The translations under genes and the position numbers were made by a program. DNA of 64,000 bases. Source: Phycisphaerae bacterium (GTDB lineage Bacteria > Planctomycetota > Phycisphaerae > Sedimentisphaerales > Anaerobacaceae). Numbering within the stretch: position 1 is the stretch's first letter; each line of letters begins with the position of its first letter. The notes beneath the pieces are model-generated. The model ran no database searches and was not told the DNA's origin. It saw only the letters and a list, made by a program, of their open reading frames with translations. This document shows positions 1 to 64,000 of this stretch, one piece after another. The stretch lies in the NCBI GenBank assembly GCA_012744475.1, contig JAAYBV010000018.1, forward strand, positions 62,001 to 126,000, given 5' to 3'.

Positions 1-2
1 AA

Positions 3-170
3 CGCTGGCCCGACAGTTGGTACGCCTTTCGCGCCAAGCAGTTGCTCGAAGAAATCTACGAACGCTACGCCGCCAACTACAAGATCACCGAGCAGGAACT
101 GGACATCAGCAGATTCATGAAACCGAGGCAGGGAACCGAGCCTCGCACGGTGGAACCGGTACAACGATGA
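3..170 (+). CDS. 3' end of an unidentified gene upstream of a ThyA-like gene
   Basis: An open frame enters from the left edge and ends in TGA at 168-170, giving about 55 C-terminal residues (it begins RWPDSWYAFRAKQLLEEIYE). The stop overlaps the ATG of the next gene in an ATGA arrangement, which indicates translational coupling and supports both reading frames. The peptide is helical and charged, with no recognisable motif. The partner gene suggests nucleotide metabolism, but that is only context. Confidence 0.55.
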   Translation, partial: RWPDSWYAFRAKQLLEEIYERYAANYKITEQELDISRFMKPRQGTEPRTVEPVQR

Positions 171-1054
171 CGACATCCCAGACGCAGACGATCCCCGTCC
201 TTTCGGTCAGCGCCGAGTGTCTGCCCGAGGCGTGGGAGAAGGCGGTCCTGGCCGTATGGGACCAGGGCTACGAGGTCAAGACGCAGTACGACAAGCCTGA
301 CGATCCGCCCAGCAAGGACGCGACGGTGATGATCGCGGTGGCCGATCCGTTCAACGAGCCGCGGATTCACAAGAACTTCCCCGGCGGGCCTGAGGAGCTG
401 GAGGCCTACCGGCAGGAGGTCGTCGCGGGCATTCACGATCACTGGATCGATCCGGCCGCCGGCAAGTGGACCTACACGTACCACGAGAGGCTGTTCTCCT
501 ACAGCCCGGTGGCGGACCTGCGCGATGCGGACGCCGCCAAGCCATTCGTCGCGGTCGATCAGATTCAGTACATCATCGACTGCCTGTCGCGGGCCGGACA
601 CAGCCGAAGGGCACAGGCGACCACCTGGATGCCCACCGCCGACCCGCAAACCGACGATCCGCCCTGTCTCCAGCGGATCTGGTGCCGGCTGCTGGCCGAC
701 GACGACGGGCAATGGACGCTGAACATGAACACGCACTGGCGAAGCCGCGATCTGTACAAGGCGTGGTTCATGAACGCCTACGCGCTGACGAACCTCCAGC
801 AGCTCATCGCCGAGGCCATCGCCGCCCGGCGGGGCGAGCCGGTCCGCGTCGGACGCTACGTCGACATCAGCGACTCGCTGCACATCTACGGCAGCTACTT
901 CAAAGAGGTGTCGGTCGAAGTCGAGAAGATGCGAAGAAGCCCCTTCTCCGAGCGGGCCTGGAACAGCGCGCACCCGGCGTTCGAAATGATGACCCTCGAA
1001 GCGCGCGAGAAGCTGGCGCAGGACCCCGACTGGTTCGCCAAAGCTCGAGGCTAA
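167..1054 (+). CDS. Thymidylate synthase-family protein (ThyA-like)
   Basis: The protein has 295 residues. The ATG at 167 is chosen because it overlaps the upstream TGA; the open frame runs further 5' but only over the upstream gene. The C-terminal half carries ThyA-fold signatures: a PPC motif with Cys near residue 167 at the position of the catalytic Cys, then RSRDLYKAWFMN, which matches the RSxD...PFN substrate loop, and ISDSLHIY, which matches the DxHIY motif. The His that normally follows the catalytic Cys is Leu here, so this is a divergent member. It may methylate dUMP or act on a related pyrimidine nucleotide in the cytoplasm. The overlap with the preceding gene and the nearby nrdR fit nucleotide metabolism. 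Family assignment is fairly secure; exact substrate is not. Confidence 0.75.
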   Translation: MTTSQTQTIPVLSVSAECLPEAWEKAVLAVWDQGYEVKTQYDKPDDPPSKDATVMIAVADPFNEPRIHKNFPGGPEELEAYRQEVVAGIHDHWIDPAAGKWTYTYHERLFSYSPVADLRDADAAKPFVAVDQIQYIIDCLSRAGHSRRAQATTWMPTADPQTDDPPCLQRIWCRLLADDDGQWTLNMNTHWRSRDLYKAWFMNAYALTNLQQLIAEAIAARRGEPVRVGRYVDISDSLHIYGSYFKEVSVEVEKMRRSPFSERAWNSAHPAFEMMTLEAREKLAQDPDWFAKARG

Positions 1055-1084
1055 GATCACCTTCACACACATCAGGAGCATCGC

Positions 1085-1942
1085 ATGGCGCTTGTCATCA
1101 ATGGCGAGAAGATCGAGGACAGGGAGATTCAGCAGGAGGCCGAGCGTCTGCGGCCGCGATACGAGGAGGTCTTCGCCGAGAAGGACCCGGCCGAACGCGA
1201 GGCCCAGTTGCAGGAGTGGTCCCGCGACAACGTGATCGAGCGTGTCCTGCTTCGCCAGGAAGCGAAGAACGCGGGCGCCGCCATCCCGCCGGAACAAATC
1301 GAAGAGGCGTTCAAACAACTGCGACAGCAGTACGACAGCGACGAGGCGCTCCACAAGTCGCTCGATGTCGACTCCGACGAGAAGGTGCGGCGCACGATCG
1401 AGCTTCAGATGAAGACCGAGCGCAAGATCGGCGAGGTCTACGCCAAAGCGCCCAAGCCCTCCGAAGAGCAGATTCGCGAGTATTACGAAGAAAACAAGGA
1501 CAAATTCCGCTCGGACGAGCAGATTCACGTCGCGCACATCGTCAAGTACGTCAACTGGCAGACGGACGAGGACTCCGCCATGCAGACGATGCGGCAGGCC
1601 CAGGAGCAGATCAGGAGCGGCGCTCCATTCGAAACGGTTGTAGGCAAATTCACCGATTGCGCCGACAGCGGCGGAGACCTCGGCTACGTCCTGCGAGGAC
1701 AGATGGTCGAGGAATTCGAAGACGTCGTGTTCAACCTCAGTCCGGGACAGGTCAGCGACGTGTTTCGCACGCGTTTCGGGTTCCACATCGCCAAGGTCTA
1801 CGACCGGCGGCCGCCCAGCATTCCCGCGCTCAAGGACGTCAAGAAGCAGGTGACCGCCGAAGTCCAGGAGCAGCTTCGCGAGCAGGCGCTCGGTGACTAC
1901 CTCGACGCACTGCGGGCCAAAGCCACCATCGAACAGGCGTGA
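1085..1942 (+). CDS. Parvulin-type peptidyl-prolyl isomerase (PpiC/SurA family)
   Basis: The protein has 285 residues. ATG 1085 is preceded by AGGAG with good spacing. The N-terminal ~135 residues form a charged, helical SurA_N-like chaperone arm with many Glu, Lys and Gln. The parvulin domain follows at about residues 148-250, with the HVAHIV strand, a GGDLGYVLRGQM segment and a RFGFHIAKV strand, all typical of PpiC domains. No signal peptide is visible, so a cytoplasmic folding role is more likely than the usual periplasmic one. It lies 30 bp after the ThyA-like gene on the same strand and may share its transcript. No cognate client is evident. Confidence 0.85.
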   Translation: MALVINGEKIEDREIQQEAERLRPRYEEVFAEKDPAEREAQLQEWSRDNVIERVLLRQEAKNAGAAIPPEQIEEAFKQLRQQYDSDEALHKSLDVDSDEKVRRTIELQMKTERKIGEVYAKAPKPSEEQIREYYEENKDKFRSDEQIHVAHIVKYVNWQTDEDSAMQTMRQAQEQIRSGAPFETVVGKFTDCADSGGDLGYVLRGQMVEEFEDVVFNLSPGQVSDVFRTRFGFHIAKVYDRRPPSIPALKDVKKQVTAEVQEQLREQALGDYLDALRAKATIEQA

Positions 1943-2045
1943 TCGGCTCGGCGATTCCGCCGCACAGACCACCTGCGCACCAGAACGGCGCCAGGGCAGT
2001 TCTTTGCAGACTCTCCAGGCGCCTCGCGCAAATTGCTCCGCGAAT

Positions 2046-2073
2046 TTGCCTTCGGCGGTTTATGTGTTAGACT
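2046..2073 (+). promoter_or_regulatory. Candidate sigma70-type promoter before a small RNA
   Basis: TTGCCT at 2046 and TAGACT at 2068 are separated by 16 bp. No ORF with a ribosome binding site follows before the terminator at 2251-2283, so the expected product is a short non-coding transcript of about 200 nt. The match is moderate and rests on sequence only. Confidence 0.35.
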
Positions 2074-2079
2074 TTCAGT

Positions 2080-2283
2080 AGCCGGACACGAGTGCCGCCC
2101 GGAACATTCCAATCGGCGGCGAGGCGACACCGGCAAGATTCCGATCGGACAAGGACCCCAGGCTCGACCTGTGTACTGTACTCGGAATTCTCGCGGCGTC
2201 ATGCGTACGACAGTCTATTGGGGGGGCAATGTGAGTTTCTTTCCGAGTGGGCCTCTGCGTCCCTGACGCAGAGGCTTTTTTTC
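2080..2283 (+). ncRNA. Candidate small RNA of about 204 nt
   Basis: The 530-bp gap between ppiC and nrdR holds no convincing gene. It contains a promoter-like sequence at 2046-2073 and a near-perfect intrinsic terminator at 2251-2283, about 200 nt apart. The enclosed sequence is GC-rich with several short inverted repeats. Size and position are compatible with a 6S-like or other housekeeping RNA, but I cannot fold it into a known family and do not assign one. A leader or attenuator for nrdR is less likely, because a separate strong promoter lies beyond the terminator. Confidence 0.3.
2251..2283 (+). terminator. Intrinsic terminator
   Basis: A 10-bp perfect GC-rich stem (GCCTCTGCGT with ACGCAGAGGC) surrounds a 5-nt loop and is followed by a run of T residues. 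It ends transcription before the nrdR promoter. Confidence 0.9.
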
Positions 2284-2343
2284 TTCCCGCACGCCGCCAG
2301 GCCTCATCGGAAAAAAGTTCGACCTCCACGCCGCACATTTCCA

Positions 2344-2371
2344 TTGACGCCCCACATCTTGAGAGTACAAT
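2344..2371 (+). promoter_or_regulatory. Sigma70-type promoter of nrdR
   Basis: TTGACG and TACAAT are separated by 16 bp, about 100 bp before the nrdR start. Each hexamer has five of six consensus bases. The AT-rich stretch just downstream, around 2380-2393, loosely resembles an NrdR box, but the match is too weak to call. Confidence 0.65.
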
Positions 2372-2474
2372 AGGGCGGACAACTAAATATGGGGTCGCTT
2401 GTTGTCCCGACGAAGACACGTGGTTGGTCGAGCAATTGGGGCTGGGAACCGTCAGAGCGGGAGGTTGTTGGGTC

Positions 2475-2966
2475 GTGAGATGCCCTTTCTGCAAGGAAGA
2501 CAGTGACAGAGTCGTCGATTCCCGCTCCAGCGACTCGGGCCGCGTCATCCGCCGCAGACGCCAGTGCCTGATCTGCAAAAGGCGCTTCACCACATACGAG
2601 AAAACCAGTGAGAGCTTCAAACTGCACGTCGTGAAAAAAGACAAGTCCCGCGTCCCGTACGACCGCGACAAGATTATCGTGGGCGTGCAGAAGGCCTGTT
2701 ACAAGAGACCTGTCTCCGCCGAGCAGATTCAACTGGTCGCCGACAAGACCGAGGAGGACATCTTCCGACGGTTCGACAAGGAAGTGACCAGCGCCTTCAT
2801 TGGTGACTGCGTGATGAAGCACCTTCGCTCGATCGACAAGGTGGCTTACATCCGCTTCGCCAGCGTCTACCGGGATTTCCGCGACGCCGGTGAACTGCTC
2901 GACGAAGTGACCAGGGCCATTCAGGACACGGATACGACCGAGCAATTGAAGCTCTTCGATCAATAG
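2475..2966 (+). CDS. nrdR: Transcriptional repressor NrdR
   Basis: The protein has 163 residues. The start is the GTG at 2475, because translation then begins MRCPFC as in the family and GGGAGG lies about 10 nt upstream; an open frame extends further 5' without homology. A zinc ribbon uses Cys3, Cys6, Cys31 and Cys34 (CPFC and CLIC). The ATP-cone domain occupies about residues 49-139 and begins KDKSRVPYDRDKI. NrdR senses ATP/dATP and represses ribonucleotide reductase operons by binding paired NrdR boxes. No reductase gene is in the window. The length matches the family. Confidence 0.95.
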   Translation: MRCPFCKEDSDRVVDSRSSDSGRVIRRRRQCLICKRRFTTYEKTSESFKLHVVKKDKSRVPYDRDKIIVGVQKACYKRPVSAEQIQLVADKTEEDIFRRFDKEVTSAFIGDCVMKHLRSIDKVAYIRFASVYRDFRDAGELLDEVTRAIQDTDTTEQLKLFDQ

Positions 2967-3061
2967 AAGTCACCGCGTTCCGTCGGCGCCTCACGCGACG
3001 ACGGACACGCCGGATCGTTCCAACTGACGGTGCAGGTTTGCATGGAGGCAACCACTGACAG

Positions 3062-3643
3062 ATGAACAGGCAGTTACGTGTCAGGAAATCCGACGGCAGC
3101 ACGGAGGCCTATCTGCACACCAAGGTCCTCGGGACCATCAACAATGCCATGACCGCCTGCGGCCAGGGGGACATGGTCATGGCCGAAGACCTGACGGAAG
3201 TTGTCACCTTCTATCTGTACAACAAACACGATCGCGCCGTCGCCTCATCCGGCGAGATCTTCGCGATGATCAAGGCGGTGCTGACGGCCACGGGAAATGA
3301 GGAAGCGGCCCTGGCGCTGACCAAGCACGCGTTCGAACGGCGGTTGCGGCGGCTGCGGACGGAGGTCCTCGCGGTGGACATCCACGAGTTCACCGACGCC
3401 GAGCAACTGTTTGGGGCGGGCCGGGCGCCCGAGCGAGCCGCCTGGGACAAGGGGCGGATCGTTCAGGACCTGACCGAGCGTTTCGGCATGCCGCGCCGGA
3501 CGGCGCGTGCGGTAGCCTCCGGTGTGGAGGAAAAGGTCTTCCGCATGGAGATAACGATGGTCCCGCTGAGCCTGATCAAGCAGCTCGTGCTGGGGGAGGC
3601 GGCGGCCCTGCTTCATGCCGAACGGGAGCTGCAAGTCCGTTAA
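3062..3643 (+). CDS. ATP-cone domain protein of unknown function
   Basis: The protein has 193 residues. ATG 3062 follows a weak purine stretch. The N-terminal half, from LRVRKSDGSTEAYLHTKV to about residue 95, has the basic strand and helices of an ATP cone, the nucleotide-sensing domain of NrdR and NrdA. The C-terminal half is helical and includes a second segment (DKGRIVQDLTERFGMPRRTA) that looks like a degenerate second cone. It lies 95 bp after nrdR on the same strand, so a role in deoxynucleotide regulation is plausible. Its stop overlaps the stop of the convergent miaA gene by a few bases. Function is inferred from the domain only. Confidence 0.75.
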   Translation: MNRQLRVRKSDGSTEAYLHTKVLGTINNAMTACGQGDMVMAEDLTEVVTFYLYNKHDRAVASSGEIFAMIKAVLTATGNEEAALALTKHAFERRLRRLRTEVLAVDIHEFTDAEQLFGAGRAPERAAWDKGRIVQDLTERFGMPRRTARAVASGVEEKVFRMEITMVPLSLIKQLVLGEAAALLHAERELQVR

Positions 3644-4563
3644 CCGATCCGTTGCATCACTCGCTCCAGCACGCTTTCAACTGATTCCTCCGCCCCGACG
3701 TCGATCCAGGTGACGTCGGGGAACCGCCGGAACCAGGTGCGCTGCCCTTTCGCCAGGCGTCGCGTGTTCTTCTTGATCTGCTCGACCGCCTCGTCGAGAG
3801 ACAGCCGCCCTTGGACGTGCTCGATCATCTCCGCATAGCCGATCGCGCAGCGCGCCTGCGGGCTCAAAGGCTCCTCCTCGGCCAGCAGCGATCGGACCTC
3901 GTCGACCAGACCCGTCTGAATCATCTTCTTGACGCGGGCGTTGATCCGCGCGCTCTCGACAGGCTTTTCCCGCCGAAGCCCGATAATCGTCCAGTTTTCG
4001 ACTGCACCAGGGCCATCGAACTGCCTCTGAAGGCTCGATATGGGCCTGCCGGTCAGACGATAGACCTCCAGGGCTCGGACGATCCGCCTGGCGTCGTTGG
4101 GACTGATCCGGTCGGCCGCCGCCGGATCGATCTCGCTCAGCTCCCTGTGCAGCGCCGCCGGACCCTCGGACTCAACTCGGGCCAGCAGTTCGCGCCGCGT
4201 CCGCTCATCGCTGCCGGGACCCTCGAAAAGCCCGTAGAGCAGCGCCTTGCTATAGAGAGCCGTGCCGCCGACGGCAACCACCGACCTGCCGCGGCCTCGG
4301 ACCTCTTCGATCGCAGCGGAGGCCTTCTCCAGAAACAGCCCCGCGCTGAACGACTCGCTCGGCTCGACCACGTCGATCATGTGGTAGCGGACCTGCCGGC
4401 GGGCCTCCAGGGAGGGTTTGGCGGTCCCGACGTCCATGCGCCGGTAAACCTTCATCGAGTCGACGCTGAGGATCTCCGCGTCGATCTGCCGAGCCAGCTC
4501 GAACGCCAGCCGGCCCTTGCCCGAGGCGGTCACCCCCAGAATCATAATCATCTTGTGGTTCAT
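3640..4563 (-). CDS. miaA: tRNA dimethylallyltransferase MiaA
   Basis: The protein has 307 residues. ATG at 4563 is chosen because AGGA lies just upstream and the P-loop GVTASGKG begins near residue 10, as in the family; a longer frame exists upstream. The enzyme adds the dimethylallyl group of DMAPP to N6 of A37 in tRNAs reading UNN codons. Visible motifs are the P-loop, the DSMKVYRRMDVGTAKP segment, HMIDVVEP, VGGTALYSKAL and the tRNA-binding SPNDARRIVRALEVY. It converges with the ATP-cone gene. The DMAPP it uses comes from the MEP pathway, represented here by dxr. Confidence 0.96.
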   Translation of the reverse strand: MNHKMIMILGVTASGKGRLAFELARQIDAEILSVDSMKVYRRMDVGTAKPSLEARRQVRYHMIDVVEPSESFSAGLFLEKASAAIEEVRGRGRSVVAVGGTALYSKALLYGLFEGPGSDERTRRELLARVESEGPAALHRELSEIDPAAADRISPNDARRIVRALEVYRLTGRPISSLQRQFDGPGAVENWTIIGLRREKPVESARINARVKKMIQTGLVDEVRSLLAEEEPLSPQARCAIGYAEMIEHVQGRLSLDEAVEQIKKNTRRLAKGQRTWFRRFPDVTWIDVGAEESVESVLERVMQRIG

Positions 4564-4569
4564 AATTTC

Positions 4570-4598
4570 CTGCACAATCTCCCAGCGGCCAGTATAAT
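4570..4598 (+). promoter_or_regulatory. Candidate promoter of the polyprenyl synthase gene
   Basis: A perfect TATAAT lies at 4593-4598, about 60 bp before the ATG. The upstream hexamer at 4570 (CTGCAC) is weak with 17-bp spacing. It lies in the divergent gap with miaA. Confidence 0.4.
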
Positions 4599-4656
4599 AC
4601 AGCCTCGTCAACCTGTTCGCAAAAAACCGTGTCTTCGACCGACTCGCTCGTGCCGT

Positions 4657-5562
4657 ATGCCAGCAAGTAGTGCAGCCCGTTCCGATTTACGCACCCTGAT
4701 GCACAACAAACTCCCAGCCATCAACGAGCTGCTCGAACGTCTTGTCGTCGAACAGCCCGGAATTCCGGACGACCTGCGAAGGGCAATGGTCTACACGCTC
4801 TCGGCGCCGGGCAAACGCATCCGCTCGATGCTGGTTCTGTGGTGCTGTGAGCTGGTGTCCGGACGGGAGAACTCGAACGCCCGGATCGCGGCGGCCGCCA
4901 TCGAAATGGTCCACACGTATTCGCTGGTCCACGATGACCTGCCGGCGATGGACGACGACGACCTGCGTCGAGGCCGGCCCACCTGCCACAAGGCGTTCGA
5001 CGAAGCGACCGCCATCCTCACCGGCGACGCCCTGCTGACGCTGGCGTTCGGGCTGCTGGCCGAGCGAATCGACGACGCGGCGGTGGCGGTCGCACTGGTC
5101 CGTGAGCTGGCGCAGGCGGCCGGTGCGGCCGGAATGATCGCCGGACAGGTCGCCGATCTCAAGGCCGAGAACACCGAGGGCTGCCTCGAATCGCTCGAAT
5201 ATATCCACATCCACAAGACCGCCAAGATGTTCCGCTGCGCTGCGGTCATGGGCGGCCTTTGCGGCCGGGCCGACCGTGAGCAGCTCGAAGCCCTGGCGCG
5301 ATACGGCCTCAAGATCGGCCTGGGATTCCAGATCGCCGACGACATCCTCGACGTCAGCGCCTCCAGCGAGCAACTGGGCAAAACGGCCGGCAAGGACGTC
5401 AAGGCCGCCAAGTGCACCTACCCCGCCCTGCTCGGCATCGAACGGTCCAAGGCGCTGGAGCGGCAACTGGCCGACGAGGCGGCGGCGGCGCTGGAGCTGT
5501 TCGGTCCCGGCGCCGACGTGCTGCGCCAACTGGCGTTCGCCCTGCTCGACCGCGAGAAGTGA
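4657..5562 (+). CDS. Short-chain polyprenyl diphosphate synthase (FPP/GGPP type)
   Basis: The protein has 301 residues from ATG 4657; ATG 4699 is an alternative, and neither has a clear Shine-Dalgarno sequence. The first aspartate-rich motif is DDLPAMDDDD and the second is DDILD, both in the expected places, with GKRIRSMLVLW before the first and GQVADLKAE between them. The enzyme condenses IPP with allylic diphosphates to make FPP or GGPP for quinones, undecaprenyl carriers or carotenoids. The residues just before the first motif (HTYSLVHDD) suit a C15-C20 product. The gene is divergent from miaA and lies in the same window as dxr. Confidence 0.92.
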   Translation: MPASSAARSDLRTLMHNKLPAINELLERLVVEQPGIPDDLRRAMVYTLSAPGKRIRSMLVLWCCELVSGRENSNARIAAAAIEMVHTYSLVHDDLPAMDDDDLRRGRPTCHKAFDEATAILTGDALLTLAFGLLAERIDDAAVAVALVRELAQAAGAAGMIAGQVADLKAENTEGCLESLEYIHIHKTAKMFRCAAVMGGLCGRADREQLEALARYGLKIGLGFQIADDILDVSASSEQLGKTAGKDVKAAKCTYPALLGIERSKALERQLADEAAAALELFGPGADVLRQLAFALLDREK

Positions 5563-5869
5563 TCGGCCGCGAGACCCCAAGCCAATCTCGGACGGGCCCG
5601 TTCGACAAAGGAAATCCCGTCGCGAGACAAAAATCTTCTCGCCGACGAAATCCCCGCTATCAGCACTGATAACGCGGTCCGCCGGGGCGACGCGAAACCG
5701 CCTGCCGGCAACCGCCGAGAATAATCCGCCCTGCCGAACTGATACCACTATCTGGACCCACAATACTCATATTTATCCGTCTTCGCACAGGGGTATCGGT
5801 CATCGGAATCGACTAAGGAAAAATCCGGCCGCCGGCCGATACAAGACACGACACCGTGGGGATGTACAC

Positions 5870-6082
5870 ATGAAGACAAGGATGTTTGTCGCTGAAGTAC
5901 TGTGGTTGTTCCTGGGGCTGTGCATCTGTCCGCAATCAGCGGATCGAACGTGCGAAATCAACCAATGCATTAGCCAACCTACAACCCGAACACCCAACCC
6001 GTCCCGCAGAGACTGGACTGCGGCCTGGCGCATCCGACCCCCGCCTCTCGCGGCCCGGAACCCATTCGACAACACCTCGTAA
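5870..6082 (+). CDS. Possible small secreted protein
   Basis: The frame encodes 70 residues. ATG 5870 is preceded by GTGGGGA. The first 24 residues resemble a signal peptide (MKTRMFVAEVLWLFLGLCIC, then PQSA). The remainder is rich in Arg, Pro and Thr and looks like low-information sequence. An intrinsic terminator follows at 6120-6152. No family is recognised. It could be a decayed gene or chance ORF; the terminator and signal-like start are the only support. The rest of the 5563-6425 gap holds nothing recognisable. Confidence 0.25.
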   Translation: MKTRMFVAEVLWLFLGLCICPQSADRTCEINQCISQPTTRTPNPSRRDWTAAWRIRPPPLAARNPFDNTS

Positions 6083-6119
6083 CACAACACGAAACAACGA
6101 TTTCGGTTACAAGCCAACA

Positions 6120-6152
6120 GGCCATAAGCCGCCAACTTATGGCCTTCTTTTA
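6120..6152 (+). terminator. Intrinsic terminator
   Basis: A perfect 9-bp stem (GGCCATAAG with CTTATGGCC) with a 7-nt loop is followed by TTCTTTT. It would end the transcript of the small ORF at 5870-6082 or of the polyprenyl synthase gene. Confidence 0.75.
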
Positions 6153-6425
6153 TGCGCCCAACGCAGCCGCACCGCCAGAAATGAAGCCTGCGGCGTTCTC
6201 ACACTCCCGGCGGCCGCAGCCCGCAACGCATCAGAAGAACGACAGAACGCATGTATTTTCCTCTGCTGATTGCATATAATAGACGTCGAGCAGGAGGCGG
6301 TTCCGGCAACGGCGTCGGGACCTTGCGAAGACCAGGCGAGGGTCGCGTGCAGACTACCCGCCCCGAGGGTGCCTTCGGAGCATGGAAGCGATTTCGTGCA
6401 ACTTATGAAGGGAGGGAGCACGACT

Positions 6426-7697
6426 ATGAACCTCAGCAAGAGACGTTTGACACTGCTGATTGCGATTCTGTGCGCGGTCTGGTTGCCGCATGGGACTGCG
6501 GCAGAGAGCGAGCCGAACGCGGCGAGCGGCAATTCCGACGCCTTGTATCAACGCGTCGTCCAGGGAATTCGAGAGAACTGTCGCAAGATGGAGTGCGGCG
6601 TCCTCACTTGGCAGGTGGAATTCGAGCAACGCACCCGCGGGACCGACGAATACCGCCAGGAAAGAAGGTTCGGCCAGATGTGGCAGCAAGGGGAGAAGGT
6701 GGCAGTGAAGGTCACATGGCAGAACATTCATGGAAATACGACCACAAAGCGAGAGGGAGAAGAAACAACGGCGGTCAGCGTCTATGACGGCAAGGAATAT
6801 CGAGGCACGCTGCTGGGTGGGACGCACATGGTCCTGCGCAAAGAGCCGCCTTACGAACCAGACGGGAACTACCTGAGCCGCTGTGGCTGGCCCGGTCATC
6901 TCAGATCCATCGTCAAAGAACTTGAGAAAAGCCAAAGCGACGAACTTGTCGAAACAACATGGTCGGTCGTCGAAGTCGACGGTGCTGAACGGATCAAGCT
7001 TAGGAAGAGATGGATCGGCCCGGCCTTTCCCAACACATACAAGGACTACTACTTCGATCCCGCGAAGGGTTGTATGCTCGCGCAGACCGAGTTCTACCGG
7101 AACGAGAAGCTGGAGGGCACGTCCACCTGGCGACTGGAAGAAGTCCTGAAGGGGATGTGGTTTCCCGTGGAAGGAACGGCACGCTCAATGGTGTCTGTGG
7201 GTGGCCAGGTGTATGACGCTGAGGTTCGCCTCGCGATCGATCCGAAGAAGTCAAGTTTCAATGACCGTTCGGCGATTCCCGCCGGGACATTCAAGCTCGC
7301 AATCACAGACGACATAAAGACCATTGCGGACCATCGAGCCGGTGACCCGCCCTTGTTCATCCACCGACACGAGGCCATGTGGCCGACGGATGCGGAGCCT
7401 GACGACACGGCCAGCGATCCAGCCCCAACGCTCGAGGGAGTGATTCGTTCCGTCAAGGCCAACGAGGCGAAGCTCTCTCTGATCAAGATGGACTTCCGCA
7501 CGGATTACAGTTCCGAAGGAGAGGCGCCCGACTACCCCCGTCGTCATCCTGGCGCCGGCGGCAGATTGCCCAAGACACACTACGAAGAGGTCCAGTGGGC
7601 TCAGGATGGGATTCGGCAACGTTTCGTGCACAGCTTCTTCAATCAAGATGGCCGGCGAATCTGCTCCTGGCGACCGCCGAGTTGCTCTCCGACGTGA
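6426..7697 (+). CDS. Secreted repeat-domain protein, frameshifted
   Basis: The frame encodes 423 residues. ATG 6426 lies after a GGGAGGGAGC ribosome binding site and encodes a signal peptide (KRRLTLLIAILCAVWLP). Residues 30-300 form one copy of a beta-rich domain that ends with WFPVEGTARSMV and DRSAIPAGTFKL. A second copy then starts (VIRSVKANEAKLSLIKMDF) but the frame is lost near 7640-7697, and the missing end continues in another frame to 8086. Outer-membrane lipoprotein-carrier-like or other periplasmic roles are possible, but I recognise no family. The gene is probably inactive beyond the first domain unless the shift is a sequencing error. Confidence 0.7.
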   Translation: MNLSKRRLTLLIAILCAVWLPHGTAAESEPNAASGNSDALYQRVVQGIRENCRKMECGVLTWQVEFEQRTRGTDEYRQERRFGQMWQQGEKVAVKVTWQNIHGNTTTKREGEETTAVSVYDGKEYRGTLLGGTHMVLRKEPPYEPDGNYLSRCGWPGHLRSIVKELEKSQSDELVETTWSVVEVDGAERIKLRKRWIGPAFPNTYKDYYFDPAKGCMLAQTEFYRNEKLEGTSTWRLEEVLKGMWFPVEGTARSMVSVGGQVYDAEVRLAIDPKKSSFNDRSAIPAGTFKLAITDDIKTIADHRAGDPPLFIHRHEAMWPTDAEPDDTASDPAPTLEGVIRSVKANEAKLSLIKMDFRTDYSSEGEAPDYPRRHPGAGGRLPKTHYEEVQWAQDGIRQRFVHSFFNQDGRRICSWRPPSCSPT

Positions 7698-8086
7698 GCC
7701 TGCAGCAACGGAACAGTCGAGACGTATGCGTGCTGGACATCCGATCCGGGCGCATCGGATGCCGGAGGCTGTACATCGACACCGAGAGAGGAGTGATGGT
7801 CCGCTGGGAACTGTATTCGGGCACGCCTGACAGCGCCGGGGCCAAGCTGCTGCAATGCCTGGAATCGACCCGGTTCCACCAAACCGAAAACGGTGGATGG
7901 CTGCCGGTCGAGGGGCGGACCACAAACTACCACGATGGCTACACGCAATTCAAAGACATTCGCGTGGACGTGAACTCCGTATCGGTGGACCGCGCCGATA
8001 TCCCCGACGCGCTGTTCCACCTGGAGTATCCCGAGCACACGATCCTATCGAACACGATTCGTCGCGATTCCCGGGTGCGTCCTTGA
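7595..8086 (+). pseudogene. Out-of-frame 3' part of the preceding secreted protein
   Basis: This frame encodes the end of the second domain copy of the gene that starts at 6426. It shares the tail pattern of copy one: LYIDTERGVMVRWELY corresponds to YYFDPAKGCMLAQTEFY, GGWLPVEGRTTNY to MWFPVEGTARSM, and DRADIPDALFHLE to DRSAIPAGTFKL. The middle of copy two is shorter than in copy one, so a deletion as well as a frameshift is likely. There is no ribosome binding site for independent translation. The stop at 8086 lies just before the convergent glyA stop. Confidence 0.6.
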
Positions 8087-8099
8087 GCCGCGCGCTGCC

Positions 8100-9518
8100 C
8101 TACACCATGGGGAAGCGGGCGCAGAGGTCCTGGACCTGGCATTTGGTTTCGAGGCGGAGGCGGTCGTCGAGGCGGTATTCCCGGCCGCCGGTCGGCTCGA
8201 CCTTCGTCAGGACGGCGTCGACCAGGCCGGCGATGGCTTCCATCTGCATCGGACCCATGCCGTTCTTGGTGACGATGGGAGTGCCCAGGCGCATCCCGCT
8301 GGTGACGCGCGGACTGTGCGGATCGTAGGGCAGGCGGTTCATGTTCACGATGATGCCGCACTCTTCGAGGCAGTGCTGGGCGATGGCCCCGGTCAGACCC
8401 TCGCGGAAGCGCCCGACGTTTATGCAGAACATGTGGTTGTCGGTGCCACCGGTGAGGATGTCGTAGCCGAGCCGGTCGAAGGCCTTGGCGAGCGACCGGG
8501 CATTCTCCACGATCCTGAACTGCCGGGCCTTGTACTCGGCCGAGAGCATCTCCCGGAAGAACACCGCCTTGGCGGCGATGTTGTTCAGGTACGGCGTCCC
8601 CTGGAACCCTGGGAACGTCGTCTTCTCGATCCGCTCCCAGAGCGGCATGGACCGGCCGCCGGCCTGGATCGGGGCGTCGAAGTCCCTGCCCATCAGGATC
8701 AGGCCGCCACGAGGTCCGCCCGGCTTGTAGGTGCTGGTCGTGGTGAAATGCGCGTCATCGACCGGCGACGGATGCACGCCGGCCGCGATCAATCCGGAGA
8801 TGTGCGAGATGTCCGCCATGAGATAGGCGCCGACCTCGTCGGCGATCCGACGGTACGCCGCAAAGTCGATGGTCCGCGAGTAGGCGCTGGCCCCGCAGAT
8901 GATCAGCTTGGGCCGGAACCGCAGCGCCTGCTGCCGGATCGCCTCGTAGTCGAGCAGAAAGGACTTCGGGTCCACGCGGTACTGCTCGACCTCGAAGAAC
9001 CGGCCGGCGAACGCTACGCCGGCGCCGTGCGAGACGTGACCACCCTGGTCCATGGCTAGGCTCAGGATGCGATCCCCGCTTTCGAGGATGGCGGTCAGGA
9101 CGATCTGATTGGCGCCGGTGCCCGAGTGCGGCTGCACGTTGGCGTACTTGGCGCCGAACGCCGCCTTGGCCCGCGTCACCGCCAAAGTCTCCAGGCTGTC
9201 GACGACCTCACAGCCCCCGTGGAAACGCGAGCCGACGAACCCTTCGGTCGTCTTGTTCTGCACGACCGAACCGAGGGCCGCCAGCACGGCGCGGGAGCAC
9301 TGGTTCTCGGCGGCGATCAGTTGCAGCGTGTTTTGCAGGCGATTGTGCTCGGCCTCGATCAGCCGGTAGACCTCCGCATCGGTATGGGCCAGGGCCTCGG
9401 GCAGTCCGCGATGGTAGCCGGCGCTGCTCGGCGCGGTCGGGAAGATCGACTCGATGATTTCGTAGAGCTGTTTGTCGCTGCGGCGGAGCGTCTCACCGAC
9501 GTGCTTGTCCACTGGCAT
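8100..9518 (-). CDS. glyA: Serine hydroxymethyltransferase
   Basis: The protein has 472 residues from ATG 9518, preceded by GAAGG. GlyA uses PLP to interconvert serine and glycine and loads one-carbon units on tetrahydrofolate, which the ThyA reaction needs. Family motifs include AAENQCSRAVLAALGS, QPHSGTGANQIV, ADISHISGLIAAG and the PLP-lysine motif TSTYKPGGPRGG. That motif is usually TTTTHKTLRGPRGG, so the surroundings of the Lys diverge, as in planctomycete and long-form SHMTs. The N-terminal ~35 residues are longer than in E. coli. It lies 77 bp after rseP on the same strand and may be cotranscribed with dxr-rseP. Confidence 0.93.
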   Translation of the reverse strand: MPVDKHVGETLRRSDKQLYEIIESIFPTAPSSAGYHRGLPEALAHTDAEVYRLIEAEHNRLQNTLQLIAAENQCSRAVLAALGSVVQNKTTEGFVGSRFHGGCEVVDSLETLAVTRAKAAFGAKYANVQPHSGTGANQIVLTAILESGDRILSLAMDQGGHVSHGAGVAFAGRFFEVEQYRVDPKSFLLDYEAIRQQALRFRPKLIICGASAYSRTIDFAAYRRIADEVGAYLMADISHISGLIAAGVHPSPVDDAHFTTTSTYKPGGPRGGLILMGRDFDAPIQAGGRSMPLWERIEKTTFPGFQGTPYLNNIAAKAVFFREMLSAEYKARQFRIVENARSLAKAFDRLGYDILTGGTDNHMFCINVGRFREGLTGAIAQHCLEECGIIVNMNRLPYDPHSPRVTSGMRLGTPIVTKNGMGPMQMEAIAGLVDAVLTKVEPTGGREYRLDDRLRLETKCQVQDLCARFPMV

Positions 9519-9594
9519 GGCTGAACCTTCAAATCCCTTTTCCGGTTGCACACATCACACGGCACACGCAGTTTCTATCGGCAGATCAGGTCCT

Positions 9595-11709
9595 TCAACT
9601 AAAAAAACCGCGCACCGTGCGAAGCACATCGTTGAATGTCACGTAGATCAGCAGCGTACCCACGATGACCCAGCCGGCGTAAGCGAGCACCCCCTGGGCC
9701 TTCTCGCTCAGGGGCGATCCCTTGATCTTCTCCACCAGCATCAGGACGATCAGCCCGCCGTCGAAGGGAGGCATGGGCATGAGGTTCAGCACCGCGATGC
9801 TGGCGCCGATCAGGCCGAGGAAGTAGGCATAGTAGACCAGCGGCTCGCGCGCCACGATCTGGTAGCTGGAGACCATGATGCCGACCGGTCCCATCAGCAG
9901 CTTCGGACTGAGCAGTCCAGCAATCAACTGCTTGAGCGTGACGTAGGTCATCGCGACAAACATCACCGTCCGGCGATAGCCCATCTGGATCGCTTCGATG
10001 GGGGTCCTGGCCTTGTAGAGACGCTCCATCGGTTTGAAAGGCAGTTGCACGACCGTCGTGGACTCGACGGCAATGGCCGTCTCGGCCTTCGGATTCGCCA
10101 GAGTGACCCCGCCGGAAGCCTGGCCGTCCAGACGGTATTCGAGCTTCACCGGCTGGCCATCCCATTGCCGGGTTTCCGCCACGATGTCGTAGAAGCTCGT
10201 CACCGGCTTGCCGTTGACCGAGACGATGGTCGCACCGCGCGGGATGTCCAGCCGGGGCACGCCCCCCTCGACGGACACGGTCTTGGCCACCACCGCGTGT
10301 TCGGCGTCCAGCTCCGGCAGGAAACCGATCACTACCCTATCGCTGCCGCGCTCCTTCCTGGGTGTGACGGTCACCTCGGTGGTTCGCTCGACGCCGTTGG
10401 CGTCGGCGCGCACGACCTGGATCGCCAGCGGCTTGCCCTCGTGTGCGGCGGTGATCTCGCGCAGCTCCGCATAGGTTGGATGCTGCACGTCCGCCGCCGC
10501 GACGATGATGTCGCCCGTGCGAAGGCCCTCCTGGCCGACCGGCCCCGGCTGCGGGGCTTCCCTCACACGAAGACGAGGGACCATCGAGTAGACGTTGCAC
10601 AGGGTCGCATCCGACGGGCTCGCCTCCCGGCTGGGCAGCCAGGCGAGCGACAACTCCGCCCCGACGCGATCGACACCGCCTCCCGCCTTCGAACGCTCGG
10701 CGGCAACCGTCACGCGAGGCGCGAAGGTCCTCTGGACCGCCTCTTCATACGCCCAGTGGTGCTCAATTGCATTGCCATCGACGGCAACGACCCGGTCGCC
10801 GGGCAGCAGGCCCGTTTCCTGCTCCAGAACGCTGGGGTCGGTCAGCTCCGCCAGCGTCAGGCTCATCGGCGCAAGAATGCCGAACTCCCGAATCTGCTGG
10901 TCGTTCGGCTGTTCTGAAGCGAGCAAATCCATACTCTGTGTCGAGCCGTCTCGACGTCGCACCACGACCGGCACCGCTTCGTCGCGCCCCGACAGCGCCG
11001 CGGCCAGAATCAGACTGCTGAATTCGAGGCCCTCGCTCCGGCCGGCGATTTCGATGAACTCGTCGCCACTTCGCAGGCCCGCCTTCTCGGCCGAGGAGCC
11101 GGGCACTACCCCGCCCACCACGGGCGGAGGGAAATCGATCCCGATGAGGAACACAACCATCAGCAGGATCGCGGCGCTGATGATGTTGAACGTCACCCCC
11201 GCCGCCACCACCGCGATCCGCGCCCCCAGCGACTTGTTGGAGAACGACCGTGGATCGCTGAGCTGCTTGACCGGCCCGATATCGTCCTGGCCCAGCAGTT
11301 TGACGTAGCCGCCGAACGGTATGAGACCGACGCGGTATTCCGTTCCGGCCTCGCTCGCCTGGCCCGACGGCGCCGTGTCGCCCTCACCCTCGCCGGGCGC
11401 ATCCTCTTCTTCGTCGGCAATGAAGCTCGGAAGGACCCGAATCTTCAGTCCCGACGGCGTTCGCTGGATGCCCACCAGCGTCGGCGGCATGAAGATGGAA
11501 AAGGCCTCCACCTTGATCCCGGCCAGCTTGGCCACGATGAAGTGCCCGAATTCGTGGACCAGAACGACCGAGCCGAACCCGATCATCACCAGAGCCAGAT
11601 TGCCGGAAACCGTGGCGTAGCGCACGATCAGATAGACCACCACCGCCAGGACTGCCAGCCAGAAGACGGCGCCGAGAATCTTGTTCGATGAGCTTCCCTT
11701 CTTCGACAT
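9595..11709 (-). CDS. rseP: Site-2 zinc metalloprotease RseP/MucP family with multiple PDZ domains
   Basis: The protein has 704 residues from ATG 11709, with GGAG upstream. It is an intramembrane protease that cuts regulatory membrane proteins such as anti-sigma factors. The zinc motif HEFGH starts at residue 52 inside a membrane helix, and the second metal motif NLMPMPPFDGG lies near the C terminus between membrane helices. The middle contains at least three PDZ-like segments (VVPGSSAEKAGLRSGDEF, LLPGDRVVAVDGN, GLRTGDIIVAA, ATIVSVNGKPV). An acidic Glu/Gly insertion near residues 95-115 follows the first catalytic helix. At 704 residues it is much longer than E. coli RseP (450). It sits directly downstream of dxr, the common bacterial arrangement. 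Confidence 0.93.
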   Translation of the reverse strand: MSKKGSSSNKILGAVFWLAVLAVVVYLIVRYATVSGNLALVMIGFGSVVLVHEFGHFIVAKLAGIKVEAFSIFMPPTLVGIQRTPSGLKIRVLPSFIADEEEDAPGEGEGDTAPSGQASEAGTEYRVGLIPFGGYVKLLGQDDIGPVKQLSDPRSFSNKSLGARIAVVAAGVTFNIISAAILLMVVFLIGIDFPPPVVGGVVPGSSAEKAGLRSGDEFIEIAGRSEGLEFSSLILAAALSGRDEAVPVVVRRRDGSTQSMDLLASEQPNDQQIREFGILAPMSLTLAELTDPSVLEQETGLLPGDRVVAVDGNAIEHHWAYEEAVQRTFAPRVTVAAERSKAGGGVDRVGAELSLAWLPSREASPSDATLCNVYSMVPRLRVREAPQPGPVGQEGLRTGDIIVAAADVQHPTYAELREITAAHEGKPLAIQVVRADANGVERTTEVTVTPRKERGSDRVVIGFLPELDAEHAVVAKTVSVEGGVPRLDIPRGATIVSVNGKPVTSFYDIVAETRQWDGQPVKLEYRLDGQASGGVTLANPKAETAIAVESTTVVQLPFKPMERLYKARTPIEAIQMGYRRTVMFVAMTYVTLKQLIAGLLSPKLLMGPVGIMVSSYQIVAREPLVYYAYFLGLIGASIAVLNLMPMPPFDGGLIVLMLVEKIKGSPLSEKAQGVLAYAGWVIVGTLLIYVTFNDVLRTVRGFFS

Positions 11710-11775
11710 CAAGCAACTCCGATACAAAGCGGATAGCCGGCAACGGCCGTCCTTCCAGACTGAACAGGCCCGGCG

Positions 11776-12960
11776 TCACCGCACGTGGCGCGGGGCATCG
11801 TGCATTTCGCGGCCCAATCGACTTCGGACCTGGGCCCGGGCCCAGGCATCGGCTTCGAGCAGCTCTTCGAGCGAGGTCGCACGGCTGACCTCGTGGGCGT
11901 CCAGACAGCGTTCGACCAGCTCCATGATCTGAACGAACCGGATTCGTCCGGCCAGGAACGCTTCGACGGCGGCCTCGTTGGCCGCGTTGAACACCGCCGG
12001 CGCCGTCCCGCCCATGCGCGACACCTCATAGGCCAGCGTCAGGGCCCGAAACGTCCCAGGCTCCGGCCGCTCGAAATGGAGCGTGCCGATCTCTTCGAGC
12101 CGCAGCGGCTTGGAAATCCCGGCGACCCGCTTGGGATACGTCAACGCGTACTGGATCGGCAGGCACATGTCCGGCTCGCCCAACTGGGCCACCACCGAAC
12201 CGTCCACGAATTCCACCAGCGAATGGACGATCGATTCCGGGTGGATCAACACCTCGATCTTGTCGACCGGCACGTCGAACAACCATCGCGCCTCGATCAC
12301 CTCCAGCGCCTTGTTCATCATCGTGGCCGAGTCGATCGTGATCTTCGGTCCCATCCGCCAGACCGGATGCGACAGCGCCTGTTCGCGCGTCACCTGCTCG
12401 AGGTCCTGGGGCGAGGCGCCACGAAACGGCCCGCCGGAGCCGGTCAGCAGGATCTTGCGGATCTCCGACGACTTGCCCGATTGCATGGCCTGGAACACCG
12501 CCGAGTGTTCGCTGTCCACCGGCAGCAGCAGGCTGCCGTTCTCCCTGGCGATCCGCGTCAGCAGCTCTCCGGCGACGACGAGTGGCTCCTTGTTGGCGAT
12601 CGCCAGACGCTTGCCGCACCGGGCCGCCGCCAGGACCGACGGCAAGCCGGCGGCGCCCACCACCGCCGTCAGAACGGTGTCAACGCCGTCCGACTTCGCC
12701 ATCTCGACCAGACTCTCGGACCCTACCAGAATCCTGGCGTCCCATCCATCCATCAGCGAGCGAAACCGTTCGGCGTAATCGTCGTTTGAGACGGCCACGC
12801 GCGCCGGCCGGTAACGCCGCACCTGCTCGGCCAGAAGGTCGATGCTGCGATGCGCACTGAGACCGACGACCTCGTAGCCTGGGCCAAGCGCGTCAATGAC
12901 CCGCAGCGCATTTCGACCGATCGACCCGGTCGATCCCAGAATGGCGATTCCTCGCGACAT
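11776..12960 (-). CDS. dxr: 1-deoxy-D-xylulose 5-phosphate reductoisomerase
   Basis: The protein has 394 residues. It converts DXP to MEP with NADPH, the second step of the MEP isoprenoid pathway. The N-terminal NADPH-binding motif is ILGSTGSIGRNAL, followed by LAIANKEPLV, LLPVDSEHSA with the metal ligand Asp and Glu, LTGSGGPFR, MGPKITIDSATMMNKALE and the loop VLIHPESIVHSLVEF. All are canonical. The length matches the family. A promoter with a perfect TTGACA lies about 110 bp upstream. rseP follows after 66 bp, so the two are probably cotranscribed. Confidence 0.97.
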   Translation of the reverse strand: MSRGIAILGSTGSIGRNALRVIDALGPGYEVVGLSAHRSIDLLAEQVRRYRPARVAVSNDDYAERFRSLMDGWDARILVGSESLVEMAKSDGVDTVLTAVVGAAGLPSVLAAARCGKRLAIANKEPLVVAGELLTRIARENGSLLLPVDSEHSAVFQAMQSGKSSEIRKILLTGSGGPFRGASPQDLEQVTREQALSHPVWRMGPKITIDSATMMNKALEVIEARWLFDVPVDKIEVLIHPESIVHSLVEFVDGSVVAQLGEPDMCLPIQYALTYPKRVAGISKPLRLEEIGTLHFERPEPGTFRALTLAYEVSRMGGTAPAVFNAANEAAVEAFLAGRIRFVQIMELVERCLDAHEVSRATSLEELLEADAWARAQVRSRLGREMHDAPRHVR

Positions 12961-13070
12961 AAGATCAGACTCAGCGTACTCCTCTCCCTCGGCTTTCGAC
13001 GGTACGACTCACCGACCGCCCGGACATCCGGCCTGCGACGCACCGGCGTCGTCTGCGAACGGTAGCCGCG

Positions 13071-13100
13071 ATAGTATGCCAAGGATAGGCAACCTGTCAA
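13071..13100 (-). promoter_or_regulatory. Candidate promoter of dxr
   Basis: Reading the minus strand, TTGACA at 13100-13095 and TACTAT at 13076-13071 are separated by 18 bp. It would give a leader of about 105 nt before the dxr ATG at 12960. Confidence 0.5.
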
Positions 13101-13667
13101 GGTGAAAGCATGCTTCGCTCGGTCTACCATGCAAGCGGCTGTGTCGCGCCGCAAGTGCGACAGATGTGCAGCGGATCGCAGGCTGGCCAAGGTCCGGTAT
13201 CCCGATGAGATTTCGGACCACGGGACGCTCGCGCCCTGCAGAGGCCGCGTCTTGGAAGATTCTGTCCCGGCCCGCTGTGCGGACCGGACGAATATAGAAG
13301 ACCCGACGCCGAGCGTCCATCCCGAGCGGCGTGAAATCGCTCGGCTGTCCGATCCGAGTCGCGCGATGCCGACTCCCATCCCTGAGAGGCCCGGGATTAT
13401 CGCCCCTTTCTCCGGCCGCCAGGCGGCGCCCGCCGGCCGCCCCACTTGGCAAAGGCCCCCACAAACCAATCGCCGTCGCATCGAGCCTGAAACGAGGGGG
13501 ACGGCGCAACGCCGATGGGCGTCGCGCCGCCTGCAATAGCCCATATAACACTCCATCCGGGCCCCCGAAGGGTCGATACTGAAACCGAGTGGCTGACGCC
13601 ACTGTGCAGGATGGACAGTGCGATTCCGGCGCGATTCAGAACTCTGAGGTTTGGGCGGCAACCTGAT
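13101..13667 (+). other. Intergenic region with no identified gene
   Basis: This gap separates the divergent dxr and TonB-receptor genes. Open frames exist on both strands but lack start signals and family features. I looked for cobalamin and c-di-GMP riboswitch elements before the receptor gene and found no conserved core. It presumably holds the promoter of the signalling operon, which I cannot place. Confidence 0.4.
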
Positions 13668-15677
13668 ATGACAACGTGCTCCGTGGTACACCGACTGATC
13701 GCCGGCTGGCTCTTGCTGGGGGCCTGCGCCGCCCAAGCCGCAGCGCCCGAAGACGAAGATGGCCTGTTCGACATGTCTCTCGAAGACCTCATGTCCGTGG
13801 AAATCGATACGGTGTACAGCGCCTCGAAACACTTGCAGAAGGTCTCTGAAGCCCCGTCGTCGGTCACGATCATCACCGCTGATGAGATCCGCAAGTACGG
13901 CTATCGCACGCTGGCCGAGGTCCTCCGCAGCGTTCCGGGCTTCTATGTCAACAACGACCGCAATTATGACTACCTCGGCGTCCGCGGCTTTCGCCGGCCG
14001 GGGGACTACGACACGCGCACTCTGCTGCTGGTCGACGGACACCGGTTCAACGAGAACATCGGGGATTCCCCCGTGTTCGGAATGCAGCTCGTTGTCGATG
14101 TGGACCTGATCGAACGGGTCGAGATCGTTCGTGGTCCGGGTTCTTCCCTGTACGGCAGCAACGCGCTACTGGCGGTGGTCAACGTGATCACCAAGGACGG
14201 CAAGACCCTCGATGGTCTTGAAGTGTCCGGGGAGGTCGGCAGCTTCGACACGCAGAAGGGCCGCATCAGCTACGGCGAGGTCTTCGACAATGGATTGAAC
14301 CTCCTCGTCTCGGCCACGAAGGGAGACGGCGACGGACCCCAGTTGTACTTCGAGGAGTTCGACGATCCGGCCACGGCCGACGGGCTCGTAAAGAACGACG
14401 ACAGCGATTTCCACAACCTGTTCCTCCGAGCCTCGTTTGGCGATTTCGGTCTGATCGCGGCGCACACCGCCTCGGAGAAGGGAATTCCCACCGCGCCGTG
14501 GGGCACCGTCTTCGGCGACCGCCGAACGCGCGTGTGCGACGACACCACGCTTCTCGGACTGAGCTACGAGCGCGAGATATCGGACAAGGTCTCCGTCAAG
14601 GCGCAGACCGCCTATCACCATTACAACTACGACGGACGTTACGTGTACGATCACTCCGAGGACGAAACCCCGTACATCGTCGTAAGCAAGGACTATTACA
14701 GAGGCCGCTGGTGGGACAGCGAACTCCAGGTCACCGCCCGGCCCTTTGAAAGACACATCGTGACCGCCGGCGGCGAGTTCCGCTACAACGCGCGGCAGGA
14801 CCAGGCGAACTGGGATGAAGAGGTGTATCTCGACGACTCGCGCCACAGCAAGAACTGGGGCCTCTACATCCAGGACGAGTTCCGTGTGCTCGACGATGTG
14901 ACCCTCGTCGCCGGCGTGCGTTATGACCGCTACGACACGTTCGGCGGCAGCACGAATCCTCGCCTGGCGATGATCTACGACGTCTCGGAAGATACGACGC
15001 TCAAGCTGCTGTACGGGCGGGCCTTTCGCGCTCCCAATGCCTACGAGCTGTACTATCATGACGGAGGCTCCACTACCAAGGCCCCCCTCGACCTCGATCC
15101 CGAAACCATCGATACCTACGAGGTGGTGCTGGAACGCGCCTTCACGCCGAACCTCAGCGCGAGCCTGAGTGGCTTCTATTATGTCATGGACGACCTGATC
15201 GGCCAGTACGTCGATCCCGACGACGATCTGCTCGTCTTCACAAATATCGACGAGGTCGAAGCCCGGGGAGTGGAATTGGCGCTGGGCGGACGATGGGAGG
15301 ACGGTCTCCGCGCGCGGACGAGCTACTCGTATGTCGAGGCGGAGGACCGAGCCACCGACGAACGACTGGCCAATTCGCCCCGGCATCTGGCCAAGCTCAA
15401 CCTGATCGCGCCGGTGGTGAAGGATACGCTCTATGCCGGTCTGGAGATCCAGTACAACGGCCGGTCCAGAACGCTGGCGGGCGACCACACGGACGATTTT
15501 GTCCTGACGAATCTGGCGCTGACATACACGAGTCCGTCGAAGCGATTGGAGATCGCGGCCGGATTGTACAACCTTTTCGACGTCGACTACGCCTATCCGG
15601 GGTCCGGGGAACACGTGCAGGACCAGATCGAGCAGGACGGGCGGACGTTCCGCATCAAGCTGACGTACCGCTTCTGA
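13668..15677 (+). CDS. TonB-dependent outer-membrane receptor
   Basis: The protein has 669 residues from ATG 13668, which gives a clean signal peptide (MTTCSVVHRLIAGWLLLGAC then AAQA); a longer frame exists upstream. The plug domain spans about residues 50-160 (SSVTIITADEIRKYGYRTL, LLVDGHRFNENI, IERVEIVRGPGSSLYGSNA). A 22-strand barrel follows, ending in the aromatic C-terminal strand RIKLTYRF. The segment LEDLMSVEI at the mature N terminus is the usual start of this colicin/vitamin-type family. No TonB/ExbBD genes are nearby. The gene leads a block with YfiR and kinase genes, so it may feed signal or ligand to that system rather than serve bulk nutrition. The ligand is unknown. Confidence 0.92.
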   Translation: MTTCSVVHRLIAGWLLLGACAAQAAAPEDEDGLFDMSLEDLMSVEIDTVYSASKHLQKVSEAPSSVTIITADEIRKYGYRTLAEVLRSVPGFYVNNDRNYDYLGVRGFRRPGDYDTRTLLLVDGHRFNENIGDSPVFGMQLVVDVDLIERVEIVRGPGSSLYGSNALLAVVNVITKDGKTLDGLEVSGEVGSFDTQKGRISYGEVFDNGLNLLVSATKGDGDGPQLYFEEFDDPATADGLVKNDDSDFHNLFLRASFGDFGLIAAHTASEKGIPTAPWGTVFGDRRTRVCDDTTLLGLSYEREISDKVSVKAQTAYHHYNYDGRYVYDHSEDETPYIVVSKDYYRGRWWDSELQVTARPFERHIVTAGGEFRYNARQDQANWDEEVYLDDSRHSKNWGLYIQDEFRVLDDVTLVAGVRYDRYDTFGGSTNPRLAMIYDVSEDTTLKLLYGRAFRAPNAYELYYHDGGSTTKAPLDLDPETIDTYEVVLERAFTPNLSASLSGFYYVMDDLIGQYVDPDDDLLVFTNIDEVEARGVELALGGRWEDGLRARTSYSYVEAEDRATDERLANSPRHLAKLNLIAPVVKDTLYAGLEIQYNGRSRTLAGDHTDDFVLTNLALTYTSPSKRLEIAAGLYNLFDVDYAYPGSGEHVQDQIEQDGRTFRIKLTYRF

Positions 15678-15752
15678 GACGCCGCCGACCCGGGACGCCC
15701 GAGAGGACAAACAGATGACGAAAACCGCGTTGGGACGACCGATGAGAACGCC

Positions 15753-16421
15753 ATGAGAATCCGAGGCTTCATCTTGTGGCTCCTGGCAGCGTGTGCGCTG
15801 GTCTGCGGCGCATCGCTCGCGGTCCGCGCGGATTCGCCGGCCGCCCAGGAGTACCAGCTCAAGGCGGCATTCCTCTATAACTTCATCCTGTTCGTGGACG
15901 GTGAACGGTTCGAACCACCGTCCGCGGAAGCGAAGAAGAGCGATCCCAACCAGCCCATGGTCATCGGCATCCTCGGCAAGGACCCCTTCGGGAACGCCTT
16001 TGAGCCTCTTCAGAACAGGCTCGTCCGGGATCGGCGCGTGGTGATCCGTCGATTCGACGGTCTCGACGCCTTTGCGGACGCCGAGGGACGCCTGCCCGCC
16101 CGGCATCCGCGATTCGAGCGGATCCAGAACTGTCACCTGTTGTTCATCTGCCGATCCGAGGCCGAACACCTCGCGGCGCTTCTGCGGCCCCTCGGCAAAC
16201 ACAGCGTGCTGACGGTCGCCGATGCTCCCGGATTCCTGGAGGCCGGCGGGATCGTCAACTTCCTGATCGAGGACAAGAAAGTGCGCTTCGAAATCAACAC
16301 GGCCGCGGCGCGGCGCGCCAAGCTGCAAATCCGATCCCAGATGCTCCGACTGGCCAAGCGCGTCGTCAAGACCGATGCGCTGGGAGAACCAAACGACGAG
16401 GGAGACAATGCCGACAACTGA
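15753..16421 (+). CDS. YfiR-family periplasmic protein (DUF4154)
   Basis: The protein has 222 residues with a signal peptide (FILWLLAACALVCGASLAV). It matches the YfiR/DUF4154 pattern: YQLKAAFLYNFILFV at the mature N terminus, IGILGKDPFG, CHLLFICRSE, HSVLTVADAPGFLEAGGIV and a C-terminal VRFEINTAAARRAKLQI with RSQMLRLAK. In Pseudomonas, YfiR is a periplasmic repressor that binds the CHASE8 sensor of the diguanylate cyclase YfiN. Here the next gene, overlapping by 14 bp, encodes a histidine kinase with a CHASE8-like sensor, so the same interaction may control a kinase. The TonB receptor upstream takes the position of an outer-membrane partner. Confidence 0.88.
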   Translation: MRIRGFILWLLAACALVCGASLAVRADSPAAQEYQLKAAFLYNFILFVDGERFEPPSAEAKKSDPNQPMVIGILGKDPFGNAFEPLQNRLVRDRRVVIRRFDGLDAFADAEGRLPARHPRFERIQNCHLLFICRSEAEHLAALLRPLGKHSVLTVADAPGFLEAGGIVNFLIEDKKVRFEINTAAARRAKLQIRSQMLRLAKRVVKTDALGEPNDEGDNADN

Positions 16422-18564
16422 GAAAGACCGTGTGGAAGGCATGGCACGATCGTGGATGCGGGGCCTGTCGCTCCGCCACAAGCTCATTGCGATCACCATG
16501 ATGACGAGCGTGGGCGCCCTCCTGCTGGCCGGCGCCGTGTTCGTGGCGTGGGAATGGACGAGCCTGCGGCGCGCGATGGTCCGTGACCTGTCCACCCATG
16601 CCGAGATCCTGGCAGACAACTGCAAGGCCGCGTTGGCTTTTGAGGATACCGCTGACGCCAACGAGATCGTCGGCGCGATGAGGTCAATTCCCTCCATCCA
16701 GGCGATCGGTCTGTTCACCCGCACGGGCCGGCTTCTGGGAGAGTACCGGCGCAACCGCACGGTTGTCGTCCCACGGCATGAGCAATTGCCCGACCGCCAC
16801 GTGTTTCGAGACGGACTGCTGATCCTGGCCAGACCCATTCAGCTCGACGATGAACACGTCGGCACGATCTGCATCGCCAGCAGTCTCGGTCCCGTGCACG
16901 CGCAGCTCCGGCATGGCATCATCATCATGACCGGCATCATCCTGGTCGCTTCTCTGGGGGCGTATCTGATCTCCTCCCGGCTCCAGGGGGCCATCTCGTC
17001 GCCCATTCTGTCGCTGGCCTGCCTGGCCAACTTCGTGTCGGAGAAGAAGCAGTACACCGTCCGCGCCGAGCCCCACGGGAGCGATGAAGTGGGACTGCTG
17101 GTCCAGGCGTTCAACGAAATGCTCGAACAGATTCAGCAGCGCGATTCGGCCCTGGTCGAGGCCAACGAGCAACTGGAGGGCCGCGTGGCCGAGCGCACGA
17201 TGGAGCTGACGGCGGCCAACGAGAAGCTCCTCCGCGAGGTGGCCTTCCGAAAGCGGGCCGAACAAGTGCTCAAACAACGGGCCGAGCGGATCGTGCACCA
17301 TCAGAGAACGCTCGTCAAGCTGAGCAAGCACAGCAACGAAGACCTGGTATCCGTGATTCGCACGACCACGGAGGAGGCGGCGGCAACGCTCGGCATCGAC
17401 CGCGTCTCGGTCTGGTTCCTCGACGACGGTCAGACGTACCTCGTCTGCGAGGACGTGTTCCGCAGGGACGACAACACCCACAAGAGCGGGACACGGATCG
17501 CCACAGGCGATCACCCAAGCTACGTCCAGGCCATTGAGAACAGTCGCATCGTGGCCGTCAACGATGTTCGGCAGGACCCGCGGACGCGCGAGCTCCTCGC
17601 CAGTTATCTGGAACCCCTGGGCATCCGCGCTCTGATGGACGTTCCCATCCACCTGCACGGCAAAACCCTCGGCGTGGTCTGTCACGAACACGTCGGGACG
17701 CCGCGCGAGTGGTCCCTGGAGGAACAGGATTTTGCGGCGTCCCTGGCCGACATGATCGCGCTCCAGATGGAAGCCAGCGAGCGGCGCAAGGCGGAACGCG
17801 CTCTGGCCAGTGTCAACGAGCACCTCGCCGAGACGGTCCGCGAACTACGACGCTCCAACAAAGAGCTTCAGGATTTCGCCTACGTCACCGCGCATGATCT
17901 CAAGGCGCCCCTGCGCGGCATCGGCACGCTGACCGACTGGATCACCAGCGATTATGCCGACAAGCTCGACACGCAGGGCCAGGAGCAACTGCATCTGCTC
18001 AAGGGCCGCGTCTCGCGGATGAGCGAGCTGATCGACAGCATCCTGCACTACTCGGAGATCGGAAGGACCGCCAAGTGTCTCGAACGCGTGGACCTCCGCG
18101 TGCTGGTTCCGGAGGTCATCGCCCAGGTGTCTCCGCCGCCGACCATCCGGGTCACGATCGAGGATGCCCTGCCGGTCGTGATCTCCGAGAGGGTCCGGCT
18201 GATCCAGGTCTTTCAGAATCTGATCAGCAACGCGGTCAAATACATGGACAAGCCGGAGGGAACGATTCGCATCGGCTGTTTCGAGCAGGAGCAATACTGG
18301 ACCTTCAGCGTCGCCGACAACGGGCCGGGCATCGACCAGAAATACTTCGGGAAGATCTTCGAGATGTTCCAGACGCTCGCACGCCGCGATGAGCTGGAGA
18401 GCACCGGAATCGGCCTGGCCGTCGTCAAGAAGATCGTCGAACTGCACGGAGGCACCGTGTGGATCGAATCCACCGTCGGCGAGGGCTCGACCTTCTTCTT
18501 CACCTTGCCGAAACTGAACGTCGCATCGGCGCAGAGTACGAGGTCGATGAATGTGCAGAATTGA
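16408..18564 (+). CDS. Histidine kinase with CHASE8-like sensor, HAMP and GAF domains
   Basis: The protein has 718 residues from ATG 16408, with GGGAGA upstream. Domain order: TM1 near residues 28-50; periplasmic CHASE8-like domain about 50-165 (ADNCKAALAFEDTADANEIV and SIQAIGLFTRTGRLLGEYR); TM2 near 170-190; HAMP; coiled coil (Glu/Arg-rich, about 235-300); GAF about 310-455; HisKA with the phospho-acceptor His near 495 in AHDLKAPLRG; and HATPase_c with NAVKYMDKPEG, DNGPGI and GIGLAVVKKI. There is no receiver domain, so phosphate must pass to a separate regulator, probably the one encoded at 23692. It overlaps the YfiR gene, its probable periplasmic partner. Confidence 0.9.
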   Translation: MPTTEKDRVEGMARSWMRGLSLRHKLIAITMMTSVGALLLAGAVFVAWEWTSLRRAMVRDLSTHAEILADNCKAALAFEDTADANEIVGAMRSIPSIQAIGLFTRTGRLLGEYRRNRTVVVPRHEQLPDRHVFRDGLLILARPIQLDDEHVGTICIASSLGPVHAQLRHGIIIMTGIILVASLGAYLISSRLQGAISSPILSLACLANFVSEKKQYTVRAEPHGSDEVGLLVQAFNEMLEQIQQRDSALVEANEQLEGRVAERTMELTAANEKLLREVAFRKRAEQVLKQRAERIVHHQRTLVKLSKHSNEDLVSVIRTTTEEAAATLGIDRVSVWFLDDGQTYLVCEDVFRRDDNTHKSGTRIATGDHPSYVQAIENSRIVAVNDVRQDPRTRELLASYLEPLGIRALMDVPIHLHGKTLGVVCHEHVGTPREWSLEEQDFAASLADMIALQMEASERRKAERALASVNEHLAETVRELRRSNKELQDFAYVTAHDLKAPLRGIGTLTDWITSDYADKLDTQGQEQLHLLKGRVSRMSELIDSILHYSEIGRTAKCLERVDLRVLVPEVIAQVSPPPTIRVTIEDALPVVISERVRLIQVFQNLISNAVKYMDKPEGTIRIGCFEQEQYWTFSVADNGPGIDQKYFGKIFEMFQTLARRDELESTGIGLAVVKKIVELHGGTVWIESTVGEGSTFFFTLPKLNVASAQSTRSMNVQN

Positions 18565-18662
18565 CCGTCGGCGTGGCCGGCGGGAACAGCCCCCGAGGGG
18601 CAACGCTACAAGATCGGATCTCTGCGATCGGCGGGATCCGAGAACAAGAAGGATTTGAAATC

Positions 18663-20288
18663 ATGGCCAATACGACACGCACATCCCGTTTGCGGAACAG
18701 GATCATGGTCGTGTTCATTCTGGCCATCGTGCTGGTCGCGATCTCGACCGCGGTCGTGTCACATCGCCTCCTCGGCGCCGCCCTCGCCCAAGAGGGACTG
18801 ACCGAAGAGACGGCCCGGCATGTTGCCCGGCACGTCTGGCGCATTCAGGCGGGGCTGGCCCTGGCCACCATGCCGATAGCGGCCCTCGCGGCCGTTTGGC
18901 TGGCCCGCACGATCACGCGACCTCTTCGACGGCTTCTGGCGGCAGCGGCGCAGATCGGGGTCGGCCGGCTCGATACCCACATCGCCGTCGCCGGCGACGA
19001 TGAAATCGCCCGATTGGCGACCGCGTTCAACGACATGGCGCGCAAACTCCGAGAGTCGCGCGATCAGTTCGAATCGACCGTTCGGGAGCGTACGGCCGAG
19101 CTGACACAGAGAAATGACGAATTGCAGACGCAGGTCGTTGAACGCTGGCGTGCGGAAGAGGACCTCAAGGAATCGCTGTCCCTGCTCGAAGCCACGCTGG
19201 AATCGACCGCCGATGGCATTCTCGTCGTCGATGGTCTGGGCAAGATCAAAAACTTCAATGAGCCGTTCAAACAACTGTGGCGCCTGCCTGACGCGGTCCT
19301 CGAGATGCGTGACGACGACGCGGCCCTGGCGGCGGCCACGCCCCTGCTGACAGACCCCGAGGCGTTCGTAGCCCGGGTCCGAGGGCTCTACAGTCGGCCG
19401 GAGGAGGAAGGCAACGGCACGCTCCACTTCAAGGACGGCCGCGTGGTCGAGTACTACTCCAAGCCACAGTCCGTGGGAGATCGAATCACCGGACGCGTCT
19501 GGAGCTTCCGCGATGTCAGCGAGGCGTTCTACAGCCGGCAGAAGCAGACGCAACTCCTGCATCAGATGGCGGACATCAACGAAGAGCTCTCGCATTTCGC
19601 TTACGTCGTCTCGCACGATTTGAAGGCCCCGCTGCGGGGCATCAAGCTGCTCGCGGAGTGGTTGTGCACCGACTACCGCGACCGACTCGGAGACCAGGCC
19701 CGAGAGAACCTCGACCTGCTCCAGAGCCGCGTGCAGAGGATGCACGATCTAATCGACGGGATCCTCCATTACTCTCGCGTCGGACGCATCAAGGAAGACG
19801 TGACGAAGGTGGACCTCGGCGTCCTGCTGCCCCGCATCATCGACCTGATCGCGCCGCCCGGGCACATCGCCGTCCGCGTCGAGGGCCGGCTGCCGGTGAT
19901 CGAGTGCGAAAAGACCCGAATGACCCAGGTCTTCCAGAACCTGCTGAGCAACGCCGTCAAGTACATGGACAAACCGGCGGGCGAGGTCGTCGTCGCCTGT
20001 TCCGAAGACGCCGACGCATGGACCTTCAGCGTCAGCGACAATGGACCCGGGATCGAAGAGAAGTACCACAACAGGATCTTCAAGATCTTTCAGACACTGG
20101 CGCCGCGCGACCAGTTCGAGAGCACGGGCGTCGGACTGGCTCTGGTCAAGAAGATCGTGGAATACAGCGGCGGACGGATCTGGGTCGTCTCCGAGGTCGG
20201 CAAAGGAAGCACGTTCTTTTTCACCTTCCCCAAGCACCGGACGGCGGCGACCGAACCGGCCGCTGGAGAGCTGGAATCGTGCCGTTAG
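18663..20288 (+). CDS. HAMP-PAS sensor histidine kinase
   Basis: The protein has 541 residues from ATG 18663, with AAGGA upstream. Two membrane helices (about 15-35 and 65-85) enclose only a short periplasmic loop, so no large external sensor is present. HAMP and a coiled coil lead to a PAS domain at about 175-295 (LESTADGILVVDGLGKIKNF). The HisKA His is near 318 in SHDLKAPLRGIK, followed by HATPase_c (NAVKYMDKPAG, DNGPGI, GVGLALVKKI). From the PAS domain to the end it is nearly identical, at DNA as well as protein level, to the C-terminal part of the next kinase, which shows a recent duplication. It is in the same operon. Confidence 0.9.
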   Translation: MANTTRTSRLRNRIMVVFILAIVLVAISTAVVSHRLLGAALAQEGLTEETARHVARHVWRIQAGLALATMPIAALAAVWLARTITRPLRRLLAAAAQIGVGRLDTHIAVAGDDEIARLATAFNDMARKLRESRDQFESTVRERTAELTQRNDELQTQVVERWRAEEDLKESLSLLEATLESTADGILVVDGLGKIKNFNEPFKQLWRLPDAVLEMRDDDAALAAATPLLTDPEAFVARVRGLYSRPEEEGNGTLHFKDGRVVEYYSKPQSVGDRITGRVWSFRDVSEAFYSRQKQTQLLHQMADINEELSHFAYVVSHDLKAPLRGIKLLAEWLCTDYRDRLGDQARENLDLLQSRVQRMHDLIDGILHYSRVGRIKEDVTKVDLGVLLPRIIDLIAPPGHIAVRVEGRLPVIECEKTRMTQVFQNLLSNAVKYMDKPAGEVVVACSEDADAWTFSVSDNGPGIEEKYHNRIFKIFQTLAPRDQFESTGVGLALVKKIVEYSGGRIWVVSEVGKGSTFFFTFPKHRTAATEPAAGELESCR

Positions 20289-20330
20289 AAACTCGCAGGA
20301 ATACGTGGATCGACTGAGAAGGCCGTGAAC

Positions 20331-23300
20331 ATGAGGAATCACACACTCAAAGGACTGTGCCTGGCGGCCCTCGTGCTGTCGGGCATCGGCTGGGGGGCCG
20401 GCCGATGGTATGCCAAGCGCACCGACGTCGACATGCGCCAGCGCCTGTTGAGGCAAGTGGTCAGCATCGCCCGCACCTTCCGTCCGGAACGGGTCAAGGA
20501 GCTTTCGTTCACCCAGGCCGATGCCGGCACGCCAGCCTTCGAGTATATCCGGCAACAGATGATCGCCTTCAGCCAATACCTGCCGCAGCGGGGCATCTAC
20601 AGCATGGCGATGCGCGACGGAACACTCGTCTTCGGACCGGAGAACTACCACCAGGACGACCCGATGGCCAGCCCGCCCGGGACGGTGTATGAACAGCCCT
20701 CCTGCGGAGACATCGCGATCTTCACCACCGGCGAGCCGGTGACCATCGGGCCGACGAAGGATGAGTACGGCACCTTCGTGTCCGCTCTCGCGCCGGTCCC
20801 CGATCCTAACACGGGCCAGGTGCTCATGGCCGTCGGGATGGACATCGTGGCCGACGACTGGCTCGCCACTACGGGCCGCGCCGGCCGCAACGCCATGGGC
20901 GCCACAGTGGCCGCGGGCCTGGTCGTGCTTGGCGGCTTAACGGGAATTCTCCGGTGGCGACACCGCCTGACCTCAGACCGTCGCAGCCCGAAGGCGGCGG
21001 CAGCACACGACGCGGATCGAGATCGCGCCGGTTCCGGGGCTCGCCGATTCGTTTGCACCGGCCTGCTGCTCGGCATGGGGGTATTGGCCATCGCATTTCT
21101 GGCCGTGGTGCTCCTTCAGAGCTGGCACTGGACTCACGCGGAGATTCATCGCAGTGCGGACCAGCAGACCCGGCTGGCGGCCGAATTCGACCTGGCGCTG
21201 CGAGACTACATGAGCCGGTGCGTCCGTCCGGAGATGGAGAAACGCGTCGAGCCAGGAGAGTTCTTCCCGGAGACGATGTCCCCTTCGTTCATTTCCCGAA
21301 GCGTCTTCGATGACGTCCGACGGGCCTTCCCCGACAGCATCCTGCGCTTCGCTTCGACCAACCCGCGCAATCCCGCCAACCAGGCCACGCCTTCCGAGGA
21401 GGCGCTGATTCGGTACTTCGAGCAACATCCGGAAACTGACACGTGGTCGGGTACGATGCCGTTCTTCGAAGATGGGCAGAGGCATTCGGTCCACGCCAAG
21501 GCGCGCCGCTTCCAGCCGTCGTGCCTGCAATGCCACGGTCGGCCGGAGGATGCCCCGGCCGCCTTGGTGGAACGCTACGGCGACAGGGCGGGCTTCGGCC
21601 GCCTGGTCGGCGAAGTCTCGCTCGATCTGGCGGCGATCCCCGTGAGCGCAGCCTATGCCCAGGCGGGCACGAGAATCTGGCGCTATATGCTGGCCTCGTG
21701 CGCCCTGTGCATCCTGTTTCTTGGCGCCATCATCATTCTCATCCGTCTCGACATCCGGCAACGCCGCCGGTCCGAGGCGTCGCTGCGCGCCAGCGGGCAG
21801 CGCCTGGCACGCATCATCCAACAGTCTCCCATTCCCACGTTCCTGATCGATGCGAACCATCGCGTCGCCAACTGGAATCGGGCGATCGAACGACTCACCG
21901 GGATCACGGCCGACCAGATCATTGGGACACGGGAGCACTGGCGGGCCTTCTACGCCTCCGAGAGGCCCTGCATGGCCGACCTGCTCGTAGATGGCTCGAT
22001 CGAGGCGATTCCCCAGTGGTATCAGGCCAGCTTCCGCAAGTCCGAGCTGGTCGACGAGGCGTACGAAGCCAGCGCGTTCTTCCCGGATATCGGCCAGGGC
22101 GGGCGGTGGCTCCACTTCACCGCAGCCGTCATCCGTGACGACCAGAACCGCATCGTGGGCGTCATGGAGACTCTGGAAGACATCACCCAGCGCAAACAGG
22201 CGGAGGAGGAACTGCACAGACAGGAAGCCTTCACCAGGACAGTGCTCGACAACATCCCCATCGGCGTCGCCGTCGGCTCGATGGACCCCGTCGTGCGGTT
22301 CGAGTACATGAACGACAACTTCCCCCGGTTCTACCAGACCACCCAAGAGGTGTTGGCGCACCCGGACGGGTTCTGGGAGGCGGTGTACGAGGATCCGGAT
22401 CGTCGCCGTGAAGTGCGACGCCGAGTCCTCGAGGATTGTGCCAGCGGCGACCCGGAACGAATGCACTGGGACGACATTCCGATCACCCGCCAGGGGCAAG
22501 AGACCACCTTCATCAGCGCCAAGAACGCGTTTCTTCCGGGCCGGTCGATGATGATCTCCATCGTCTGGGACGTGACCAAGCGCAACCGAGCCGAGACCCG
22601 GCTGAAGGAATCCCTCTCCCTGCTGAAAGCGACGCTGGAGTCGACCGCCGACGGGATCCTCGTCGTGGACGGCCTGGGCAAGATCAAGGACTTCAACGAG
22701 CAATTCAAGGCGATCTGGCGGCTGTCGAGCAATGCCCTCGAAACGATGGACGACCAACACGCCCTGGCCGCCGCTCTGCCTCAACTGAAAGACCCCGACG
22801 TGTTCGTAACCACGCTCAGAGTGCTGTACCGCCAGCCGCGACAGGAAGGCCACGGGACCCTTCACTTCAAAGACGGCCGGGTGGTCGAGTACTGCGCGAA
22901 GCCTCAGTTGCTGGGCGAGCGAATCGTCGGCCTGGTCTGGAGCTTCCGGGATGTCACGGAGTCGTTCCGCAGCCGGCAGAAGCAGGATGAACTCCTGCGC
23001 CAGGTCGCGGCCATCAACGAGGAACTCTCGCATTTCGCCTACGTCGTCTCGCACGATCTGAAGGCGCCGCTGCGGGGCATCAAGATGCTCGCCGAGTGGC
23101 TGAGCGCCGATTGCGGCGATCAGCTCGGAGACGAGGCCAAAGAGAATCTCGATCTGCTTCAGAACCGGGTCGACCGCATGCACAACCTGATCGAAGGCGT
23201 GCTTCGGTACTCGCGCATCGGCCGCATCACCGAGGACGTGGTCTCGGTGGACCTGAACGTCCTGCTGCCCGAGATCATCGATGCGATCGCACCGCCGGCG

Positions 23301-23723
23301 CACATCGCCGTCCGCGTCGAAGGCCGGCTGCCGGTGATCGAGTGCGAGAAGACCCGAATCACCCAGGTCTTCCAGAACCTGCTGAGCAACGCCGTCAAGT
23401 TCATGGACAAGCCGAGAGGCGAAGTCGTCGTCGCCTGCTCCGAGGACGCCGACGCATGGACCTTCAGCGTCAGCGACAACGGACCCGGGATCGAAGAGAA
23501 GTACTTCGACCGGATCTTCAAGATCTTCCAGACCCTCGTGTCCCGCGACGAGTATGAGAGCACGGGTGTTGGACTGGCCCTGGTCAAGAAGATCGTCGAG
23601 CAGTATGGCGGAAGGGTCTGGCTCGCCTCGGAGGTCGGCAAGGGCAGCACGTTCTTCTTCACGTTCCCCACAAACAATCAGAGGACGCACCGTGAGAAAC
23701 TCCAAACCAGTGCTGTTGGTTGA
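20331..23723 (+). CDS. Large sensor histidine kinase with CxxCH haem-type domain and three PAS domains
   Basis: The protein has 1130 residues. ATG 20331 (or GTG 20325) follows GAGAAGG. It has TM1 near residues 8-24, an extracytoplasmic Cache-like segment to about 180, TM2 near 185-205, TM3 near 245-265, and then a second extracytoplasmic domain of the Tll0287-like/DUF3365 type. That domain carries CLQCH at residues 398-402, a covalent c-type haem motif. TM4 near 446-468 is followed by three PAS domains (about 485-615, 625-745, 765-880). HisKA with His near 906 and HATPase_c complete the protein. It probably senses redox state or a gas ligand via haem. The last third duplicates the preceding kinase. 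Confidence 0.9.
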   Translation: MRNHTLKGLCLAALVLSGIGWGAGRWYAKRTDVDMRQRLLRQVVSIARTFRPERVKELSFTQADAGTPAFEYIRQQMIAFSQYLPQRGIYSMAMRDGTLVFGPENYHQDDPMASPPGTVYEQPSCGDIAIFTTGEPVTIGPTKDEYGTFVSALAPVPDPNTGQVLMAVGMDIVADDWLATTGRAGRNAMGATVAAGLVVLGGLTGILRWRHRLTSDRRSPKAAAAHDADRDRAGSGARRFVCTGLLLGMGVLAIAFLAVVLLQSWHWTHAEIHRSADQQTRLAAEFDLALRDYMSRCVRPEMEKRVEPGEFFPETMSPSFISRSVFDDVRRAFPDSILRFASTNPRNPANQATPSEEALIRYFEQHPETDTWSGTMPFFEDGQRHSVHAKARRFQPSCLQCHGRPEDAPAALVERYGDRAGFGRLVGEVSLDLAAIPVSAAYAQAGTRIWRYMLASCALCILFLGAIIILIRLDIRQRRRSEASLRASGQRLARIIQQSPIPTFLIDANHRVANWNRAIERLTGITADQIIGTREHWRAFYASERPCMADLLVDGSIEAIPQWYQASFRKSELVDEAYEASAFFPDIGQGGRWLHFTAAVIRDDQNRIVGVMETLEDITQRKQAEEELHRQEAFTRTVLDNIPIGVAVGSMDPVVRFEYMNDNFPRFYQTTQEVLAHPDGFWEAVYEDPDRRREVRRRVLEDCASGDPERMHWDDIPITRQGQETTFISAKNAFLPGRSMMISIVWDVTKRNRAETRLKESLSLLKATLESTADGILVVDGLGKIKDFNEQFKAIWRLSSNALETMDDQHALAAALPQLKDPDVFVTTLRVLYRQPRQEGHGTLHFKDGRVVEYCAKPQLLGERIVGLVWSFRDVTESFRSRQKQDELLRQVAAINEELSHFAYVVSHDLKAPLRGIKMLAEWLSADCGDQLGDEAKENLDLLQNRVDRMHNLIEGVLRYSRIGRITEDVVSVDLNVLLPEIIDAIAPPAHIAVRVEGRLPVIECEKTRITQVFQNLLSNAVKFMDKPRGEVVVACSEDADAWTFSVSDNGPGIEEKYFDRIFKIFQTLVSRDEYESTGVGLALVKKIVEQYGGRVWLASEVGKGSTFFFTFPTNNQRTHREKLQTSAVG

Positions 23724-24153
23724 GGACGACGTGATCGACGCCATGACCGTGCGTCGCGCCTTCCGAGACCTGAACCTGACCAATCCGCTGGCGCACGTCA
23801 CCGACGGCGAGCAGGCGGTGGACTATCTGAGGGACCCGGCCAATCCGACTCCGTGCGTCATCCTGCTGGACCTGAACATGCCGCGTATGAACGGCGTCGA
23901 GTTCATCGCGATCGTCAAGGCCGATCCGGCCCTCCAGATGATCCCGATCGTGGTGTTCACCACGTCCACCGATCACAGCGACGTTGCGGAAAGCTACCGG
24001 CACAACGTCGCCGGGTACATCGTCAAACCCGTGGATTACCGCAACTTCGTGGAGGTCATCGCCACCGTGGGTCTCTACTGGACGATCAACGAGCCCGTGC
24101 CGGAGACCGGCGTCGGCCCCAGGGCCGGCACGTCGGAGCATTCGATCCGTTGA
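23692..24153 (+). CDS. Single-domain response regulator (Rcp1-like)
   Basis: The protein has 153 residues. The start is GTG 23692, with GAGGA upstream; it overlaps the kinase gene by 32 bp, which implies coupled translation. Receiver features are the acidic pair ED-D at residues 11-13, phospho-acceptor Asp60 in LLDLNMPRMNG, Thr90-Thr91 and Lys112 in KPVD. The insertion after Asp60 and the spacing resemble Rcp1, the partner of phytochrome-type kinases with the same HDLKAPLR H-box. It has no output domain, so it acts by protein contact or in a phosphorelay. It is the only receiver in this operon and probably serves all three kinases. Confidence 0.92.
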   Translation: MRNSKPVLLVEDDVIDAMTVRRAFRDLNLTNPLAHVTDGEQAVDYLRDPANPTPCVILLDLNMPRMNGVEFIAIVKADPALQMIPIVVFTTSTDHSDVAESYRHNVAGYIVKPVDYRNFVEVIATVGLYWTINEPVPETGVGPRAGTSEHSIR

Positions 24154-24189
24154 TGTGGTCTTGCGCCTTGGGTCGCAGAGCGTCCGGCG

Positions 24190-25494
24190 CTACGCCTGGC
24201 GCGGCGTCGCGGACGAAGCGTGCCGTCGATTGCGGCCGCGAAACTGCCGTGGCGTCAGTCCGACGACCGATTTGAACGTGCGGCTGAAGTAGCTCTGATT
24301 GTTGTAACCCACCTCGAAGCAGATCTCCGTGCAACTGCGGTCCGTCGCCAGCAACAGGTGCTTGGCTCGCTCGATCCGCACGCTCGTGACATAATCGAAG
24401 ATCGTGATCCCCATCTGCTCCTTGAACACGTGCGCCAGACGCGAGACGCTCAGATGCGACGCCCGCGCGATGTCCGCCAGCGTCATCGGCTGCTCGGCGT
24501 GCGCCTCGATGTAGTGGATCGCGGGCCGAATCTGTCCGATCTTCCGACGGTCCTGTGATGCGTACACCAGTTCGAGAAAATCGTTCAACGCCGCGCTGAT
24601 CCACGCGCACAAGTCTTCCTGATTGTCGATCCCCATTACCTTGTTGATGAAAGCGAGGTTCTTCTCGAGCATGGTCTCGACGGGAACGCCGCCCTCGACC
24701 GCCGCGCGGCTCAGCACGCTGAGCAGCTCCAGCAGACGCGCCTTGAGGATGCCCAGGTCGCCGATGTCCTTGAACAGAATCGTGCCGAGGATGGAGTTGA
24801 GTATCTCCTTGGCGCCGGTTCGGTCGCCGATCTTGACCTTTTGCAGCAGCGCCCGTTCGCTTTCGAGCGGATACTGCCATGGGGCGCCGAGCTTCTTGCG
24901 CTCTTGAATGAACTCGCCGATCTCCGATTGTTGCCGCGACCGCTGCCTTCGCCAGCGAATGACGCGGGCGTCGAGGCCCGCCACTTCGTAAAGCAGGTCA
25001 AACAGGAATTCGGCGGCCGTGTGAATCTGGCGCCCGCGCACCACCGGCAGCTCGCCGAGCAGCCCGATCGCCTTGTCGCGGTCGATCGCCAGGGGCGCCA
25101 GGCGCGACTCGACGTCGCGGACCAGCATGGGCGAAACCGGCTCCCAGAGGCACTTGCCGAAGAACAGGCCGCCGTGCGCGATTTCGTCGTCCACCATCGG
25201 CACACAGACCAGCACGAGGCCCGCGTGACAGATGGTGATGAACGACTGGCCCGTCTGGGAGGCAATCTCCACCGCCCGGCGGCGCTCGCACAGGCAGCGG
25301 GACCGGCCCTCGCCGTCGCTGCGGACCAGCGTGCAGAACGCCGGACGACAGTCCGCGCTGCACAGCGACTCGACCGCCTGCCCGTCGGGACCGGTCGTCT
25401 CCAGCCCGAGGCGAAAGCGCTTGCGGAACGCTCGCGCAATCCGCCCGAACTCCTCCGCCGTCAGCAGCTCGCCCAATCCCGGCCCATCCGCCAT
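24190..25494 (-). CDS. AraC-family regulator with PocR sensory domain
   Basis: The protein has 434 residues from ATG 25494, with GGAG about 12 nt upstream. The N-terminal ~170 residues form a PocR domain with Cys-rich ligand region: SADCRPAFCTLVRS, then CLCERRRAVE and ICHAGLVLVCVPM, the pattern for binding small hydrocarbons or metal-related ligands. A helical linker follows, then two AraC helix-turn-helix motifs at about 325-425 (MTLADIARASHLSVSRLAHVF and CTEICFEVGYNNQSYFSRTF). It converges with the response-regulator gene and diverges from the PDZ lipoprotein gene, which could be a target. The ligand is not predictable. Confidence 0.9.
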   Translation of the reverse strand: MADGPGLGELLTAEEFGRIARAFRKRFRLGLETTGPDGQAVESLCSADCRPAFCTLVRSDGEGRSRCLCERRRAVEIASQTGQSFITICHAGLVLVCVPMVDDEIAHGGLFFGKCLWEPVSPMLVRDVESRLAPLAIDRDKAIGLLGELPVVRGRQIHTAAEFLFDLLYEVAGLDARVIRWRRQRSRQQSEIGEFIQERKKLGAPWQYPLESERALLQKVKIGDRTGAKEILNSILGTILFKDIGDLGILKARLLELLSVLSRAAVEGGVPVETMLEKNLAFINKVMGIDNQEDLCAWISAALNDFLELVYASQDRRKIGQIRPAIHYIEAHAEQPMTLADIARASHLSVSRLAHVFKEQMGITIFDYVTSVRIERAKHLLLATDRSCTEICFEVGYNNQSYFSRTFKSVVGLTPRQFRGRNRRHASSATPRQA

Positions 25495-25536
25495 CCCAAC
25501 ACTCCAGTCACATCCTTCCCCCAGCAAGATAGTGTC

Positions 25537-25545
25537 ATTATACCA
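25537..25545 (-). promoter_or_regulatory. Extended -10 promoter of the PocR/AraC gene
   Basis: The minus strand reads TGGTATAAT, a full extended -10 element, about 45 bp before the start codon. No good -35 is present, which fits an activator-dependent or extended -10 promoter. Confidence 0.5.
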
Positions 25546-25725
25546 CGTCCTTCGCCACGACGCCGAACAAGTCTCTCCTGGCCTCACTGCCGAGGTGAAC
25601 CAGCGCTCGCAACGCAGATGGGTCGCCAAGGAGGTTGGAGATCGGGCCTTGGGGTTGCGAATCGGCTTGGCGAATGGGGCGGAGGCGGGTAGGCTGGTGC
25701 GCGACGCTGCCATTTGGGGTGTGAT

Positions 25726-27081
25726 ATGACCGATTGTACCAGAAGGATCGTGGCGGTGGGGCTGGCGGCGCTGTGTGTGATGGCGCTGGCGGGCTGCCGG
25801 ACGGTCAACAAGGGGATCACCGAGGCGGTTCTCGACGGCCGAACGTACAGGGACTGGCACATCCGCTACGGCAGTCATGGCCACTACAGCCTCAACGACG
25901 AAGGACTGGCGACGATCGAGTTCGAGGGCCTCGTCGACGCCGGCCGCGTCCGCGTGCGCTACCAGCGCGGCCTGCAAGGCCAGGCCCGGTGCATCGCCGA
26001 TGTCACCGGCCGGCTGTTGGCGCAGGTCGAGCGGCAGACTGGCGTGACCATCACCACATCGACCACCCTCGACCTGCTGCGGTTCGACGAGCCGCCTGAG
26101 AACTTCGACATCCAACTGACGGTCGAGCCGAACGAATTTCCGCTGCCCTTGTTCGTCCGCGCGGGCGACGAGTCCTGCACGTCGATCCTGGCCCAGAACC
26201 GCAGCTATCCGTACGTGCTGGTGCACGAGCTGGTCGAGACGTCGCTGGCGGCCCGCGCAGGCGGGCGGGTCCTGCCCGACCTCGGCTGGGGCGCGTTCGG
26301 ACTGAAGGCCAACTTCAACAACTACACGCGCTGGTTCCGCGACGGGCTGGCCAACTACGCCGGCTACGTCGCCTCCGAGGAGCTCTCCGACGAGATGGAT
26401 TGCCCCGATTGCCCGATACGCATCGGAGCCCTTCTGCACGCCCACCCCTTCTCGGAGCTGAGCCGCATCGGCGCGCGTCTGTTCTCGTGGTCGCAGTCGT
26501 CGCACGGCCAGCACGAACGCGACTACTACGACGCAGCGCTCGGCCTGTTCCTGCTGATCGAGAGCCGCTTCGGGCAGCAGACCATTCGCGACATCGTAGC
26601 CGAGATCGCCAAGCGAGAAGCCGTCGACGGACGGGACCTTCGCAGGATCACCAGCGGGATCATCGGCACAGACATCAGACAGCTCGTTGCCGATTTCGAG
26701 TTCCCCATGACGAGCGACGAATTGACGCCCGTCACGGCGGCGCTGGCGGCCAACAGAGGGCTGGACGTGGCCGAGGGGCTGCTGGTCGAGACGGTCGAGT
26801 CGAACGGTGCCGCCGACCGGGCGGGCCTGATGGCCGACGACGTGATCGTTGCGGCCGATTCCGCTCCCGTCGTCAACACGCTCGATTTCGAGCTGGCGCT
26901 GCTCCGGGCCGGACGGCAACCTGCCATACCTCTGGCGATCTGGCGAAAGAACGCCGGGACGATCTCCATTGAGCTGCCGCTCAAACGGCCCGACAAGAAC
27001 CGCAGGACGCCCGGCAAACGCATTAACCCCTTGCAGAAAGGCAGGATAGACTTTTTCGGTGTCCTGCCGTTTATCCCCTGA
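25726..27081 (+). CDS. PDZ-domain lipoprotein with degenerate metallopeptidase-like core
   Basis: The protein has 451 residues from ATG 25726. The signal peptide ends in the lipobox ALAGC, so it is a lipoprotein. The central region contains YVLVHELVETSLA, where HELVE resembles an HEXXH zinc motif with the second His lost, and a GLANYAGYVASEEL segment like the downstream ligand region of M1/M61-type peptidases. A PDZ domain lies at about 345-430 (VETVESNGAADRAGLMADDVIV). M61-like peptidases also combine such a core with PDZ. It may be an inactive peptidase-like receptor. It is divergent from the PocR/AraC regulator. Family is uncertain. Confidence 0.65.
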   Translation: MTDCTRRIVAVGLAALCVMALAGCRTVNKGITEAVLDGRTYRDWHIRYGSHGHYSLNDEGLATIEFEGLVDAGRVRVRYQRGLQGQARCIADVTGRLLAQVERQTGVTITTSTTLDLLRFDEPPENFDIQLTVEPNEFPLPLFVRAGDESCTSILAQNRSYPYVLVHELVETSLAARAGGRVLPDLGWGAFGLKANFNNYTRWFRDGLANYAGYVASEELSDEMDCPDCPIRIGALLHAHPFSELSRIGARLFSWSQSSHGQHERDYYDAALGLFLLIESRFGQQTIRDIVAEIAKREAVDGRDLRRITSGIIGTDIRQLVADFEFPMTSDELTPVTAALAANRGLDVAEGLLVETVESNGAADRAGLMADDVIVAADSAPVVNTLDFELALLRAGRQPAIPLAIWRKNAGTISIELPLKRPDKNRRTPGKRINPLQKGRIDFFGVLPFIP

Positions 27082-27152
27082 CCGCCACAAATCTCAGGCT
27101 GTAGACCGTAGGCCGCAGACCGGAGGATGCCCCCGCAAACAGACTGGCGGAG

Positions 27153-27275
27153 ATGGGCCTGCCGAGGCTTTGGGTGGGACTGACGGTGGCCTTCCGCATC
27201 GCCCGCGCCTTCGGCACCACCGTCGAAGACGTCTTCCAATACGACGGCCAGGCCGACGTGCCGCCCACCCAGTGA
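27153..27275 (+). pseudogene. 3' remnant of a small Xre/HTH_3 regulator
   Basis: A 40-codon frame encodes LTVAFRIARAFGTTVEDVFQ before stopping at 27273-27275. This is the typical C-terminal end of YgzD/YozG-like Xre regulators, where the phrase follows the HTH. The DNA upstream (27082-27150) does not encode the HTH helices in any frame, so only the 3' end survives. It sits in a 630-bp intergenic space rich in dispersed repeats, which suggests rearrangement. Confidence 0.6.
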
Positions 27276-27441
27276 ACCACGTCGCAGGGTGCGATCCTGT
27301 GACGGTGCGGGCGACGCATGCGTCGCCCCTACCCCATGCGATCCACCGGCTAGCGACGCCCTGCACCGACAGCGTGTGTGTGAAGATTTCTTGGCCTGGG
27401 GATGGTCGCTTGTGGTGGCGTCGTGTGAGCCTCCCTCGTGC

Positions 27442-27511
27442 GTTTGTGGTGATACCGTAAGGCGTTATCCCCATTCCGTGGGAGGTATGCCCTGACGGGC
27501 ACACTACAAAC
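27442..27511. repeat. Dispersed palindrome family R, copy 1
   Basis: The left arm GTTTGTGGTG and right arm CACTACAAAC pair, with inner inverted repeats (CCGTAAGGCG and GCCCTGACGGGC). The same element recurs at 38393-38442, 41017-41066 and, as a left half, 56888-56925. Arm sequence is conserved while the centre varies, as in REP/BIME elements. Confidence 0.75.
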
Positions 27512-27710
27512 GGCCACCGGCGGCTCTCTGTGCCCGAAGTGCCGTCGCCCGGAAATGTGCACAGACACAGGCCGACCCGCCAGCGCCCGATGAGAATTGC
27601 GCTTGCGGGTGGGAGTACGGATATTGTAGGGTTGTGGCGTCGCCGGGTGGGGGTGGTCAACGGACCGACGCGGGTACGAAGGGTTCACGCCAATTGACGA
27701 GGTGCAAACG

Positions 27711-29039
27711 ATGGACACATTGAATCGTCGCGCATTCCTGAGAAGCTCCCTGGGCGTCGCCGGCACGCTGGCCCTGTGGCCGCCGGCTCGCGCGCGGGGC
27801 GCCAACGACAAGATCGTGGTGGGCGTGATGGGCCTGGGCGGCCGGGGCACCTACCTGGCCGAGAAGTTCGCCGAGCGGTCCGACGCCGAGGTCGCCTACC
27901 TGTGCGACCCGAACACGCGGCGATTCGCGCGAGCGCGGGAAGCGGTCGAAGAGGCGCAGGACCGGCCCCCCAAGATGCTCCAGGACTTCCGCAAGATGCT
28001 CGACGACAAGAGCGTCGACGTGATCATCAACGCGACGCCCGACCACTGGCACGCGCTCGGCTCGATCCTCGCCTGCCAGGCGGGCAAGGACGTCTTCGTC
28101 GAAAAGCCGCTGGCCCATAACATCTGGGAGGGCCGTAAGATGGTCGAGGCCGCCCGCAAGCACCAGCGCGTGGTCCAGGTCGGCATGCAGTCGCGCAGCG
28201 CCCCCTACGTGCAGAAGGCGCGGGACTACATCCTGGCCGGCAAGCTGGGCGAGGTGTACCTGGTCCGCGTGTACAACATGATGCAGCACCCCAAGCAGGC
28301 GGACACGCCGGACGGACCTGTCCCCGACGGCTTCGACTACGAGCTCTGGTGCGGACCGGCGCCGAAGCGGCCCTACAATCCGTCGCGACAGTGGCTCAAT
28401 CAATGGGACTACAGTTGCGGCCCGATCGCCGGCGACGCAGTCCACCAGTTCGACCTCGCTCGATTCCTGACCGGCGATATCCCCTATCCGAAAGCGGTCT
28501 CGCAGACCGGCGCCATCCGCGTCCTGCGCGGCGGCAGGGACATGCCCGACACGCAGATGGCCCTGTTCGAGTACGACAACCTGACGATCACGCTCGATGC
28601 GACGCTCTGGACGCCGTACATGAAGAAGATCCCCGCCGGCATCCGCGACTCCGACCAGTTCCCCAACTGGCCGTTCTGCGCGACGAAGGTCGAAGTGCTG
28701 GGCACGGAAGGCTTCATGTACTTCGGACGGCACGGCGGCGGCTGGCAGGCCTACGACCGCGACGGCGAGCTGGTCCACTCCGAGTACGGACGCCAGGGCG
28801 ACAAGGAGCACCAGGACAACTTCGTCGAGTGCGTTCGCAGCCGCAAGAGGGCGACGTCCGACGTCGAGATCGGGCACCTGTCCGTGCTGCCGTTCCACAT
28901 CGCGAACATCTCGTACCGCGTCGGCAACCAGCGTCTCGAATTCGACGGCGCGACGGAATCGTTCACGAACTGCGACGAGGCCAACCAGTATCTCAAGCGC
29001 CAGTACCGCCCGGGCTGGACGATCCCGGAGAACGTATGA
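27711..29039 (+). CDS. Tat-exported Gfo/Idh/MocA-family oxidoreductase
   Basis: The protein has 442 residues. ATG 27711 is preceded by GAGG at 8 nt. The twin-arginine signal is NRRAFLRSSLGVAGTLAL. The Rossmann motif is VMGLGGRGTYLAEK, and DVFVEKPLAHN carries the EKP triad Lys, with GDAVHQFDLARF as the C-terminal catalytic His region. Such proteins oxidise or isomerise sugars and inositols with bound NAD(P), and exported versions are abundant in planctomycetes. It stands before the SUMF1 gene and a group of secreted glycan-active enzymes. Substrate is not predictable. Confidence in family is high. Confidence 0.92.
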   Translation: MDTLNRRAFLRSSLGVAGTLALWPPARARGANDKIVVGVMGLGGRGTYLAEKFAERSDAEVAYLCDPNTRRFARAREAVEEAQDRPPKMLQDFRKMLDDKSVDVIINATPDHWHALGSILACQAGKDVFVEKPLAHNIWEGRKMVEAARKHQRVVQVGMQSRSAPYVQKARDYILAGKLGEVYLVRVYNMMQHPKQADTPDGPVPDGFDYELWCGPAPKRPYNPSRQWLNQWDYSCGPIAGDAVHQFDLARFLTGDIPYPKAVSQTGAIRVLRGGRDMPDTQMALFEYDNLTITLDATLWTPYMKKIPAGIRDSDQFPNWPFCATKVEVLGTEGFMYFGRHGGGWQAYDRDGELVHSEYGRQGDKEHQDNFVECVRSRKRATSDVEIGHLSVLPFHIANISYRVGNQRLEFDGATESFTNCDEANQYLKRQYRPGWTIPENV

Positions 29040-29062
29040 CGGGAATCGGGTGTTCCGTTCCG

Positions 29063-29172
29063 TGTCATTCCGAGCGCAGTCGATCCCGATGCCCATCGGG
29101 ATGGCCACGAGCAGGAAGCGCGCCTTGTCTATGTCCAGACCCCTCGACTGCACTTCGTTCCGCTCGGGGTGA
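29063..29172. repeat. Inverted-repeat intergenic element
   Basis: The segment starts CATTCCGAGCGCAGTCGATC and ends in a complementary CGACTGCACTTCG...CGGGGTGAC stretch, with an inner CCCGATGCCCATCGGGATGG hairpin. A related copy in opposite orientation lies near 30475-30515. It resembles dispersed REP-type units common in sequences of this phylum. Confidence 0.55.
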
Positions 29173-29223
29173 CAAACTGCCTGTCATGCAGAGGCTTTGC
29201 CGAATTCATCAAAGGATGTGTTG

Positions 29224-30384
29224 ATGAAGAGACAGAGGAGGCTTTGTTGTATCGGGGTCTGCAGCGCCGTCGTACTGGCGCTGGGCGCCGCGGCGCCGGC
29301 GCGGTGGCTGGCGACGGACGGTGTGAAGGTGCGGCTGGAACCCACGGAGCTGGGCGGTCCCAAGATCGTCGTCGAGTACGATCTGAAGGACCCAAATGTC
29401 ACGCCGGAATCGCCTGCCTACGTTTTCCTCCGCTACAGCCAGGATTCGGGCGACACCTGGCAGCTCGTCCCGATGGATGCCCTGCGCGGCAACGGCTTCG
29501 ACATCGTGGACAAACCCGGCCACAAGGAAGTGCTCTGGTGGGGCATCGACCAGACGGGCGTGGCCGACCTGGCGCAGATCGAGGTTCGCGTCCGCGCGAT
29601 CGCGATGGCGAAGGTGCCGGCTGGCCGGTTCACGATGAAGAGCCTTCCCGGCGGCGGACTCGACGAATCGGGCGCAACTCGCCCCGACCCCAACCTGCCG
29701 CTCTACTACATCGCGAAATACGAGACGACGATCGCGATGTACGCCGATTATCTGAACGAAGTCGGCGGCGAAGGCGCCGGCTGGAATGCGCGGATGGCCC
29801 GACCCGAGCGTTGCGGCATCATCCAGGAGGGCAACCACACCTATAGCGTGTCCCCCGGCCGGGAGGACTATCCGGTCACCTATGTCTCGTGGTACGACGC
29901 GATGGGCTTCTTGCGCTGGTGTGGCCTGCGCCTGCCGACGGAGGCCGAGTGGGAGAAGGCCGTTCGCGGCGGGCTCTACCTCGACGGCGACCGGACTGCC
30001 GATATACATCGGGATCCCAACCCCCTGCCGGAGCGCCGCTATCCCTGGGGCGACGAGGACCCGAACGCCGACGGCGTCTACCGCTGCAACTTCGACGGCG
30101 CCGACGACGGCTTCGAGCGTCTGGCGCCGGTGGGGAGCTTCCAGCGGTTCGCCAGTCCTTACGGCGTGTGCGACCTGGCGGGCAACGTCGCCGAATGGAC
30201 GCTGGACTGGTACTCCACGTCGTATCACGCCGGACTCGATGGCTTCCGCATGGTGCGAGGCGGCTCATGGATGGCGGTGCCCGAAGGCTGCGACGCCGTC
30301 ACCGGAGCCACGCAACTGCCGCTTCAGGAAAGCTCCATCATGGGCTTTCGCGGCGTCCGGGGTCCGGCCGCGACGCCAAGGTGA
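29224..30384 (+). CDS. Secreted SUMF1/FGE-domain protein
   Basis: The protein has 386 residues from ATG 29224, with AAAGGA upstream. A signal peptide (LCCIGVCSAVVLALGAAAPA) leads to an N-terminal beta domain of about 110 residues (KIVVEYDL, DSGDTWQLVPM). The FGE-sulfatase fold follows, with AGRFTMKSLPGG, YPVTYVSWYDAMGFLRW, RLPTEAEWEKAVRGG, DLAGNVAEWTLDWY and MVRGGSW. The active-site Cys pair of true formylglycine-generating enzymes is not evident, so it may be a sugar- or ligand-binding member like those in planctomycete exported proteins. No sulfatase is adjacent. Confidence 0.85.
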   Translation: MKRQRRLCCIGVCSAVVLALGAAAPARWLATDGVKVRLEPTELGGPKIVVEYDLKDPNVTPESPAYVFLRYSQDSGDTWQLVPMDALRGNGFDIVDKPGHKEVLWWGIDQTGVADLAQIEVRVRAIAMAKVPAGRFTMKSLPGGGLDESGATRPDPNLPLYYIAKYETTIAMYADYLNEVGGEGAGWNARMARPERCGIIQEGNHTYSVSPGREDYPVTYVSWYDAMGFLRWCGLRLPTEAEWEKAVRGGLYLDGDRTADIHRDPNPLPERRYPWGDEDPNADGVYRCNFDGADDGFERLAPVGSFQRFASPYGVCDLAGNVAEWTLDWYSTSYHAGLDGFRMVRGGSWMAVPEGCDAVTGATQLPLQESSIMGFRGVRGPAATPR

Positions 30385-30474
30385 AAACCCGAAGCACGAA
30401 TCCCGAAATCCGAAACAAATCCCAATGCCCCAAATCCGAATGTTCGCAACCAGCGTTCCGCCTTGTCGTGCTGA

Positions 30475-30575
30475 ATCGCGATGGATATCGGGATCGACTG
30501 CGCTCGAAATGACAGAGTCGTGGTTCGCCTGTTCCTATCAGGCTCCACAGGGTGTGCACCGCACACCTTCCCTCC
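30475..30575. repeat. Intergenic repeat pair
   Basis: An inverted partner of the 29063 element (ATCGGGATCGACTGCGCTCG) is followed by a partial copy of palindrome family P (AGGGTGTGCACCGCACACC). The rest of the 200-bp gap holds nothing recognisable. Confidence 0.5.
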
Positions 30576-30581
30576 GCTGCG

Positions 30582-31784
30582 TCACTCCCCCGAGAGAACA
30601 TGGTCGGAACTCGTCTCGCCCGGCGTCGCGGCGTCGTGCGCGGCGACGGCTTCGTCCGGAAGGATCGCGGGACGCGGGTCGGCTACCATCTCGCGGCCGT
30701 ACTTCGCTTCGGCCTCCGCGCGGATCCGGGCCATGATACGCGGAAAATGCTCTTCAGGCAGGATGCGCTTGCCCTTCTTGTCCGGGTGAACGATGCGGAG
30801 GACCTTGTTCTTCTCCCACTCGCGCGGCTCGATCTCCACACGGATGGCGAACCCGTGCTCGGCCAGGACGTCGAGCGTGGGCACGGGATACGAGATCGGT
30901 TCGGCGTCTTCGCAGCTCGGCATGTCGGGCAAGAGCGTCGGCGTGACCATGCCGTCGTGCAGTCCGATGTCGAAGTTCCTTCTCCGCAGGTCCACGAACA
31001 TCGCGACGCGGCCCTTGTACCAGGAGCCGTAAACGGACTCGCTGGTCTGCTTCGATGCCCTGGCGGTCCGGACGCCGAGCCTGGCCATCTCCTCGTCGAG
31101 AGCGATCGTCATGGCTTCGTCATAGCGGTGTTCGGTATCGCTCAGCGCCCGCGTGGCCAGGATCGTGCCGAGCAGATTGGAATACGAGTCTTCCCAACTG
31201 AACGCCGAGGCGTACTCCGTGGGCAGACCGATGCACTGGAAGCCGTACCAGGTGATGATCTCATGCCACGTGGTCATCGCGAAGGTCAGGTACGGCCCCA
31301 TCGCCAGGGCCACCTCGCGAGCGATCCGCCTCTGCTGGTCCTCGGGGAGCGTCTGCCAGTCGTCCGGATAGGAGATGTGCACGTAGTTCCGCGAGCGGTC
31401 GACGAGCAGCTTGTACGAGAAGGATTCATCGCCCCGCATGATGTGGCGATAGCTCCGGCTCGCCAGATAGGCGGTCCAGTCGGCGGCGATGCGAACGTGC
31501 ATGATGTCCACGTGTCCCGCCCGGCACGCGCAGGCGATGCCGTTCTTCTCCGACAGCCGGAAGTAGTACCCGTGGGTCCCGAGGTCCTCTCCTGCCCAGG
31601 GCGTTCCGAGGATCGCGGTCGGGTAGGCTCCGTAGCGAATCCGTGGTCCGAAGTTGAAACCGTTGACGACGACGTCACTGGCCGGACCACGAAGGCCCTT
31701 GTCGGGAATGAGCCCGCAACCGGCCCCGGCCAACAGCAGTAGACCTGCCAGCGACAGCCCATACAGTGCGGGATGGTTTCTCAT
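30582..31784 (-). CDS. DUF4056-like lipoprotein, paralogue 1
   Basis: The protein has 400 residues. ATG 31784 is preceded by GGTAGGAAAG. The signal peptide ends in the lipobox LAGAGC. Conserved blocks shared with the next paralogue are GEDLGTHGYY, HVDIMHVRIAADWTAYLA, TWHEIITWYGF, AFSWEDSYSNLLGT and EIEPREWEKNK. The last block and the His-rich WHE motif suggest a DUF4056-type family, but I assign it only tentatively. It lies 50 bp after paralogue 2, in one operon driven from 33120-33148. The C-terminal ~25 residues are acidic and low complexity. Function unknown. Confidence 0.75.
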   Translation of the reverse strand: MRNHPALYGLSLAGLLLLAGAGCGLIPDKGLRGPASDVVVNGFNFGPRIRYGAYPTAILGTPWAGEDLGTHGYYFRLSEKNGIACACRAGHVDIMHVRIAADWTAYLASRSYRHIMRGDESFSYKLLVDRSRNYVHISYPDDWQTLPEDQQRRIAREVALAMGPYLTFAMTTWHEIITWYGFQCIGLPTEYASAFSWEDSYSNLLGTILATRALSDTEHRYDEAMTIALDEEMARLGVRTARASKQTSESVYGSWYKGRVAMFVDLRRRNFDIGLHDGMVTPTLLPDMPSCEDAEPISYPVPTLDVLAEHGFAIRVEIEPREWEKNKVLRIVHPDKKGKRILPEEHFPRIMARIRAEAEAKYGREMVADPRPAILPDEAVAAHDAATPGETSSDHVLSGE

Positions 31785-31834
31785 GGCTTTCCTACCTCAT
31801 GCGAACCCGATACGCCAGACGATTGGCCAGACGA

Positions 31835-32992
31835 TCACATACCCGTCAGGACGTACTGCGGTTCGGTTTGCGGGTGGTCGGGATCATACTCCGGGCCATA
31901 TTTCGCCGCCGCTTCCCGCTGGATACGGTCCATGATGACGGCCAGATGGGTCTCGACGTTGATGCGCTTCTGCGGTTCGTCACCGAACACGATGCGCAGA
32001 ATCCTGTCTTTTTCCCACTCCCGCGGCTCGATCTCGACCGTTGCCGAGAACCCGTATTCCGCAAGGACTTCGAGGGTCGGAACCGGATACGACAGCGGCT
32101 CGCAATCGGGACATTGCGCCACGTCGGGCACACACGTCGGCGTGACACGCCCATCGTCCAGCCCGATATCGAAGTTGCGCTTCTTCATGTCGAACAGCAG
32201 CAGGAAGGTGCCGCTGTACCAGTGCCCTTTCATGGCCCGGCTCACCCGACGGGCCTGTCGGGCCGACGGCAGCACGCCGAGCCTCTGCATCTCTTCATCG
32301 ATGGCCACCGTCACGGCCTCGTCGTACGGGCGCTCGGTGTCCTGGAGGGCCTGCAACGCAATCCGCGTGCCCAGCAGGTTGGAGTAGGAGTCCTCCCAAC
32401 TGAAGGCCGAGTCGTATTCGACCGGAATCCCCATGCACTTGTAGCCGTACCAGGTGGTGATTTCGTGCCAGGAGACCATCGTAAAGGTCAGGTAAGGGCC
32501 GAGGGCCAGGGCCACCTTCTCGGCAATGGCCGAGCGCTGCTCGTCGGGCAGGTCATCCCAGTCCGGCGGGTAGGAGATTCGAACGTGCGTGCGCGACCGG
32601 TCCACAGGCATTTTGCACGAGAAGCCGGGATCGCCTCGCATCAGACGCTTGTAGCTCTCGGCGGCCAGGTACGCCGTCCAGTCGATGCCGATCCGCATGT
32701 GGGTGATGTCGATATGGCCGCCCCGGCAGGTGTAGGCAATGCCGCCTTTCTCAAAGAGAGACCACCGATAGCTGTGGGTCCCCAGGTCGCTGCCGACGAA
32801 GGTCATGCCGGGGATGGCCGCGGCGTAGCAACCGTACCGGGTCCGCGGGATTCGGTCGAATCCCTCCCGGATCACCCCGCTGGCCCGCCCGGATCGGGCG
32901 GAGTCAGGCCACAGGCCGCAGCCGGCCGCAGTCAGCGCCAGCGGCAGAAGGACAACGACAAGCCATAGCCGCGATGTGCCGTGTGTCTTCAT
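31835..32992 (-). CDS. DUF4056-like lipoprotein, paralogue 2
   Basis: The protein has 385 residues from ATG 32992; eight codons further upstream are also open. The lipobox is LTAAGC. It shares about half its residues with the downstream paralogue, including GSDLGTHSYRW, HIDITHMRIGIDWTAYLAAES, SWHEITTWYGYKCMGIPVEY and AFSWEDSYSNLLGT. The paralogues are colinear across their whole length, which shows a tandem duplication. Strictly conserved His, Glu and Asp in the WHEIxTWYG and SWEDSYSN blocks suggest an enzymatic or metal site, but no reaction is known to me. Confidence 0.75.
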   Translation of the reverse strand: MKTHGTSRLWLVVVLLPLALTAAGCGLWPDSARSGRASGVIREGFDRIPRTRYGCYAAAIPGMTFVGSDLGTHSYRWSLFEKGGIAYTCRGGHIDITHMRIGIDWTAYLAAESYKRLMRGDPGFSCKMPVDRSRTHVRISYPPDWDDLPDEQRSAIAEKVALALGPYLTFTMVSWHEITTWYGYKCMGIPVEYDSAFSWEDSYSNLLGTRIALQALQDTERPYDEAVTVAIDEEMQRLGVLPSARQARRVSRAMKGHWYSGTFLLLFDMKKRNFDIGLDDGRVTPTCVPDVAQCPDCEPLSYPVPTLEVLAEYGFSATVEIEPREWEKDRILRIVFGDEPQKRINVETHLAVIMDRIQREAAAKYGPEYDPDHPQTEPQYVLTGM

Positions 32993-33119
32993 GGTCGGAC
33001 TTCGTCCACGCTTCAACTACGGTCCCTTGACCCGTCAAGACGTGTCCCTGCAATGAGTTGTACTTTCGAGGGGGCGTTCCGAACGCCCATCGAGCGGCCA
33101 ATCGCCCGATTCGCTTTTC

Positions 33120-33148
33120 ATTATACAGTCGGGAGGTCAGACCATCAA
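33120..33148 (-). promoter_or_regulatory. Promoter of the DUF4056-like lipoprotein pair
   Basis: The minus strand reads TTGATG (33148-33143), 17 bp, TATAAT (33125-33120). The leader to ATG 32992 is about 120 nt. The rest of the gap 33149-33359, up to the M14 stop, holds no gene that I can see. Confidence 0.65.
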
Positions 33149-33359
33149 GGCCGGCGACTCTCGAACGCCGGTCCCTCAGCAGGAGCTTGCCCGAGATGGG
33201 AGCCATGTTCCGATAATCACGGCGTTATCCGTACTCTTCGGGTGCGTTTGACGCGTGTGCGCGTGCTGCCACGGGTATCGGGCGGGCAAGCGATGGCGGA
33301 CGGTCACAAGGATTTTCCGCGCAATCGGCGACCGCTTCGGCGCGTTTGCCGCGCGGGGC

Positions 33360-36188
33360 TTACCAAGGCACGGCCGGCGAGGCGCCCAGACCCGGACCGA
33401 GCAGGACCGCGTTGAGCAGCAGGCGCTGCTGGCCCGCCAGCCACATGCGGAACGTCGGATCGGTCGCGAAGAGGATCACCTGACCGCCGCCGCTCGACTC
33501 GACGGTGACATAGGCGCTGTCGGCCAGCCGCTCGCGGGCCTCGGGCCAGAGCAGGCCGCTGAGCCGCAGCCGGCCGGCCTCGGCCAGGCGAACGGGCGTG
33601 GCCGCTGGGTGTTTCGACAGAAAGACGCTCGAACCAAGGAACATGACCGGCAGCTTCTCGCCCAGTCCGTAGCCCAGCCAGTGCTCCGGATGGACCAGAC
33701 CCAGCACGAACGTGCCCGTCGGACTGAACAGACGCTGCCACTCGTCGGCACGCTTGAGCGCTTCGACGTCTTCTTTCTTCTTCGACTCGTCTGCCGGCTT
33801 CGCCTCGTCCTTCGTCGGCTCTTTGGCCTGCGGCGCCTGCCAGATCCGATTCGGATCGATCCGGACGTCCTGCGCGCTTCGCTCCCGCCCGACCGCCTCG
33901 CCATACACATCGAGCTGATCCAGGACATCGCGCCGCAAACGCACCGACGACAGTCCCCGCTCCTTCGCGGTCGCGAAGGCCGCCGAGCCGCCGATCGCGA
34001 TCAGGGTGCCGCCGCTCTGGACCCATCGCTTGATCTTTTCGACCGTTCCATCGGAGAGCACGCGTTCCAGACCGCCGCTGTCGGGCAGGATCAGCACGTT
34101 GTATTTGCGCAGATCGACGCTGCCCAGGTCCTGCACGTTGATCGGCGAGTTGCGCAAGCTCAGTTGATGGTCGAGCAGATACCAGACCGACCCGAACGAC
34201 GTCGAGCGAACGGGCCACTGCGAGGCGATCGCCACGCGCGGCGCCGTCAGCAGCTCGAACTTGCCGCTGCCCAGATCGGGCCCGTCCTCCACGAGTGCCG
34301 TGTCCACGGCGCGGACGGTGACGTCGAGGTCCGCCGTCGCCTGGCGCAGGAGGTCGGCGACGTCACCGGGGTTCTCGTGGCCGCGCAGCAGAATCGTGCC
34401 GGGTGGCAAAGTGGTCTCGCCAATTCGGAACGGCCGGATCGCGATGCGCGGGTGACATTCACTGCCGAACAGGCGGACCAGAACTCGATACACATCGGAA
34501 CTCTGAAAGTCGATCAGGTAGCCGTAGCGCGCCGCCTCCAACGAACCGGCGTCCCGGGCAGCGCGTTGAGGCTCCGCGTCAATTCCAACGTCGGATATCG
34601 CTTTGGCCCAGCAGGCATCCAGGCCGAAATTCATGGGAAGATTCCACGACGAGGCATCGTACAGCAGCGTCCCACGGCGGTTCTCCAGTTCCTTGCGCTC
34701 CTCGCGCAGAAAGCTCTCGGTCAGGTGCGGATCGAACTCGCACAAGGCGCGGAGCATCCGCTCGCGCGGCTGGTTCGAGCGGACCACGAGCGTTCCGGCC
34801 GGCAGCGTGCGGCTCTCGTGCGATTGGCCCCACAGGTCCGTCACGTTGTACGCCGGGAGGGCCGCCCGCGCGAATCCCACGTCGAGGCCCTGAAGCCGGA
34901 GCAGCGCGACGAAGCGATTCCACCTCGCCGTATCGGACGCCGGCGGCAGCAGGAACGCCTCGCCCGGCGTCTCGCCCGCCGCCGCCTCTCGCCGGTCGCG
35001 AAGGAAATCGCCGAGGATCTCGCTGCGGTTGGCGTAGAGCGTCTGGAGATTGGCCAGCGAGCTGACGATGTGATGGTGCACCGTTTCGCGGTAGGTGATC
35101 TCCTGGCCGGTCGGATGCTTGACGGATGCGGCGTCGGTCCGCGCCTGTTCGTAGAGCAGGCCGATCGCGCCCTGCAAGCTCGCCCAGGCGTTGGCGTAGA
35201 TGGGGCTCCATTCGGAGTACCAATCCTTGGTGTAGTAACTCCAGCCGTAGCGATTGAACGCCTCCGCCTGGTCGGCGCTGAATCGCGTTCGCCACGCGAG
35301 AACCGCTGGCGAGAGGTGAATGTTGATCGGGTCCCGCGGTGGATCGAACAGATATGTGTCGTACGCGCCCTGCTCGTGCGAGTCCACGAGCAGATGCGGA
35401 TTCCACGACAGGATGGCCTGGGCCAGCGGCGCCACCTCCGGCTGAAGGTGGACCAGCCAGTCGCGGTTCAGGTCGAACAGGTAATGGTTGCCGCGCCCGC
35501 GCGACCAGAGGGCCTGGTGCTGCATCGACTGGAGGTCGGGGCTGGAGACGGCGCCGGTGAGCTGCTGGAGGTGGCTGAGGTACCGCTCGCGCCCATCGGG
35601 ATTGACCAGCGGGTTGAGGTGGATCACCACCTGCCGGAGCAGATCGCGATCGGCGTCACTGCGCGAGGCCGCCAGATGATAGGCAACGAACATGGCGGCG
35701 TCGGTGCTCGACAGCTCGTCGCCATGGATGCTGTAGTTCATCCACGCGACCGCCGGAAGCTCGCCGGCCAGCCGATCGCCCTGTTCGCCGTCGTCGAGCG
35801 TGCGCGGATCGGCGAGCCGGGCGTTGTCCGCCTTGATCTGGTCGAGCCGCTCGTGGTTGGCCGGATCGGTGATCGTCAGATAGTACAGCGTCCGGCCCTC
35901 GTGCGTCCGACTGTAGCTCGTCAATGTCACCCGATTCGACGCCTCCGCCAGCGCGTGCAGATAGGCGACGAGCGCGTGATAGCGCACCGCCTTTTCGGCG
36001 ACGGCATGGCCCACAATCCTCTCCGGCGTCGGAATCGCCGGATCGTAGTCCGCGTCCGCCACGAACGGCGACGAAGCACCCTCGACCGCCCGCACCGGAC
36101 CGCCGAACCCCAACAAGGCACAGAACAAGAAGACCAGCGCAAGTCGACACCGATTCTCGACGCCCATCTCGTCACTCCCAAAACCCAT
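33360..36188 (-). CDS. Secreted M14-family zinc carboxypeptidase-like protein
   Basis: The protein has 942 residues from ATG 36188, which follows GCAGGAG; ATG 36167 is an alternative. A signal peptide spans about residues 15-37. The M14 domain has His155 and Glu158 in SIHGDELS, Asn-Pro and Arg in NPLVNPDGRER, third zinc His271 in DSHEQG and a probable catalytic Glu347 in GLLYEQAR. About 500 further residues follow, including a Rossmann-like glutamine-amidotransferase-type region (KYNVLILPDSGG, GTLIAIGGSAAFA) and a charged Lys/Glu/Asp linker near 780-810. Large planctomycete/Bacteroidetes M14 proteins have this form. It lies downstream of the GH172-type gene and may act on glycoproteins or peptidoglycan. 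Confidence 0.88.
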   Translation of the reverse strand: MGFGSDEMGVENRCRLALVFLFCALLGFGGPVRAVEGASSPFVADADYDPAIPTPERIVGHAVAEKAVRYHALVAYLHALAEASNRVTLTSYSRTHEGRTLYYLTITDPANHERLDQIKADNARLADPRTLDDGEQGDRLAGELPAVAWMNYSIHGDELSSTDAAMFVAYHLAASRSDADRDLLRQVVIHLNPLVNPDGRERYLSHLQQLTGAVSSPDLQSMQHQALWSRGRGNHYLFDLNRDWLVHLQPEVAPLAQAILSWNPHLLVDSHEQGAYDTYLFDPPRDPINIHLSPAVLAWRTRFSADQAEAFNRYGWSYYTKDWYSEWSPIYANAWASLQGAIGLLYEQARTDAASVKHPTGQEITYRETVHHHIVSSLANLQTLYANRSEILGDFLRDRREAAAGETPGEAFLLPPASDTARWNRFVALLRLQGLDVGFARAALPAYNVTDLWGQSHESRTLPAGTLVVRSNQPRERMLRALCEFDPHLTESFLREERKELENRRGTLLYDASSWNLPMNFGLDACWAKAISDVGIDAEPQRAARDAGSLEAARYGYLIDFQSSDVYRVLVRLFGSECHPRIAIRPFRIGETTLPPGTILLRGHENPGDVADLLRQATADLDVTVRAVDTALVEDGPDLGSGKFELLTAPRVAIASQWPVRSTSFGSVWYLLDHQLSLRNSPINVQDLGSVDLRKYNVLILPDSGGLERVLSDGTVEKIKRWVQSGGTLIAIGGSAAFATAKERGLSSVRLRRDVLDQLDVYGEAVGRERSAQDVRIDPNRIWQAPQAKEPTKDEAKPADESKKKEDVEALKRADEWQRLFSPTGTFVLGLVHPEHWLGYGLGEKLPVMFLGSSVFLSKHPAATPVRLAEAGRLRLSGLLWPEARERLADSAYVTVESSGGGQVILFATDPTFRMWLAGQQRLLLNAVLLGPGLGASPAVPW

Positions 36189-36208
36189 AATGAGTCTCCT
36201 GCCCGCTC

Positions 36209-36292
36209 GTAGTTCCGTAGGGTGTGCACCGCACACCTTCTTCTGGCGCCATAGAATTGGTGTGCAATGCACACCCTACGGGCTACGAACTA
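36209..36292. repeat. Dispersed palindrome family P, copy 1
   Basis: The left arm GTAGGGTGTGCACCGCACACC pairs with the right arm GGTGTGC...TGCACACCCTAC, and flanking GTAGTTC/GAACTAC extends the stem. The element fills the gap between the M14 and GH172 genes. Copy 2 lies at 38307-38383; partial copies lie near 30548, 40930, 53807 and 53907. Confidence 0.75.
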
Positions 36293-38287
36293 CTTCACGC
36301 GTTCGCAGATGATGTTCGTCAGGTCGAATCCCTGCATCTCGGATCGCTCGTTCTTGCCTACGATCTTGAACATCAGATTGTTGAAGCCCTGCTCCATCTG
36401 CATCGTGCCGACGAACTCGTCTTGCAGCGGCTTTGCCTCGGCGCTGTACAGGTCCACCTCTGGCCCGACGGGAACCTCGTCGACGAAGAGTTGCACCTTG
36501 CCCTGCTGCGGACCCTTGACCGCGTCGATGCTGACCTTGTACGTTCCGGCCGCCGGAATCTCGCACGTGAAACTGATGCTGTGCGCGCCGAACGACTCCT
36601 GGTCTTTGGCCCGCATCGAGAGGTAGCGAACCTCTTTGCCGTCGAAGGTCCGGCCCTCTTTGGTCAGCGTGGCGTTGCGCAGCGAGAACGAATAGATCGG
36701 GACGTTCCACCAGACCGCAAAGACGATCCGCGCGGGGTCCACCACACGCCGGTCCTTCGCCGCCGGCAAAGTGAAGTCGCACGTGGGCCTCTCCTGCGAG
36801 TACAGCAGGGTCAGGCCGCAATAGTCGTTCAGCAGGTCGTTGTTCGTCGGCGCGTGCTCGATGGTCTCGAGCAGACTCTTGCGGTAGGCGTAGGCGTCGC
36901 CGAGGAAGAGCCGATACGCCCCGGTCCGGCCGAGATGCTTCTTGTAGGCCAGGCAGCCGCTGAGCACGAACGACCGCCGCGTCTCCCACCGGCCCGGCAC
37001 ATCGTACCAGCCGCCGTTGTAGAAATCCTCCGAGCCGGTCCCGTGGATCACGAGCTGCCCGTCGATCGTCGTCTGATCGTCGCCTTCGAAGAAATACGTG
37101 TTGCCCGATTCGAGACCCTGCGACTGCTGCACCACGCCGACGAGGTGCCCGCGTCCTTTGGTCTCGATGAACGTGAAGGGCTTGCCCTTGGTTGTCGGGT
37201 TCTCGCGGCGCCACAGCGCGTAGAACTTGCCCTCGTTCGGCTTGCGCGCGACCGGGACGAACAGCACCTCCGCCTGCACGCTGACGCTGCGGTCCATCCC
37301 CGTCTCGGCGTACAGCTCGATCCGCGCCGACTTGTCGAACGGCATCGGGAAGTAGCAATAGTTCACGCCGTCGGCGGTGCCGAGCAGCAGCGATTTCGTC
37401 GCCGGCTCGCCCCAGGCATAGCCGAAGAAGTCGCCCGCCGGACTGAGAATCGCGGGCCGGCTGTCACCATCCCAGTAAGCCCGCAGCACAATGTCACGAC
37501 CCTTGCCCACGAGCGCCTCGGCCGGCGAGAGCCGAATGCCCACGATCCGCCCCGGCCGATCGACGCCGAAGACCGTCGTCGCCTGGCCCGCCTTGAGTGT
37601 CACCTTCGCAGTCTCCCGTTCGATCTTGGCGCCCTCCGGGCAGACATATGCGCTGATGTCCCGGCCCGCGGAGGCAAACAGCGTCCTGGCCTTCTCGATC
37701 TGCGCACGCTGCTCGGCGCTCGGCTTGGCGGTGAAGCTCTCGATGCCCATGCCATCGGGGTACGTCGCGTAGTTGATCTGGTAGAACTGCATCCGCTCGG
37801 CCCGGATGAAGACCTTGCACGATTTGGCGTAGGGCAGCGGGACGTAGCAGTAGAAGCCGCCGGCGCCGAAGCCGACCAGGGGCCGCTCGAACGCCGGATG
37901 CGTGCCCATGAACAGCTCGCGGAACTTCACGCGGATTCGCGGCTCGCTCTCGCCGTCGAAGTAGAACTCCATCACGTCATTGGTCGGCGTGGGCGTCCAG
38001 ATGCGGTAGATCACGCCGGGCCCTTCGAGGTCGGCCAGCACCAGCCCGCCCGGCTCCTTCCGCACAAAAGAGAACTGCCCGCCGAACCCGTCGTTGTTGC
38101 CTCCCGTCCGGTCGTAGCTCGACACCGATGCGACGTGGACCGATTCACGGAACATCGCCAGCCGGTCCAGCCGACACAGCTCCTCGATCCCCGGAACCCC
38201 ATCGCCCCGCGCCGCGCACGCTGCCGCCAACGCGAGCAAGCCAACGATCAGGAAACGAACCGCACGGAACGACAGAGGATCGCTCAT
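36290..38287 (-). CDS. Secreted DUF2961/GH172-family glycoside hydrolase
   Basis: The protein has 665 residues from ATG 38287, with GGGAG upstream. A signal peptide (FLIVGLLALAAACAARG) is followed by a DUF2961 core. Two jelly-roll-like halves are visible (GPGVIYRIWTPTPTNDVMEFYFDG and GVNYCYFPMPFDKSARIELYAE), and the active-site region is HGTGSEDFYNGGWYD, where the Glu corresponds to a catalytic Glu of GH172. Characterised GH172 enzymes act on difructose anhydrides, alpha-fructofuranosides and D-arabinofuranosides. A C-terminal ~130-residue carbohydrate-binding-like domain (AAGTYKVSIDAVKGP, KVQLFVDEVPVG) is shared with the fusion protein at 41184. Substrate unknown. Confidence 0.88.
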   Translation of the reverse strand: MSDPLSFRAVRFLIVGLLALAAACAARGDGVPGIEELCRLDRLAMFRESVHVASVSSYDRTGGNNDGFGGQFSFVRKEPGGLVLADLEGPGVIYRIWTPTPTNDVMEFYFDGESEPRIRVKFRELFMGTHPAFERPLVGFGAGGFYCYVPLPYAKSCKVFIRAERMQFYQINYATYPDGMGIESFTAKPSAEQRAQIEKARTLFASAGRDISAYVCPEGAKIERETAKVTLKAGQATTVFGVDRPGRIVGIRLSPAEALVGKGRDIVLRAYWDGDSRPAILSPAGDFFGYAWGEPATKSLLLGTADGVNYCYFPMPFDKSARIELYAETGMDRSVSVQAEVLFVPVARKPNEGKFYALWRRENPTTKGKPFTFIETKGRGHLVGVVQQSQGLESGNTYFFEGDDQTTIDGQLVIHGTGSEDFYNGGWYDVPGRWETRRSFVLSGCLAYKKHLGRTGAYRLFLGDAYAYRKSLLETIEHAPTNNDLLNDYCGLTLLYSQERPTCDFTLPAAKDRRVVDPARIVFAVWWNVPIYSFSLRNATLTKEGRTFDGKEVRYLSMRAKDQESFGAHSISFTCEIPAAGTYKVSIDAVKGPQQGKVQLFVDEVPVGPEVDLYSAEAKPLQDEFVGTMQMEQGFNNLMFKIVGKNERSEMQGFDLTNIICERVK

Positions 38288-38306
38288 TCTCTCAACTCCC
38301 TTCTTC

Positions 38307-38442
38307 GCACGTCGTAGGGTGTGCACCGCACACCTCCGCCCATCCATACGATGGAATTGGTGTGCCGTGCACACCCTACCCACTTCGCACCTGTTCGTGG
38401 TGACGCCGTCAGGCGGTATGCTCTCACGAGCACACTACAAAC
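38307..38442. repeat. Palindromes P copy 2 and R copy 2 side by side
   Basis: Family P (38307-38383) has arms GTAGGGTGTGCACCGCACACC and GGTGTGCCGTGCACACCCTAC. Family R (38393-38442) has arms GTTCGTGGTG and CACTACAAAC, with inner GCCGTCAGGCGG and GCTCTCACGAGC. Together they fill the upstream region of the GH172 gene. Confidence 0.75.
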
Positions 38443-38598
38443 GGATTCTACCGCACTCGCCGCCCCCTGGACAGCAAGAATAGGACCCATACGACCTATC
38501 CGCGCCGCCGCTCCCCCACGCGTCCGCCGGGCCTGTCCCTTGTGCCTCACTTGCCACCTAGGTGGCCGGCTGCGAACCGCAATACACGAGATACGACC

Positions 38599-38627
38599 TT
38601 GACTTTGCCGGGATTCCTCTGTAGACT
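38599..38627 (+). promoter_or_regulatory. Promoter of the HD-phosphohydrolase/YwgA operon
   Basis: TTGACT and TAGACT are separated by 17 bp. The leader to the ATG at 38898 is unusually long (about 265 nt) and contains no convincing ORF, so it may be regulatory. Confidence 0.6.
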
Positions 38628-38897
38628 CAATGGCAGGTGTGCGAAGGAGACCCATGCGTGGAGAGGCTCTAACAATTCGTCCCGCTGTTTCGAAGCCGCC
38701 CATCGCAGCGTGCGACAGGGATTTGGCGCTCGCCACGGGAGACAATCCCGTTCGCATGAGATGGGGTCCGCCTTCGTCTGTTGACGATGAGCCAGCGGAC
38801 GTGTCACTTGAGCGAATCAGATCTTCGAGCAGGGCTGGGTCGGCGAAGGGTGAGGGGCAAAACAGGGAGAATCGAAAGACAGGCTGAGGACAACAAC

Positions 38898-40280
38898 ATG
38901 GCCATTCAACTGCGCGATCCTGTCCATGGTTTCGTTAGGCTCGATCAGGAAGAAGTCAAGCTCCTGGACACACCCGCAATCCAGCGATTGCGAAGGATTC
39001 GTCAGCTGGCGATGGCCAACCTTGTCTATCCAGGGGCGCTTCATACTCGATTCGACCACTCGATTGGCGTTGCACACGTAGCCAGTCAAATGGCCAGGGA
39101 ACTGGAGCTGGACGAACATGAGGAGGTGAAATTGGTCCGCCTTGCTGGCCTGCTGCACGATGTCGGACATGGACCGTTCAGTCATGTCTCGGAAAAAGCC
39201 CTTGACACCTACGCCGACCGATCCAAGTTGAAGGGTGCGAAGAAGGCAGAGAAGATCCACGAATTGATCTCCGCCCAGATTATTCAGAACGACCGTGATA
39301 TCGTTCGCCTCCTGGGAGAAGAGCGGTGCCGACAGATCGTCGTCCTTTTGAGCCAAGGCCACGGACAGCCGGCGATGAAATCGATCGTGTCCGGTCCCCT
39401 CGACGCGGACAAGCAGGACTACCTGCTCCGGGACAGCCTTTTCTGTGGGGTCAAGTACGGTGTCTTCGACATCCATCAGATGCACCGTTCCCTAACGATC
39501 GAAGGCCCTAAGAATGAAAAACAACTGATGATCAAACAGGATGGAATCCATGCAGTCGAGCAGTACGTCCTGGCCAAGTACTATCTGACAACGAACGTCT
39601 ACAGGCACAAGGTCCGCCTGATAACGGATGAGATGATCGTCCGTGCCATCATGCTGGGTATAGAGAAAGACGAGATATCTGGACTGAAGAAGCTGTACAG
39701 CTATGATGGTACGGACGGATTCGTCAGGAATTATTGCACATGGGATGATGCCAGGTTTCTTCAAAAGTTCTGTGTTACCGCAAAGGCTGGCCGATGTCAG
39801 GCCATGCTGGCCAGGCTTCTGCATCGACGTCTTCTAAAGCGTATCTTCGATGCCCGTGCCAACGAATTCCCCGCAGAGATACGGGATAGGCTCAAGAGTC
39901 TGGTAGAACCTGACTCACGGCCTCTTCGAGAGCGCGCTGAGCGCGAGATCGCCAAGGCTCTGTCAAAATTGACCGCGACGCCCATTGACTCGGACGAGGT
40001 AATCGTTAACATCTTTAGCATCCGTTCCGTCCGAGAAACGTCTCGAAACGACGAAGCGGGCATCCTGGTGACCGGCCAGGAGCCCAAGCCGTTTGATCAG
40101 GTCTCAACGCTCTTTGCATCAATCAATGAGCAATATACAGATGAGTATGTCGAGGTCTACGCCCCAATGGAATGGAGCACAGACACAGACAAGGATCGCC
40201 TCCGTCGTGAGGCAAGAAAACCGATCCTCCGACTGATTGAGACTGCCTTTCAGGAGAAAGCCAAAGGAGGCAAGGCATGA
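38898..40280 (+). CDS. HD-domain phosphohydrolase (SAMHD1/YwfO/dGTPase-like)
   Basis: The protein has 460 residues from ATG 38898, with GAGGA upstream; a longer open frame lacks homology. The family start IQLRDPVHGFVRLDQEEVKL is clear. The metal site has His54 (TRFDHSIGVAH), His87-Asp88 (LLHDVGHGPFSH) and a downstream Asp in the DADKQDYLLRD region. Such proteins cleave dNTPs to nucleosides and triphosphate or hydrolyse related nucleotides, and some bacterial relatives restrict phage. The stop overlaps the next start as ATGA. In Bacillus the HD protein YwfO is likewise next to ywgA. The last ~60 residues are charged helix. Confidence 0.9.
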   Translation: MAIQLRDPVHGFVRLDQEEVKLLDTPAIQRLRRIRQLAMANLVYPGALHTRFDHSIGVAHVASQMARELELDEHEEVKLVRLAGLLHDVGHGPFSHVSEKALDTYADRSKLKGAKKAEKIHELISAQIIQNDRDIVRLLGEERCRQIVVLLSQGHGQPAMKSIVSGPLDADKQDYLLRDSLFCGVKYGVFDIHQMHRSLTIEGPKNEKQLMIKQDGIHAVEQYVLAKYYLTTNVYRHKVRLITDEMIVRAIMLGIEKDEISGLKKLYSYDGTDGFVRNYCTWDDARFLQKFCVTAKAGRCQAMLARLLHRRLLKRIFDARANEFPAEIRDRLKSLVEPDSRPLRERAEREIAKALSKLTATPIDSDEVIVNIFSIRSVRETSRNDEAGILVTGQEPKPFDQVSTLFASINEQYTDEYVEVYAPMEWSTDTDKDRLRREARKPILRLIETAFQEKAKGGKA

Positions 40281-40843
40281 ATACATATGATTTCGTCCAC
40301 CTAAGCCTACTGGCGATGGGCGGGTCTATCCGCGGGAAGACGAAACTCCAGAAGACCATCTATTTTTTGGGCAAGTTGAGTGGTTGCATTGACGAATTGG
40401 GCTATAGGCCCCACTATTATGGGCCTTATTCCCCAGACATTGCTGAAGCAGCGGACCGCCTTCGTTCCCTCGGATTTCTGAATCAAACCGTCAGCACGGG
40501 CGGGTGGGTTGACTCCCATGGCTTTGAGGTTGCACGGTATGACTTCTCCCTGAACGAAGATGGATGCAGGGTCGCTAAGGCAAAGGCCCGTCGTGAGTCC
40601 AAGCTGTGGAAGAAGCTGACGCAGGCAGCCAACGCCTTGAAAAAGGCCGGCAATGTCGACTATGTTGAACTCTCCATCGCGGCCAAGACGGATTTCATGC
40701 TCCGCAAGAAGGGGAAGGCCAAGATCGACGAATTGGTGAAGCTCGCTGGGGCCTTCGGATGGACCGTGAAGAAACCCGAGGTGGCGAAGGCAGCCAAGTT
40801 CCTTGAGAGTCTGGATTTGGTCGAGATTGCCGCCCAGGATTGA
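40277..40843 (+). CDS. YwgA-family protein
   Basis: The protein has 188 residues. ATG 40277 overlaps the HD gene stop. The N-terminal ~100 residues follow the YwgA/winged-helix pattern: KTKLQKTIYFLGKLSG, then GYRPHYYGPYSPDIAEA, with a KLQK helix and a GPYS motif as also seen in DUF4065/Panacea-like proteins. The rest is basic helix (KAKARRESKLWKKLTQA). It is probably a DNA- or protein-binding partner that controls or directs the HD phosphohydrolase. The preserved gene pair across distant phyla suggests a functional unit. Codon use is less GC-biased than in the neighbours, so transfer is possible. Confidence 0.75.
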   Translation: MNTYDFVHLSLLAMGGSIRGKTKLQKTIYFLGKLSGCIDELGYRPHYYGPYSPDIAEAADRLRSLGFLNQTVSTGGWVDSHGFEVARYDFSLNEDGCRVAKAKARRESKLWKKLTQAANALKKAGNVDYVELSIAAKTDFMLRKKGKAKIDELVKLAGAFGWTVKKPEVAKAAKFLESLDLVEIAAQD

Positions 40844-41016
40844 TCCTACGCTTCTCTATAGATCAGATACGCCTCGTTGTAACTACACTGAGGCGCATTT
40901 CGGGGGCGCTTTCCTTTCCGCAAATGGACTCGGTGTGCGGGGTACACCATACCCACTACCGCCTCTCAGATGCTCGTGACTATCCCGATGCGAACAGACA
41001 TCGGAACAGGACGCTC

Positions 41017-41066
41017 GTTTGTAGTGACGCCGTCAGGCGGTATGCTCTTGCGAGCACACTACGAAC
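41017..41066. repeat. Dispersed palindrome family R, copy 3
   Basis: Arms GTTTGTAGTG and CACTACGAAC flank GCCGTCAGGCGG and GCTCTTGCGAGC. It differs from copy 2 at only a few positions. It lies just before the promoter of the peptidase-GH172 fusion gene. Gap 40844-41016 otherwise holds only a degenerate P element near 40930. Confidence 0.75.
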
Positions 41067-41069
41067 GGG

Positions 41070-41098
41070 TTGCGGGGGCGGGGCGGGGGCGGCATAAT
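41070..41098 (+). promoter_or_regulatory. Candidate promoter of the peptidase-GH172 gene
   Basis: TTGCGG and CATAAT are separated by 17 bp of G-rich sequence, about 85 bp before the ATG. Confidence 0.4.
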
Positions 41099-41183
41099 GG
41101 CGGGGCGTCCGGGTGGCGAATTGTGGACGGGCGCGAGGTGTACGAGAAGGGGGCCGCGAGCCGGAGAAAGTGAGGAATCCTGC

Positions 41184-43658
41184 ATGGCGATGGCGTCGAA
41201 TCTGTCAACGTTTGGTCGGACCTTCGGTAACCTGGGCTTGCTGATCGTTTTGCTTGCCTCCGGCGGCGCGCGGGCGGGGAGCGTCGATCTGCGTCCGGCG
41301 TTCGAGACGTGGCAACTCGAACGGCGCGTGCAGGGCGGACGGAACACGTGTTCGGTCTTCGCGGTGACCGGGGCGCTCGAATACGCGCTGGCGAGCCGAA
41401 CGGGCCAGCCGGAGCGACTGAGCGTCGAGTTCCTCAACTGGGCCTCGAACAAGGCGCTGGGTGAGACCGACGACGGCAGCTTCTTCTCCGACCTGTGGCG
41501 CGGCTTCGAGATCTACGGCGCCTGCCCCGAGCAGGACATGCCATACGAGGACAAGTTCGATCCCAACGTGACGCCAAGCGAGCGGGCCAAGGACCACGCG
41601 CGGCAGTTGCATGAGTTCGGCTTCCGCCTGCACTGGATCAAGCCGTGGAACCCGAACACAGGGCTGACCGACGAGCACCTGGCCGCGATCAAGCGGACGC
41701 TCGATCGGCAATGGCCCGTCTGCGGCGGCCTGCGCTGGCCGAAGAAGCCAGTGCGCTGGACGAACGACATCCTGGAGACCCCGCCGCCGGAAGGTGTCTT
41801 CGACGGGCACAGCGTTCTGATCGTCGGCTATCGCGACGACCCCGCGCAGCCGGGCGGCGGCCTGCTGATCTTCCGCAACTCCAACAACGAGGGCCGCGAC
41901 GGCTACATGACCTACGAGTACGCCCGCGCGTACATGAACGACGCGGTGTGGATCGACTACAAGAAGGACGACGAGACGCTATCGGTTTCGCTGCGTGACA
42001 TCCTCGGGCCGATGAGCGGCGGGCCCAGGGGACGCAACCGTCGCGTCTCCAGCAACCAGCAGCCCGGCTGGCACGACGAGAACCTCGACATGACCTGGCT
42101 GATGCCGGGCGAGTCGGTCAACATGCCGCTCCTCGAAGGGCCGGGCGTTGTGACACACATCTGGTTCACCAGTCACGCCGGCTGGGTGGGCGAGCTGCAC
42201 GCCCTGACGCTGCGCATCTACTACGACGGCAGCGACGAGCCGGGAGTCGAAGCGCCGGTGGGCGACTTCTTCGCGGTCGGGCACGGCCGGCCCGCAGCGG
42301 TCGAGAGCATTCCCGTCCAGGTCTCGCCTTCGGGATCGCTGACTTGCTACTGGCGAATGCCCTTCCGCAAGAGCGCCCGCATCGTGGTGACCAACGACAA
42401 CCCCGACCGCTCGACCGGCCTGTACTGGCAGGTGGACTGGACGCAGTTGGACGAACTGGACGACGACGTGCCGTACTTCTACGCCCGCTATCGCCAGGAG
42501 TATCCGGCGGTCGGCGGCCGCGACTACCTGCTGGCCGATCTGAAGGGCAGCGGCTATTACGTCGGCACCGTGATGAGTGTCACGATGGGACAGGACGGCT
42601 GGTTCGGTGAGGGTGACGACTTCTTCTACATCGACGGCGAGCAGGTCCCCAGCCTTCAGGGCACCGGCACCGAGGACTACTTCAACGACGCCTGGGGCTA
42701 CCGCGTGCGGACGGGCGCCTGGTTCGGGCAGCCTCGCTGGCAGGGCTACGCGGCGGGCGATTGCGGTGTCTGCTACCGATGGCACCTGCTCGATCCGGTG
42801 CACTTCGCCGAGTCGCTCCAGGTCGCCATCGAACATCGCGGCAACTTCGACGAGTCGGAAGACGGCTTCTTCCTCGAACGGCCCGACTTCTTCAGCAGCG
42901 TCGCCTACTGGTACCAGACGGGCAAACCTCAGACGACGTTGGGGCCTCTGCCATCCTGGCACGAGCGGCGCGTCCCCTGGCAGCACCACCATCTCGTCAA
43001 GGCATATCGCTACGCCAAGACCTCGGGCAGCACGAAGGTGCAGGTGCAGACCCAGGGCTTCTTCGGCGCGCGTCCGGTGCTGGCCTGGCCCAACGACCAA
43101 GCCGGCGCCGTGCTGACGCTGCCGTTCGAGCTCGCCGACGATGGACGATACGCGGTGCGCCTGACGGCGGCGAAGGGCCCGGCTAACGGCGCCTACGACG
43201 TGATGATCGACGGCAAGGAACTCGCGACGGTCGATCTCCGCGCGGCCGAGGACGACGAGGCGGACGTGGCGCTGGGCACGCACGAACTGAAGAAGGGCGG
43301 CCACACGATCGCGTTCCGTGCAGCGCTGGACGCGACGCGGGTCGGCGCGTTGGGCGTCGAGGTCTTGCGGCTGCTGAAGCTGCCGCCCGAGGTCAAGCGG
43401 ATCGAGCGCACGCACCATGAGGCCCACTTCATCCGGCTGGGCATCGGGCGGGCCCTCTACGCCTATCGGCTGGCGTTCGACACGCTGCCCGATTCGCTCG
43501 AAACCCTCGTCGAAGAAGGCTTCATGCCCGCCCGCTACCTCCGCGACGAGAACAACCTGCCGCTGAAGTGGCATCGCGACGGTGACGCCATGGTCGTCGA
43601 GAGCCCGGGCAAGGACCGCTGGACCCATCGCTGGCAAGGCCTCGACCCTCGCCGCTGA
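41184..43658 (+). CDS. Papain-like (C1) peptidase fused to DUF2961/GH172 domain
   Basis: The protein has 824 residues from ATG 41184, with GAGGA upstream. A signal peptide ends near residue 31. Residues 35-265 form a papain-like peptidase: oxyanion Gln50, Cys56 (RNTCSVFAVTGALEY), His209 (FDGHSVLIVGY) and Asn232 (FRNSNNEGRDGYMTYEYA). Residues about 285-740 are DUF2961/GH172 with GPGVVTHIWFTS, MPFRKSARIVV and GTGTEDYFNDAWGY, including the catalytic Glu. A final ~75 residues resemble the tail of type II pseudopilins (YRLAFDTLPDSLETLVEEG). I know of no described peptidase-GH172 fusion. It is probably secreted and acts on a proteoglycan or glycoprotein. Confidence 0.88.
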   Translation: MAMASNLSTFGRTFGNLGLLIVLLASGGARAGSVDLRPAFETWQLERRVQGGRNTCSVFAVTGALEYALASRTGQPERLSVEFLNWASNKALGETDDGSFFSDLWRGFEIYGACPEQDMPYEDKFDPNVTPSERAKDHARQLHEFGFRLHWIKPWNPNTGLTDEHLAAIKRTLDRQWPVCGGLRWPKKPVRWTNDILETPPPEGVFDGHSVLIVGYRDDPAQPGGGLLIFRNSNNEGRDGYMTYEYARAYMNDAVWIDYKKDDETLSVSLRDILGPMSGGPRGRNRRVSSNQQPGWHDENLDMTWLMPGESVNMPLLEGPGVVTHIWFTSHAGWVGELHALTLRIYYDGSDEPGVEAPVGDFFAVGHGRPAAVESIPVQVSPSGSLTCYWRMPFRKSARIVVTNDNPDRSTGLYWQVDWTQLDELDDDVPYFYARYRQEYPAVGGRDYLLADLKGSGYYVGTVMSVTMGQDGWFGEGDDFFYIDGEQVPSLQGTGTEDYFNDAWGYRVRTGAWFGQPRWQGYAAGDCGVCYRWHLLDPVHFAESLQVAIEHRGNFDESEDGFFLERPDFFSSVAYWYQTGKPQTTLGPLPSWHERRVPWQHHHLVKAYRYAKTSGSTKVQVQTQGFFGARPVLAWPNDQAGAVLTLPFELADDGRYAVRLTAAKGPANGAYDVMIDGKELATVDLRAAEDDEADVALGTHELKKGGHTIAFRAALDATRVGALGVEVLRLLKLPPEVKRIERTHHEAHFIRLGIGRALYAYRLAFDTLPDSLETLVEEGFMPARYLRDENNLPLKWHRDGDAMVVESPGKDRWTHRWQGLDPRR

Positions 43659-43711
43659 CCGTGCACAAGGCCTTGAGGTCCTTTGAGTCCCTTACGTCCC
43701 TTAGTTGCCAT

Positions 43712-43739
43712 TTGCACCAGCCATCGGCGCGGTTATTAT
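43712..43739 (+). promoter_or_regulatory. Promoter of the GH116-like gene
   Basis: TTGCAC and TATTAT are separated by 16 bp, about 60 bp before the ATG. The preceding 43668-43705 contains a degenerate 9-bp tandem repeat (TCCTTTGAG, TCCCTTACG, TCCCTTAGT). Confidence 0.5.
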
Positions 43740-43799
43740 ATCGCAGCAGGCCCGCGTGCCTGCCCGGAAGGCTTCTCAACCAGATCAAGGAGCGAAACG

Positions 43800-46307
43800 A
43801 TGAAATCGGCCCGAATCTCACGTCTGTTGTGGTGTGCGGCGGCTGTGGCCCTGGTGGGCAACGTCGCTCTCGCAGAACACCGGTACAACGACTCCTACAC
43901 GCAGACCAACCTCGACCGCGTCGCCTTTCCCATGGGCGGCATCGGCGCGGGCATGATCTGCCTGGAGGGGACCGGGATGCTCAGCCACTTCTCGCTTCGC
44001 AACCGGCCGGACATCCTCAGCGAACGCAAGGTGTTCTCCGCGATCTGCGTCAAGGGCGATGAGAACATCGCGCGCGTGCTGGAGGGACAGGTGCCGAAGT
44101 GGAAGGTCTTCGCGATCCATCCGGGCACGGGCCAGTACGGCGGCCCCGGCAACGGACTCGGCGAGACCACCTACGGCTTGCCGCGCTTTCGCAAGGCGAG
44201 CTTCCACAGCCGCTTCCCGTTCGGTGTGGTCTCGCTGCAAGATGCCAAGGTGCCGCTGAAGGTCGAGATCATCGGTTGGAGCCCGTTTGCGCCGCCCGAC
44301 GCCGACGCCTCGTCGCTGCCGATGGTCGGCGTCGAGTACCGTTTCTCCAACACCTCCAAGGAGAAGATCGAGGCCGTCTTCTCCTTCAACGCCGCCAACT
44401 TCATGAGTGTGCGCGGTCACGAGCCGCGCATCGACCGGATCGCCGGCGGGTTCGTCCTCAGCCAGCCTCTGGGCGGCACGCTCAAGAAGCAGGATGAAGG
44501 CTATCTGGCCGCGTTCGTCGACGAGCCTGACGCCAAGGTCAACGCCGCCTGGTTCCGCGGCGGGTGGTTCGATCCGCTGACGATAGTCTGGAAGGACATC
44601 GAGCAGGGCAACTGCTACGACAGGGACTTCCCCACCGAGGGCGGCGCGAGCTCCGGCGCGACGCTGTTCGTGCCGTTCGAGCTGGCGCCGGGCGAAACCC
44701 GCACCATCGCGTTGAAGCTGTGTTGGTACGTGCCGAACAGCGACGTGCGCCAGGGCGATGAGACCTCGCCGGAAGGCGAAAGGCAGATGTACCAGCCCTG
44801 GTACGCCGGCCGCTTCGACAGCATCGGCGCTGTCGTCGCCGAGTGGCGCCGCAGCTACGACCGGCTCCGCGCCGAGAGCAAGAAGTTCAGCGAGTGCTTT
44901 TATGACACCACCCTGCCCGCCGAGGTGGTCGAGGCGGTCGCCGCCAACCTGACGATCCTCAAGAGCCCCACCGTCCTGCGGCAGACCGACGGCCGCTTCT
45001 GGGCGTTCGAAGGATGTCACGACGGCGCCGGCTGCTGCCACGGCTCGTGCACCCACGTCTGGAACTATGCCCAGGCGATGCCCAACCTGTTCCCGTCGCT
45101 GGAGCGGACGCTGCGCGAGACGGAGTTCGGCGTCTGCCAGGACGGCAAGGGCCATCAGAACTTCCGCTGTCCCCTGCCGATCCGCGAGCCGAAGCACGAG
45201 TTCCACGCCGCCAGCGACGGCCAGCTCGGCGGCGTGATCAAGGTCTACCGCGACTGGCGCATCAGCGGCGACACCTCGTGGATGAAGTCGCTGTGGCCGG
45301 CGGTGTGCGAGAGCCTCGCCTATTGCATGATGGCCTGGGACCCGAAGCACGAGGGCGTGCTGCGCGAGCCGCACCACAACACCTACGACATCGAGTTCTG
45401 GGGCCCCGACCCCATGTGCACCAGCTTCTATCTCGGCGCGCTCAAGGCGGCGGTCGCGATGGGCACCGAACTCGGCGAGGATGTCACGCTGTACGAAGAC
45501 GTGCTCGCCAAGGGCGAAGCGTTCGTCAACGAGCAGCTCTTCAACGGCGAGTACTTCTATCAGAAGATTCAGACCGAGGGCCTTCGCGCCGGCAACCCGG
45601 TCAACGTCCAGAGCTTCAACAGCGGCTACAGTCCCGAGGCGATCGAGCTGCTCAAGGCCGAAGGCCCGAAGTACCAGTATGGCACGGGGTGCCTGTCCGA
45701 CGGGGTGCTGGGCTCGTGGCTGGCCGAGATCTCCGGCGTCGGGCCGGTGCTCGACGAGGCGAAGGTCAACAGCCACCTCAAGAGCATCCACAGGTACAAT
45801 CTCAAGCGGGACCTCTCCGAGCACGCCAATCCGCAGCGGCCGGGCTACGCGATGGGCGACGACGGCGGCCTGCTGCTGTGCACCTGGCCCAAGGGCGGGA
45901 TGCTCTCGCTGCCGTTCGTCTACAGCAACGAGGTCTGGACGGGCATCGAATACCAGGCGGCCTCGCACCTGATCCTTCGCGGCATGGTCGATGAGGGTCT
46001 GGAGATCGTGCGGGTGGCGCGCGACCGGTACGATGGACGCAGCCGCAACCCGTTCAACGAGTACGAGTGCGGCCACTGGTACGCCCGCGCCATGTCGAGC
46101 TACGCCCTGCTCGGCGCGCTGTCGGGCGCGCGGTACGACGCGGTCGAGCGAACGCTGTATGTCGCGCCGCGAGTCAAAGGCGACTTCCAGAGCTTCCTGT
46201 GCACCGCCACCGGCTACGGCACTGTCGGCGTCAAGGACGGCAAGGCCTTCTGCAAGGTCGTCCGCGGCTCCATCCCATTCGAAAAAATCGCCTACACCCC
46301 TCGCTGA
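43800..46307 (+). CDS. Secreted GH116-family glycoside hydrolase (glucosylceramidase-like)
   Basis: The protein has 835 residues. ATG 43800 follows AAGGAG. The signal peptide is at residues 1-26. The N-terminal beta-sandwich starts FPMGGIGAGMICLEGTG, the family hallmark. The alpha/alpha barrel contains CCHGSCTHVWNYAQAMPNLF, ERTLRETEF, HHNTYDIEFWGPDPMCTSFY with the acid/base Asp region, and YNLKRDLSEHANPQRPGYA. This matches GBA2-like beta-glucosidases, though bacterial members also cleave beta-xylosides and other glycans. The Cys pair in CCHGSC is unusual. It lies downstream of the papain-GH172 gene with its own promoter. Confidence 0.9.
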   Translation: MKSARISRLLWCAAAVALVGNVALAEHRYNDSYTQTNLDRVAFPMGGIGAGMICLEGTGMLSHFSLRNRPDILSERKVFSAICVKGDENIARVLEGQVPKWKVFAIHPGTGQYGGPGNGLGETTYGLPRFRKASFHSRFPFGVVSLQDAKVPLKVEIIGWSPFAPPDADASSLPMVGVEYRFSNTSKEKIEAVFSFNAANFMSVRGHEPRIDRIAGGFVLSQPLGGTLKKQDEGYLAAFVDEPDAKVNAAWFRGGWFDPLTIVWKDIEQGNCYDRDFPTEGGASSGATLFVPFELAPGETRTIALKLCWYVPNSDVRQGDETSPEGERQMYQPWYAGRFDSIGAVVAEWRRSYDRLRAESKKFSECFYDTTLPAEVVEAVAANLTILKSPTVLRQTDGRFWAFEGCHDGAGCCHGSCTHVWNYAQAMPNLFPSLERTLRETEFGVCQDGKGHQNFRCPLPIREPKHEFHAASDGQLGGVIKVYRDWRISGDTSWMKSLWPAVCESLAYCMMAWDPKHEGVLREPHHNTYDIEFWGPDPMCTSFYLGALKAAVAMGTELGEDVTLYEDVLAKGEAFVNEQLFNGEYFYQKIQTEGLRAGNPVNVQSFNSGYSPEAIELLKAEGPKYQYGTGCLSDGVLGSWLAEISGVGPVLDEAKVNSHLKSIHRYNLKRDLSEHANPQRPGYAMGDDGGLLLCTWPKGGMLSLPFVYSNEVWTGIEYQAASHLILRGMVDEGLEIVRVARDRYDGRSRNPFNEYECGHWYARAMSSYALLGALSGARYDAVERTLYVAPRVKGDFQSFLCTATGYGTVGVKDGKAFCKVVRGSIPFEKIAYTPR

Positions 46308-46546
46308 CGCCGCCCGGCCAGCCGCAACGCGTGGCCCATATCCGGTACCTGCGATTCGCAGCTACCGGCCGCACTCTGCCCGTGTATTCAACGGGGGATC
46401 GCCATTCGGCTCTGTCCCTGTTAGCCCCCCAGCCGGGTCGGGTGTGCCTTGCACGCCGAATGTGAACGACGTGGGACGGGCCGGTACTCCGACAGCACGT
46501 CCAAAACACCATCGGTCCGGCCACCGACGAACCGCGTGCCGCAGGC

Positions 46547-46646
46547 CCACGTTGCATCATCCACCTGTCCGACAAGCGCATCATGCCTCGATCCAAGATC
46601 ATGGTCCGCCCGTTGATCTGCTAATGATTATCGAAAGGCCTGACCC
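46547..46646. repeat. Flank X1 of an inverted-repeat-bounded cassette
   Basis: This 100-bp element is about 90% identical to X2 (49208-49307). Its last 26 bp (46621-46646, from CTAATGATTATCG to CTGACCC) are the exact reverse complement of the first 26 bp of Y1 (48860-48885) and Y2 (49818-49843). It lies 240 bp after the GH116 gene; 46308-46546 has no gene. Confidence 0.8.
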
Positions 46647-46682
46647 TGAACCCTCTGACCCTGAACCCTCAACTCCCCCTGT

Positions 46683-47795
46683 TCATTTGGCGGCCGCTTG
46701 CAGCCTGGGGACAGGGATGTTCGTCAGCACGAACGGGATTTTCACCTCCACCGGCCGAACAGCAATGACATGACGAATCATGTCGTAGTTGTCCCCATAG
46801 ATCTGCTCCTCTTTGCCGCAACACTTGGCGCCCCTGCTGCCCGAAATGTCCCCAAGAACCCCCTCCATTTGAAGAATGGCAGATACCCTCCTTGCCGAAC
46901 TGAACAACTCGGTTCTGATAACCGCATAATCCCCAAAAGCAACGCGGCTGCTCAAGTAAGGCGGGTCATTAATCCCAAGAACAGGACTTCCCACGTTTGA
47001 TTTCACCCACGTTGTATAGGAGTAGAGGGCAATCGCGTTCTTCGGCCTGCGAGAGGTGTCTATGACGCGTTGTCCCGACGAGGAGGACGATGAAGAAGGA
47101 CTGACGTATTCTATCGGCTCCGGCAAGGGCGGCGTGGTCGGATCGACACAGATCACCAAATCTGGCACCGCTTCTGTTTCTTGACATCCATAGTTGGGGT
47201 CGAACGGAACGTCCACATCGATCACATCGTCCGCACAGAGGGCGTAGATATATCCTCCAACCACCGCGATCGAGGACGGTAACGTGTTATTCGGGTCAGT
47301 TGACAACTGGATCGTCATGGTGAATGGAAACCACTTCTGGGGAGTGTACGTGAATCCCTGATGCCAATACCACCCATATTCTTGATAGGCGCGACGACCG
47401 CCTGTTTGAGCATTCTCACACTCTAGAGCACGGCCGTCATTATCAAGTAACTCCCAGACTCCAACCGTATTCACATCAAGGGTAATGAAGCTACTCCTAT
47501 CGAGAATACCTACCCGCCCTGAAAGAACAAGAACCGGCAAGCCCGAATCGGCCCCAGCACTACTCTGAGGATTAGAGACCTTGACGGACAACTGCACCGA
47601 ATCCCAGACGAATTCGAATGCATTTGCCAAGTCCCAGTCAAGATCATTGACATCCCCTGATGGAAGAACCTCAGAAGGTGTATCTCCGGCCTCGCGCCCG
47701 ACACCGTCACTCCGAGCTTCAAAGCATCCCAGCAACAAGACCACTGCGCAGATCAGAGAAGACAGATACCGCCCATACTCTTGGAACACTCTCAT
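46683..47795 (-). CDS. Orphan lipoprotein (cassette 1 cargo)
   Basis: The protein has 370 residues. ATG 47795 is preceded by a strong GCAGGAGG. The signal peptide ends in the lipobox LLLGC. The middle is beta-rich with many Val, Asp and Pro residues, followed by a Pro/Ser-rich linker with eight consecutive Ser codons near residue 220. A final domain of about 130 residues includes KNAIALYSYTTWVKSNV and HVIAVRPVEVKIPF. I recognise no family. Codon usage is clearly less GC-rich than in the surrounding housekeeping genes, which suggests foreign origin. It is the second gene inside the first cassette. Confidence 0.7.
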   Translation of the reverse strand: MRVFQEYGRYLSSLICAVVLLLGCFEARSDGVGREAGDTPSEVLPSGDVNDLDWDLANAFEFVWDSVQLSVKVSNPQSSAGADSGLPVLVLSGRVGILDRSSFITLDVNTVGVWELLDNDGRALECENAQTGGRRAYQEYGWYWHQGFTYTPQKWFPFTMTIQLSTDPNNTLPSSIAVVGGYIYALCADDVIDVDVPFDPNYGCQETEAVPDLVICVDPTTPPLPEPIEYVSPSSSSSSSGQRVIDTSRRPKNAIALYSYTTWVKSNVGSPVLGINDPPYLSSRVAFGDYAVIRTELFSSARRVSAILQMEGVLGDISGSRGAKCCGKEEQIYGDNYDMIRHVIAVRPVEVKIPFVLTNIPVPRLQAAAK

Positions 47796-47850
47796 AGATA
47801 CACCTCCTGCTCTTACCATGTGAATTCGCCCACTATTGTTCGCGGCGCTG

Positions 47851-48882
47851 TTATCCGAGCAGCGGGTAATGGAACGTGTCCGCAGGCTTCACTTCACACA
47901 CCTCTGCGCTGAGGATCTGATTCACGTTCGCCTCTGAGTCGTGCACACCGGTGACGGTCCATTGGTCTACGCCACCGTCTGGCAGCATCACATTGAACAC
48001 TACCGTCCAAGTATCCCCAACAAAGGTAAACACAGGGTCTTCGCACAGTTCACGAATCACCAACTCATCGTCCTCCAGGTACTTGAGCCAAGCTCTGATG
48101 GGTCCTATCTTACGCAAGCCCACGCTTGAGCAGGGTATCAGGCGAGGTCCCGTGCGTAAGAATGTGACTTCATTCAAGAAGGCGTACACTCTTTCCGGAT
48201 CGCTGAAATCGTCGCGCGCAAAATGATACTCCTGCAGGATCTCATTCATGGCTGTCAGTCCGCGTCCCGAATTGACGTGGACAAACCCGGCGCTCTTCTC
48301 CATGAATATCCCCGTCTTACCCCGACTCGTCGTTACCATGAACACGTTCTTTGAAGACCAGTTGTATTCAACCACCGCGATTCTCCAGATCTCGTCATTC
48401 AACACCATTTGTGCTAAGGGCAATAGTGCCGCTGGCGTACCATCCGCTATAATCTGTGGCGTCAAGAGTCCATAGGGAGCCCTTACCAAGGCCTCTCGAT
48501 ACTTGGAGGCATGCCGGGCAGCCGGAGGATCGCTTGGCATCTCACTTGGCGCGATGATCGCCGCAGAGCTCCTAGTGTCACGATCCATTTCCTCTGACGC
48601 ACTGACCGCCCTGCTGGTGCGTCTGACGGAGTTCGCGCAGCCACCTGCCATGAGACAACATGCAATCGCCAGAAGGGCTACAAGCGTATGTCTGATGCAG
48701 ACCCGTTGCCCTCCGAAGAGCAGGGGAGTCCTCGGCAAATCTCTCTCTTCTACCGGTTCCGCCCGCGTCGCACTCCCCAGCGGGTGTTTCGAGGCGGCAG
48801 GCAACTGCCTGTTGATCGTGCTCAGAGATCGATGAACACAACCGATTGGAGAGGGTTCGGGGTCAGGCCTTTCGATAATCAT
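47851..48882 (-). CDS. Orphan secreted/lipoprotein whose start lies in the cassette flank
   Basis: The frame encodes 343 residues if it starts at ATG 48882, inside flank Y1, where GGAG is 5 nt upstream. The first eight residues (MIIERPDP) are encoded by the inverted repeat. A typical lipoprotein signal (RHTLVALLAIACCLMAGGC) does not begin until about residue 62, and no usual start codon lies just before it. The first 60 residues therefore look like non-native sequence joined to an older lipoprotein gene, or the true start is non-canonical. The mature part is a mixed alpha/beta domain of about 230 residues without a known family. Codon usage is again low in GC. Confidence 0.6.
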   Translation of the reverse strand: MIIERPDPEPSPIGCVHRSLSTINRQLPAASKHPLGSATRAEPVEERDLPRTPLLFGGQRVCIRHTLVALLAIACCLMAGGCANSVRRTSRAVSASEEMDRDTRSSAAIIAPSEMPSDPPAARHASKYREALVRAPYGLLTPQIIADGTPAALLPLAQMVLNDEIWRIAVVEYNWSSKNVFMVTTSRGKTGIFMEKSAGFVHVNSGRGLTAMNEILQEYHFARDDFSDPERVYAFLNEVTFLRTGPRLIPCSSVGLRKIGPIRAWLKYLEDDELVIRELCEDPVFTFVGDTWTVVFNVMLPDGGVDQWTVTGVHDSEANVNQILSAEVCEVKPADTFHYPLLG

Positions 48883-49012
48883 TAGCGCTCCGCATGCACT
48901 TGCTGGGCGGCATTGGGAGCCGGACTGTGGGAACCTCTCCACGCATTGGCTTCCCTTCGCACATCCAGGAGATAGTCTACAGGAATCTCCCGGCCAAATC
49001 AAGGGCGTATCT
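48860..49012. repeat. Flank Y1 of cassette 1
   Basis: This ~152-bp element differs from Y2 (49818-49969) at about two positions. Its first 26 bp are the inverted repeat. On the minus strand it presents GGAGCGCTAATG, a ribosome binding site and start codon pointing into the cassette. The homology ends at GGCGTATCT, where Y2 runs into 7-bp tandem repeats. Confidence 0.85.
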
Positions 49013-49207
49013 GGAGTCTCGCGGGTGGGGCGGTTACGTCCGCAGGGGAATCAGGGGCACCGGGTACCTTTGTCTTTCGCAGGGCAAGGCTCTCAGAACC
49101 CCACGAGACCCACGCGGACCGTTAACGATTAACGAAGTGGCTGACCCTCCACGCTCACCACCTCCCCGCTGATCCGGTCCTGAAGCACTCCGTCCAGCAA
49201 CAAACCA

Positions 49208-49307
49208 CCACGTTGCATCACCCACCTGCTCGACAAGCTCATCATGCCTCGATCTTAGACCACGACCCGCCCGTTGATCTGCTAATGATTATCGAAAGGC
49301 CTGACCC
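49208..49307. repeat. Flank X2 of cassette 2
   Basis: The 100-bp element matches X1. Its last 26 bp (49282-49307) are the reverse complement of the start of Y2. Between Y1 and X2 lie 195 bp with no gene and a TTAACGATTAACG motif near 49122. Confidence 0.8.
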
Positions 49308-49318
49308 CAAATCCACTC

Positions 49319-49840
49319 TCAGGATTCATTGGCGCTGCCGCCTGTGCAGCACGTTGAGCATCCTTGTCCTCCTCGTCTGCCCAGACTACTCCTCAATGTG
49401 CGACCACAATCATGGAAGAAGGGAGAAAACAGGACAACGATCACAGCTACCCAAGTCAACGGCAGCACCCACGCTCGGACGAACAAAGAGACTGATTCAG
49501 GTGGGCCAATACTTGAGAGACGCACACAGGCAAATGTCGCACAGAGGAGCAACCAAAGCACCAAGATAGTCGCAGCGGGACGAACCACCCAGCGGTCTGC
49601 GGGAGACAACAGGCCCCACAGAAATGATACAGAGAACACTGCTGTTGCACGGATAGCAGGGTCTAGTATCCAGCCAATTCCGCCGATACCGAACCCCACT
49701 CGCACGGATTCGCACCACGAATAGACAGGGTCAGCGGCTACCAGGAGGATAGGGTACGCAAACATCATCGCTGCGACGACGAGCACAACCTCAGGCAGAG
49801 GTGACAGTGGTGTATTGGGGTCAGGCCTTTCGATAATCAT
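49319..49840 (-). CDS. Small membrane protein (cassette 2 cargo)
   Basis: The protein has 173 residues from ATG 49840, which lies in flank Y2 with GGAG upstream; the first eight residues (MIIERPDP) come from the inverted repeat. Four hydrophobic helices are visible: PEVVLVVAAMMFAYPILLVA, AIRATAVFSVSFLWGLL, AATILVLWLLLCATFACV and WVLPLTWVAVIVVLFSPFF. The C-terminal tail has several Cys. No family is recognised. It is the only gene of the cassette and ends 11 bp from X2, so the cassette fits it tightly. Confidence 0.55.
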   Translation of the reverse strand: MIIERPDPNTPLSPLPEVVLVVAAMMFAYPILLVAADPVYSWCESVRVGFGIGGIGWILDPAIRATAVFSVSFLWGLLSPADRWVVRPAATILVLWLLLCATFACVRLSSIGPPESVSLFVRAWVLPLTWVAVIVVLFSPFFHDCGRTLRSSLGRRGGQGCSTCCTGGSANES

Positions 49841-49969
49841 TAGCGCTCCGCATGCACTTGCTGGGCGGCATTGGGAGCCGGATTGTGGGAACCTCTCCAC
49901 GCATAGCTTCCCTTCGCACATCCAGGAGATAGTCTACAGGAATCTCCCGGCCAAATCAAGGGCGTATCT
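49818..49969. repeat. Flank Y2 of cassette 2
   Basis: It is a nearly exact direct repeat of Y1. The inverted-repeat match with X2 extends from 26 to about 29 bp here. It supplies the start of the membrane-protein gene on the minus strand. Confidence 0.85.
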
Positions 49970-50001
49970 CGAATCTCGTATCTTGTATCTCGTATCTCGG
50001 G
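49963..50001. repeat. 7-bp degenerate tandem repeat
   Basis: Units of CGTATCT, CGAATCT and CTTGTATCT-like variants run in tandem. The same unit recurs at about 51752-51785 (inverted), 56853-56886, 57128-57165 and 61650-61683. Confidence 0.7.
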
Positions 50002-50138
50002 GACGGGGTCCCGGTCGTCGGCGGGGCTGGTGTGCGGGCGCACGCCCCACGGCACGCCGGAAGAGGCAGGTTGGGCTTGGGTCCGTGTTCGCCCACCAGA
50101 CAAACCGGCGGCGCTGTCCGGGCGGGGTCCTGGCCGGG

Positions 50139-50345
50139 TCAGTTGTCGGCGGGTTCGCGGCCGCAACACTTCTTGTACTTCCTCCCGCTGCCGCAGGGGC
50201 ATGGGGCATTCCGGGCGATGCGGGGCTTCGGGGCGATGGACTCTATGGGTATGGGAATCGCAGGCATCGGCTCACCCGCCGGCGGTCCGGCCGCCTCTGC
50301 CGTCAGGCCCAGCGCCTGCAGGGCGACGAGCGACGCCGTGCGGCG
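50139..50345 (-). pseudogene. 3' remnant of a SEC-C motif protein
   Basis: The minus-strand frame ends [22 protein letters not shown] then stop, a textbook SEC-C zinc motif as at the end of SecA and many YecA-like proteins. The frame is closed by an in-frame stop at about 50346, and only a linker-like Pro/Ile stretch precedes the motif. The 5' part of the gene is missing, so this is probably a truncated gene. It sits between cassette 2 and the fic promoter. Confidence 0.65.
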
Positions 50346-50392
50346 TCAGCGGTCGGCGCGGTGGGGCAGAGATTTGCCAGGCAGGAAGCCGG

Positions 50393-50445
50393 TTGACTAA
50401 GAAAGACTTGTATTGTATTTTTTCTTAGTGGCAATCACTAAGAAA
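50393..50445 (+). promoter_or_regulatory. fic promoter with palindromic operator
   Basis: TTGACT (50393) and TATTTT (50416) are 17 bp apart. A perfect 10-bp inverted repeat, TTTCTTAGTG-GCAAT-CACTAAGAAA, covers 50421-50445, overlapping the -10 and the start point. A direct extra half site, ACTAAGAAA, overlaps the -35 at 50396-50404. The arrangement strongly suggests repression of the fic gene, possibly by its own winged-helix tail. Confidence 0.75.
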
Positions 50446-50470
50446 ACGGGCTTTCTCAAGGACAGGCGTT

Positions 50471-51640
50471 ATGAAAGCGACGGGCACGTACGTTGCGATG
50501 ACGGCGGCGGGCGAATCCTTCCGGGCATTCGTGCCGAATCCCCTGCCGCCTGCTCCTGCGATCCGATTCACCGAGCGGGACTACGACCTGCTCGAAAAGG
50601 CCAACCGCGCGATCGGCCGATTGGATGGCGTCGCGACCCTGCTGCCGGATGTCTCGCTGTTCCTGTACTTCTACGTTCGTAAGGAAGCCGTGTTGTCGTC
50701 GCAGATCGAGGGCACCCAGTCATCGTTCTCCGATCTGCTTCTGCACGAGGAGGACCTGGCGCCCGGTGTCCCGCTGGGCGACGTGCAGGAGGTCAGCAAC
50801 TACGTAGCGGCCATGAACCACGGCTTGAAGCGCCTGCGCGAAGACGACTTTCCTCTATCCGGCCGCCTGATCCGAGAGGTGCACAAGGTGCTGCTGGCGA
50901 AAGGGCGAGGCAGCGACAAGACACCCGGCATGTTTCGGCGCAGCCAGAACTGGCTGGGCGGCACGCGCCCGGGGAACACCCGCTTCGTTCCTCCCCCACC
51001 CGACCGGGTGGCAGGTTGCATGGCCAATCTGGAGGGCTTTCTTCACGACCGGCCCCAGCGCACGGCGGTTCTGGTCAAGGCCGCGCTGGCCCACGTACAG
51101 TTCGAGACGATCCACCCATTTCTGGACGGTAACGGCAGGCTCGGCCGTCTGCTCGTGACGCTCATTCTCTGTGCGGAGGACGCTCTGGCCCAACCATTAC
51201 TTTACCTCAGCTTGTTCTTCAAGCAGCACCGCCAGGAGTACTATGACCGCCTCGATGCCGTTCGTCTCAAGGGCGACTGGCTGGGCTGGCTGCGGTTCTT
51301 CCTGGAAGGCGTGGAACGCACGGCTCAACAGGCCACGGATGCCGCCAGAAACATCCTTGCGCTGTTCGAGCAGGACCGATGCAGAGTGGAGGACCTCGGC
51401 CGTAGAGGCAGCTCCGCCCAGCGCGTGCTCGAGTTGCTACGCCGCCGCCCGATCACAACCATCGCGAATGCGACGGTTCAGCTCCGTTTCACGGCGCCCA
51501 CCGTTCGCAGCGCAGTGGAAAATCTCGAATCGCTCGGCATCGTCCGTGAGATCACCGGAAAACAGCGCGACCGCGTCTACGTCTACGACCGGTACGTGAA
51601 GATTCTGGACGAGGGCACAGAACCCTTGCCACACCGGTAG
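50471..51640 (+). CDS. Fic-family AMP-transferase with C-terminal winged helix
   Basis: The protein has 389 residues from ATG 50471, with AAGGA upstream. The Fic motif is complete (HPFLDGNGRLGR, His215), so it can transfer AMP or a similar group to Ser, Thr or Tyr of a target protein. The N-terminal inhibitory helix has SSQIEGTQ with Glu80, the class II autoinhibition motif. The N-terminal PDVSLFLYFYVRKEAVLSS region fits the Fic_N/DUF4172-like type. The last ~75 residues form a winged helix (RRRPITTIANATVQLRFTAP, TVRSAVENLESLGIV). The palindromic operator upstream fits autoregulation. No antitoxin gene is adjacent. Target unknown. Confidence 0.93.
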   Translation: MKATGTYVAMTAAGESFRAFVPNPLPPAPAIRFTERDYDLLEKANRAIGRLDGVATLLPDVSLFLYFYVRKEAVLSSQIEGTQSSFSDLLLHEEDLAPGVPLGDVQEVSNYVAAMNHGLKRLREDDFPLSGRLIREVHKVLLAKGRGSDKTPGMFRRSQNWLGGTRPGNTRFVPPPPDRVAGCMANLEGFLHDRPQRTAVLVKAALAHVQFETIHPFLDGNGRLGRLLVTLILCAEDALAQPLLYLSLFFKQHRQEYYDRLDAVRLKGDWLGWLRFFLEGVERTAQQATDAARNILALFEQDRCRVEDLGRRGSSAQRVLELLRRRPITTIANATVQLRFTAPTVRSAVENLESLGIVREITGKQRDRVYVYDRYVKILDEGTEPLPHR

Positions 51641-51845
51641 ACCGCAGACCACAGGACGGAGCCGGCAGACCGGAGGGCGAGCCGGCGAGGTGAGAAGAAT
51701 GCGGAGAATGTGAAGGGTGTGAAGGCAAGCGAGCATCGGCCCCTGTTTTCACGAGATACGAGCGACGAGATTCGAGATACGGCAGGTAGGCCGCAGGCCC
51801 CAGGCACAACGCTTCTACGCTTTCACGCTTCTACGCTCGAACGAG
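51641..51845. repeat. Degenerate simple-repeat island between fic and the LuxR-type gene
   Basis: It contains GTAGACCGCAGACC-like units, a 9-bp array (GAAGAATGC, GGAGAATGT, GAAGGGTGT), an inverted 7-bp array (GAGATACGAGCGACGAGATT) and an 8-bp array (CGCTTCTA, CGCTTTCA, CGCTTCTA). The same unit types recur in 56.8-57.2 kb and 61.6 kb. Confidence 0.65.
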
Positions 51846-51881
51846 CAACGTACCACGGGTCACGAGTCACGGGCGACGGCG

Positions 51882-52505
51882 TCAGCGGTCGGCGGGGTGG
51901 TGGTTGCGGGCGGCTTCGATTTGCATGGAGCGTTTGACGAGATCGACAAGGTTGCCGGCGCCGAGCTTGGTCATGATGTGGCGGCGGTGCACCTCGATGG
52001 TGCGGGTCGAGCGACAGAGCAGGTCCGCGATCTCCCGATTCGTGCGGCCTTCGAGGATGTGGCCCAGCACGGTCTGTTCGGCGTGGGTCAGAGCCGGGTG
52101 CCGGCCGGACAGCATCGGGGGCGTCGGCGGGCAAAGGGATTCGACGGTGGCCTGCAACTGGGCCGGATCGAAAGGGATTTCGAGGCAGTCGGACGCCCCG
52201 GCCTTCATCGCCTGCACGGCGGTGGGCGTGTCCCCGTGCCGGACCAGGACGAGCACGGGCACGTCCGGGTACATGCGTCTGACCTTCGACAGTACGTCCA
52301 GCACGACGTCAGTCCGGCCGGTGGCGTCGAGGATCAGCAGACGCCAGCCGCACGTGCTAAGCAGGTCGAGGCATTCGTCCGGCGTCACCGACCGCGTCAG
52401 GCGCAGGCCCGACGTCCCGAGCGCTGCGGTCAGCGTGTCAGTGGTCGCCGGATTGTCGCTGGCGAACAGCTGGCCGTCCCCAATGGCGTCATCTGTCATT
52501 ACCAT
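51882..52505 (-). CDS. LuxR-type regulator with atypical receiver domain
   Basis: The protein has 207 residues from ATG 52505 (alternative ATG 52499). The N-terminal ~120 residues have a receiver fold with Asp60 in LLILDATGR at the phospho-acceptor position. The acidic pocket is reduced to a single Asp (FASDNPA), and the conserved Lys of the KP motif is Ile (LEIPFD), so normal phosphorylation is doubtful. The C-terminal LuxR HTH (LTHAEQTVLGHILEGRTNREIADLL then STRTIEVHRRHIMTKL) is intact and FixJ-like. It may bind DNA constitutively or respond to a ligand or partner. No kinase is adjacent; the M56/BlaI pair lies upstream on the same strand. Confidence 0.82.
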   Translation of the reverse strand: MVMTDDAIGDGQLFASDNPATTDTLTAALGTSGLRLTRSVTPDECLDLLSTCGWRLLILDATGRTDVVLDVLSKVRRMYPDVPVLVLVRHGDTPTAVQAMKAGASDCLEIPFDPAQLQATVESLCPPTPPMLSGRHPALTHAEQTVLGHILEGRTNREIADLLCRSTRTIEVHRRHIMTKLGAGNLVDLVKRSMQIEAARNHHPADR

Positions 52506-52595
52506 TGCCGCTCCATTCTCCCCCACCGTACGATGCCTCCCATGGGTGCAACCGCTCGGCGTTCTTCCGTGGTGCGGATATCACAATCTGCTGCG

Positions 52596-54170
52596 TCAAT
52601 CGGGGCCGGGCACGTGCCGGCGGCGCCATTCCGGGCTGGACACCGGATCATCGGAGGTCTTGACTCTCCAGACCTGCTGCACGTCCCAGTAACTTCGAGC
52701 GTCTCTTCCAAAATCCACCGCCCGGACCTGCCCCTGTTCGTCCAGGCGGACGTACCCATCCTCATACGTATCCGAGATCAACCAGACCCCCTGCGGACGG
52801 GACCAGACGATCCAGCGTCCGCCCTCGTCCGGGTCGGCCCGGTCGAGCGCGAGGCTCCCCCGCTCATCGCAGGTCAGATATCGATTCGCAGCGACCGAGT
52901 AGAGAAAGACGCGATGGTTCGGATTGCCCAGGTCTTCATCGAACCGGGCCTCCCACAGCCCTGCTTCGCCCGGCTCGCCGGCGTCACAGCGAACCGTTGC
53001 GCCGTCCGCCACCAGATACTTGCCCGTCCGTTCGTGGCGGATATAGACCCGGATGATGCTGGTGTGTCCGTCCTGGTGCGTCGTGGGCAGGACCCTGTCG
53101 GGTCCCTGCGATCCCGGCGGTTCGGGGGTCAGGCCCTCCGTCAATCCGACGCAGGCCAGGCACGCCATCAGCACGATCGCCGCGCCAGGCCACCGGCGGG
53201 TGTGCTTCTGGAACATGGAGATCATGGCGATCCGCTGCCGAATATGGGCCTTGTCCCCGCACAGTCCGGCCATCGCCCATCGGGGCCGCGACAGGACCAA
53301 CTGCTCGATCTGATGGACGATGGTCCGTCCATAGGCGGTGGTTTCCTCGGGCGCCAGGACGGACAGGGCCATCTCGTCACAGGCCAGCTCGCGGTCGGCT
53401 CGCATCCGCCGCAGGCCCAGCGCGATCAGTGGGTTGAACCAGTGCAGGACATGCAGCAGACCGGCGACGTGGCCGACGAGGAGGTCGTGACGCTTGAGGT
53501 GGGCCAGTTCGTGCAGGAAGATGTGACGCAGGCTGCGGCGGTCCCGCTCGGCCAGCGTCGCGGCGGGCATCAGCAGTCGCAGACGGAGCCAGCCGCACAG
53601 TGCCGGGCCGGCGACCTGGCGCGTCGCGATCACCTCCACCGCCGCCCGGACACCGATCAGATCCTTGCACTCTTCGAGCAGGCCAAGAACCCATCGGTCA
53701 CTCACCGGCCTGCCGCGCCGCAGAACACGGGCGAGCCGCAGGTGGGCGGCCACGATACAGCCGGCCAAACCCGCAGCGCCCGCCAGCCAGACCAGCGACA
53801 ACACCCAGGGTGTGTACCGCACACCGACGATCGGATGTTCCTCAGGTCGCTCAGGTCGCTTGAGTCCTCTGGGACCTGAAGGACCCAAGGGACCCAAGCT
53901 CGCAGGGTGTGCATCGCACACCGACGGCGCAGCGATGTGCGGGCTTGAGGGCAGCAGGTTGTGCACACTCAGACCGCTGGCAGGCGCCCAAGGCAGCGCC
54001 ATGCGGATCAGCAGCAGGAGCCACAGCGCGTGACGGCCGCGCGCGCCGATCCGGCGGGCAAAGGCCTTCTGAACCAGCAGGATCAGACAGACCAACACGC
54101 CGGCGTGCCAGGTCGTGTGCACGAGCCAGTTCAACAGCGGTTGCAGGTGCGCGGCCAGAGAAGCCATCAT
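52596..54170 (-). CDS. M56/BlaR1-family membrane metalloprotease with beta-trefoil-like sensor
   Basis: The protein has 524 residues. ATG 54170 overlaps the BlaI stop as ATGA. Membrane helices lie near 22-36, 47-60, 122-142 and 330-350. The zinc motif HELAH is at 220-224 (LHELAHLKRHD), and the downstream Glu is in RADRELACDEMAL. BlaR1 relatives cut the partner BlaI repressor after sensing a signal outside. Here the external C-terminal ~150 residues are not a penicillin-binding domain. They resemble a fascin-like beta-trefoil (RVYIRHERTGKYLVADGATV, FLYSVAANRYLTCDERGSLA, DTYEDGYVRLDEQGQV), so it may sense glycans or another ligand. Residues about 80-121 are encoded by an inserted intergenic repeat. 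Confidence 0.88.
   Translation of the reverse strand: MMASLAAHLQPLLNWLVHTTWHAGVLVCLILLVQKAFARRIGARGRHALWLLLLIRMALPWAPASGLSVHNLLPSSPHIAAPSVCDAHPASLGPLGPSGPRGLKRPERPEEHPIVGVRYTPWVLSLVWLAGAAGLAGCIVAAHLRLARVLRRGRPVSDRWVLGLLEECKDLIGVRAAVEVIATRQVAGPALCGWLRLRLLMPAATLAERDRRSLRHIFLHELAHLKRHDLLVGHVAGLLHVLHWFNPLIALGLRRMRADRELACDEMALSVLAPEETTAYGRTIVHQIEQLVLSRPRWAMAGLCGDKAHIRQRIAMISMFQKHTRRWPGAAIVLMACLACVGLTEGLTPEPPGSQGPDRVLPTTHQDGHTSIIRVYIRHERTGKYLVADGATVRCDAGEPGEAGLWEARFDEDLGNPNHRVFLYSVAANRYLTCDERGSLALDRADPDEGGRWIVWSRPQGVWLISDTYEDGYVRLDEQGQVRAVDFGRDARSYWDVQQVWRVKTSDDPVSSPEWRRRHVPGPD
53805..53925. repeat. Intergenic palindrome P sequence inserted in frame in the M56 gene
   Basis: Two P-type half elements, AGGGTGTGTACCGCACACC and AGGGTGTGCATCGCACACC, bracket a 9-bp degenerate repeat (CTCAGGTCG, CTCAGGTCG, CTTGAGTCC and so on). 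The insertion keeps the reading frame and adds about 40 residues rich in Pro, Gly and Arg to the loop between membrane helices 2 and 3. Confidence 0.7.
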
Positions 54171-54547
54171 TGGGCCCGGTCCTTTTCGTCAAGCATGCGC
54201 TTCAGGTCGCGGATGTCTTCGGGCGAGAGCTGGGCGTCGTCGATGAAGGCGGCCAGCATCGGAGTCACAGTGCCGCCGTAGACGCGCTGCACGAACGAGC
54301 GCCGTTCGCGTCGGATGCACTGGTCCCGATTGACGAGCGGGAAGTAATGGTACCTGCGCCCTTCCTTTTCGTACTTCAGCGCCTTTTTGCGCAACAGGCG
54401 GTTGATGAGGGTGCGGACGGTCCGCGCGGTCCAGGTGACCTTGCCCCGCAGCGCCGCGACGACCTCGTCGGCCGTCTGGCCCGGCCTGGACCACAGCACC
54501 GTCATCACCGACCACTCCGCGTCCGAGATTCTAGGCAGTCCCTTCAT
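54167..54547 (-). CDS. BlaI/MecI-family transcriptional repressor
   Basis: The protein has 126 residues. ATG 54547 follows GGGAGGGA. The winged helix covers residues 1-75 (RISDAEWSVMTVLWSRPGQT, then VTWTARTVRTLINRLLRKKAL), and the rest is the dimerisation helix region. BlaI binds TACA-N2-TGTA operators as a dimer and is removed by cleavage by the M56 partner. A perfect operator lies in its own promoter. The next gene is coupled by a 4-bp overlap. The regulon here is unknown; there is no beta-lactamase nearby. Confidence 0.94.
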   Translation of the reverse strand: MKGLPRISDAEWSVMTVLWSRPGQTADEVVAALRGKVTWTARTVRTLINRLLRKKALKYEKEGRRYHYFPLVNRDQCIRRERRSFVQRVYGGTVTPMLAAFIDDAQLSPEDIRDLKRMLDEKDRAQ

Positions 54548-54563
54548 ACGTCCCTCCCATGCA

Positions 54564-54614
54564 ATTACATCTGTAATCATATCTGAGAATATGGGATTGG
54601 GGATCGCCGGTCAA
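54564..54614 (-). promoter_or_regulatory. blaI promoter and BlaI operator
   Basis: The minus strand reads TTGACC (54614-54609), 17 bp, TATTCT (54591-54586). A perfect palindrome ATTACATCTGTAAT (54564-54577) lies at the transcription start and contains the TACA-N2-TGTA core of BlaI operators. This predicts autorepression. Confidence 0.85.
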
Positions 54615-54624
54615 GCGGAAACCA

Positions 54625-55085
54625 TTGAGATTTCCCATCTTCTCACGCCGGGATTGCTGCCCGGACAGCCGGACTACCGGCCTGACGCGAGTCTGGAAAG
54701 ACGCAGAACGTGGTCGCGGCACCCTCACGAAGCCCGGAGGACGCCGCATGCATAGCACACCGGAACTCGGACCTCGCACGCATGCGACTCGGCCGGCCCG
54801 CCGCAGAGACGCCTTGCCCGCCCCCGCCACCTCGGGCGGACCTTGAGGCGTCTGTGCTGTATGTTCTCGCCGGAGCGAGCGCCCCCGCCTGTTGGGGCGA
54901 ACCGCCAATCTCGCCGAACCCCCGTCCTGCGAGGCACGGGCTGGAGAGGTCAATCCGCGGCCTCCCCCGACCTCACAGAATCCCCACCATTCTGTTGACG
55001 GCTCGTCCGGCGCAGCGGCGGACCCCGCGACCTCACGGGAATCCCTCAAGCCGGATTCTCGCACTGGCTCCCAACAGCACGCCTC
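54625..55085. other. Intergenic region without identified gene
   Basis: About 460 bp of GC-rich sequence lie between blaI and the tRNA gene. Short open frames exist on both strands but show no start signals or homology. I see no repeat family members or terminators. Confidence 0.4.
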
Positions 55086-55089
55086 ACAA

Positions 55090-55164
55090 TCGGGGTGATA
55101 GGATTCGAACCTACGGCCTCTTGCTCCCAAAGCAAGCGCTCTAGCCAAGCTGAGCTACACCCCG
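55090..55164 (-). tRNA. tRNA-Pro (UGG anticodon)
   Basis: On the minus strand the gene has acceptor stem CGGGGTG paired with CACCCCG, D-arm GTAGCTCAGCTTGGCTAGAGC, anticodon arm CTTGC-TTTGGGA-GCAAG with anticodon TGG, and T-arm with GGTTCGAATCC. The discriminator is A and CCA is not encoded. It reads proline codons CCA and probably CCN. Confidence 0.96.
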
Positions 55165-55190
55165 GACGCACTGAAGGTGCGACGGTTCGT

Positions 55191-55218
55191 ATTATATAGA
55201 ATGGCGGAGGTTGTGCAA
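55191..55218 (-). promoter_or_regulatory. Promoter of tRNA-Pro
   Basis: The minus strand reads TTGCAC, 16 bp, TATAAT, about 27 bp before the tRNA 5' end. Confidence 0.75.
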
Positions 55219-55444
55219 CAGGGGGATTGTGCGGTGCTCCGCAAACTGCGGTGTATGCCGGCGGCGCGTGCGTGAGCGAACGTGGGACTGCTTGAAACGC
55301 ACGGTTCGCCGTGGTTGCGGAGACCGCCGGACAGCGGGCGGGCGGGCCGGCGCGGGCGGGCCTCACTCCGCGGGCCGGCCACAATGTGAGCATGCAAGAA
55401 TCGTGGTTACCGGACGTTGCGGCGGCCCCGGCGTCAAAAAAAGG

Positions 55445-55473
55445 TTGCATAATCCGCCGCCGCACGGTAAAAT
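55445..55473 (+). promoter_or_regulatory. Promoter of the HTH/TM protein gene
   Basis: TTGCAT and TAAAAT are separated by 17 bp, about 75 bp before the start codon. The rest of 55219-55444 shows no gene. Confidence 0.6.
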
Positions 55474-55548
55474 AAGCAGTCTAGGAAACTCATTTCGGGG
55501 ATTCCAAGTCCGCCGTGGCGTACGTCCCTGGCGATGGAGATGGTGATT

Positions 55549-56847
55549 ATGGCTGGAATGTTCTACTCGCTCAAAGAAACGGCCCAGAAACTCGGACTGA
55601 CCGAAGACGCGGTCAAGCAACTGGCCGAAGACGGCAAGCTCCGAGAGTTCCGCGACGGCTCCAACCTCCTTTTCAAGATCGACGAGGTCAACGCCCTGCT
55701 CGCGGAGTCCCCGGAGATGGACATGGACCTCGGTCTGGAGCCGGATGAGGGCGGCGCCAGCACGCAGGAGCTGCTCGGCCTCGAGCCCGTCGCCGAAGAG
55801 GCGGCCGAACAGGAGCCCTCCTTCGGCCTCGATCTGGAGGCCGTGCCCGAGGAGGCCCCGGCCCCGGAAGGCACCGCCGACCTGCAACTGTCGGCCGACG
55901 CCGAAGCCACCAGCGATCTGGAGCTGTCGGCCGACCTGACCGCAGAGGAGCCCGCCGAGGCGTCCAGCGCCGAGGAGGACTTCATGGTCGGCATGGGCGC
56001 CGAAGAGGAGCCTCTGGCCGGGCCCGCCGACGAAGAGTCGGAGATCGGGCTGGCCCCCGAGTCGGGCATCCTCGACAGCGACAGCGACATCACCGACATG
56101 GACACGACGCTGGCCAGCGAGGGGATCGACGTGCTGGGCAAGTCGGACGCCGATTACGAAGTCACCGACGACTCACTGGCCGAGACGGTCGGTCCGGCGG
56201 GCACCACCGGCGAGGCCTCGCTCGAAGAGATCGAAGAGGACGTCAACCTCGACAGTTTCGGCAGCGGCTCCGGCCTGCTCGACCTGTCGCTCCAGGCCGA
56301 CGACACCTCGCTCGGCGGCATTCTCGATGAGATCTACACCGCCGAAGGCGGCGAGGAAGGCGCCCCGGCCGCCGGCGAGACCGACATGGTCGAAGACATC
56401 ACCGCCGAGGCCGAACACGCGGCGACCGAGGAAGACATGGCAGCGCACGAGGTCATGGTCGCGGCGCCGCTGGCCATCACGCCGGCCTTCGCCGAGGTCG
56501 CCCCCGACACGCAGAGCAACATGCTCGGCATGCTGCTGTTCCTGCCGCTGCTGGCCCTGCTGTACGCCGCCATCGTCGTCGTCGCCGCACAGCGAGACGT
56601 GATGCCCTCGATCCTCCAATCCATCCAGGGCTTCGTCTGGTACATCGTCGGCGGCGCCGCGTTCATAGCGATTGCCGTCAGTGCCGCGGCACTGCTCTCC
56701 GGCCGCGAGAAGGCACCCAAGGCCCCGAAGGCCGCCAAGGCCAAGAAGGAAAAGGCCCCCAAAGAAAAGAAGGCCAAAGCCGAAAAGGCCCCCAAGGCCG
56801 AAAAGCCCAAGAAGGAAAAGAAACCCCTCTTCGGCAAGAAGAAGTAA
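55549..56847 (+). CDS. Excisionase-type HTH protein with acidic linker, two TM helices and Lys-rich tail
   Basis: The protein has 432 residues from ATG 55549 (ATG 55534 and 55558 are in frame). The N-terminal ~55 residues are a MerR/excisionase-like HTH (MFYSLKETAQKLGLTEDAVK, then GKLREFRDGSNLLFKIDEVN). A very acidic, low-complexity region of about 260 residues rich in Glu, Asp, Ala and Ser follows. Two membrane helices lie at about 325-350 and 362-385. The C terminus is a basic KAPKA/EKKPK repeat tail. Similar proteins are known from planctomycetes, with no established role. The charge layout suggests a membrane-tethered DNA-binding or scaffold protein. Confidence 0.75.
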   Translation: MAGMFYSLKETAQKLGLTEDAVKQLAEDGKLREFRDGSNLLFKIDEVNALLAESPEMDMDLGLEPDEGGASTQELLGLEPVAEEAAEQEPSFGLDLEAVPEEAPAPEGTADLQLSADAEATSDLELSADLTAEEPAEASSAEEDFMVGMGAEEEPLAGPADEESEIGLAPESGILDSDSDITDMDTTLASEGIDVLGKSDADYEVTDDSLAETVGPAGTTGEASLEEIEEDVNLDSFGSGSGLLDLSLQADDTSLGGILDEIYTAEGGEEGAPAAGETDMVEDITAEAEHAATEEDMAAHEVMVAAPLAITPAFAEVAPDTQSNMLGMLLFLPLLALLYAAIVVVAAQRDVMPSILQSIQGFVWYIVGGAAFIAIAVSAAALLSGREKAPKAPKAAKAKKEKAPKEKKAKAEKAPKAEKPKKEKKPLFGKKK

Positions 56848-56850
56848 AGG

Positions 56851-57166
56851 CCGTATCTCGTATCTCGAATCTCGTATCTCGTCGCTCGTTCGTAGTGACG
56901 CCGTAAGGCGTTACCCCCGCCCGTGGCCCGTTGAAGCGTGGGAGCGTAGATGCGTTTCCCTCCGGTCTATGGCCTATGGTCTACCGCCTGCAGCAGCGCG
57001 TTCGAGCGTAGAAGCGTAGATGCGTAGATGCGTTTCCCTGCGGCCTGCGATCTCCAGCTCGACCCCTTCGCACCCTTCAGACGTTCACACCCTTCGCACC
57101 CGGCCAGCCTGCGGCCTGCCGCCTACAGCCTCTCGTATCTCGAATCTCGAATCTCGTGTCTCGCGA
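56851..57166. repeat. Composite simple-repeat island upstream of the CHAT gene
   Basis: In order it holds a 7-bp array (TATCTCG/AATCTCG, 56853-56886), the left half of palindrome R (56888-56925), two 8-bp arrays (GCGTAGAT/GCGTAGAA, about 56945 and 57005-57035), a 9-bp array (CTTCGCACC-like, 57065-57103), GC-rich CCTGCGGCCTG units and a second 7-bp array (57128-57165). No gene is present. Confidence 0.7.
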
Positions 57167-57336
57167 AACCCACACTTTGGACGCCGGGCTTTTTGCCAAT
57201 GGCGCGGAACGCCTGGCGAACAAACCTTGACATCCGCTGTGTCACCTACCATGATGTTCTTCAGCGAAAGACCCCTGACGAGACATGCGAAGAATGACGG
57301 TTGGAGCCTTCTGTGTGCCGGACAGACGTAGCGCGG
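57167..57336 (+). promoter_or_regulatory. Promoter/leader module A (CHAT operon)
   Basis: TTGACA (57227-57232) and CATGAT (57250-57255) are 17 bp apart. The upstream part from ACTTTGGACG to the -10 is repeated almost exactly at 61690-61815. The transcribed leader (AGCGAAAGACCCCTGACGA, then ATGCGAAGAATGACGGTTGG) is repeated at 63193-63262. The leader is about 190 nt long. Confidence 0.75.
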
Positions 57337-57429
57337 TGGAAATGAACGCCGCAGCCCTCGAAGCGACATAGTCAGAGGCAAAACGAGACAAGAGAGGGAT
57401 ACAATGAGCGTGCGACCTCGGGTTTGGGG

Positions 57430-57451
57430 ATGTCGCCAGTGGAGGCGACAT
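57430..57451 (+). promoter_or_regulatory. Start-codon hairpin of the CHAT gene
   Basis: ATGTCGCC (57430-57437), loop AGTGGA and GGCGACAT (57444-57451) form a perfect 8-bp stem. The 3' arm includes the last two bases of the GGAGG ribosome binding site and the first two of the ATG. Folding would block translation. Confidence 0.65.
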
Positions 57452-60400
57452 GACGACGCTTGATTTCCATATCAAACCGGCGGGCAAGAGCGCATTCGGC
57501 CTGGAGGTCTTCCAGCGAGGCAGGTCTCAGCCCCTGGCGGCATCGTCCTTCGAGTACGACCTGTCGTACCTGACGCAATTCGAGATCAACCAGCTTGAGC
57601 CAAGCGAGAAAGACCCGCAGGGACGCATGGAGCGGATCACCGTCTTTGGCAAGAAGCTCTACGACAGGGTCTTCACCCCCGCGATCAAGGACCTCTGGGA
57701 CAAGGCCAAGCACGAAAGTGACTTTCTGGTCCTGTGCATTCGCATCGACCCGGTTGCCAAGGACCTGGAGACGTTGCCCTGGGAGACGCTGCACGATGGG
57801 CACGAGTTCCTGGCGGCAGGCGCGAAGACGGCGGTGTCCAGGTTGCCCCTGGACGTGGAGATACAGGAGAGTCTGCCCGCTGTACCGACGCCTTTGAAGA
57901 TGCTGGCTTTGATGTCGTCCCCGCTGGACTTGCAGGAGAACGAGAGGCTCCAGATCGAGCGCGAGCAGGAAATCCTCCTGCAAGCGGTCAACGCCCCTTC
58001 GGGCCAGGGCAAGCTGCTGCTGGAATTGGAGGACGAGGCCAAATTGGCCGTCCTGGAGAGCAGTCTCGAAGGCGGCTGCCACATCCTGCACTACTCGGGG
58101 CACGGCATTGCCCCTGAATCGGGCGGTGGCCTGCTGCTGGAGGATGGCCAGGGCAAGCGCCGCCCGACGGCAGTTGCCGAGATCATGCAATCTCTGGAGA
58201 AGGCGGAGCACGCGTTGCGGCTGGTGGTCATCTCAGGCTGCCAGACCTGTAAGACTCTCAGCGCTCGGGGCTTCCACGACCTCGCCCGGGGTTTGCTGCG
58301 GCGGGGCATCCCGGCGACCATCGCCATGCAATTCTCGATCTCCGATGCGGCAGGCCTGATCTTCGCCCAGGAACTCTACCCGCGCCTCGTCGAAGGGCAG
58401 AGGCTCGACGCTGCGGTCAGCGCCGCCCGCCGGACGCTGTTGCACCAAGATGATGTCCGCATCAAGGCGGATGCCTTCGCGCCGGTCCTGCTGGCGGCGA
58501 ACAGCCTGCCCTTGGAGACGACCCAGCCGGAGACCCCAGGTGTGGTCGGGCAGCCCAGGATCGACTTCAGCTTCCATCTGCCCCTGCCGCAACTGGCCTA
58601 CGGCTTCTATGGCAGGCGCAAGGAATACCGCGCGATCCGCGATGGCATCATCGCGAAGAACCACCGCGCTGTCGTTGTTCATGGCATCGGTGGCATCGGC
58701 AAGACCGCCCTGATCAGCCACGTCGCCACCAGGCTCCGCGAGCACTTCCGCGGTGTGTACGCCTTCGATTGCACCAGTGCGGCGCTGGCACCGGCGACGA
58801 TCCTGCTGGAACTGCACCGCTACCTGGAAAGACAAGGCGTGAAGGTCTTGCACCAACTCATCGGCCAGTCCATTCCACCCGACCAGCTTGCGACAATTCT
58901 TGGACAGGTCCTGAGCCAGCGGCCCATACTGCTGATCTTCGATAACTTCGAGACGCACCTCACCGCCCAGGATGGCCAGCGCCACGGAATCACCGATCCG
59001 AACCTGGACACGTTCATCAAGACCCTCGTCAAGACCACTGCCACGGGTACGCGGTTTCTCTTCACGACCCGCTACCTCTTCGACCTCGACGCGAAGCGGA
59101 TCGGGGACATCCAACAGGTCCCGCTGGACGACCTGAGCCGGCCCGAGGCCCTGGGACTGATGCAGAGGCTGCCCTGCTTAGCTGGCGCATCCTATGAGGA
59201 CAAGCTCACTGCCTTTGACACCTTCGGCGGCCACCCCTACGCACTCGTGACCCTCGACCGCCACTGCGCTCACCGCCCGCTAGCCGATGTCCTCAAGGAC
59301 GCGAAATCCGTCCACGCCGAACTCCGCGAATTCCTCGCCATCGAACTGAACTACAGCAGGCTTTCCGACCGCGCCAGAGTGCTCCTGACGCGCCTGGCGG
59401 CCTTCCGAAAGCCCGTCCCCCTTGCTGCGGCGGAGTGGACGCTGGGTGAGAGGATGGATGAGGAGACCGTCGCAAGGCAGGTCTTCGCGCGCCGTGATCT
59501 GAATCGTGAAATGAAGAAACTCGGCGAGGCAGAGTTCGTCAAGCAACATAGGGCGAACATGCCCGAGATGAGAAAGGCAGAGGATGTTGCTGCACCTATC
59601 GGCGAATTGGTTGCTTGGGGCCTGCTCACGCCGCAGGAGCAGGATGGGCAGCCTTCGGGCGTGGCAGTCCACAGCCTCGTCCGCGATTTCTGCCGGGACA
59701 AGCTGGGCGAAAAGGCTTGGAGGCCCTGCCTGTGCGATGCGGCGGCCTTCTACACCAACCAGACCAAGCTGCTCTCGGACGACGAGAAGTCGCCTGAGGC
59801 CGTCTGGACGGAGATCGAGGCCTTCGAGTTGCTGGTTGAGGCGGGGCAATACAAACAGGCGGCCTCAGTCCTGATTGTCGCACAGGCCCTTCTCACCAGG
59901 TGGGGCTTTGGCAGACTCCTTGAATCGCTCTACGGGCGTGTGCTCAAGAACCTCTCCGGGGAGTTCGAGGCAGTGTGCCGTGGAAATGTGGCAATACTGC
60001 TCCAACTCAGATGCGAGTACGAGGCAGCAATTGCTCAGCATCAGAGAGTTGGGGAGGCATTCCGAAGTCTTGGTGACATGCGCAACGTAGCGGCGTCCCT
60101 GCACGAGATCGGGACGATTCACCAACGGCGTGGCGACTACGAGCAGGCCCTGCGGTTCTATGAACAATCCCGAGAGATCATAGAAGAGCTGGGCGACCGC
60201 GCGGGCGTGTCGACGTCCCTGCACCAGATCGGGACGATTCACCAAGCCTGGGGTGACTACGAGCAGGCCCTGCGGTTCTATGAACAATCCCGAAAGATCG
60301 CCGAAGAGCTGGGCGACCGCGCGGGCCTCGCGACGTCCCTGCACCAGATCGGGATGATTCACCAACTCCGCAGCGAGTACAACCAGGCCCTGTGCTGCTA

Positions 60401-60857
60401 TGAACAGTACCGAAAGATCCTCGAAAGGCTGGGCGACCGCGCGGGCTACGCGAAGTCCCTGCATCAGATCGGGATGATTCACCAACTCCGGGGCGACTAC
60501 GAGCAGGCCCTGCGGTTCTATGAACAATCCCGAAAGATCGCCGAAGAGCTGGGCGACCGCGCGGGCATAGCCAGCTCACACGGACAGATGGGCAAGCTCT
60601 ACGCTGACACGAAACGGTATCGCGATGCGTTCGAGCACTTCTTGACGGCTCTGGCCATCTTCACCGAGATAGGGGCACCGGAAGGCTCCAAAGCCGCGCG
60701 TGACCTCAGAAACGTGCGTGGTCTTTGGGGCGCAGCCGACTTCGATAAAGCGTGGCGAGAAAGGACAGGCCATGAAGTGGCGGAATGGTTCATGAAAGAC
60801 ATCGATGAGACAGGCGACCAGTCGCAGGATGAGACAGAGGAGCGAGCCGATGGGTAA
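57450..60857 (+). CDS. CHAT protease-STAND ATPase-TPR protein
   Basis: The protein has 1135 residues. ATG 57450 follows GGAGG at 4 nt. Residues about 80-350 form a CHAT (caspase-like) domain with catalytic His218 (HYSGHG) and Cys264 (VVISGCQTC). Residues about 385-720 form an NB-ARC/STAND ATPase: P-loop VVHGIGGIGKTAL with Lys418, Walker B-like ILLIFDNFE, sensor TRFLFTTRY and GGHPYAL. TPR repeats of 40 residues fill about 860-1090, five of them nearly identical (YEQALRFYEQSRKIAEELGD). The design, effector-switch-sensor, is that of NLR-like immune proteins, in which sensing of a trigger activates the protease. It heads a three-gene operon. Confidence 0.93.
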   Translation: MTTLDFHIKPAGKSAFGLEVFQRGRSQPLAASSFEYDLSYLTQFEINQLEPSEKDPQGRMERITVFGKKLYDRVFTPAIKDLWDKAKHESDFLVLCIRIDPVAKDLETLPWETLHDGHEFLAAGAKTAVSRLPLDVEIQESLPAVPTPLKMLALMSSPLDLQENERLQIEREQEILLQAVNAPSGQGKLLLELEDEAKLAVLESSLEGGCHILHYSGHGIAPESGGGLLLEDGQGKRRPTAVAEIMQSLEKAEHALRLVVISGCQTCKTLSARGFHDLARGLLRRGIPATIAMQFSISDAAGLIFAQELYPRLVEGQRLDAAVSAARRTLLHQDDVRIKADAFAPVLLAANSLPLETTQPETPGVVGQPRIDFSFHLPLPQLAYGFYGRRKEYRAIRDGIIAKNHRAVVVHGIGGIGKTALISHVATRLREHFRGVYAFDCTSAALAPATILLELHRYLERQGVKVLHQLIGQSIPPDQLATILGQVLSQRPILLIFDNFETHLTAQDGQRHGITDPNLDTFIKTLVKTTATGTRFLFTTRYLFDLDAKRIGDIQQVPLDDLSRPEALGLMQRLPCLAGASYEDKLTAFDTFGGHPYALVTLDRHCAHRPLADVLKDAKSVHAELREFLAIELNYSRLSDRARVLLTRLAAFRKPVPLAAAEWTLGERMDEETVARQVFARRDLNREMKKLGEAEFVKQHRANMPEMRKAEDVAAPIGELVAWGLLTPQEQDGQPSGVAVHSLVRDFCRDKLGEKAWRPCLCDAAAFYTNQTKLLSDDEKSPEAVWTEIEAFELLVEAGQYKQAASVLIVAQALLTRWGFGRLLESLYGRVLKNLSGEFEAVCRGNVAILLQLRCEYEAAIAQHQRVGEAFRSLGDMRNVAASLHEIGTIHQRRGDYEQALRFYEQSREIIEELGDRAGVSTSLHQIGTIHQAWGDYEQALRFYEQSRKIAEELGDRAGLATSLHQIGMIHQLRSEYNQALCCYEQYRKILERLGDRAGYAKSLHQIGMIHQLRGDYEQALRFYEQSRKIAEELGDRAGIASSHGQMGKLYADTKRYRDAFEHFLTALAIFTEIGAPEGSKAARDLRNVRGLWGAADFDKAWRERTGHEVAEWFMKDIDETGDQSQDETEERADG
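60093..60570. repeat. 120-bp tandem DNA repeats encoding TPR units
   Basis: Four to five units of 120 bp lie in frame. The segment GAGCAGGCCCTGCGGTTCTA recurs exactly at about 60139, 60259 and 60499. Identity at DNA level means recent duplication or gene conversion within the sensor region. Confidence 0.85.
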
Positions 60858-61059
60858 GATCATCAAGGTGCGGTGCAACGGGCCGGAGGGGCACGTCAAC
60901 GAGGTGGATTTGGATGAGGTGCTGAGAGAGGATGTTGTCCTGAAGCAGGCGCCGGCCAGAGAGGGCCGGCGGATTCCGGAACGGCTGGTCCTGCCCTGCC
61001 GGTTCTGTACGGTCGGGAAGGTCATTGTCACGCGCGAGATGATCGAAGAGAATCCGTAG
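60850..61059 (+). CDS. Small Cys-containing protein of the CHAT operon
   Basis: The protein has 69 residues. ATG 60850 lies inside the end of the CHAT gene (8-bp overlap), which implies coupled translation. It begins MGKIIKVRCNGPEGHVNEVD and has a CRFC pair near residue 50 with another Cys at 9, so a small metal site is possible though one ligand seems missing. It has no hydrophobic segment. I recognise no family. Position suggests a regulator, substrate or adaptor of the CHAT protease. Confidence 0.7.
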   Translation: MGKIIKVRCNGPEGHVNEVDLDEVLREDVVLKQAPAREGRRIPERLVLPCRFCTVGKVIVTREMIEENP

Positions 61060-61083
61060 TCGCACACGCACGGGAGGTGCCTC

Positions 61084-61536
61084 ATGACAGCGCAAGAGAA
61101 GGTCTATGACAGTGGGCAAGGCCGGCCCGATGATGACTTCTGGCTCAGTCAGGGCAGGAAGGCGGTCGAGGACTCACTGCCGGCGGTGCGGGAGGCGGCC
61201 AAGGCGCTGATGACCGGGCTGGGCGTCTTGCAGGGCATCTATGTGGCGATTCTGGGGTTTGGCGACTTCGCCAAGCAGATGACCTGGCCTGTAGCGGGCC
61301 TGTTCGCGCTGCCCCTGCTGGCGTGGCTGGTGGCGCTGCACAGTTGCCTGTCTGTGATGAAGACGAAGGAGCACACCCTGAGACTGTTCGCGCCCGAAGA
61401 GATTCGAGACCATCACGCGCAGGCGCTCAAGGACAAACAACGCAGTCTGACCTGCGCCTTCTGGGAGCTGACGGTCGGCCTGGTCCTGGCGATCGCCCTG
61501 GTGGCCCTGGTCCCGGGCGGAGGCTCCAACGGGTGA
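61084..61536 (+). CDS. Small membrane protein of the CHAT operon
   Basis: The protein has 150 residues. ATG 61084 follows GGGAGG, 25 bp after the previous gene. An N-terminal soluble segment of about 35 residues precedes three hydrophobic helices (ALMTGLGVLQGIYVAILGF, WPVAGLFALPLLAWLVAL, LTVGLVLAIALVALVPG) with a charged loop (MKTKEHTLRLFAPEEIRDHH) between the second and third. No family is recognised. As the only membrane protein in the operon it is a candidate effector (pore) or anchor that the CHAT protease could cut or release; this is inference from context. Confidence 0.75.
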   Translation: MTAQEKVYDSGQGRPDDDFWLSQGRKAVEDSLPAVREAAKALMTGLGVLQGIYVAILGFGDFAKQMTWPVAGLFALPLLAWLVALHSCLSVMKTKEHTLRLFAPEEIRDHHAQALKDKQRSLTCAFWELTVGLVLAIALVALVPGGGSNG

Positions 61537-61582
61537 CTCCTGGTCGGGAGGTGCCGCATGGGCTGAAGCCCATCCTGCGGCC

Positions 61583-61815
61583 CTTCGCACCCTTCAGATG
61601 TTTGCACCCTTCCCACCCGGTCGGCCTCCGGCCGGCGGCCTACAGCCTCTCGTATCTCGAATCTCGTATCTCGAATCTCGTGAACCGCGCACTTTGGACG
61701 GCGGGCTTTTGCCAATGGCGCGGAATGCCTGGCGAACAACCCTTGACATCCGCTGTGCCCCCTGCCATGATGTTCTTCAGCGAAACACCCCCTGCGAAGC
61801 TGTGACGAACGGCAG
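61583..61815 (+). promoter_or_regulatory. Promoter module B (DUF1016 gene) with repeat island
   Basis: A 9-bp array and a 7-bp array (61650-61683) precede TTGACA (61743-61748), 17 bp, CATGAT (61766-61771). From about 61622 to 61796 the sequence matches the region before the CHAT gene closely. The leader to ATG 61858 is about 80 nt. Confidence 0.75.
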
Positions 61816-61857
61816 TCCCGGTCCCTCAGGGATCTGATCTGCCTGGAGGAGTGGAGA

Positions 61858-63051
61858 ATGGTCAGACGCCCTGCGAAGCCCAAGCCGTCGAGTCCCGCCC
61901 GTCCTGGGCGGGAAATCATGAAGCCGCCCCCTGCCGGATCGCCGGCCGGATACGCCAGGTTCCTGGAAGAGGTGAAGTCGCGCATTCGAACCGCCCGGGT
62001 CAAGGCCGCGCTCTCCGTCAACCGCGAACTGATTCAGCTCTACTGGGACATCGGCAAGACCATTGTCGAGGCACAGACCGACAAGGGGTACGGCAAGCAG
62101 GTTGTGGAGCGACTCGCGGCTGATCTACGGAAGGAATTCCCCGGCGTCGCCGGCTTCTCGGCACAGAACCTCTGGTTCATGCGTGCCTTCTGCCTGGCAT
62201 GGACCGAGCAGGTGCGAATTCTCTCACAGCCTGTTACAGAATTGGCGGACGAGAATCTCCAACAAGCCGTTAGAGAATTGGATGGACGAAATCCGCCACA
62301 GGCAGTGACGCAAATTCCCTGGGGTCACAACATCCAACTGATCACGAAGGTGAAGGACCCCGCCGAGCGTCTCTGGTATGCCCGGCAAGCGGTCGAGCAC
62401 GGCTGGTCGCGCGTCGTGCTCGTGCACTGGATCGAGTCGGACCTCTACTCGCGCCAGGGCAAGGCCGTCACGAACTTCTCGACCACGCTGCCGCCGGCGC
62501 AGTCCGACCTGGCCACGGAGGTAATCAAAGACCCCTACACCTTCGACTTCCTGACTCTCGCCTCCGACGCGGCCGAACGGGACCTGGAACGGGCTCTGCT
62601 CGACCACATTCGCAGGTTCCTGCTCGAACTGGGCGCGGGCTTCGCCTTCGTCGGCCAGCAGATGCACCTGGAAGTCGGCGGCGAGGACTTCTATCTCGAC
62701 CTGCTGTTCTATCACTTGCGGCTGCGTTGCTTCGTCGTGATCGACCTGAAGGCCAGACCCTTCCAGCCGGAGTACGCCGGCAAGATGAACTTCTATCTCT
62801 CGGCTGTGGACGACCTCCTGCGTCATCCCGACGACAAACCCTCCATCGGCCTGATCCTGTGCAAGACTCGCAACAAGATCATCGCCGAGTACGCCCTGCG
62901 CGACCTGGCCAAGCCCGTGAGCATCGCCCGTTACGTCACGCGCCTGGTCGAGAGGCTGCCTGCCAACCTCAAAGGCGCCCTGCCCGCCCCACGCGATATC
63001 AAGGCCGAACTCGCCAGGACAAACAAGCACCAAGCCAGGGAGAGTACCTGA
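61858..63051 (+). CDS. DUF1016/YhcG-family PDDEXK nuclease
   Basis: The protein has 397 residues. ATG 61858 follows GGAGGAGTGGAGA. The DUF1016 N-terminal helical domain spans about 25-190 (RELIQLYWDIGKTIVEAQ, GYGKQVVERLAADLRKEFPG, FSAQNLWFMRAFCLAW). The PDDEXK nuclease domain spans about 225-385 (FAFVGQQMHLEVGGEDFYLD, LLFYHLRLRCFVVIDLKARP), with Glu, Asp and the Asp-x-Lys catalytic pattern, and IGLILCKTRNKIIAEYAL. These proteins are frequent in restriction-modification and defence neighbourhoods and resemble Holliday-junction-type resolvases. The acidic proline-rich first 20 residues are extra. It is the second transcription unit using the shared promoter module. Confidence 0.92.
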   Translation: MVRRPAKPKPSSPARPGREIMKPPPAGSPAGYARFLEEVKSRIRTARVKAALSVNRELIQLYWDIGKTIVEAQTDKGYGKQVVERLAADLRKEFPGVAGFSAQNLWFMRAFCLAWTEQVRILSQPVTELADENLQQAVRELDGRNPPQAVTQIPWGHNIQLITKVKDPAERLWYARQAVEHGWSRVVLVHWIESDLYSRQGKAVTNFSTTLPPAQSDLATEVIKDPYTFDFLTLASDAAERDLERALLDHIRRFLLELGAGFAFVGQQMHLEVGGEDFYLDLLFYHLRLRCFVVIDLKARPFQPEYAGKMNFYLSAVDDLLRHPDDKPSIGLILCKTRNKIIAEYALRDLAKPVSIARYVTRLVERLPANLKGALPAPRDIKAELARTNKHQAREST

Positions 63052-63136
63052 CGCCGCCTCCTTCTATCCGCAATCAATAGCGAGTCATCAACAGTCAGTC
63101 CAAGAGTTGCCAACCACCGGGCCACGAGCGAAGGTC

Positions 63137-63262
63137 AAGGCCCGCAAACCGGGCCTTGACAGCCCCGCCCCTGAACCGCCATAATAGTCCGCAGCGAATC
63201 ACGCCTGACGAACGTGCGAATAATGAGCGTTGGGTGTCTTCTGTATGCGGGGCAGCGCGGTC
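63137..63262 (+). promoter_or_regulatory. Promoter/leader module C (DUF4062-like gene)
   Basis: TTGACA (63156-63161) and CATAAT (63180-63185) are 18 bp apart. The leader (AGCGAATCACGCCTGACGAA then GTGCGAATAATGAGCGTTGG) matches module A. An 8-bp inverted repeat AAGGCCCG-CAAAC-CGGGCCTT (63137-63157) overlaps the -35, and may end the upstream transcript or bind a regulator. Confidence 0.7.
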
Positions 63263-63382
63263 AGGTCGAGATGTGTGGGATAGCTGCCCGATGTCGAGAA
63301 GGCAGCGTGAGAACGGGACGGCGAGCATAGAGCACAGGGCACATCCGCAGTCTTCCCCCGCCGGATTGCGAGGGAAGACGTT

Positions 63383-63736
63383 ATGCTCTCTCGCGCACTG
63401 TCTACTATTCCGAGAAGAGGATCCGTGGCCGCCAAGACTCTCAAACGGGTCATTGTAGTCATAGCTTCTCCGGGCGACGTTGCCGATGCTCGGAGTTCTG
63501 TGAGACATGCTGTTGATCGCATCAATCACCTTGTGGTAAAGGACAACGGCTTCCTGTTGGAGCCAATTGGTTGGGAGGATATTCCGCCCGGCAAGGAGGT
63601 CAGCGACACAGCGTGGCTGGTGCGTGCGGCAATTGCAGTTGGCACACGAGAGAATACTGTGCGCCTTGCCGATCATACCGGTATGCTGGTCGCTGGCTCA
63701 TTGCCATATTCGCCTATGCGTTCAGCATCAGAATAG
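63383..63736 (+). pseudogene. Truncated DUF4062-like protein
   Basis: The frame encodes 117 residues from ATG 63383; GTG 63425 with AGAGGA upstream is the more likely start. Residues from KRVIVVIASPGDVADARSSV to LLEPIGWEDIPPG match the N-terminal strand-helix of DUF4062/TIR-like effector-associated proteins. After residue ~72 the family pattern stops and the rest is unrelated, with no continuation in other frames. The gene is therefore probably broken by insertion or rearrangement near 63597. In other bacteria such domains are fused to NACHT or TPR modules, which fits this island. Confidence 0.6.
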
Positions 63737-63796
63737 AATGAAATCATATGTACTCTTGATTGAAAGAGGGAATAGGAGATCATTCTGAAGAGGACA

Positions 63797-64000
63797 ATGG
63801 TAGGAATCGCATGCTTCTGTATCATCGCGTATGGCATCACCCCTGTCACAATCGCCCAGACGTCATCCCGGGATGAAAACCTGGCGCGATTCCTGTTGGA
63901 GGAAATACGGGGGGCGAGACAGAAGATCAGGGATGTGAAACATACGGCCATCTATCATGACTACCAATCCCCGAAAGCCTTCCAATTGTCACTGGAGAGG
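63797..64000 (+). CDS. 5' part of a secreted protein, cut by the window edge
   Basis: ATG 63797 follows AGAGGA. The first 23 residues form a signal peptide (GIACFCIIAYGITPVTIAQT). The mature part begins RDENLARFLLEEIRGARQKI and is mixed helical. The gene runs off the right edge, so the family cannot be named. Its start resembles the secreted protein at 6426 in layout but the match is weak. Confidence 0.6.
   Translation, partial: MVGIACFCIIAYGITPVTIAQTSSRDENLARFLLEEIRGARQKIRDVKHTAIYHDYQSPKAFQLSLER

What the first reader, a model, noticed from the sequence alone, without database searches (positions are those of the whole stretch)
46547..49969. Two tandem cassettes bounded by perfect 26-bp inverted repeats and lacking any recombinase
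Flank X (100 bp) and flank Y (152 bp) occur twice in the order X-cargo-Y-X-cargo-Y. The X end and Y start are exact 26-bp inverted repeats. Cargo is only on the minus strand and is low in GC: two orphan lipoproteins in cassette 1, one membrane protein in cassette 2. This looks like a non-autonomous mobile cassette or gene-capture system.
Basis: partly seen in the sequence, partly recalled or inferred. Interest (0 to 1): 0.8.

Follow-up and report, generated by a model that had tools for sequence, protein, structure and literature searches.

The report
Orphan RHS partner-gene array with repeats
Two small gene cassettes with matching repeat ends look like leftovers of rearranged bacterial RHS (a large polymorphic, toxin-type surface protein) genes, in which partner genes survive under a recycled RHS-type promoter while the RHS gene body is gone; this is a new variant of a known kind of rearrangement hotspot rather than a new mobile element.

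Summary
The anatomy is real: X (46547-46646, 49208-49307) and Y (48859-49010, 49817-49969) flank minus-strand cargo, with perfect 27-bp and 30-bp inverted repeats. X and Y recur in this genome and one congener. Wherever both lie close together (six cassettes) the order is always Y-cargo-X. They are not ordinary independent intergenic repeats, but no recombinase, target duplication or cut-and-paste boundary was found. What identifies them is RHS. In the cargo direction, Y is a conserved sigma-70-like promoter, ribosome site and start codon (MRGEVPTIRP...). The same leader is fused in frame to RHS core fragments in this genome (C80) and a congener (G004 C22, C44). X abuts RHS core fragments in six of twelve own-genome copies, including the window's second X. 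Two loci read RHS core - variable tip - partner gene - X. Cargo 1 is 38% identical to the gene directly behind an RHS core-tip gene in congener G005. Best reading: tandem orphan RHS partner modules made by recombination among repeated RHS leaders and cores, with core and tip lost. The repeat arm is a ~34-bp dispersed sequence that X and Y share in opposite orientation; its function is unknown. Immunity function is inferred; most cargo-1 relatives are not RHS-linked.

The parts
46547..46646 (-). X copy 1 (flank downstream of cargo 1); in cargo orientation: repeat arm, then the X leader (conserved ATGATG...CTTGTCGGACAGG)
   Evidence: homology continues to about 46520 in C58
46620..46646 (.). inverted-repeat arm of cassette 1, left (27 bp perfect, 37 bp with 1 mismatch)
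46683..47819 (-). cargo gene 1: 378-aa protein with lipoprotein-like signal; 38-39% identical to the gene directly behind an RHS core-tip gene in congener G005:C18; conserved C-terminal IRHxIAVxPVEVKIPFVLTNIP
   Evidence: no Pfam/NCBIfam/PADLOC match
47851..48738 (-). cargo gene 2: lipoprotein-like protein (LVALLAIACCLMAGGC), found only in this genome; the open frame extends upstream to the ATG inside the repeat arm (48882)
48859..49021 (-). Y copy 1: sigma-70-like promoter (-35 48998-49002, -10 48974-48979, 17-18-bp spacer), SD 48950-48958, start ATG 48946, leader, repeat arm
48863..48946 (-). 27-codon leader ORF MRGEVPTVRLPMPPSKCMRSANDYRKA*, the counterpart of the start of RHS fusions in C80 and G004
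48860..48886 (.). inverted-repeat arm of cassette 1, right
49159..49197 (-). RHS core remnant LDGVLQDRISGEV directly behind X copy 2
   Evidence: 92% over 13 aa; same X|core junction as C10, C64, C65, C58
49208..49307 (-). X copy 2
49281..49310 (.). inverted-repeat arm of cassette 2, left (30 bp perfect)
49319..49840 (-). cargo gene 3: membrane protein, about 173 aa counted from the ATG inside the repeat arm
49817..49978 (-). Y copy 2 with the same promoter, SD, leader (ATG 49904) and repeat arm 49815-49844
38584..38702 (+). third Y copy in the window, without repeat arm, upstream of a gene that looks HD-domain-like

Best explanation
The region is a tandem array of orphan RHS (rearrangement hotspot) modules. 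In the direction of transcription (minus strand) each unit is Y - cargo - X. Y is a recycled promoter, ribosome-binding site and first codons of RHS module genes. X is the 5' stub that precedes the next RHS core fragment. The cargo are the genes that used to lie behind an RHS core-plus-tip gene. Recombination among the many near-identical RHS leaders and cores, with illegitimate joins, removed the RHS core and its variable C-terminal tip and left the partner genes expressed from the RHS-type promoter, as in orphan immunity arrays of RHS and type VI effector loci. The ~34-bp sequence forming the inverted-repeat arms is a dispersed sequence tied to these loci. SHOWN: anatomy, recurrence, order rule, fusion of Y to RHS cores, X next to RHS cores, partner-gene homology for cargo 1. 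INFERRED: that core and tip were deleted here, that the recombination is RHS-driven, that Y drives the cargo. GUESSED: that the cargo act as immunity proteins.
For: (1) Y leader fused in frame to RHS core: own C80 (MRGEVPTIRPIVPTPRGDAEWFAQSVEYYADNDAAQSG..., E 3e-20), G004 C22 (5e-24) and C44 (5e-30). (2) DNA behind X matches the core of an intact 2572-aa RHS gene of congener G005 (about 72% over about 275 nt; RHS confirmed by NCBIfam). X abuts RHS core in 6 of 12 own copies, against 20 of 2000 control windows drawn from the same loci, most of which overlap those very places. (3) Loci C64 and C65 read RHS core - tip - partner - X; in C58 an RHS core is joined straight to the arm and X. Five of the six own-genome loci with RHS core pieces carry X or Y. 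(4) Cargo 1 is homologous (E 4e-59) to the gene behind the RHS core-tip gene in G005:C18, and C10 cargo a to the C65 RHS partner (E 2e-8) and the second G005:C18 gene (E 1e-23). C10 cargo b is an ankyrin protein; ankyrins are a described immunity type of polymorphic toxins, also in planctomycetes (PMC3482391). (5) Six of six Y+X cassettes have the same order and orientation. (6) Y carries a conserved -35/-10, SD and ATG across 13 copies.
Against: Six of 12 X copies and most Y copies have no detectable RHS core beside them; some Y precede genes of other types (C42, window 38654). Of about 20 inspected cargo-1 family loci outside the window, only G005:C18 is next to RHS; the others sit among different genes, several with other secreted proteins. 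Cargo 2 has no homologue in 89 family genomes and cargo 3 was not searched that way. No tip remnant was seen between Y and cargo in the window. The perfect pairing of the arms in the window is not explained.
Confidence: 0.66

Rival explanations
1. Non-autonomous mobile cassette or gene-capture element whose ends (X, Y or the 26-30-bp arms) are recognised by a recombinase elsewhere; RHS genes are simply frequent cargo or targets.
For: Six cassettes with different cargo and a fixed order; perfect arms in the window; arms found in tandem in C46 and alone in C62 and C51.
Against: Arms are internal; no target duplication; solo X and solo Y copies; X joins RHS core at more than one core position (C10/C65 versus C46) and Y joins cores at different points; the only Y1 transposase lacks the ends; no recombinase in any cassette.
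Confidence: 0.13
2. X, Y and the 34-bp arm are ordinary dispersed intergenic repeats of a repeat-rich genome; the cassettes are chance neighbours plus local tandem duplication.
For: Solo copies exist; the genome has many other short repeats; cargo-1 relatives mostly lie away from RHS.
Against: Order and orientation are the same in 6 of 6 cassettes; Y has a promoter, SD and start codon and is fused in frame to RHS cores in two genomes; RHS core proximity far above control.
Confidence: 0.13
3. The arms are functional in the transcript: pairing of the 5' and 3' ends of the cargo mRNA (processing, stability or termination) is selected.
For: 27-30-bp perfect pairing in both window cassettes.
Against: Pairing is absent or decayed in C46, C50, C25 and C117; no covariation in X; X alone does not fold clearly better than shuffles (z -1.27).
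Confidence: 0.05

Closest known systems
Orphan rhs-CT/rhsI and cdiA-CT/cdiI modules (Poole et al. 2011, PMC3150448)
   Same: RHS core fragments followed by variable tip and a small partner gene; orphan modules with varying amounts of core sequence; rearrangement hotspot
   Different: Here core and tip are absent in the window cassettes, each unit has its own promoter-leader Y, and cargo is flanked by a shared inverted sequence; partner function untested
Orphan immunity-gene arrays of V. cholerae type VI clusters (PMC5361080) and heterogeneous polyimmunity loci (PMC3482391)
   Same: Arrays of different partner genes left after effector displacement, same orientation
   Different: Not a type VI cluster; cargo are long lipoprotein-like or membrane proteins without known immunity domains; separate promoter copies
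MITEs / IS-derived mobile insertion cassettes
   Same: Short, repeated, inverted repeats, no recombinase
   Different: Repeats internal, no target duplication, no autonomous partner, flanks made of RHS pieces
Integron gene cassettes
   Same: Variable single genes in a fixed orientation with repeated flanks
   Different: Each unit has its own promoter; repeats are on both sides and tied to RHS pieces; no integrase seen; attC-type folding was not tested

Membership tests
Orphan RHS modules | Fragment of RHS core homologous to a full-length RHS gene in the same locus | tested here: met
   LDGVLQDRISGEV at 49159-49197 in the window is short (13 aa, E 0.001) but at the same X|core junction as C10, C64, C65, which carry longer cores
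Orphan RHS modules | Variable C-terminal tip (toxin) directly before the partner gene | tested here: not met
   No core between Y and cargo in the window and no tip seen there; both present in C64 and C65. The window is therefore called a derivative, not an intact module
Orphan RHS modules | Partner gene homologous to genes found behind RHS core-tip genes | tested here: met
   Cargo 1 versus G005:C18, 38%, E 4e-59. Not shown for cargo 2 or 3 (cargo 3 untested)
Polymorphic-toxin immunity genes | Neutralises a cognate toxin | not testable with these tools
   needs co-expression assay
MITE / insertion cassette | Terminal inverted repeats with target-site duplication | tested here: not met
   Arms lie on the cargo side of X and Y; no direct repeats seen at the outer edges by eye
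MITE / insertion cassette | Autonomous relative encoding a recombinase with the same ends | tested here: inconclusive
   Only one Y1 transposase in the genome without these ends; other transposase families and the wider genus were not scanned
Integron cassette | attC sites and integrase | not tested
   no integrase or attC search was made; X was folded only as RNA

The most novel reading that the evidence does not exclude
The ~34-bp arm is an active recombination site through which RHS partner modules are captured between a promoter-leader (Y) and an RHS re-entry leader (X), i.e. a site-specific loading system for RHS cargo in this planctomycete-like genus.
Probability: 0.1. Interest if true: 0.7.

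Novelty: new variant of a known kind. Interest (0 to 1): 0.4.

Why it matters
It suggests that RHS-type rearrangement hotspots also shed orphan partner genes in a genus outside the usual proteobacterial models, and that a promoter-plus-start-codon leader is copied around with them. That would give displaced partner genes their own expression. It also shows how RHS wreckage can mimic a mobile cassette with inverted-repeat ends, which matters for repeat-based genome scans.

Tried and rejected
Rfam search: nothing. X as a conserved RNA: no covariation, z -1.27. The built-in sigma-70 scan did not report Y: its -35 TTGATT matches TTGACA in 4 of 6, but its -10 TAGACT matches TATAAT in only 4 of 6 or fewer, below the tool's 9-of-12 rule; the promoter claim rests on conservation across 13 copies. 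Y1 transposase as owner of the ends: ends absent around C22. Exact and degenerate arm searches in GTDB genomes: 0, and one unrelated Syntrophaceae contig, so the arm is close to genus-specific. A cassette formed of Y-gap-X (449-bp MITE with terminal repeats) was considered and dropped because X and Y occur without that pairing elsewhere. Structure prediction was not attempted: an alignment would have needed sequences whose eligibility was unclear, and a single sequence usually gives a poor model.

Full report
OBSERVATION. Cargo GC is 0.53-0.56 against 0.63 for the window. The arms lie on the inner side of X and Y, so they are not the outer ends of the unit.

RECURRENCE AND ORDER. The window is contig C85 62001-126000 of a 5.75-Mb, 118-contig genome. 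X recurs in C58, C65, C10, C46, C118, C64, C50 and C117 / the end of C46; Y in C42, C10 (two), C50, C46, C80, C25, C117 and at window 38584-38702. Six cassettes have both: window (two), C10, C46, C50, C117; all read Y-cargo-X in the same orientation. Several copies lie at contig ends, as expected for multi-copy sequence. Outside this genome, clear copies are found only in congeners, best in G004; one short X hit in another genus (G072) has E 9e-4 only. The arm pattern gave nothing in GTDB genomes except one unrelated contig.

WHAT Y IS. Read with the cargo, Y is a TTGA-type -35, a 17-18-bp spacer, TAGACT/TAGGCT -10, GAAGGGAAG and ATGCG, conserved in its key positions over 13 copies. The consensus scanner did not flag it. 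In three places the ATG opens a frame fused to RHS core sequence: own C80, and G004 C22 and C44, where the core part VYEYDVYGQ...TGLYYYRARYYNP follows after an intergenic-repeat-like insert. In the window the frame closes after 27 codons inside the repeat arm.

WHAT X IS. The sequence behind X in C10 matches the core of a 2572-aa RHS gene of congener G005, which NCBIfam identifies as RHS core / Rhs_assc_core. X abuts core sequence in six of twelve own-genome copies: window X2, C10, C58, C64, C65 at DGVLQDRISGEV, and C46 at RRIA-DVDGVV (weak, E 0.003). C50b and C50a look similar by eye but gave no hit. Control windows hit in 20 of 2000, most of them the same spots.

RHS LOCI WITH X. C65 and C64 read RHS core - variable tip - partner gene - X; the C65 tip contains a HELRH motif. 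In C58 the RHS core breaks off at SDADG and continues directly into arm and X. Of six loci with RHS core pieces in this genome, C10, C58, C64, C65 and C80 carry X or Y; C73 has a leader that looks related.

CARGO. Cargo 1 is homologous to the gene directly behind the RHS core-tip gene of G005:C18 (38%, E 4e-59) and to a gene in C25 beside a Y copy. C10 cargo a is homologous to the C65 RHS partner and to the second G005:C18 gene. C10 cargo b is an ankyrin protein. No family is known for the three window cargo proteins. In the family at large the cargo-1 type occurs in 17 of 89 genomes, and in the inspected loci other than G005:C18 no RHS core was detected; several lie among other secreted proteins. 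So 'RHS partner' is a local, genus-level association for cargo 1, and 'immunity' is a guess from the analogy with known orphan modules (PMC3150448, PMC5361080, PMC3482391).

THE ARMS. The shared arm is about 34 bp (GCTAATGATTATCGAAAGGCCTGACCCYRAAYCC). It is part of nearly every X and of the Y copies in the window, C10, C42 and C50. It stands twice in tandem in C46, alone in C62 and C51, and upstream of Y in G004 C22. Perfect pairing within a cassette is a feature of the window copies; it is nearly complete in C10 and decayed or missing in C46, C50, C25 and C117, so it is probably a by-product of shared recent sequence. An ATG inside the arm is in frame with cargo 2 and cargo 3.

VERDICT. A derived, tip-less array of orphan RHS partner modules is the best-supported reading. 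It works like orphan immunity arrays; the defining tip is missing here, so it is filed as a variant, not as an intact orphan module. A mobile-element reading is not excluded but has no positive evidence beyond recurrence and the arms.

Noticed in passing
window 38584-38702: A further Y promoter-leader copy without the repeat arm, upstream of a gene that by eye looks HD-domain-like.
   Followed up: partly
window 50130-50230: What looks like a SEC-C motif fragment ([14 protein letters not shown]-like, minus strand) beside Y2; possibly a pseudogene tail.
   Followed up: no
L056 7456-7485 (G000:C10): A short palindromic repeat around GGGGCGAATAATCATTCGCCCC with dozens of listed copies in this genus, REP-like; one copy lies inside an RHS core remnant.
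   Followed up: no
window 59970-60689: 120-bp direct repeats in tandem, five overlapping 240-nt family members.
   Followed up: no
window 57064-57275 and 61581-61791: Two adjoining repeat families (130 nt and 85 nt, 87-93% identical) duplicated 4.5 kb apart.
   Followed up: no
L143 4877-6826 and L144 6361-8331: Similar membrane-protein genes stand beside RHS pieces in own C73 and congener G005:C18, suggesting a syntenic RHS locus.
   Followed up: no
L059 4520-5266 (G000:C50): A gene between Y and X copies in C50 matches PADLOC candidate defence model PDC-S31 (E 1.6e-25).
   Followed up: no

What the first reader, a model, noticed from the sequence alone, without database searches (positions are those of the whole stretch)
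48860..49843. Cassette flank Y supplies a ribosome binding site and start codon
In both Y copies the minus strand reads GGAGCGCTAATG and the inverted repeat encodes MIIERPDP as the first residues of the cargo frame. In cassette 1 the real lipoprotein signal starts some 60 residues later and has no normal start codon, so the flank may express captured genes as fusions.
Basis: partly seen in the sequence, partly recalled or inferred. Interest (0 to 1): 0.65.

Follow-up and report, generated by a model that had tools for sequence, protein, structure and literature searches.

The report
Shared start signal before toxin-linked genes

Summary
The observed letters are real: both Y copies read GGAGCGCTAATG on the minus strand (48880-48891, 49838-49849), and the 27-bp inverted repeat (IR) then reads MIIERPDP, in frame with the next ORF. 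Y is a composite. Its outer ~100 bp is a conserved promoter-like and leader module (TTGA-N17-TAGACT, SD GAAGGGA, ATG). I aligned 20 copies from this genome and 4 of 5 same-genus genomes, in front of unrelated genes. Its start codon lies 64 nt upstream of the MIIERPDP ATG, in another frame, with a stronger SD (-9.5 against -5.8 kcal/mol). In a relative, this start opens an ORF carrying an RHS core plus C-terminal domain, so the module can start a captured gene as a fusion. In all six IR-capped copies the leader ORF ends at a TGA inside the IR. The IR is a separate genus-limited repeat whose GGGTCAG ends face outward in small MITE-like units. MIIERPDP is in frame with the next ORF in only 4 of 6 copies (P = 0.10), and the extension in cassette 1 shows no coding signal. 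It remains plausible only for cassette 2, which has no better start. There are no expression data.

The parts
48907..49006 (-). promoter-leader module P, copy 1 (outer part of Y): -35 TTGATT 49002-48997, 17-bp spacer, -10 TAGACT 48979-48974, SD GAAGGGA 48958-48952
   Evidence: 20-copy alignment A1; SD energy
48863..48946 (-). leader ORF MRGEVPTVRLPMPPSKCMRSANDYRKA, 27 codons, ends at TGA inside the IR
48860..48886 (-). 27-bp inverted repeat (IR); minus strand carries the proposed MIIERPDP start, ATG at 48882
49865..49964 (-). promoter-leader module P, copy 2: -35 TTGATT 49959-49954, -10 TAGACT 49936-49931, SD GAAGGGA 49915-49909
49821..49904 (-). leader ORF MRGEVPTIRLPMPPSKCMRSANDYRKA, 27 codons, ends at TGA inside the IR
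49818..49844 (-). IR; proposed MIIERPDP start, ATG at 49840
47851..48738 (-). cassette 1 lipoprotein ORF from the in-frame TTG (295 aa); frame open further up to and through the IR
46683..47795 (-). cassette 1 second gene, lipoprotein-like (370 aa); likely start 47795 with strong SD (-13.9); relative at C25, 37% identity
49319..49840 (-). cassette 2 membrane-protein ORF (173 aa from MIIERPDP); no better start found downstream
46620..46646 (+). IR at the X side of cassette 1; no SD before its ATG (0.2 kcal/mol)
46547..46619 (+). X flank, copy 1
49281..49307 (+). IR at the X side of cassette 2
49208..49280 (+). X flank, copy 2; reading outward it runs into a fragment (DGVLQDRISGEV) also found before YD repeats at other loci
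49121..49147 (+). further degenerate IR (22 of 27); with 48860-48886 it bounds a 288-bp outward-ended unit that contains P copy 1
38594..38708 (+). third P copy in the window, without an adjacent IR, upstream of the ORF 38781-40280

Best explanation
Flank Y is a composite. Its outer ~100 bp is a genus-wide promoter, ribosome-binding-site and start-codon module (P) whose natural place includes the beginning of RHS-core toxin ORFs. It has been copied in front of many other genes, several of them relatives of the genes that follow RHS toxins (likely orphan immunity genes). In six copies of this genome, P is capped after ~19 codons by a separate dispersed 27-bp terminal repeat (IR). RNA polymerase would start at P. 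Ribosomes would start at ATGCG(T/A)(G/C)GAGAGG and make a short leader peptide that stops at the TGA inside the IR. The downstream gene would then be translated from its own start or by reinitiation. MIIERPDP is what the IR happens to read in the +1 frame and is at most used in single cases such as cassette 2. Shown: repeats, alignment, reading frames, SD energies, the RHS fusion in a relative. Inferred: transcription, translation, immunity role.
For: 20 aligned copies of P: TTGA at -35 in 19 of 20, second and sixth base of the -10 invariant, no gap between the two boxes, ATG in 19 of 20. SD at that ATG -9.3 or better in 16 of 20, against -5.8 to -6.1 at the IR ATG position in 6 of 6. P found at E < 0.001 in 4 of 5 same-genus genomes. 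In G004 C44 the P start codon opens a 361-aa ORF with an RHS core (89.1 bits) plus C-terminal domain, followed by a 475-aa protein 33% identical to the protein after P at C46; the C46 ORF and the RHS ORF share their first ~42 residues (E 1e-7). Three gene types have P both with and without IR: ankyrin lipoproteins (C10, C27), a 378-aa-type gene (window, C25), a 547-aa type (C10, G001). The leader ORF is open to the IR's TGA in 6 of 6 IR-capped copies. IR-capped P copies resemble each other (mean 82%) more than P copies of the same gene type do (55, 59, 73%).
Against: No RNA or protein data. A simple sigma-70 scan does not flag the Y promoter. Differences between copies are not concentrated at third codon positions in codons 2-10 (25/35/31), so the leader peptide need not matter, and the conserved letters may serve DNA or RNA. 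Some P copies precede genes with no visible toxin link (a PEP-utiliser-domain protein in G003, a 3-keto-disaccharide-hydrolase-like gene at C42). Cassette 2 has no better start than MIIERPDP.
Confidence: 0.66

Rival explanations
1. One reading: the Y/IR junction (GGAGCGCTAATG) is the working start, and cargo proteins are made as fusions beginning MIIERPDP.
For: SD GGAG with 5-nt spacing; ATG kept in 5 of 6 Y-IR copies; in frame with the next ORF at C85a, C85b, C10a, C10b; cassette 2 has no better start.
Against: In frame in 4 of 6 (P = 0.10; 0.045 if only the five copies that keep the ATG are counted). SD no better than 17% of random 17-mers. C10b ankyrin gene has its own start with SD -8.1. 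The cassette 1 extension scores no better in its frame than in the others, while the gene body does. At C50 the frame is closed before the gene, at C42 the ATG is lost. X-side IRs have no SD.
Confidence: 0.15
2. IR-bounded mobile gene cassette: IR, cargo and IR move together and are inserted between fixed X and Y sequences, as an integron- or transposon-like capture system.
For: Cargo lies between inward-facing IRs with X on one side and Y on the other in window cassettes 1 and 2 and at C10.
Against: IRs also bound small outward-ended units with X or Y inside and no gene (122 bp at C50, 137 bp in G004, 288 bp in the window). Single IRs lie alone in relatives. No empty X|Y site was seen, and no transposase was noticed among the ORFs listed at the IR copies; the one Y1 transposase hit (C22) has no IR on its 7-kb contig.
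Confidence: 0.12
3. P acts mainly as an RNA regulatory leader: a hairpin pairs the SD (GGGAAGC) with GGTTCCC just after the start codon and controls initiation.
For: 95.8% of cells paired, covariation score 0.282 against 0.252 in shuffles, slid versions all lower. No third-position bias.
Against: Weak: 25 of 500 and 33 of 500 shuffles reach the observed values; one pair changed on both sides in one sequence; no Rfam match up to E = 1.
Confidence: 0.2
4. P and IR are debris: 5' ends of old RHS genes and a dead repeat that spread by recombination, with no present role in the window.
For: The RHS loci here are fragmented (RHS core truncated at the IR in C58; G004 C22 core ORF stops at 122 aa; cassette 1 lipoprotein without a start at its strong SD).
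Against: Promoter spacing, SD and start are kept across 20 copies and several species while the surrounding sequence is not.
Confidence: 0.15

Closest known systems
Orphan (displaced) rhs-CT / cdiA-CT and immunity modules (PMC3150448, PMC3967940; passages read)
   Same: Fragments of the RHS 3' end with variable C-terminal regions, followed by candidate immunity genes, in arrays with repeated RHS pieces.
   Different: Those papers state that orphan CT fragments usually lack translation initiation signals; here RHS core-CT ORFs of a relative begin with a conserved promoter-like stretch, SD and ATG, and the same start module also precedes likely orphan immunity genes and other genes.
Correia repeat enclosed elements of Neisseria and other promoter-bearing MITEs (PMC2649163 start of abstract in a listing; PMC10969869 passages)
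   Same: Small genus-limited repeats with inverted ends close to genes; promoter sequences that can drive neighbours.
   Different: In most copies here the promoter module is outside any IR pair; only one 288-bp unit (48860-49147) has P between outward IRs. P also brings an SD, a start codon and a leader ORF.
Rickettsia palindromic elements (PMC10969869 passage)
   Same: A repeat that encodes a conserved peptide and can lie in frame with genes.
   Different: The IR peptide MIIERPDP is not consistently in frame; the P start, not the repeat, supplies the N-terminus.
REP/BIME repeats with REP-associated tyrosine transposases (recalled; PMC3733652 seen in a search listing only)
   Same: Short dispersed repeats in inverted pairs.
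   Different: No transposase linked to the IR; the 27-bp IR has no stable hairpin of its own.

Membership tests
MITE (for the IR units) | terminal inverted repeats at both outer ends of a short non-coding unit | tested here: met
   outward pairs of 122, 137 and 288 bp, ends 19-27 of 27 matches to the consensus; holds for 3 units only, most IR copies are single
MITE (for the IR units) | target-site duplication | tested here: inconclusive
   flanks of the two shortest units printed; no duplication obvious by eye, no systematic test
MITE (for the IR units) | related autonomous element with transposase | tested here: inconclusive
   one Y1_Tnp match in the genome, no IR on its contig; other transposase families not searched
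Orphan RHS toxin module (for ORFs that start at P in G004) | RHS-associated core followed by variable C-terminal domain, no long RHS N-terminus | tested here: met
   TIGR03696 at residues 53-128 of 361 aa; the second copy stops at 122 aa, inside the core
Orphan RHS toxin module (for ORFs that start at P in G004) | usually no translation initiation signals (as published) | tested here: not met
   ATG with SD -9.5 in both G004 copies; so a variant, not the usual form
Orphan immunity gene (for window cargo) | homology to a gene that follows an RHS toxin | tested here: not met
   no window cargo protein matches one; shown only for the C46, C10a and G001 proteins
Orphan immunity gene (for window cargo) | protects against a cognate toxin | not testable with these tools
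   needs an assay
Promoter | transcription starts there | not testable with these tools
   sequence conservation only; consensus scan negative

The most novel reading that the evidence does not exclude
A self-spreading expression module: promoter, SD, start codon and ~20 leader codons that turn displaced RHS toxin tails into expressed fusions and have been copied, together with a repeat cap, onto unrelated immunity and membrane genes, so that whatever lands behind it is switched on.
Probability: 0.25. Interest if true: 0.65.

Novelty: new variant of a known kind. Interest (0 to 1): 0.42.

Why it matters
Displaced toxin tails in RHS and CDI loci are thought to be mostly silent because they lack start signals. 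A conserved start module placed directly in front of them, and in front of likely orphan immunity genes, would be a different way to keep such a repertoire expressed, and it gives a short sequence by which a whole set of otherwise unrecognisable genes in this genus can be found. For the finding itself it shows that the eye-catching start at the repeat is probably the wrong one.

Tried and rejected
Empty-site test: the GH116 relative closest to the window gene (G002, 77%) has different neighbours, so it says nothing about insertion. Homologues of the cassette 1 lipoprotein: 0 in the other 160 of 161 order genomes searched, so start conservation could not be tested there. Rfam: no match up to E = 1 in 46400-50200. 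REP/RAYT origin: one Y1_Tnp hit, no IR near it. Hairpins of X and Y as single strands: z-scores between -1.2 and +0.6, nothing unusual. Third-position bias in the leader: none. I first read the IR-bounded blocks as transposed cassettes and dropped this after the outward-ended units appeared.

Known slips in calls: one search translated the lipoprotein and ankyrin rows in a wrong frame (redone); one search took two rows (C25b, C27) on the wrong strand (corrected); one segment is not a multiple of three, so its coding frame is the second value printed. Notebook entries call the C50 protein DUF2971-like; that was by eye, and Pfam gave no match.

Full report
The finding. Both Y flanks of the window read GGAGCGCTAATG on the minus strand and the 27-bp repeat then encodes MIIERPDP, in frame with the next ORF. 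This is in the sequence, and the repeat is far beyond chance. The own genome holds 14 IR copies with up to 3 mismatches, against 0 for the reversed pattern, and 21 matches to a looser 22-mer.

What Y is made of. A profile of six Y copies found further places where only the outer part matches, and alignment shows where the homology ends. The outer ~100 bp (module P) reads, towards the cargo: TTGA(C), 17 bp, TAGACT, about 25 bp, ATGCG, with the SD-like GAAGGGAAGCT just before the ATG. It occurs next to an IR at six places (C85a and C85b in the window, C10a, C10b, C42, C50) and without an adjacent IR at others. In total 20 copies were aligned: 13 in the own genome and 7 in same-genus genomes. A search of five same-genus genomes gave matches at E < 0.001 in 4 of 5; G005 had none below 0.1. 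In the 20 copies TTGA is kept in 19 (C10b lost it at a junction with an RHS-linked fragment), the second and sixth bases of the -10 are invariant, there is no gap between the boxes, and the start codon is ATG in 19 and ACG in 1. A simple promoter scan does not report the window copies, so 'promoter' rests on conservation.

Which start codon. The SD at the P start is -9.3 kcal/mol or better in 16 of 20 copies, -8.5 and -7.9 in two, and weak in the two G003 copies (-5.7, -4.2). At the MIIERPDP ATG position it is -5.8 to -6.1 in 6 of 6, a level that 14-17% of 3000 random 17-mers reach, against 2% for -9.5. The ORF from the P start runs 27 codons and ends at the TGA inside the IR in 6 of 6 IR-capped copies. 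The MIIERPDP ATG lies inside it, 64 nt downstream, in the +1 frame. That frame joins the next ORF at C85a, C85b, C10a and C10b, not at C50, and at C42 the ATG is gone: 4 of 6, P = 0.10; 0.045 if only the five with ATG are counted. At C10b the ankyrin gene has its own start with SD -8.1. In cassette 1 a strong SD (-10.0) lies before GTC and ATC, which are not start codons, and a TTG with SD -6.4 lies 12 codons upstream; the native start may have been lost. In cassette 2 no downstream start has a usable SD, so MIIERPDP remains possible there. The stretch between IR and lipoprotein shows no codon signal in its frame (-0.11 against -0.12 and -0.07 for its longer part), whereas the gene body does (0.06 against -0.32 and -0.32); the stretch is short, so this is weak evidence.

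What P does elsewhere. In G004, P at C44 opens a 361-aa ORF: a leader of about 24 residues shared with C80 and G004 C22, then an RHS-associated core (TIGR03696, 89.1 bits) and a C-terminal region, followed by a 475-aa protein. P at C22 does the same, but that ORF stops at 122 aa, inside the core. The 475-aa protein is 33% identical over 455 aa to the protein that directly follows P at C46 of the own genome, and the C46 ORF and the RHS ORF share their first ~42 residues (E 1e-7). This fits an orphan immunity gene that kept the start of a lost toxin gene; that is inference. The 547-aa protein at C10a is 63% identical to the one after P in G001 and 27% to the protein that follows the RHS gene at C65. 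The ankyrin lipoprotein at C10b has a relative after P at C27 (35%), and the second gene of cassette 1 has one in the P locus at C25 (37%). The window cargo proteins have no Pfam or NCBIfam match and no homologue next to an RHS toxin here, so their immunity role is only suggested by company. P also precedes genes without such a link, for example a PEP-utiliser-domain protein in G003.

Spread. IR-capped P copies are on average 82% identical among themselves, whatever gene follows, while P copies before the same gene type with and without IR are 55, 59 and 73% identical. The IR-capped form has therefore probably been copied between loci or evened out by gene conversion. The seven own-genome copies without IR average 68%.

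What the IR is. It is confined to few genomes in the data searched: 5 of 99 genomes matched the pattern including the own genome, with G004 (6 places) and G005 (1) in the same genus, and single matches with 3 and 2 mismatches in G030 and G036 of other genera; a scan of 84,980 genomes gave two contigs of one Phycisphaerales MAG. In compact units its GGGTCAG ends point outwards and X or Y lies inside: 122 bp at C50, 137 bp in G004, 288 bp in the window (48860-49147). X, read outward, runs into a fragment DGVLQDRISGEV and YD-repeat sequence at several RHS loci, and at C58 the IR-X is fused to a truncated RHS core. No transposase was tied to the IR, and no empty site was found.

Possible RNA layer. 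A stem GGGAAGC/GGTTCCC would enclose the P start codon. The support is weak (25 of 500 and 33 of 500 shuffles reach the covariation score and the pairing), and Rfam has no match.

Literature. [quoted passage not shown] PMC3967940 says that orphan rhs-CT fragments usually lack them and are expressed after recombination with the main gene. MITEs with promoters and in-frame Rickettsia elements are reviewed in PMC10969869 (passages); the abstract start of PMC2649163 was seen in a listing. Three paper searches listed nothing on this module, which is not proof that it is unpublished.

Verdict.

Noticed in passing
window 38594-38708: Third copy of the promoter-leader module in the window, without an adjacent IR, upstream of a 499-aa ORF (38781-40280) whose family was not tested.
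   Followed up: partly
window 49121-49147: Degenerate IR (22 of 27) between the two cassettes that closes a 288-bp outward-ended unit around Y copy 1.
   Followed up: partly
window 47795-47819: The second gene of cassette 1 most likely starts at 47795 (SD -13.9), not at the upstream ATG 47819 (SD -3.3).
   Followed up: yes
L075 6194-6294 (C46): Three IRs in tandem, 34-40 bp apart, next to an X copy.
   Followed up: no
L074 8970-10058 (C65): RHS core ORF whose C-terminal part contains HELRHALD, a metallopeptidase-like motif by eye, followed by a 449-aa candidate immunity protein and IR-X.
   Followed up: no
L073 9689-9813 (C58): IR-X fused directly to a truncated RHS core, as if the repeat marks a recombination break.
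   Followed up: no
L109 337-3325 (C64): RHS core and C-terminal region, then a GLUG-motif protein, then a diverged IR-X: same order as at C65.
   Followed up: partly
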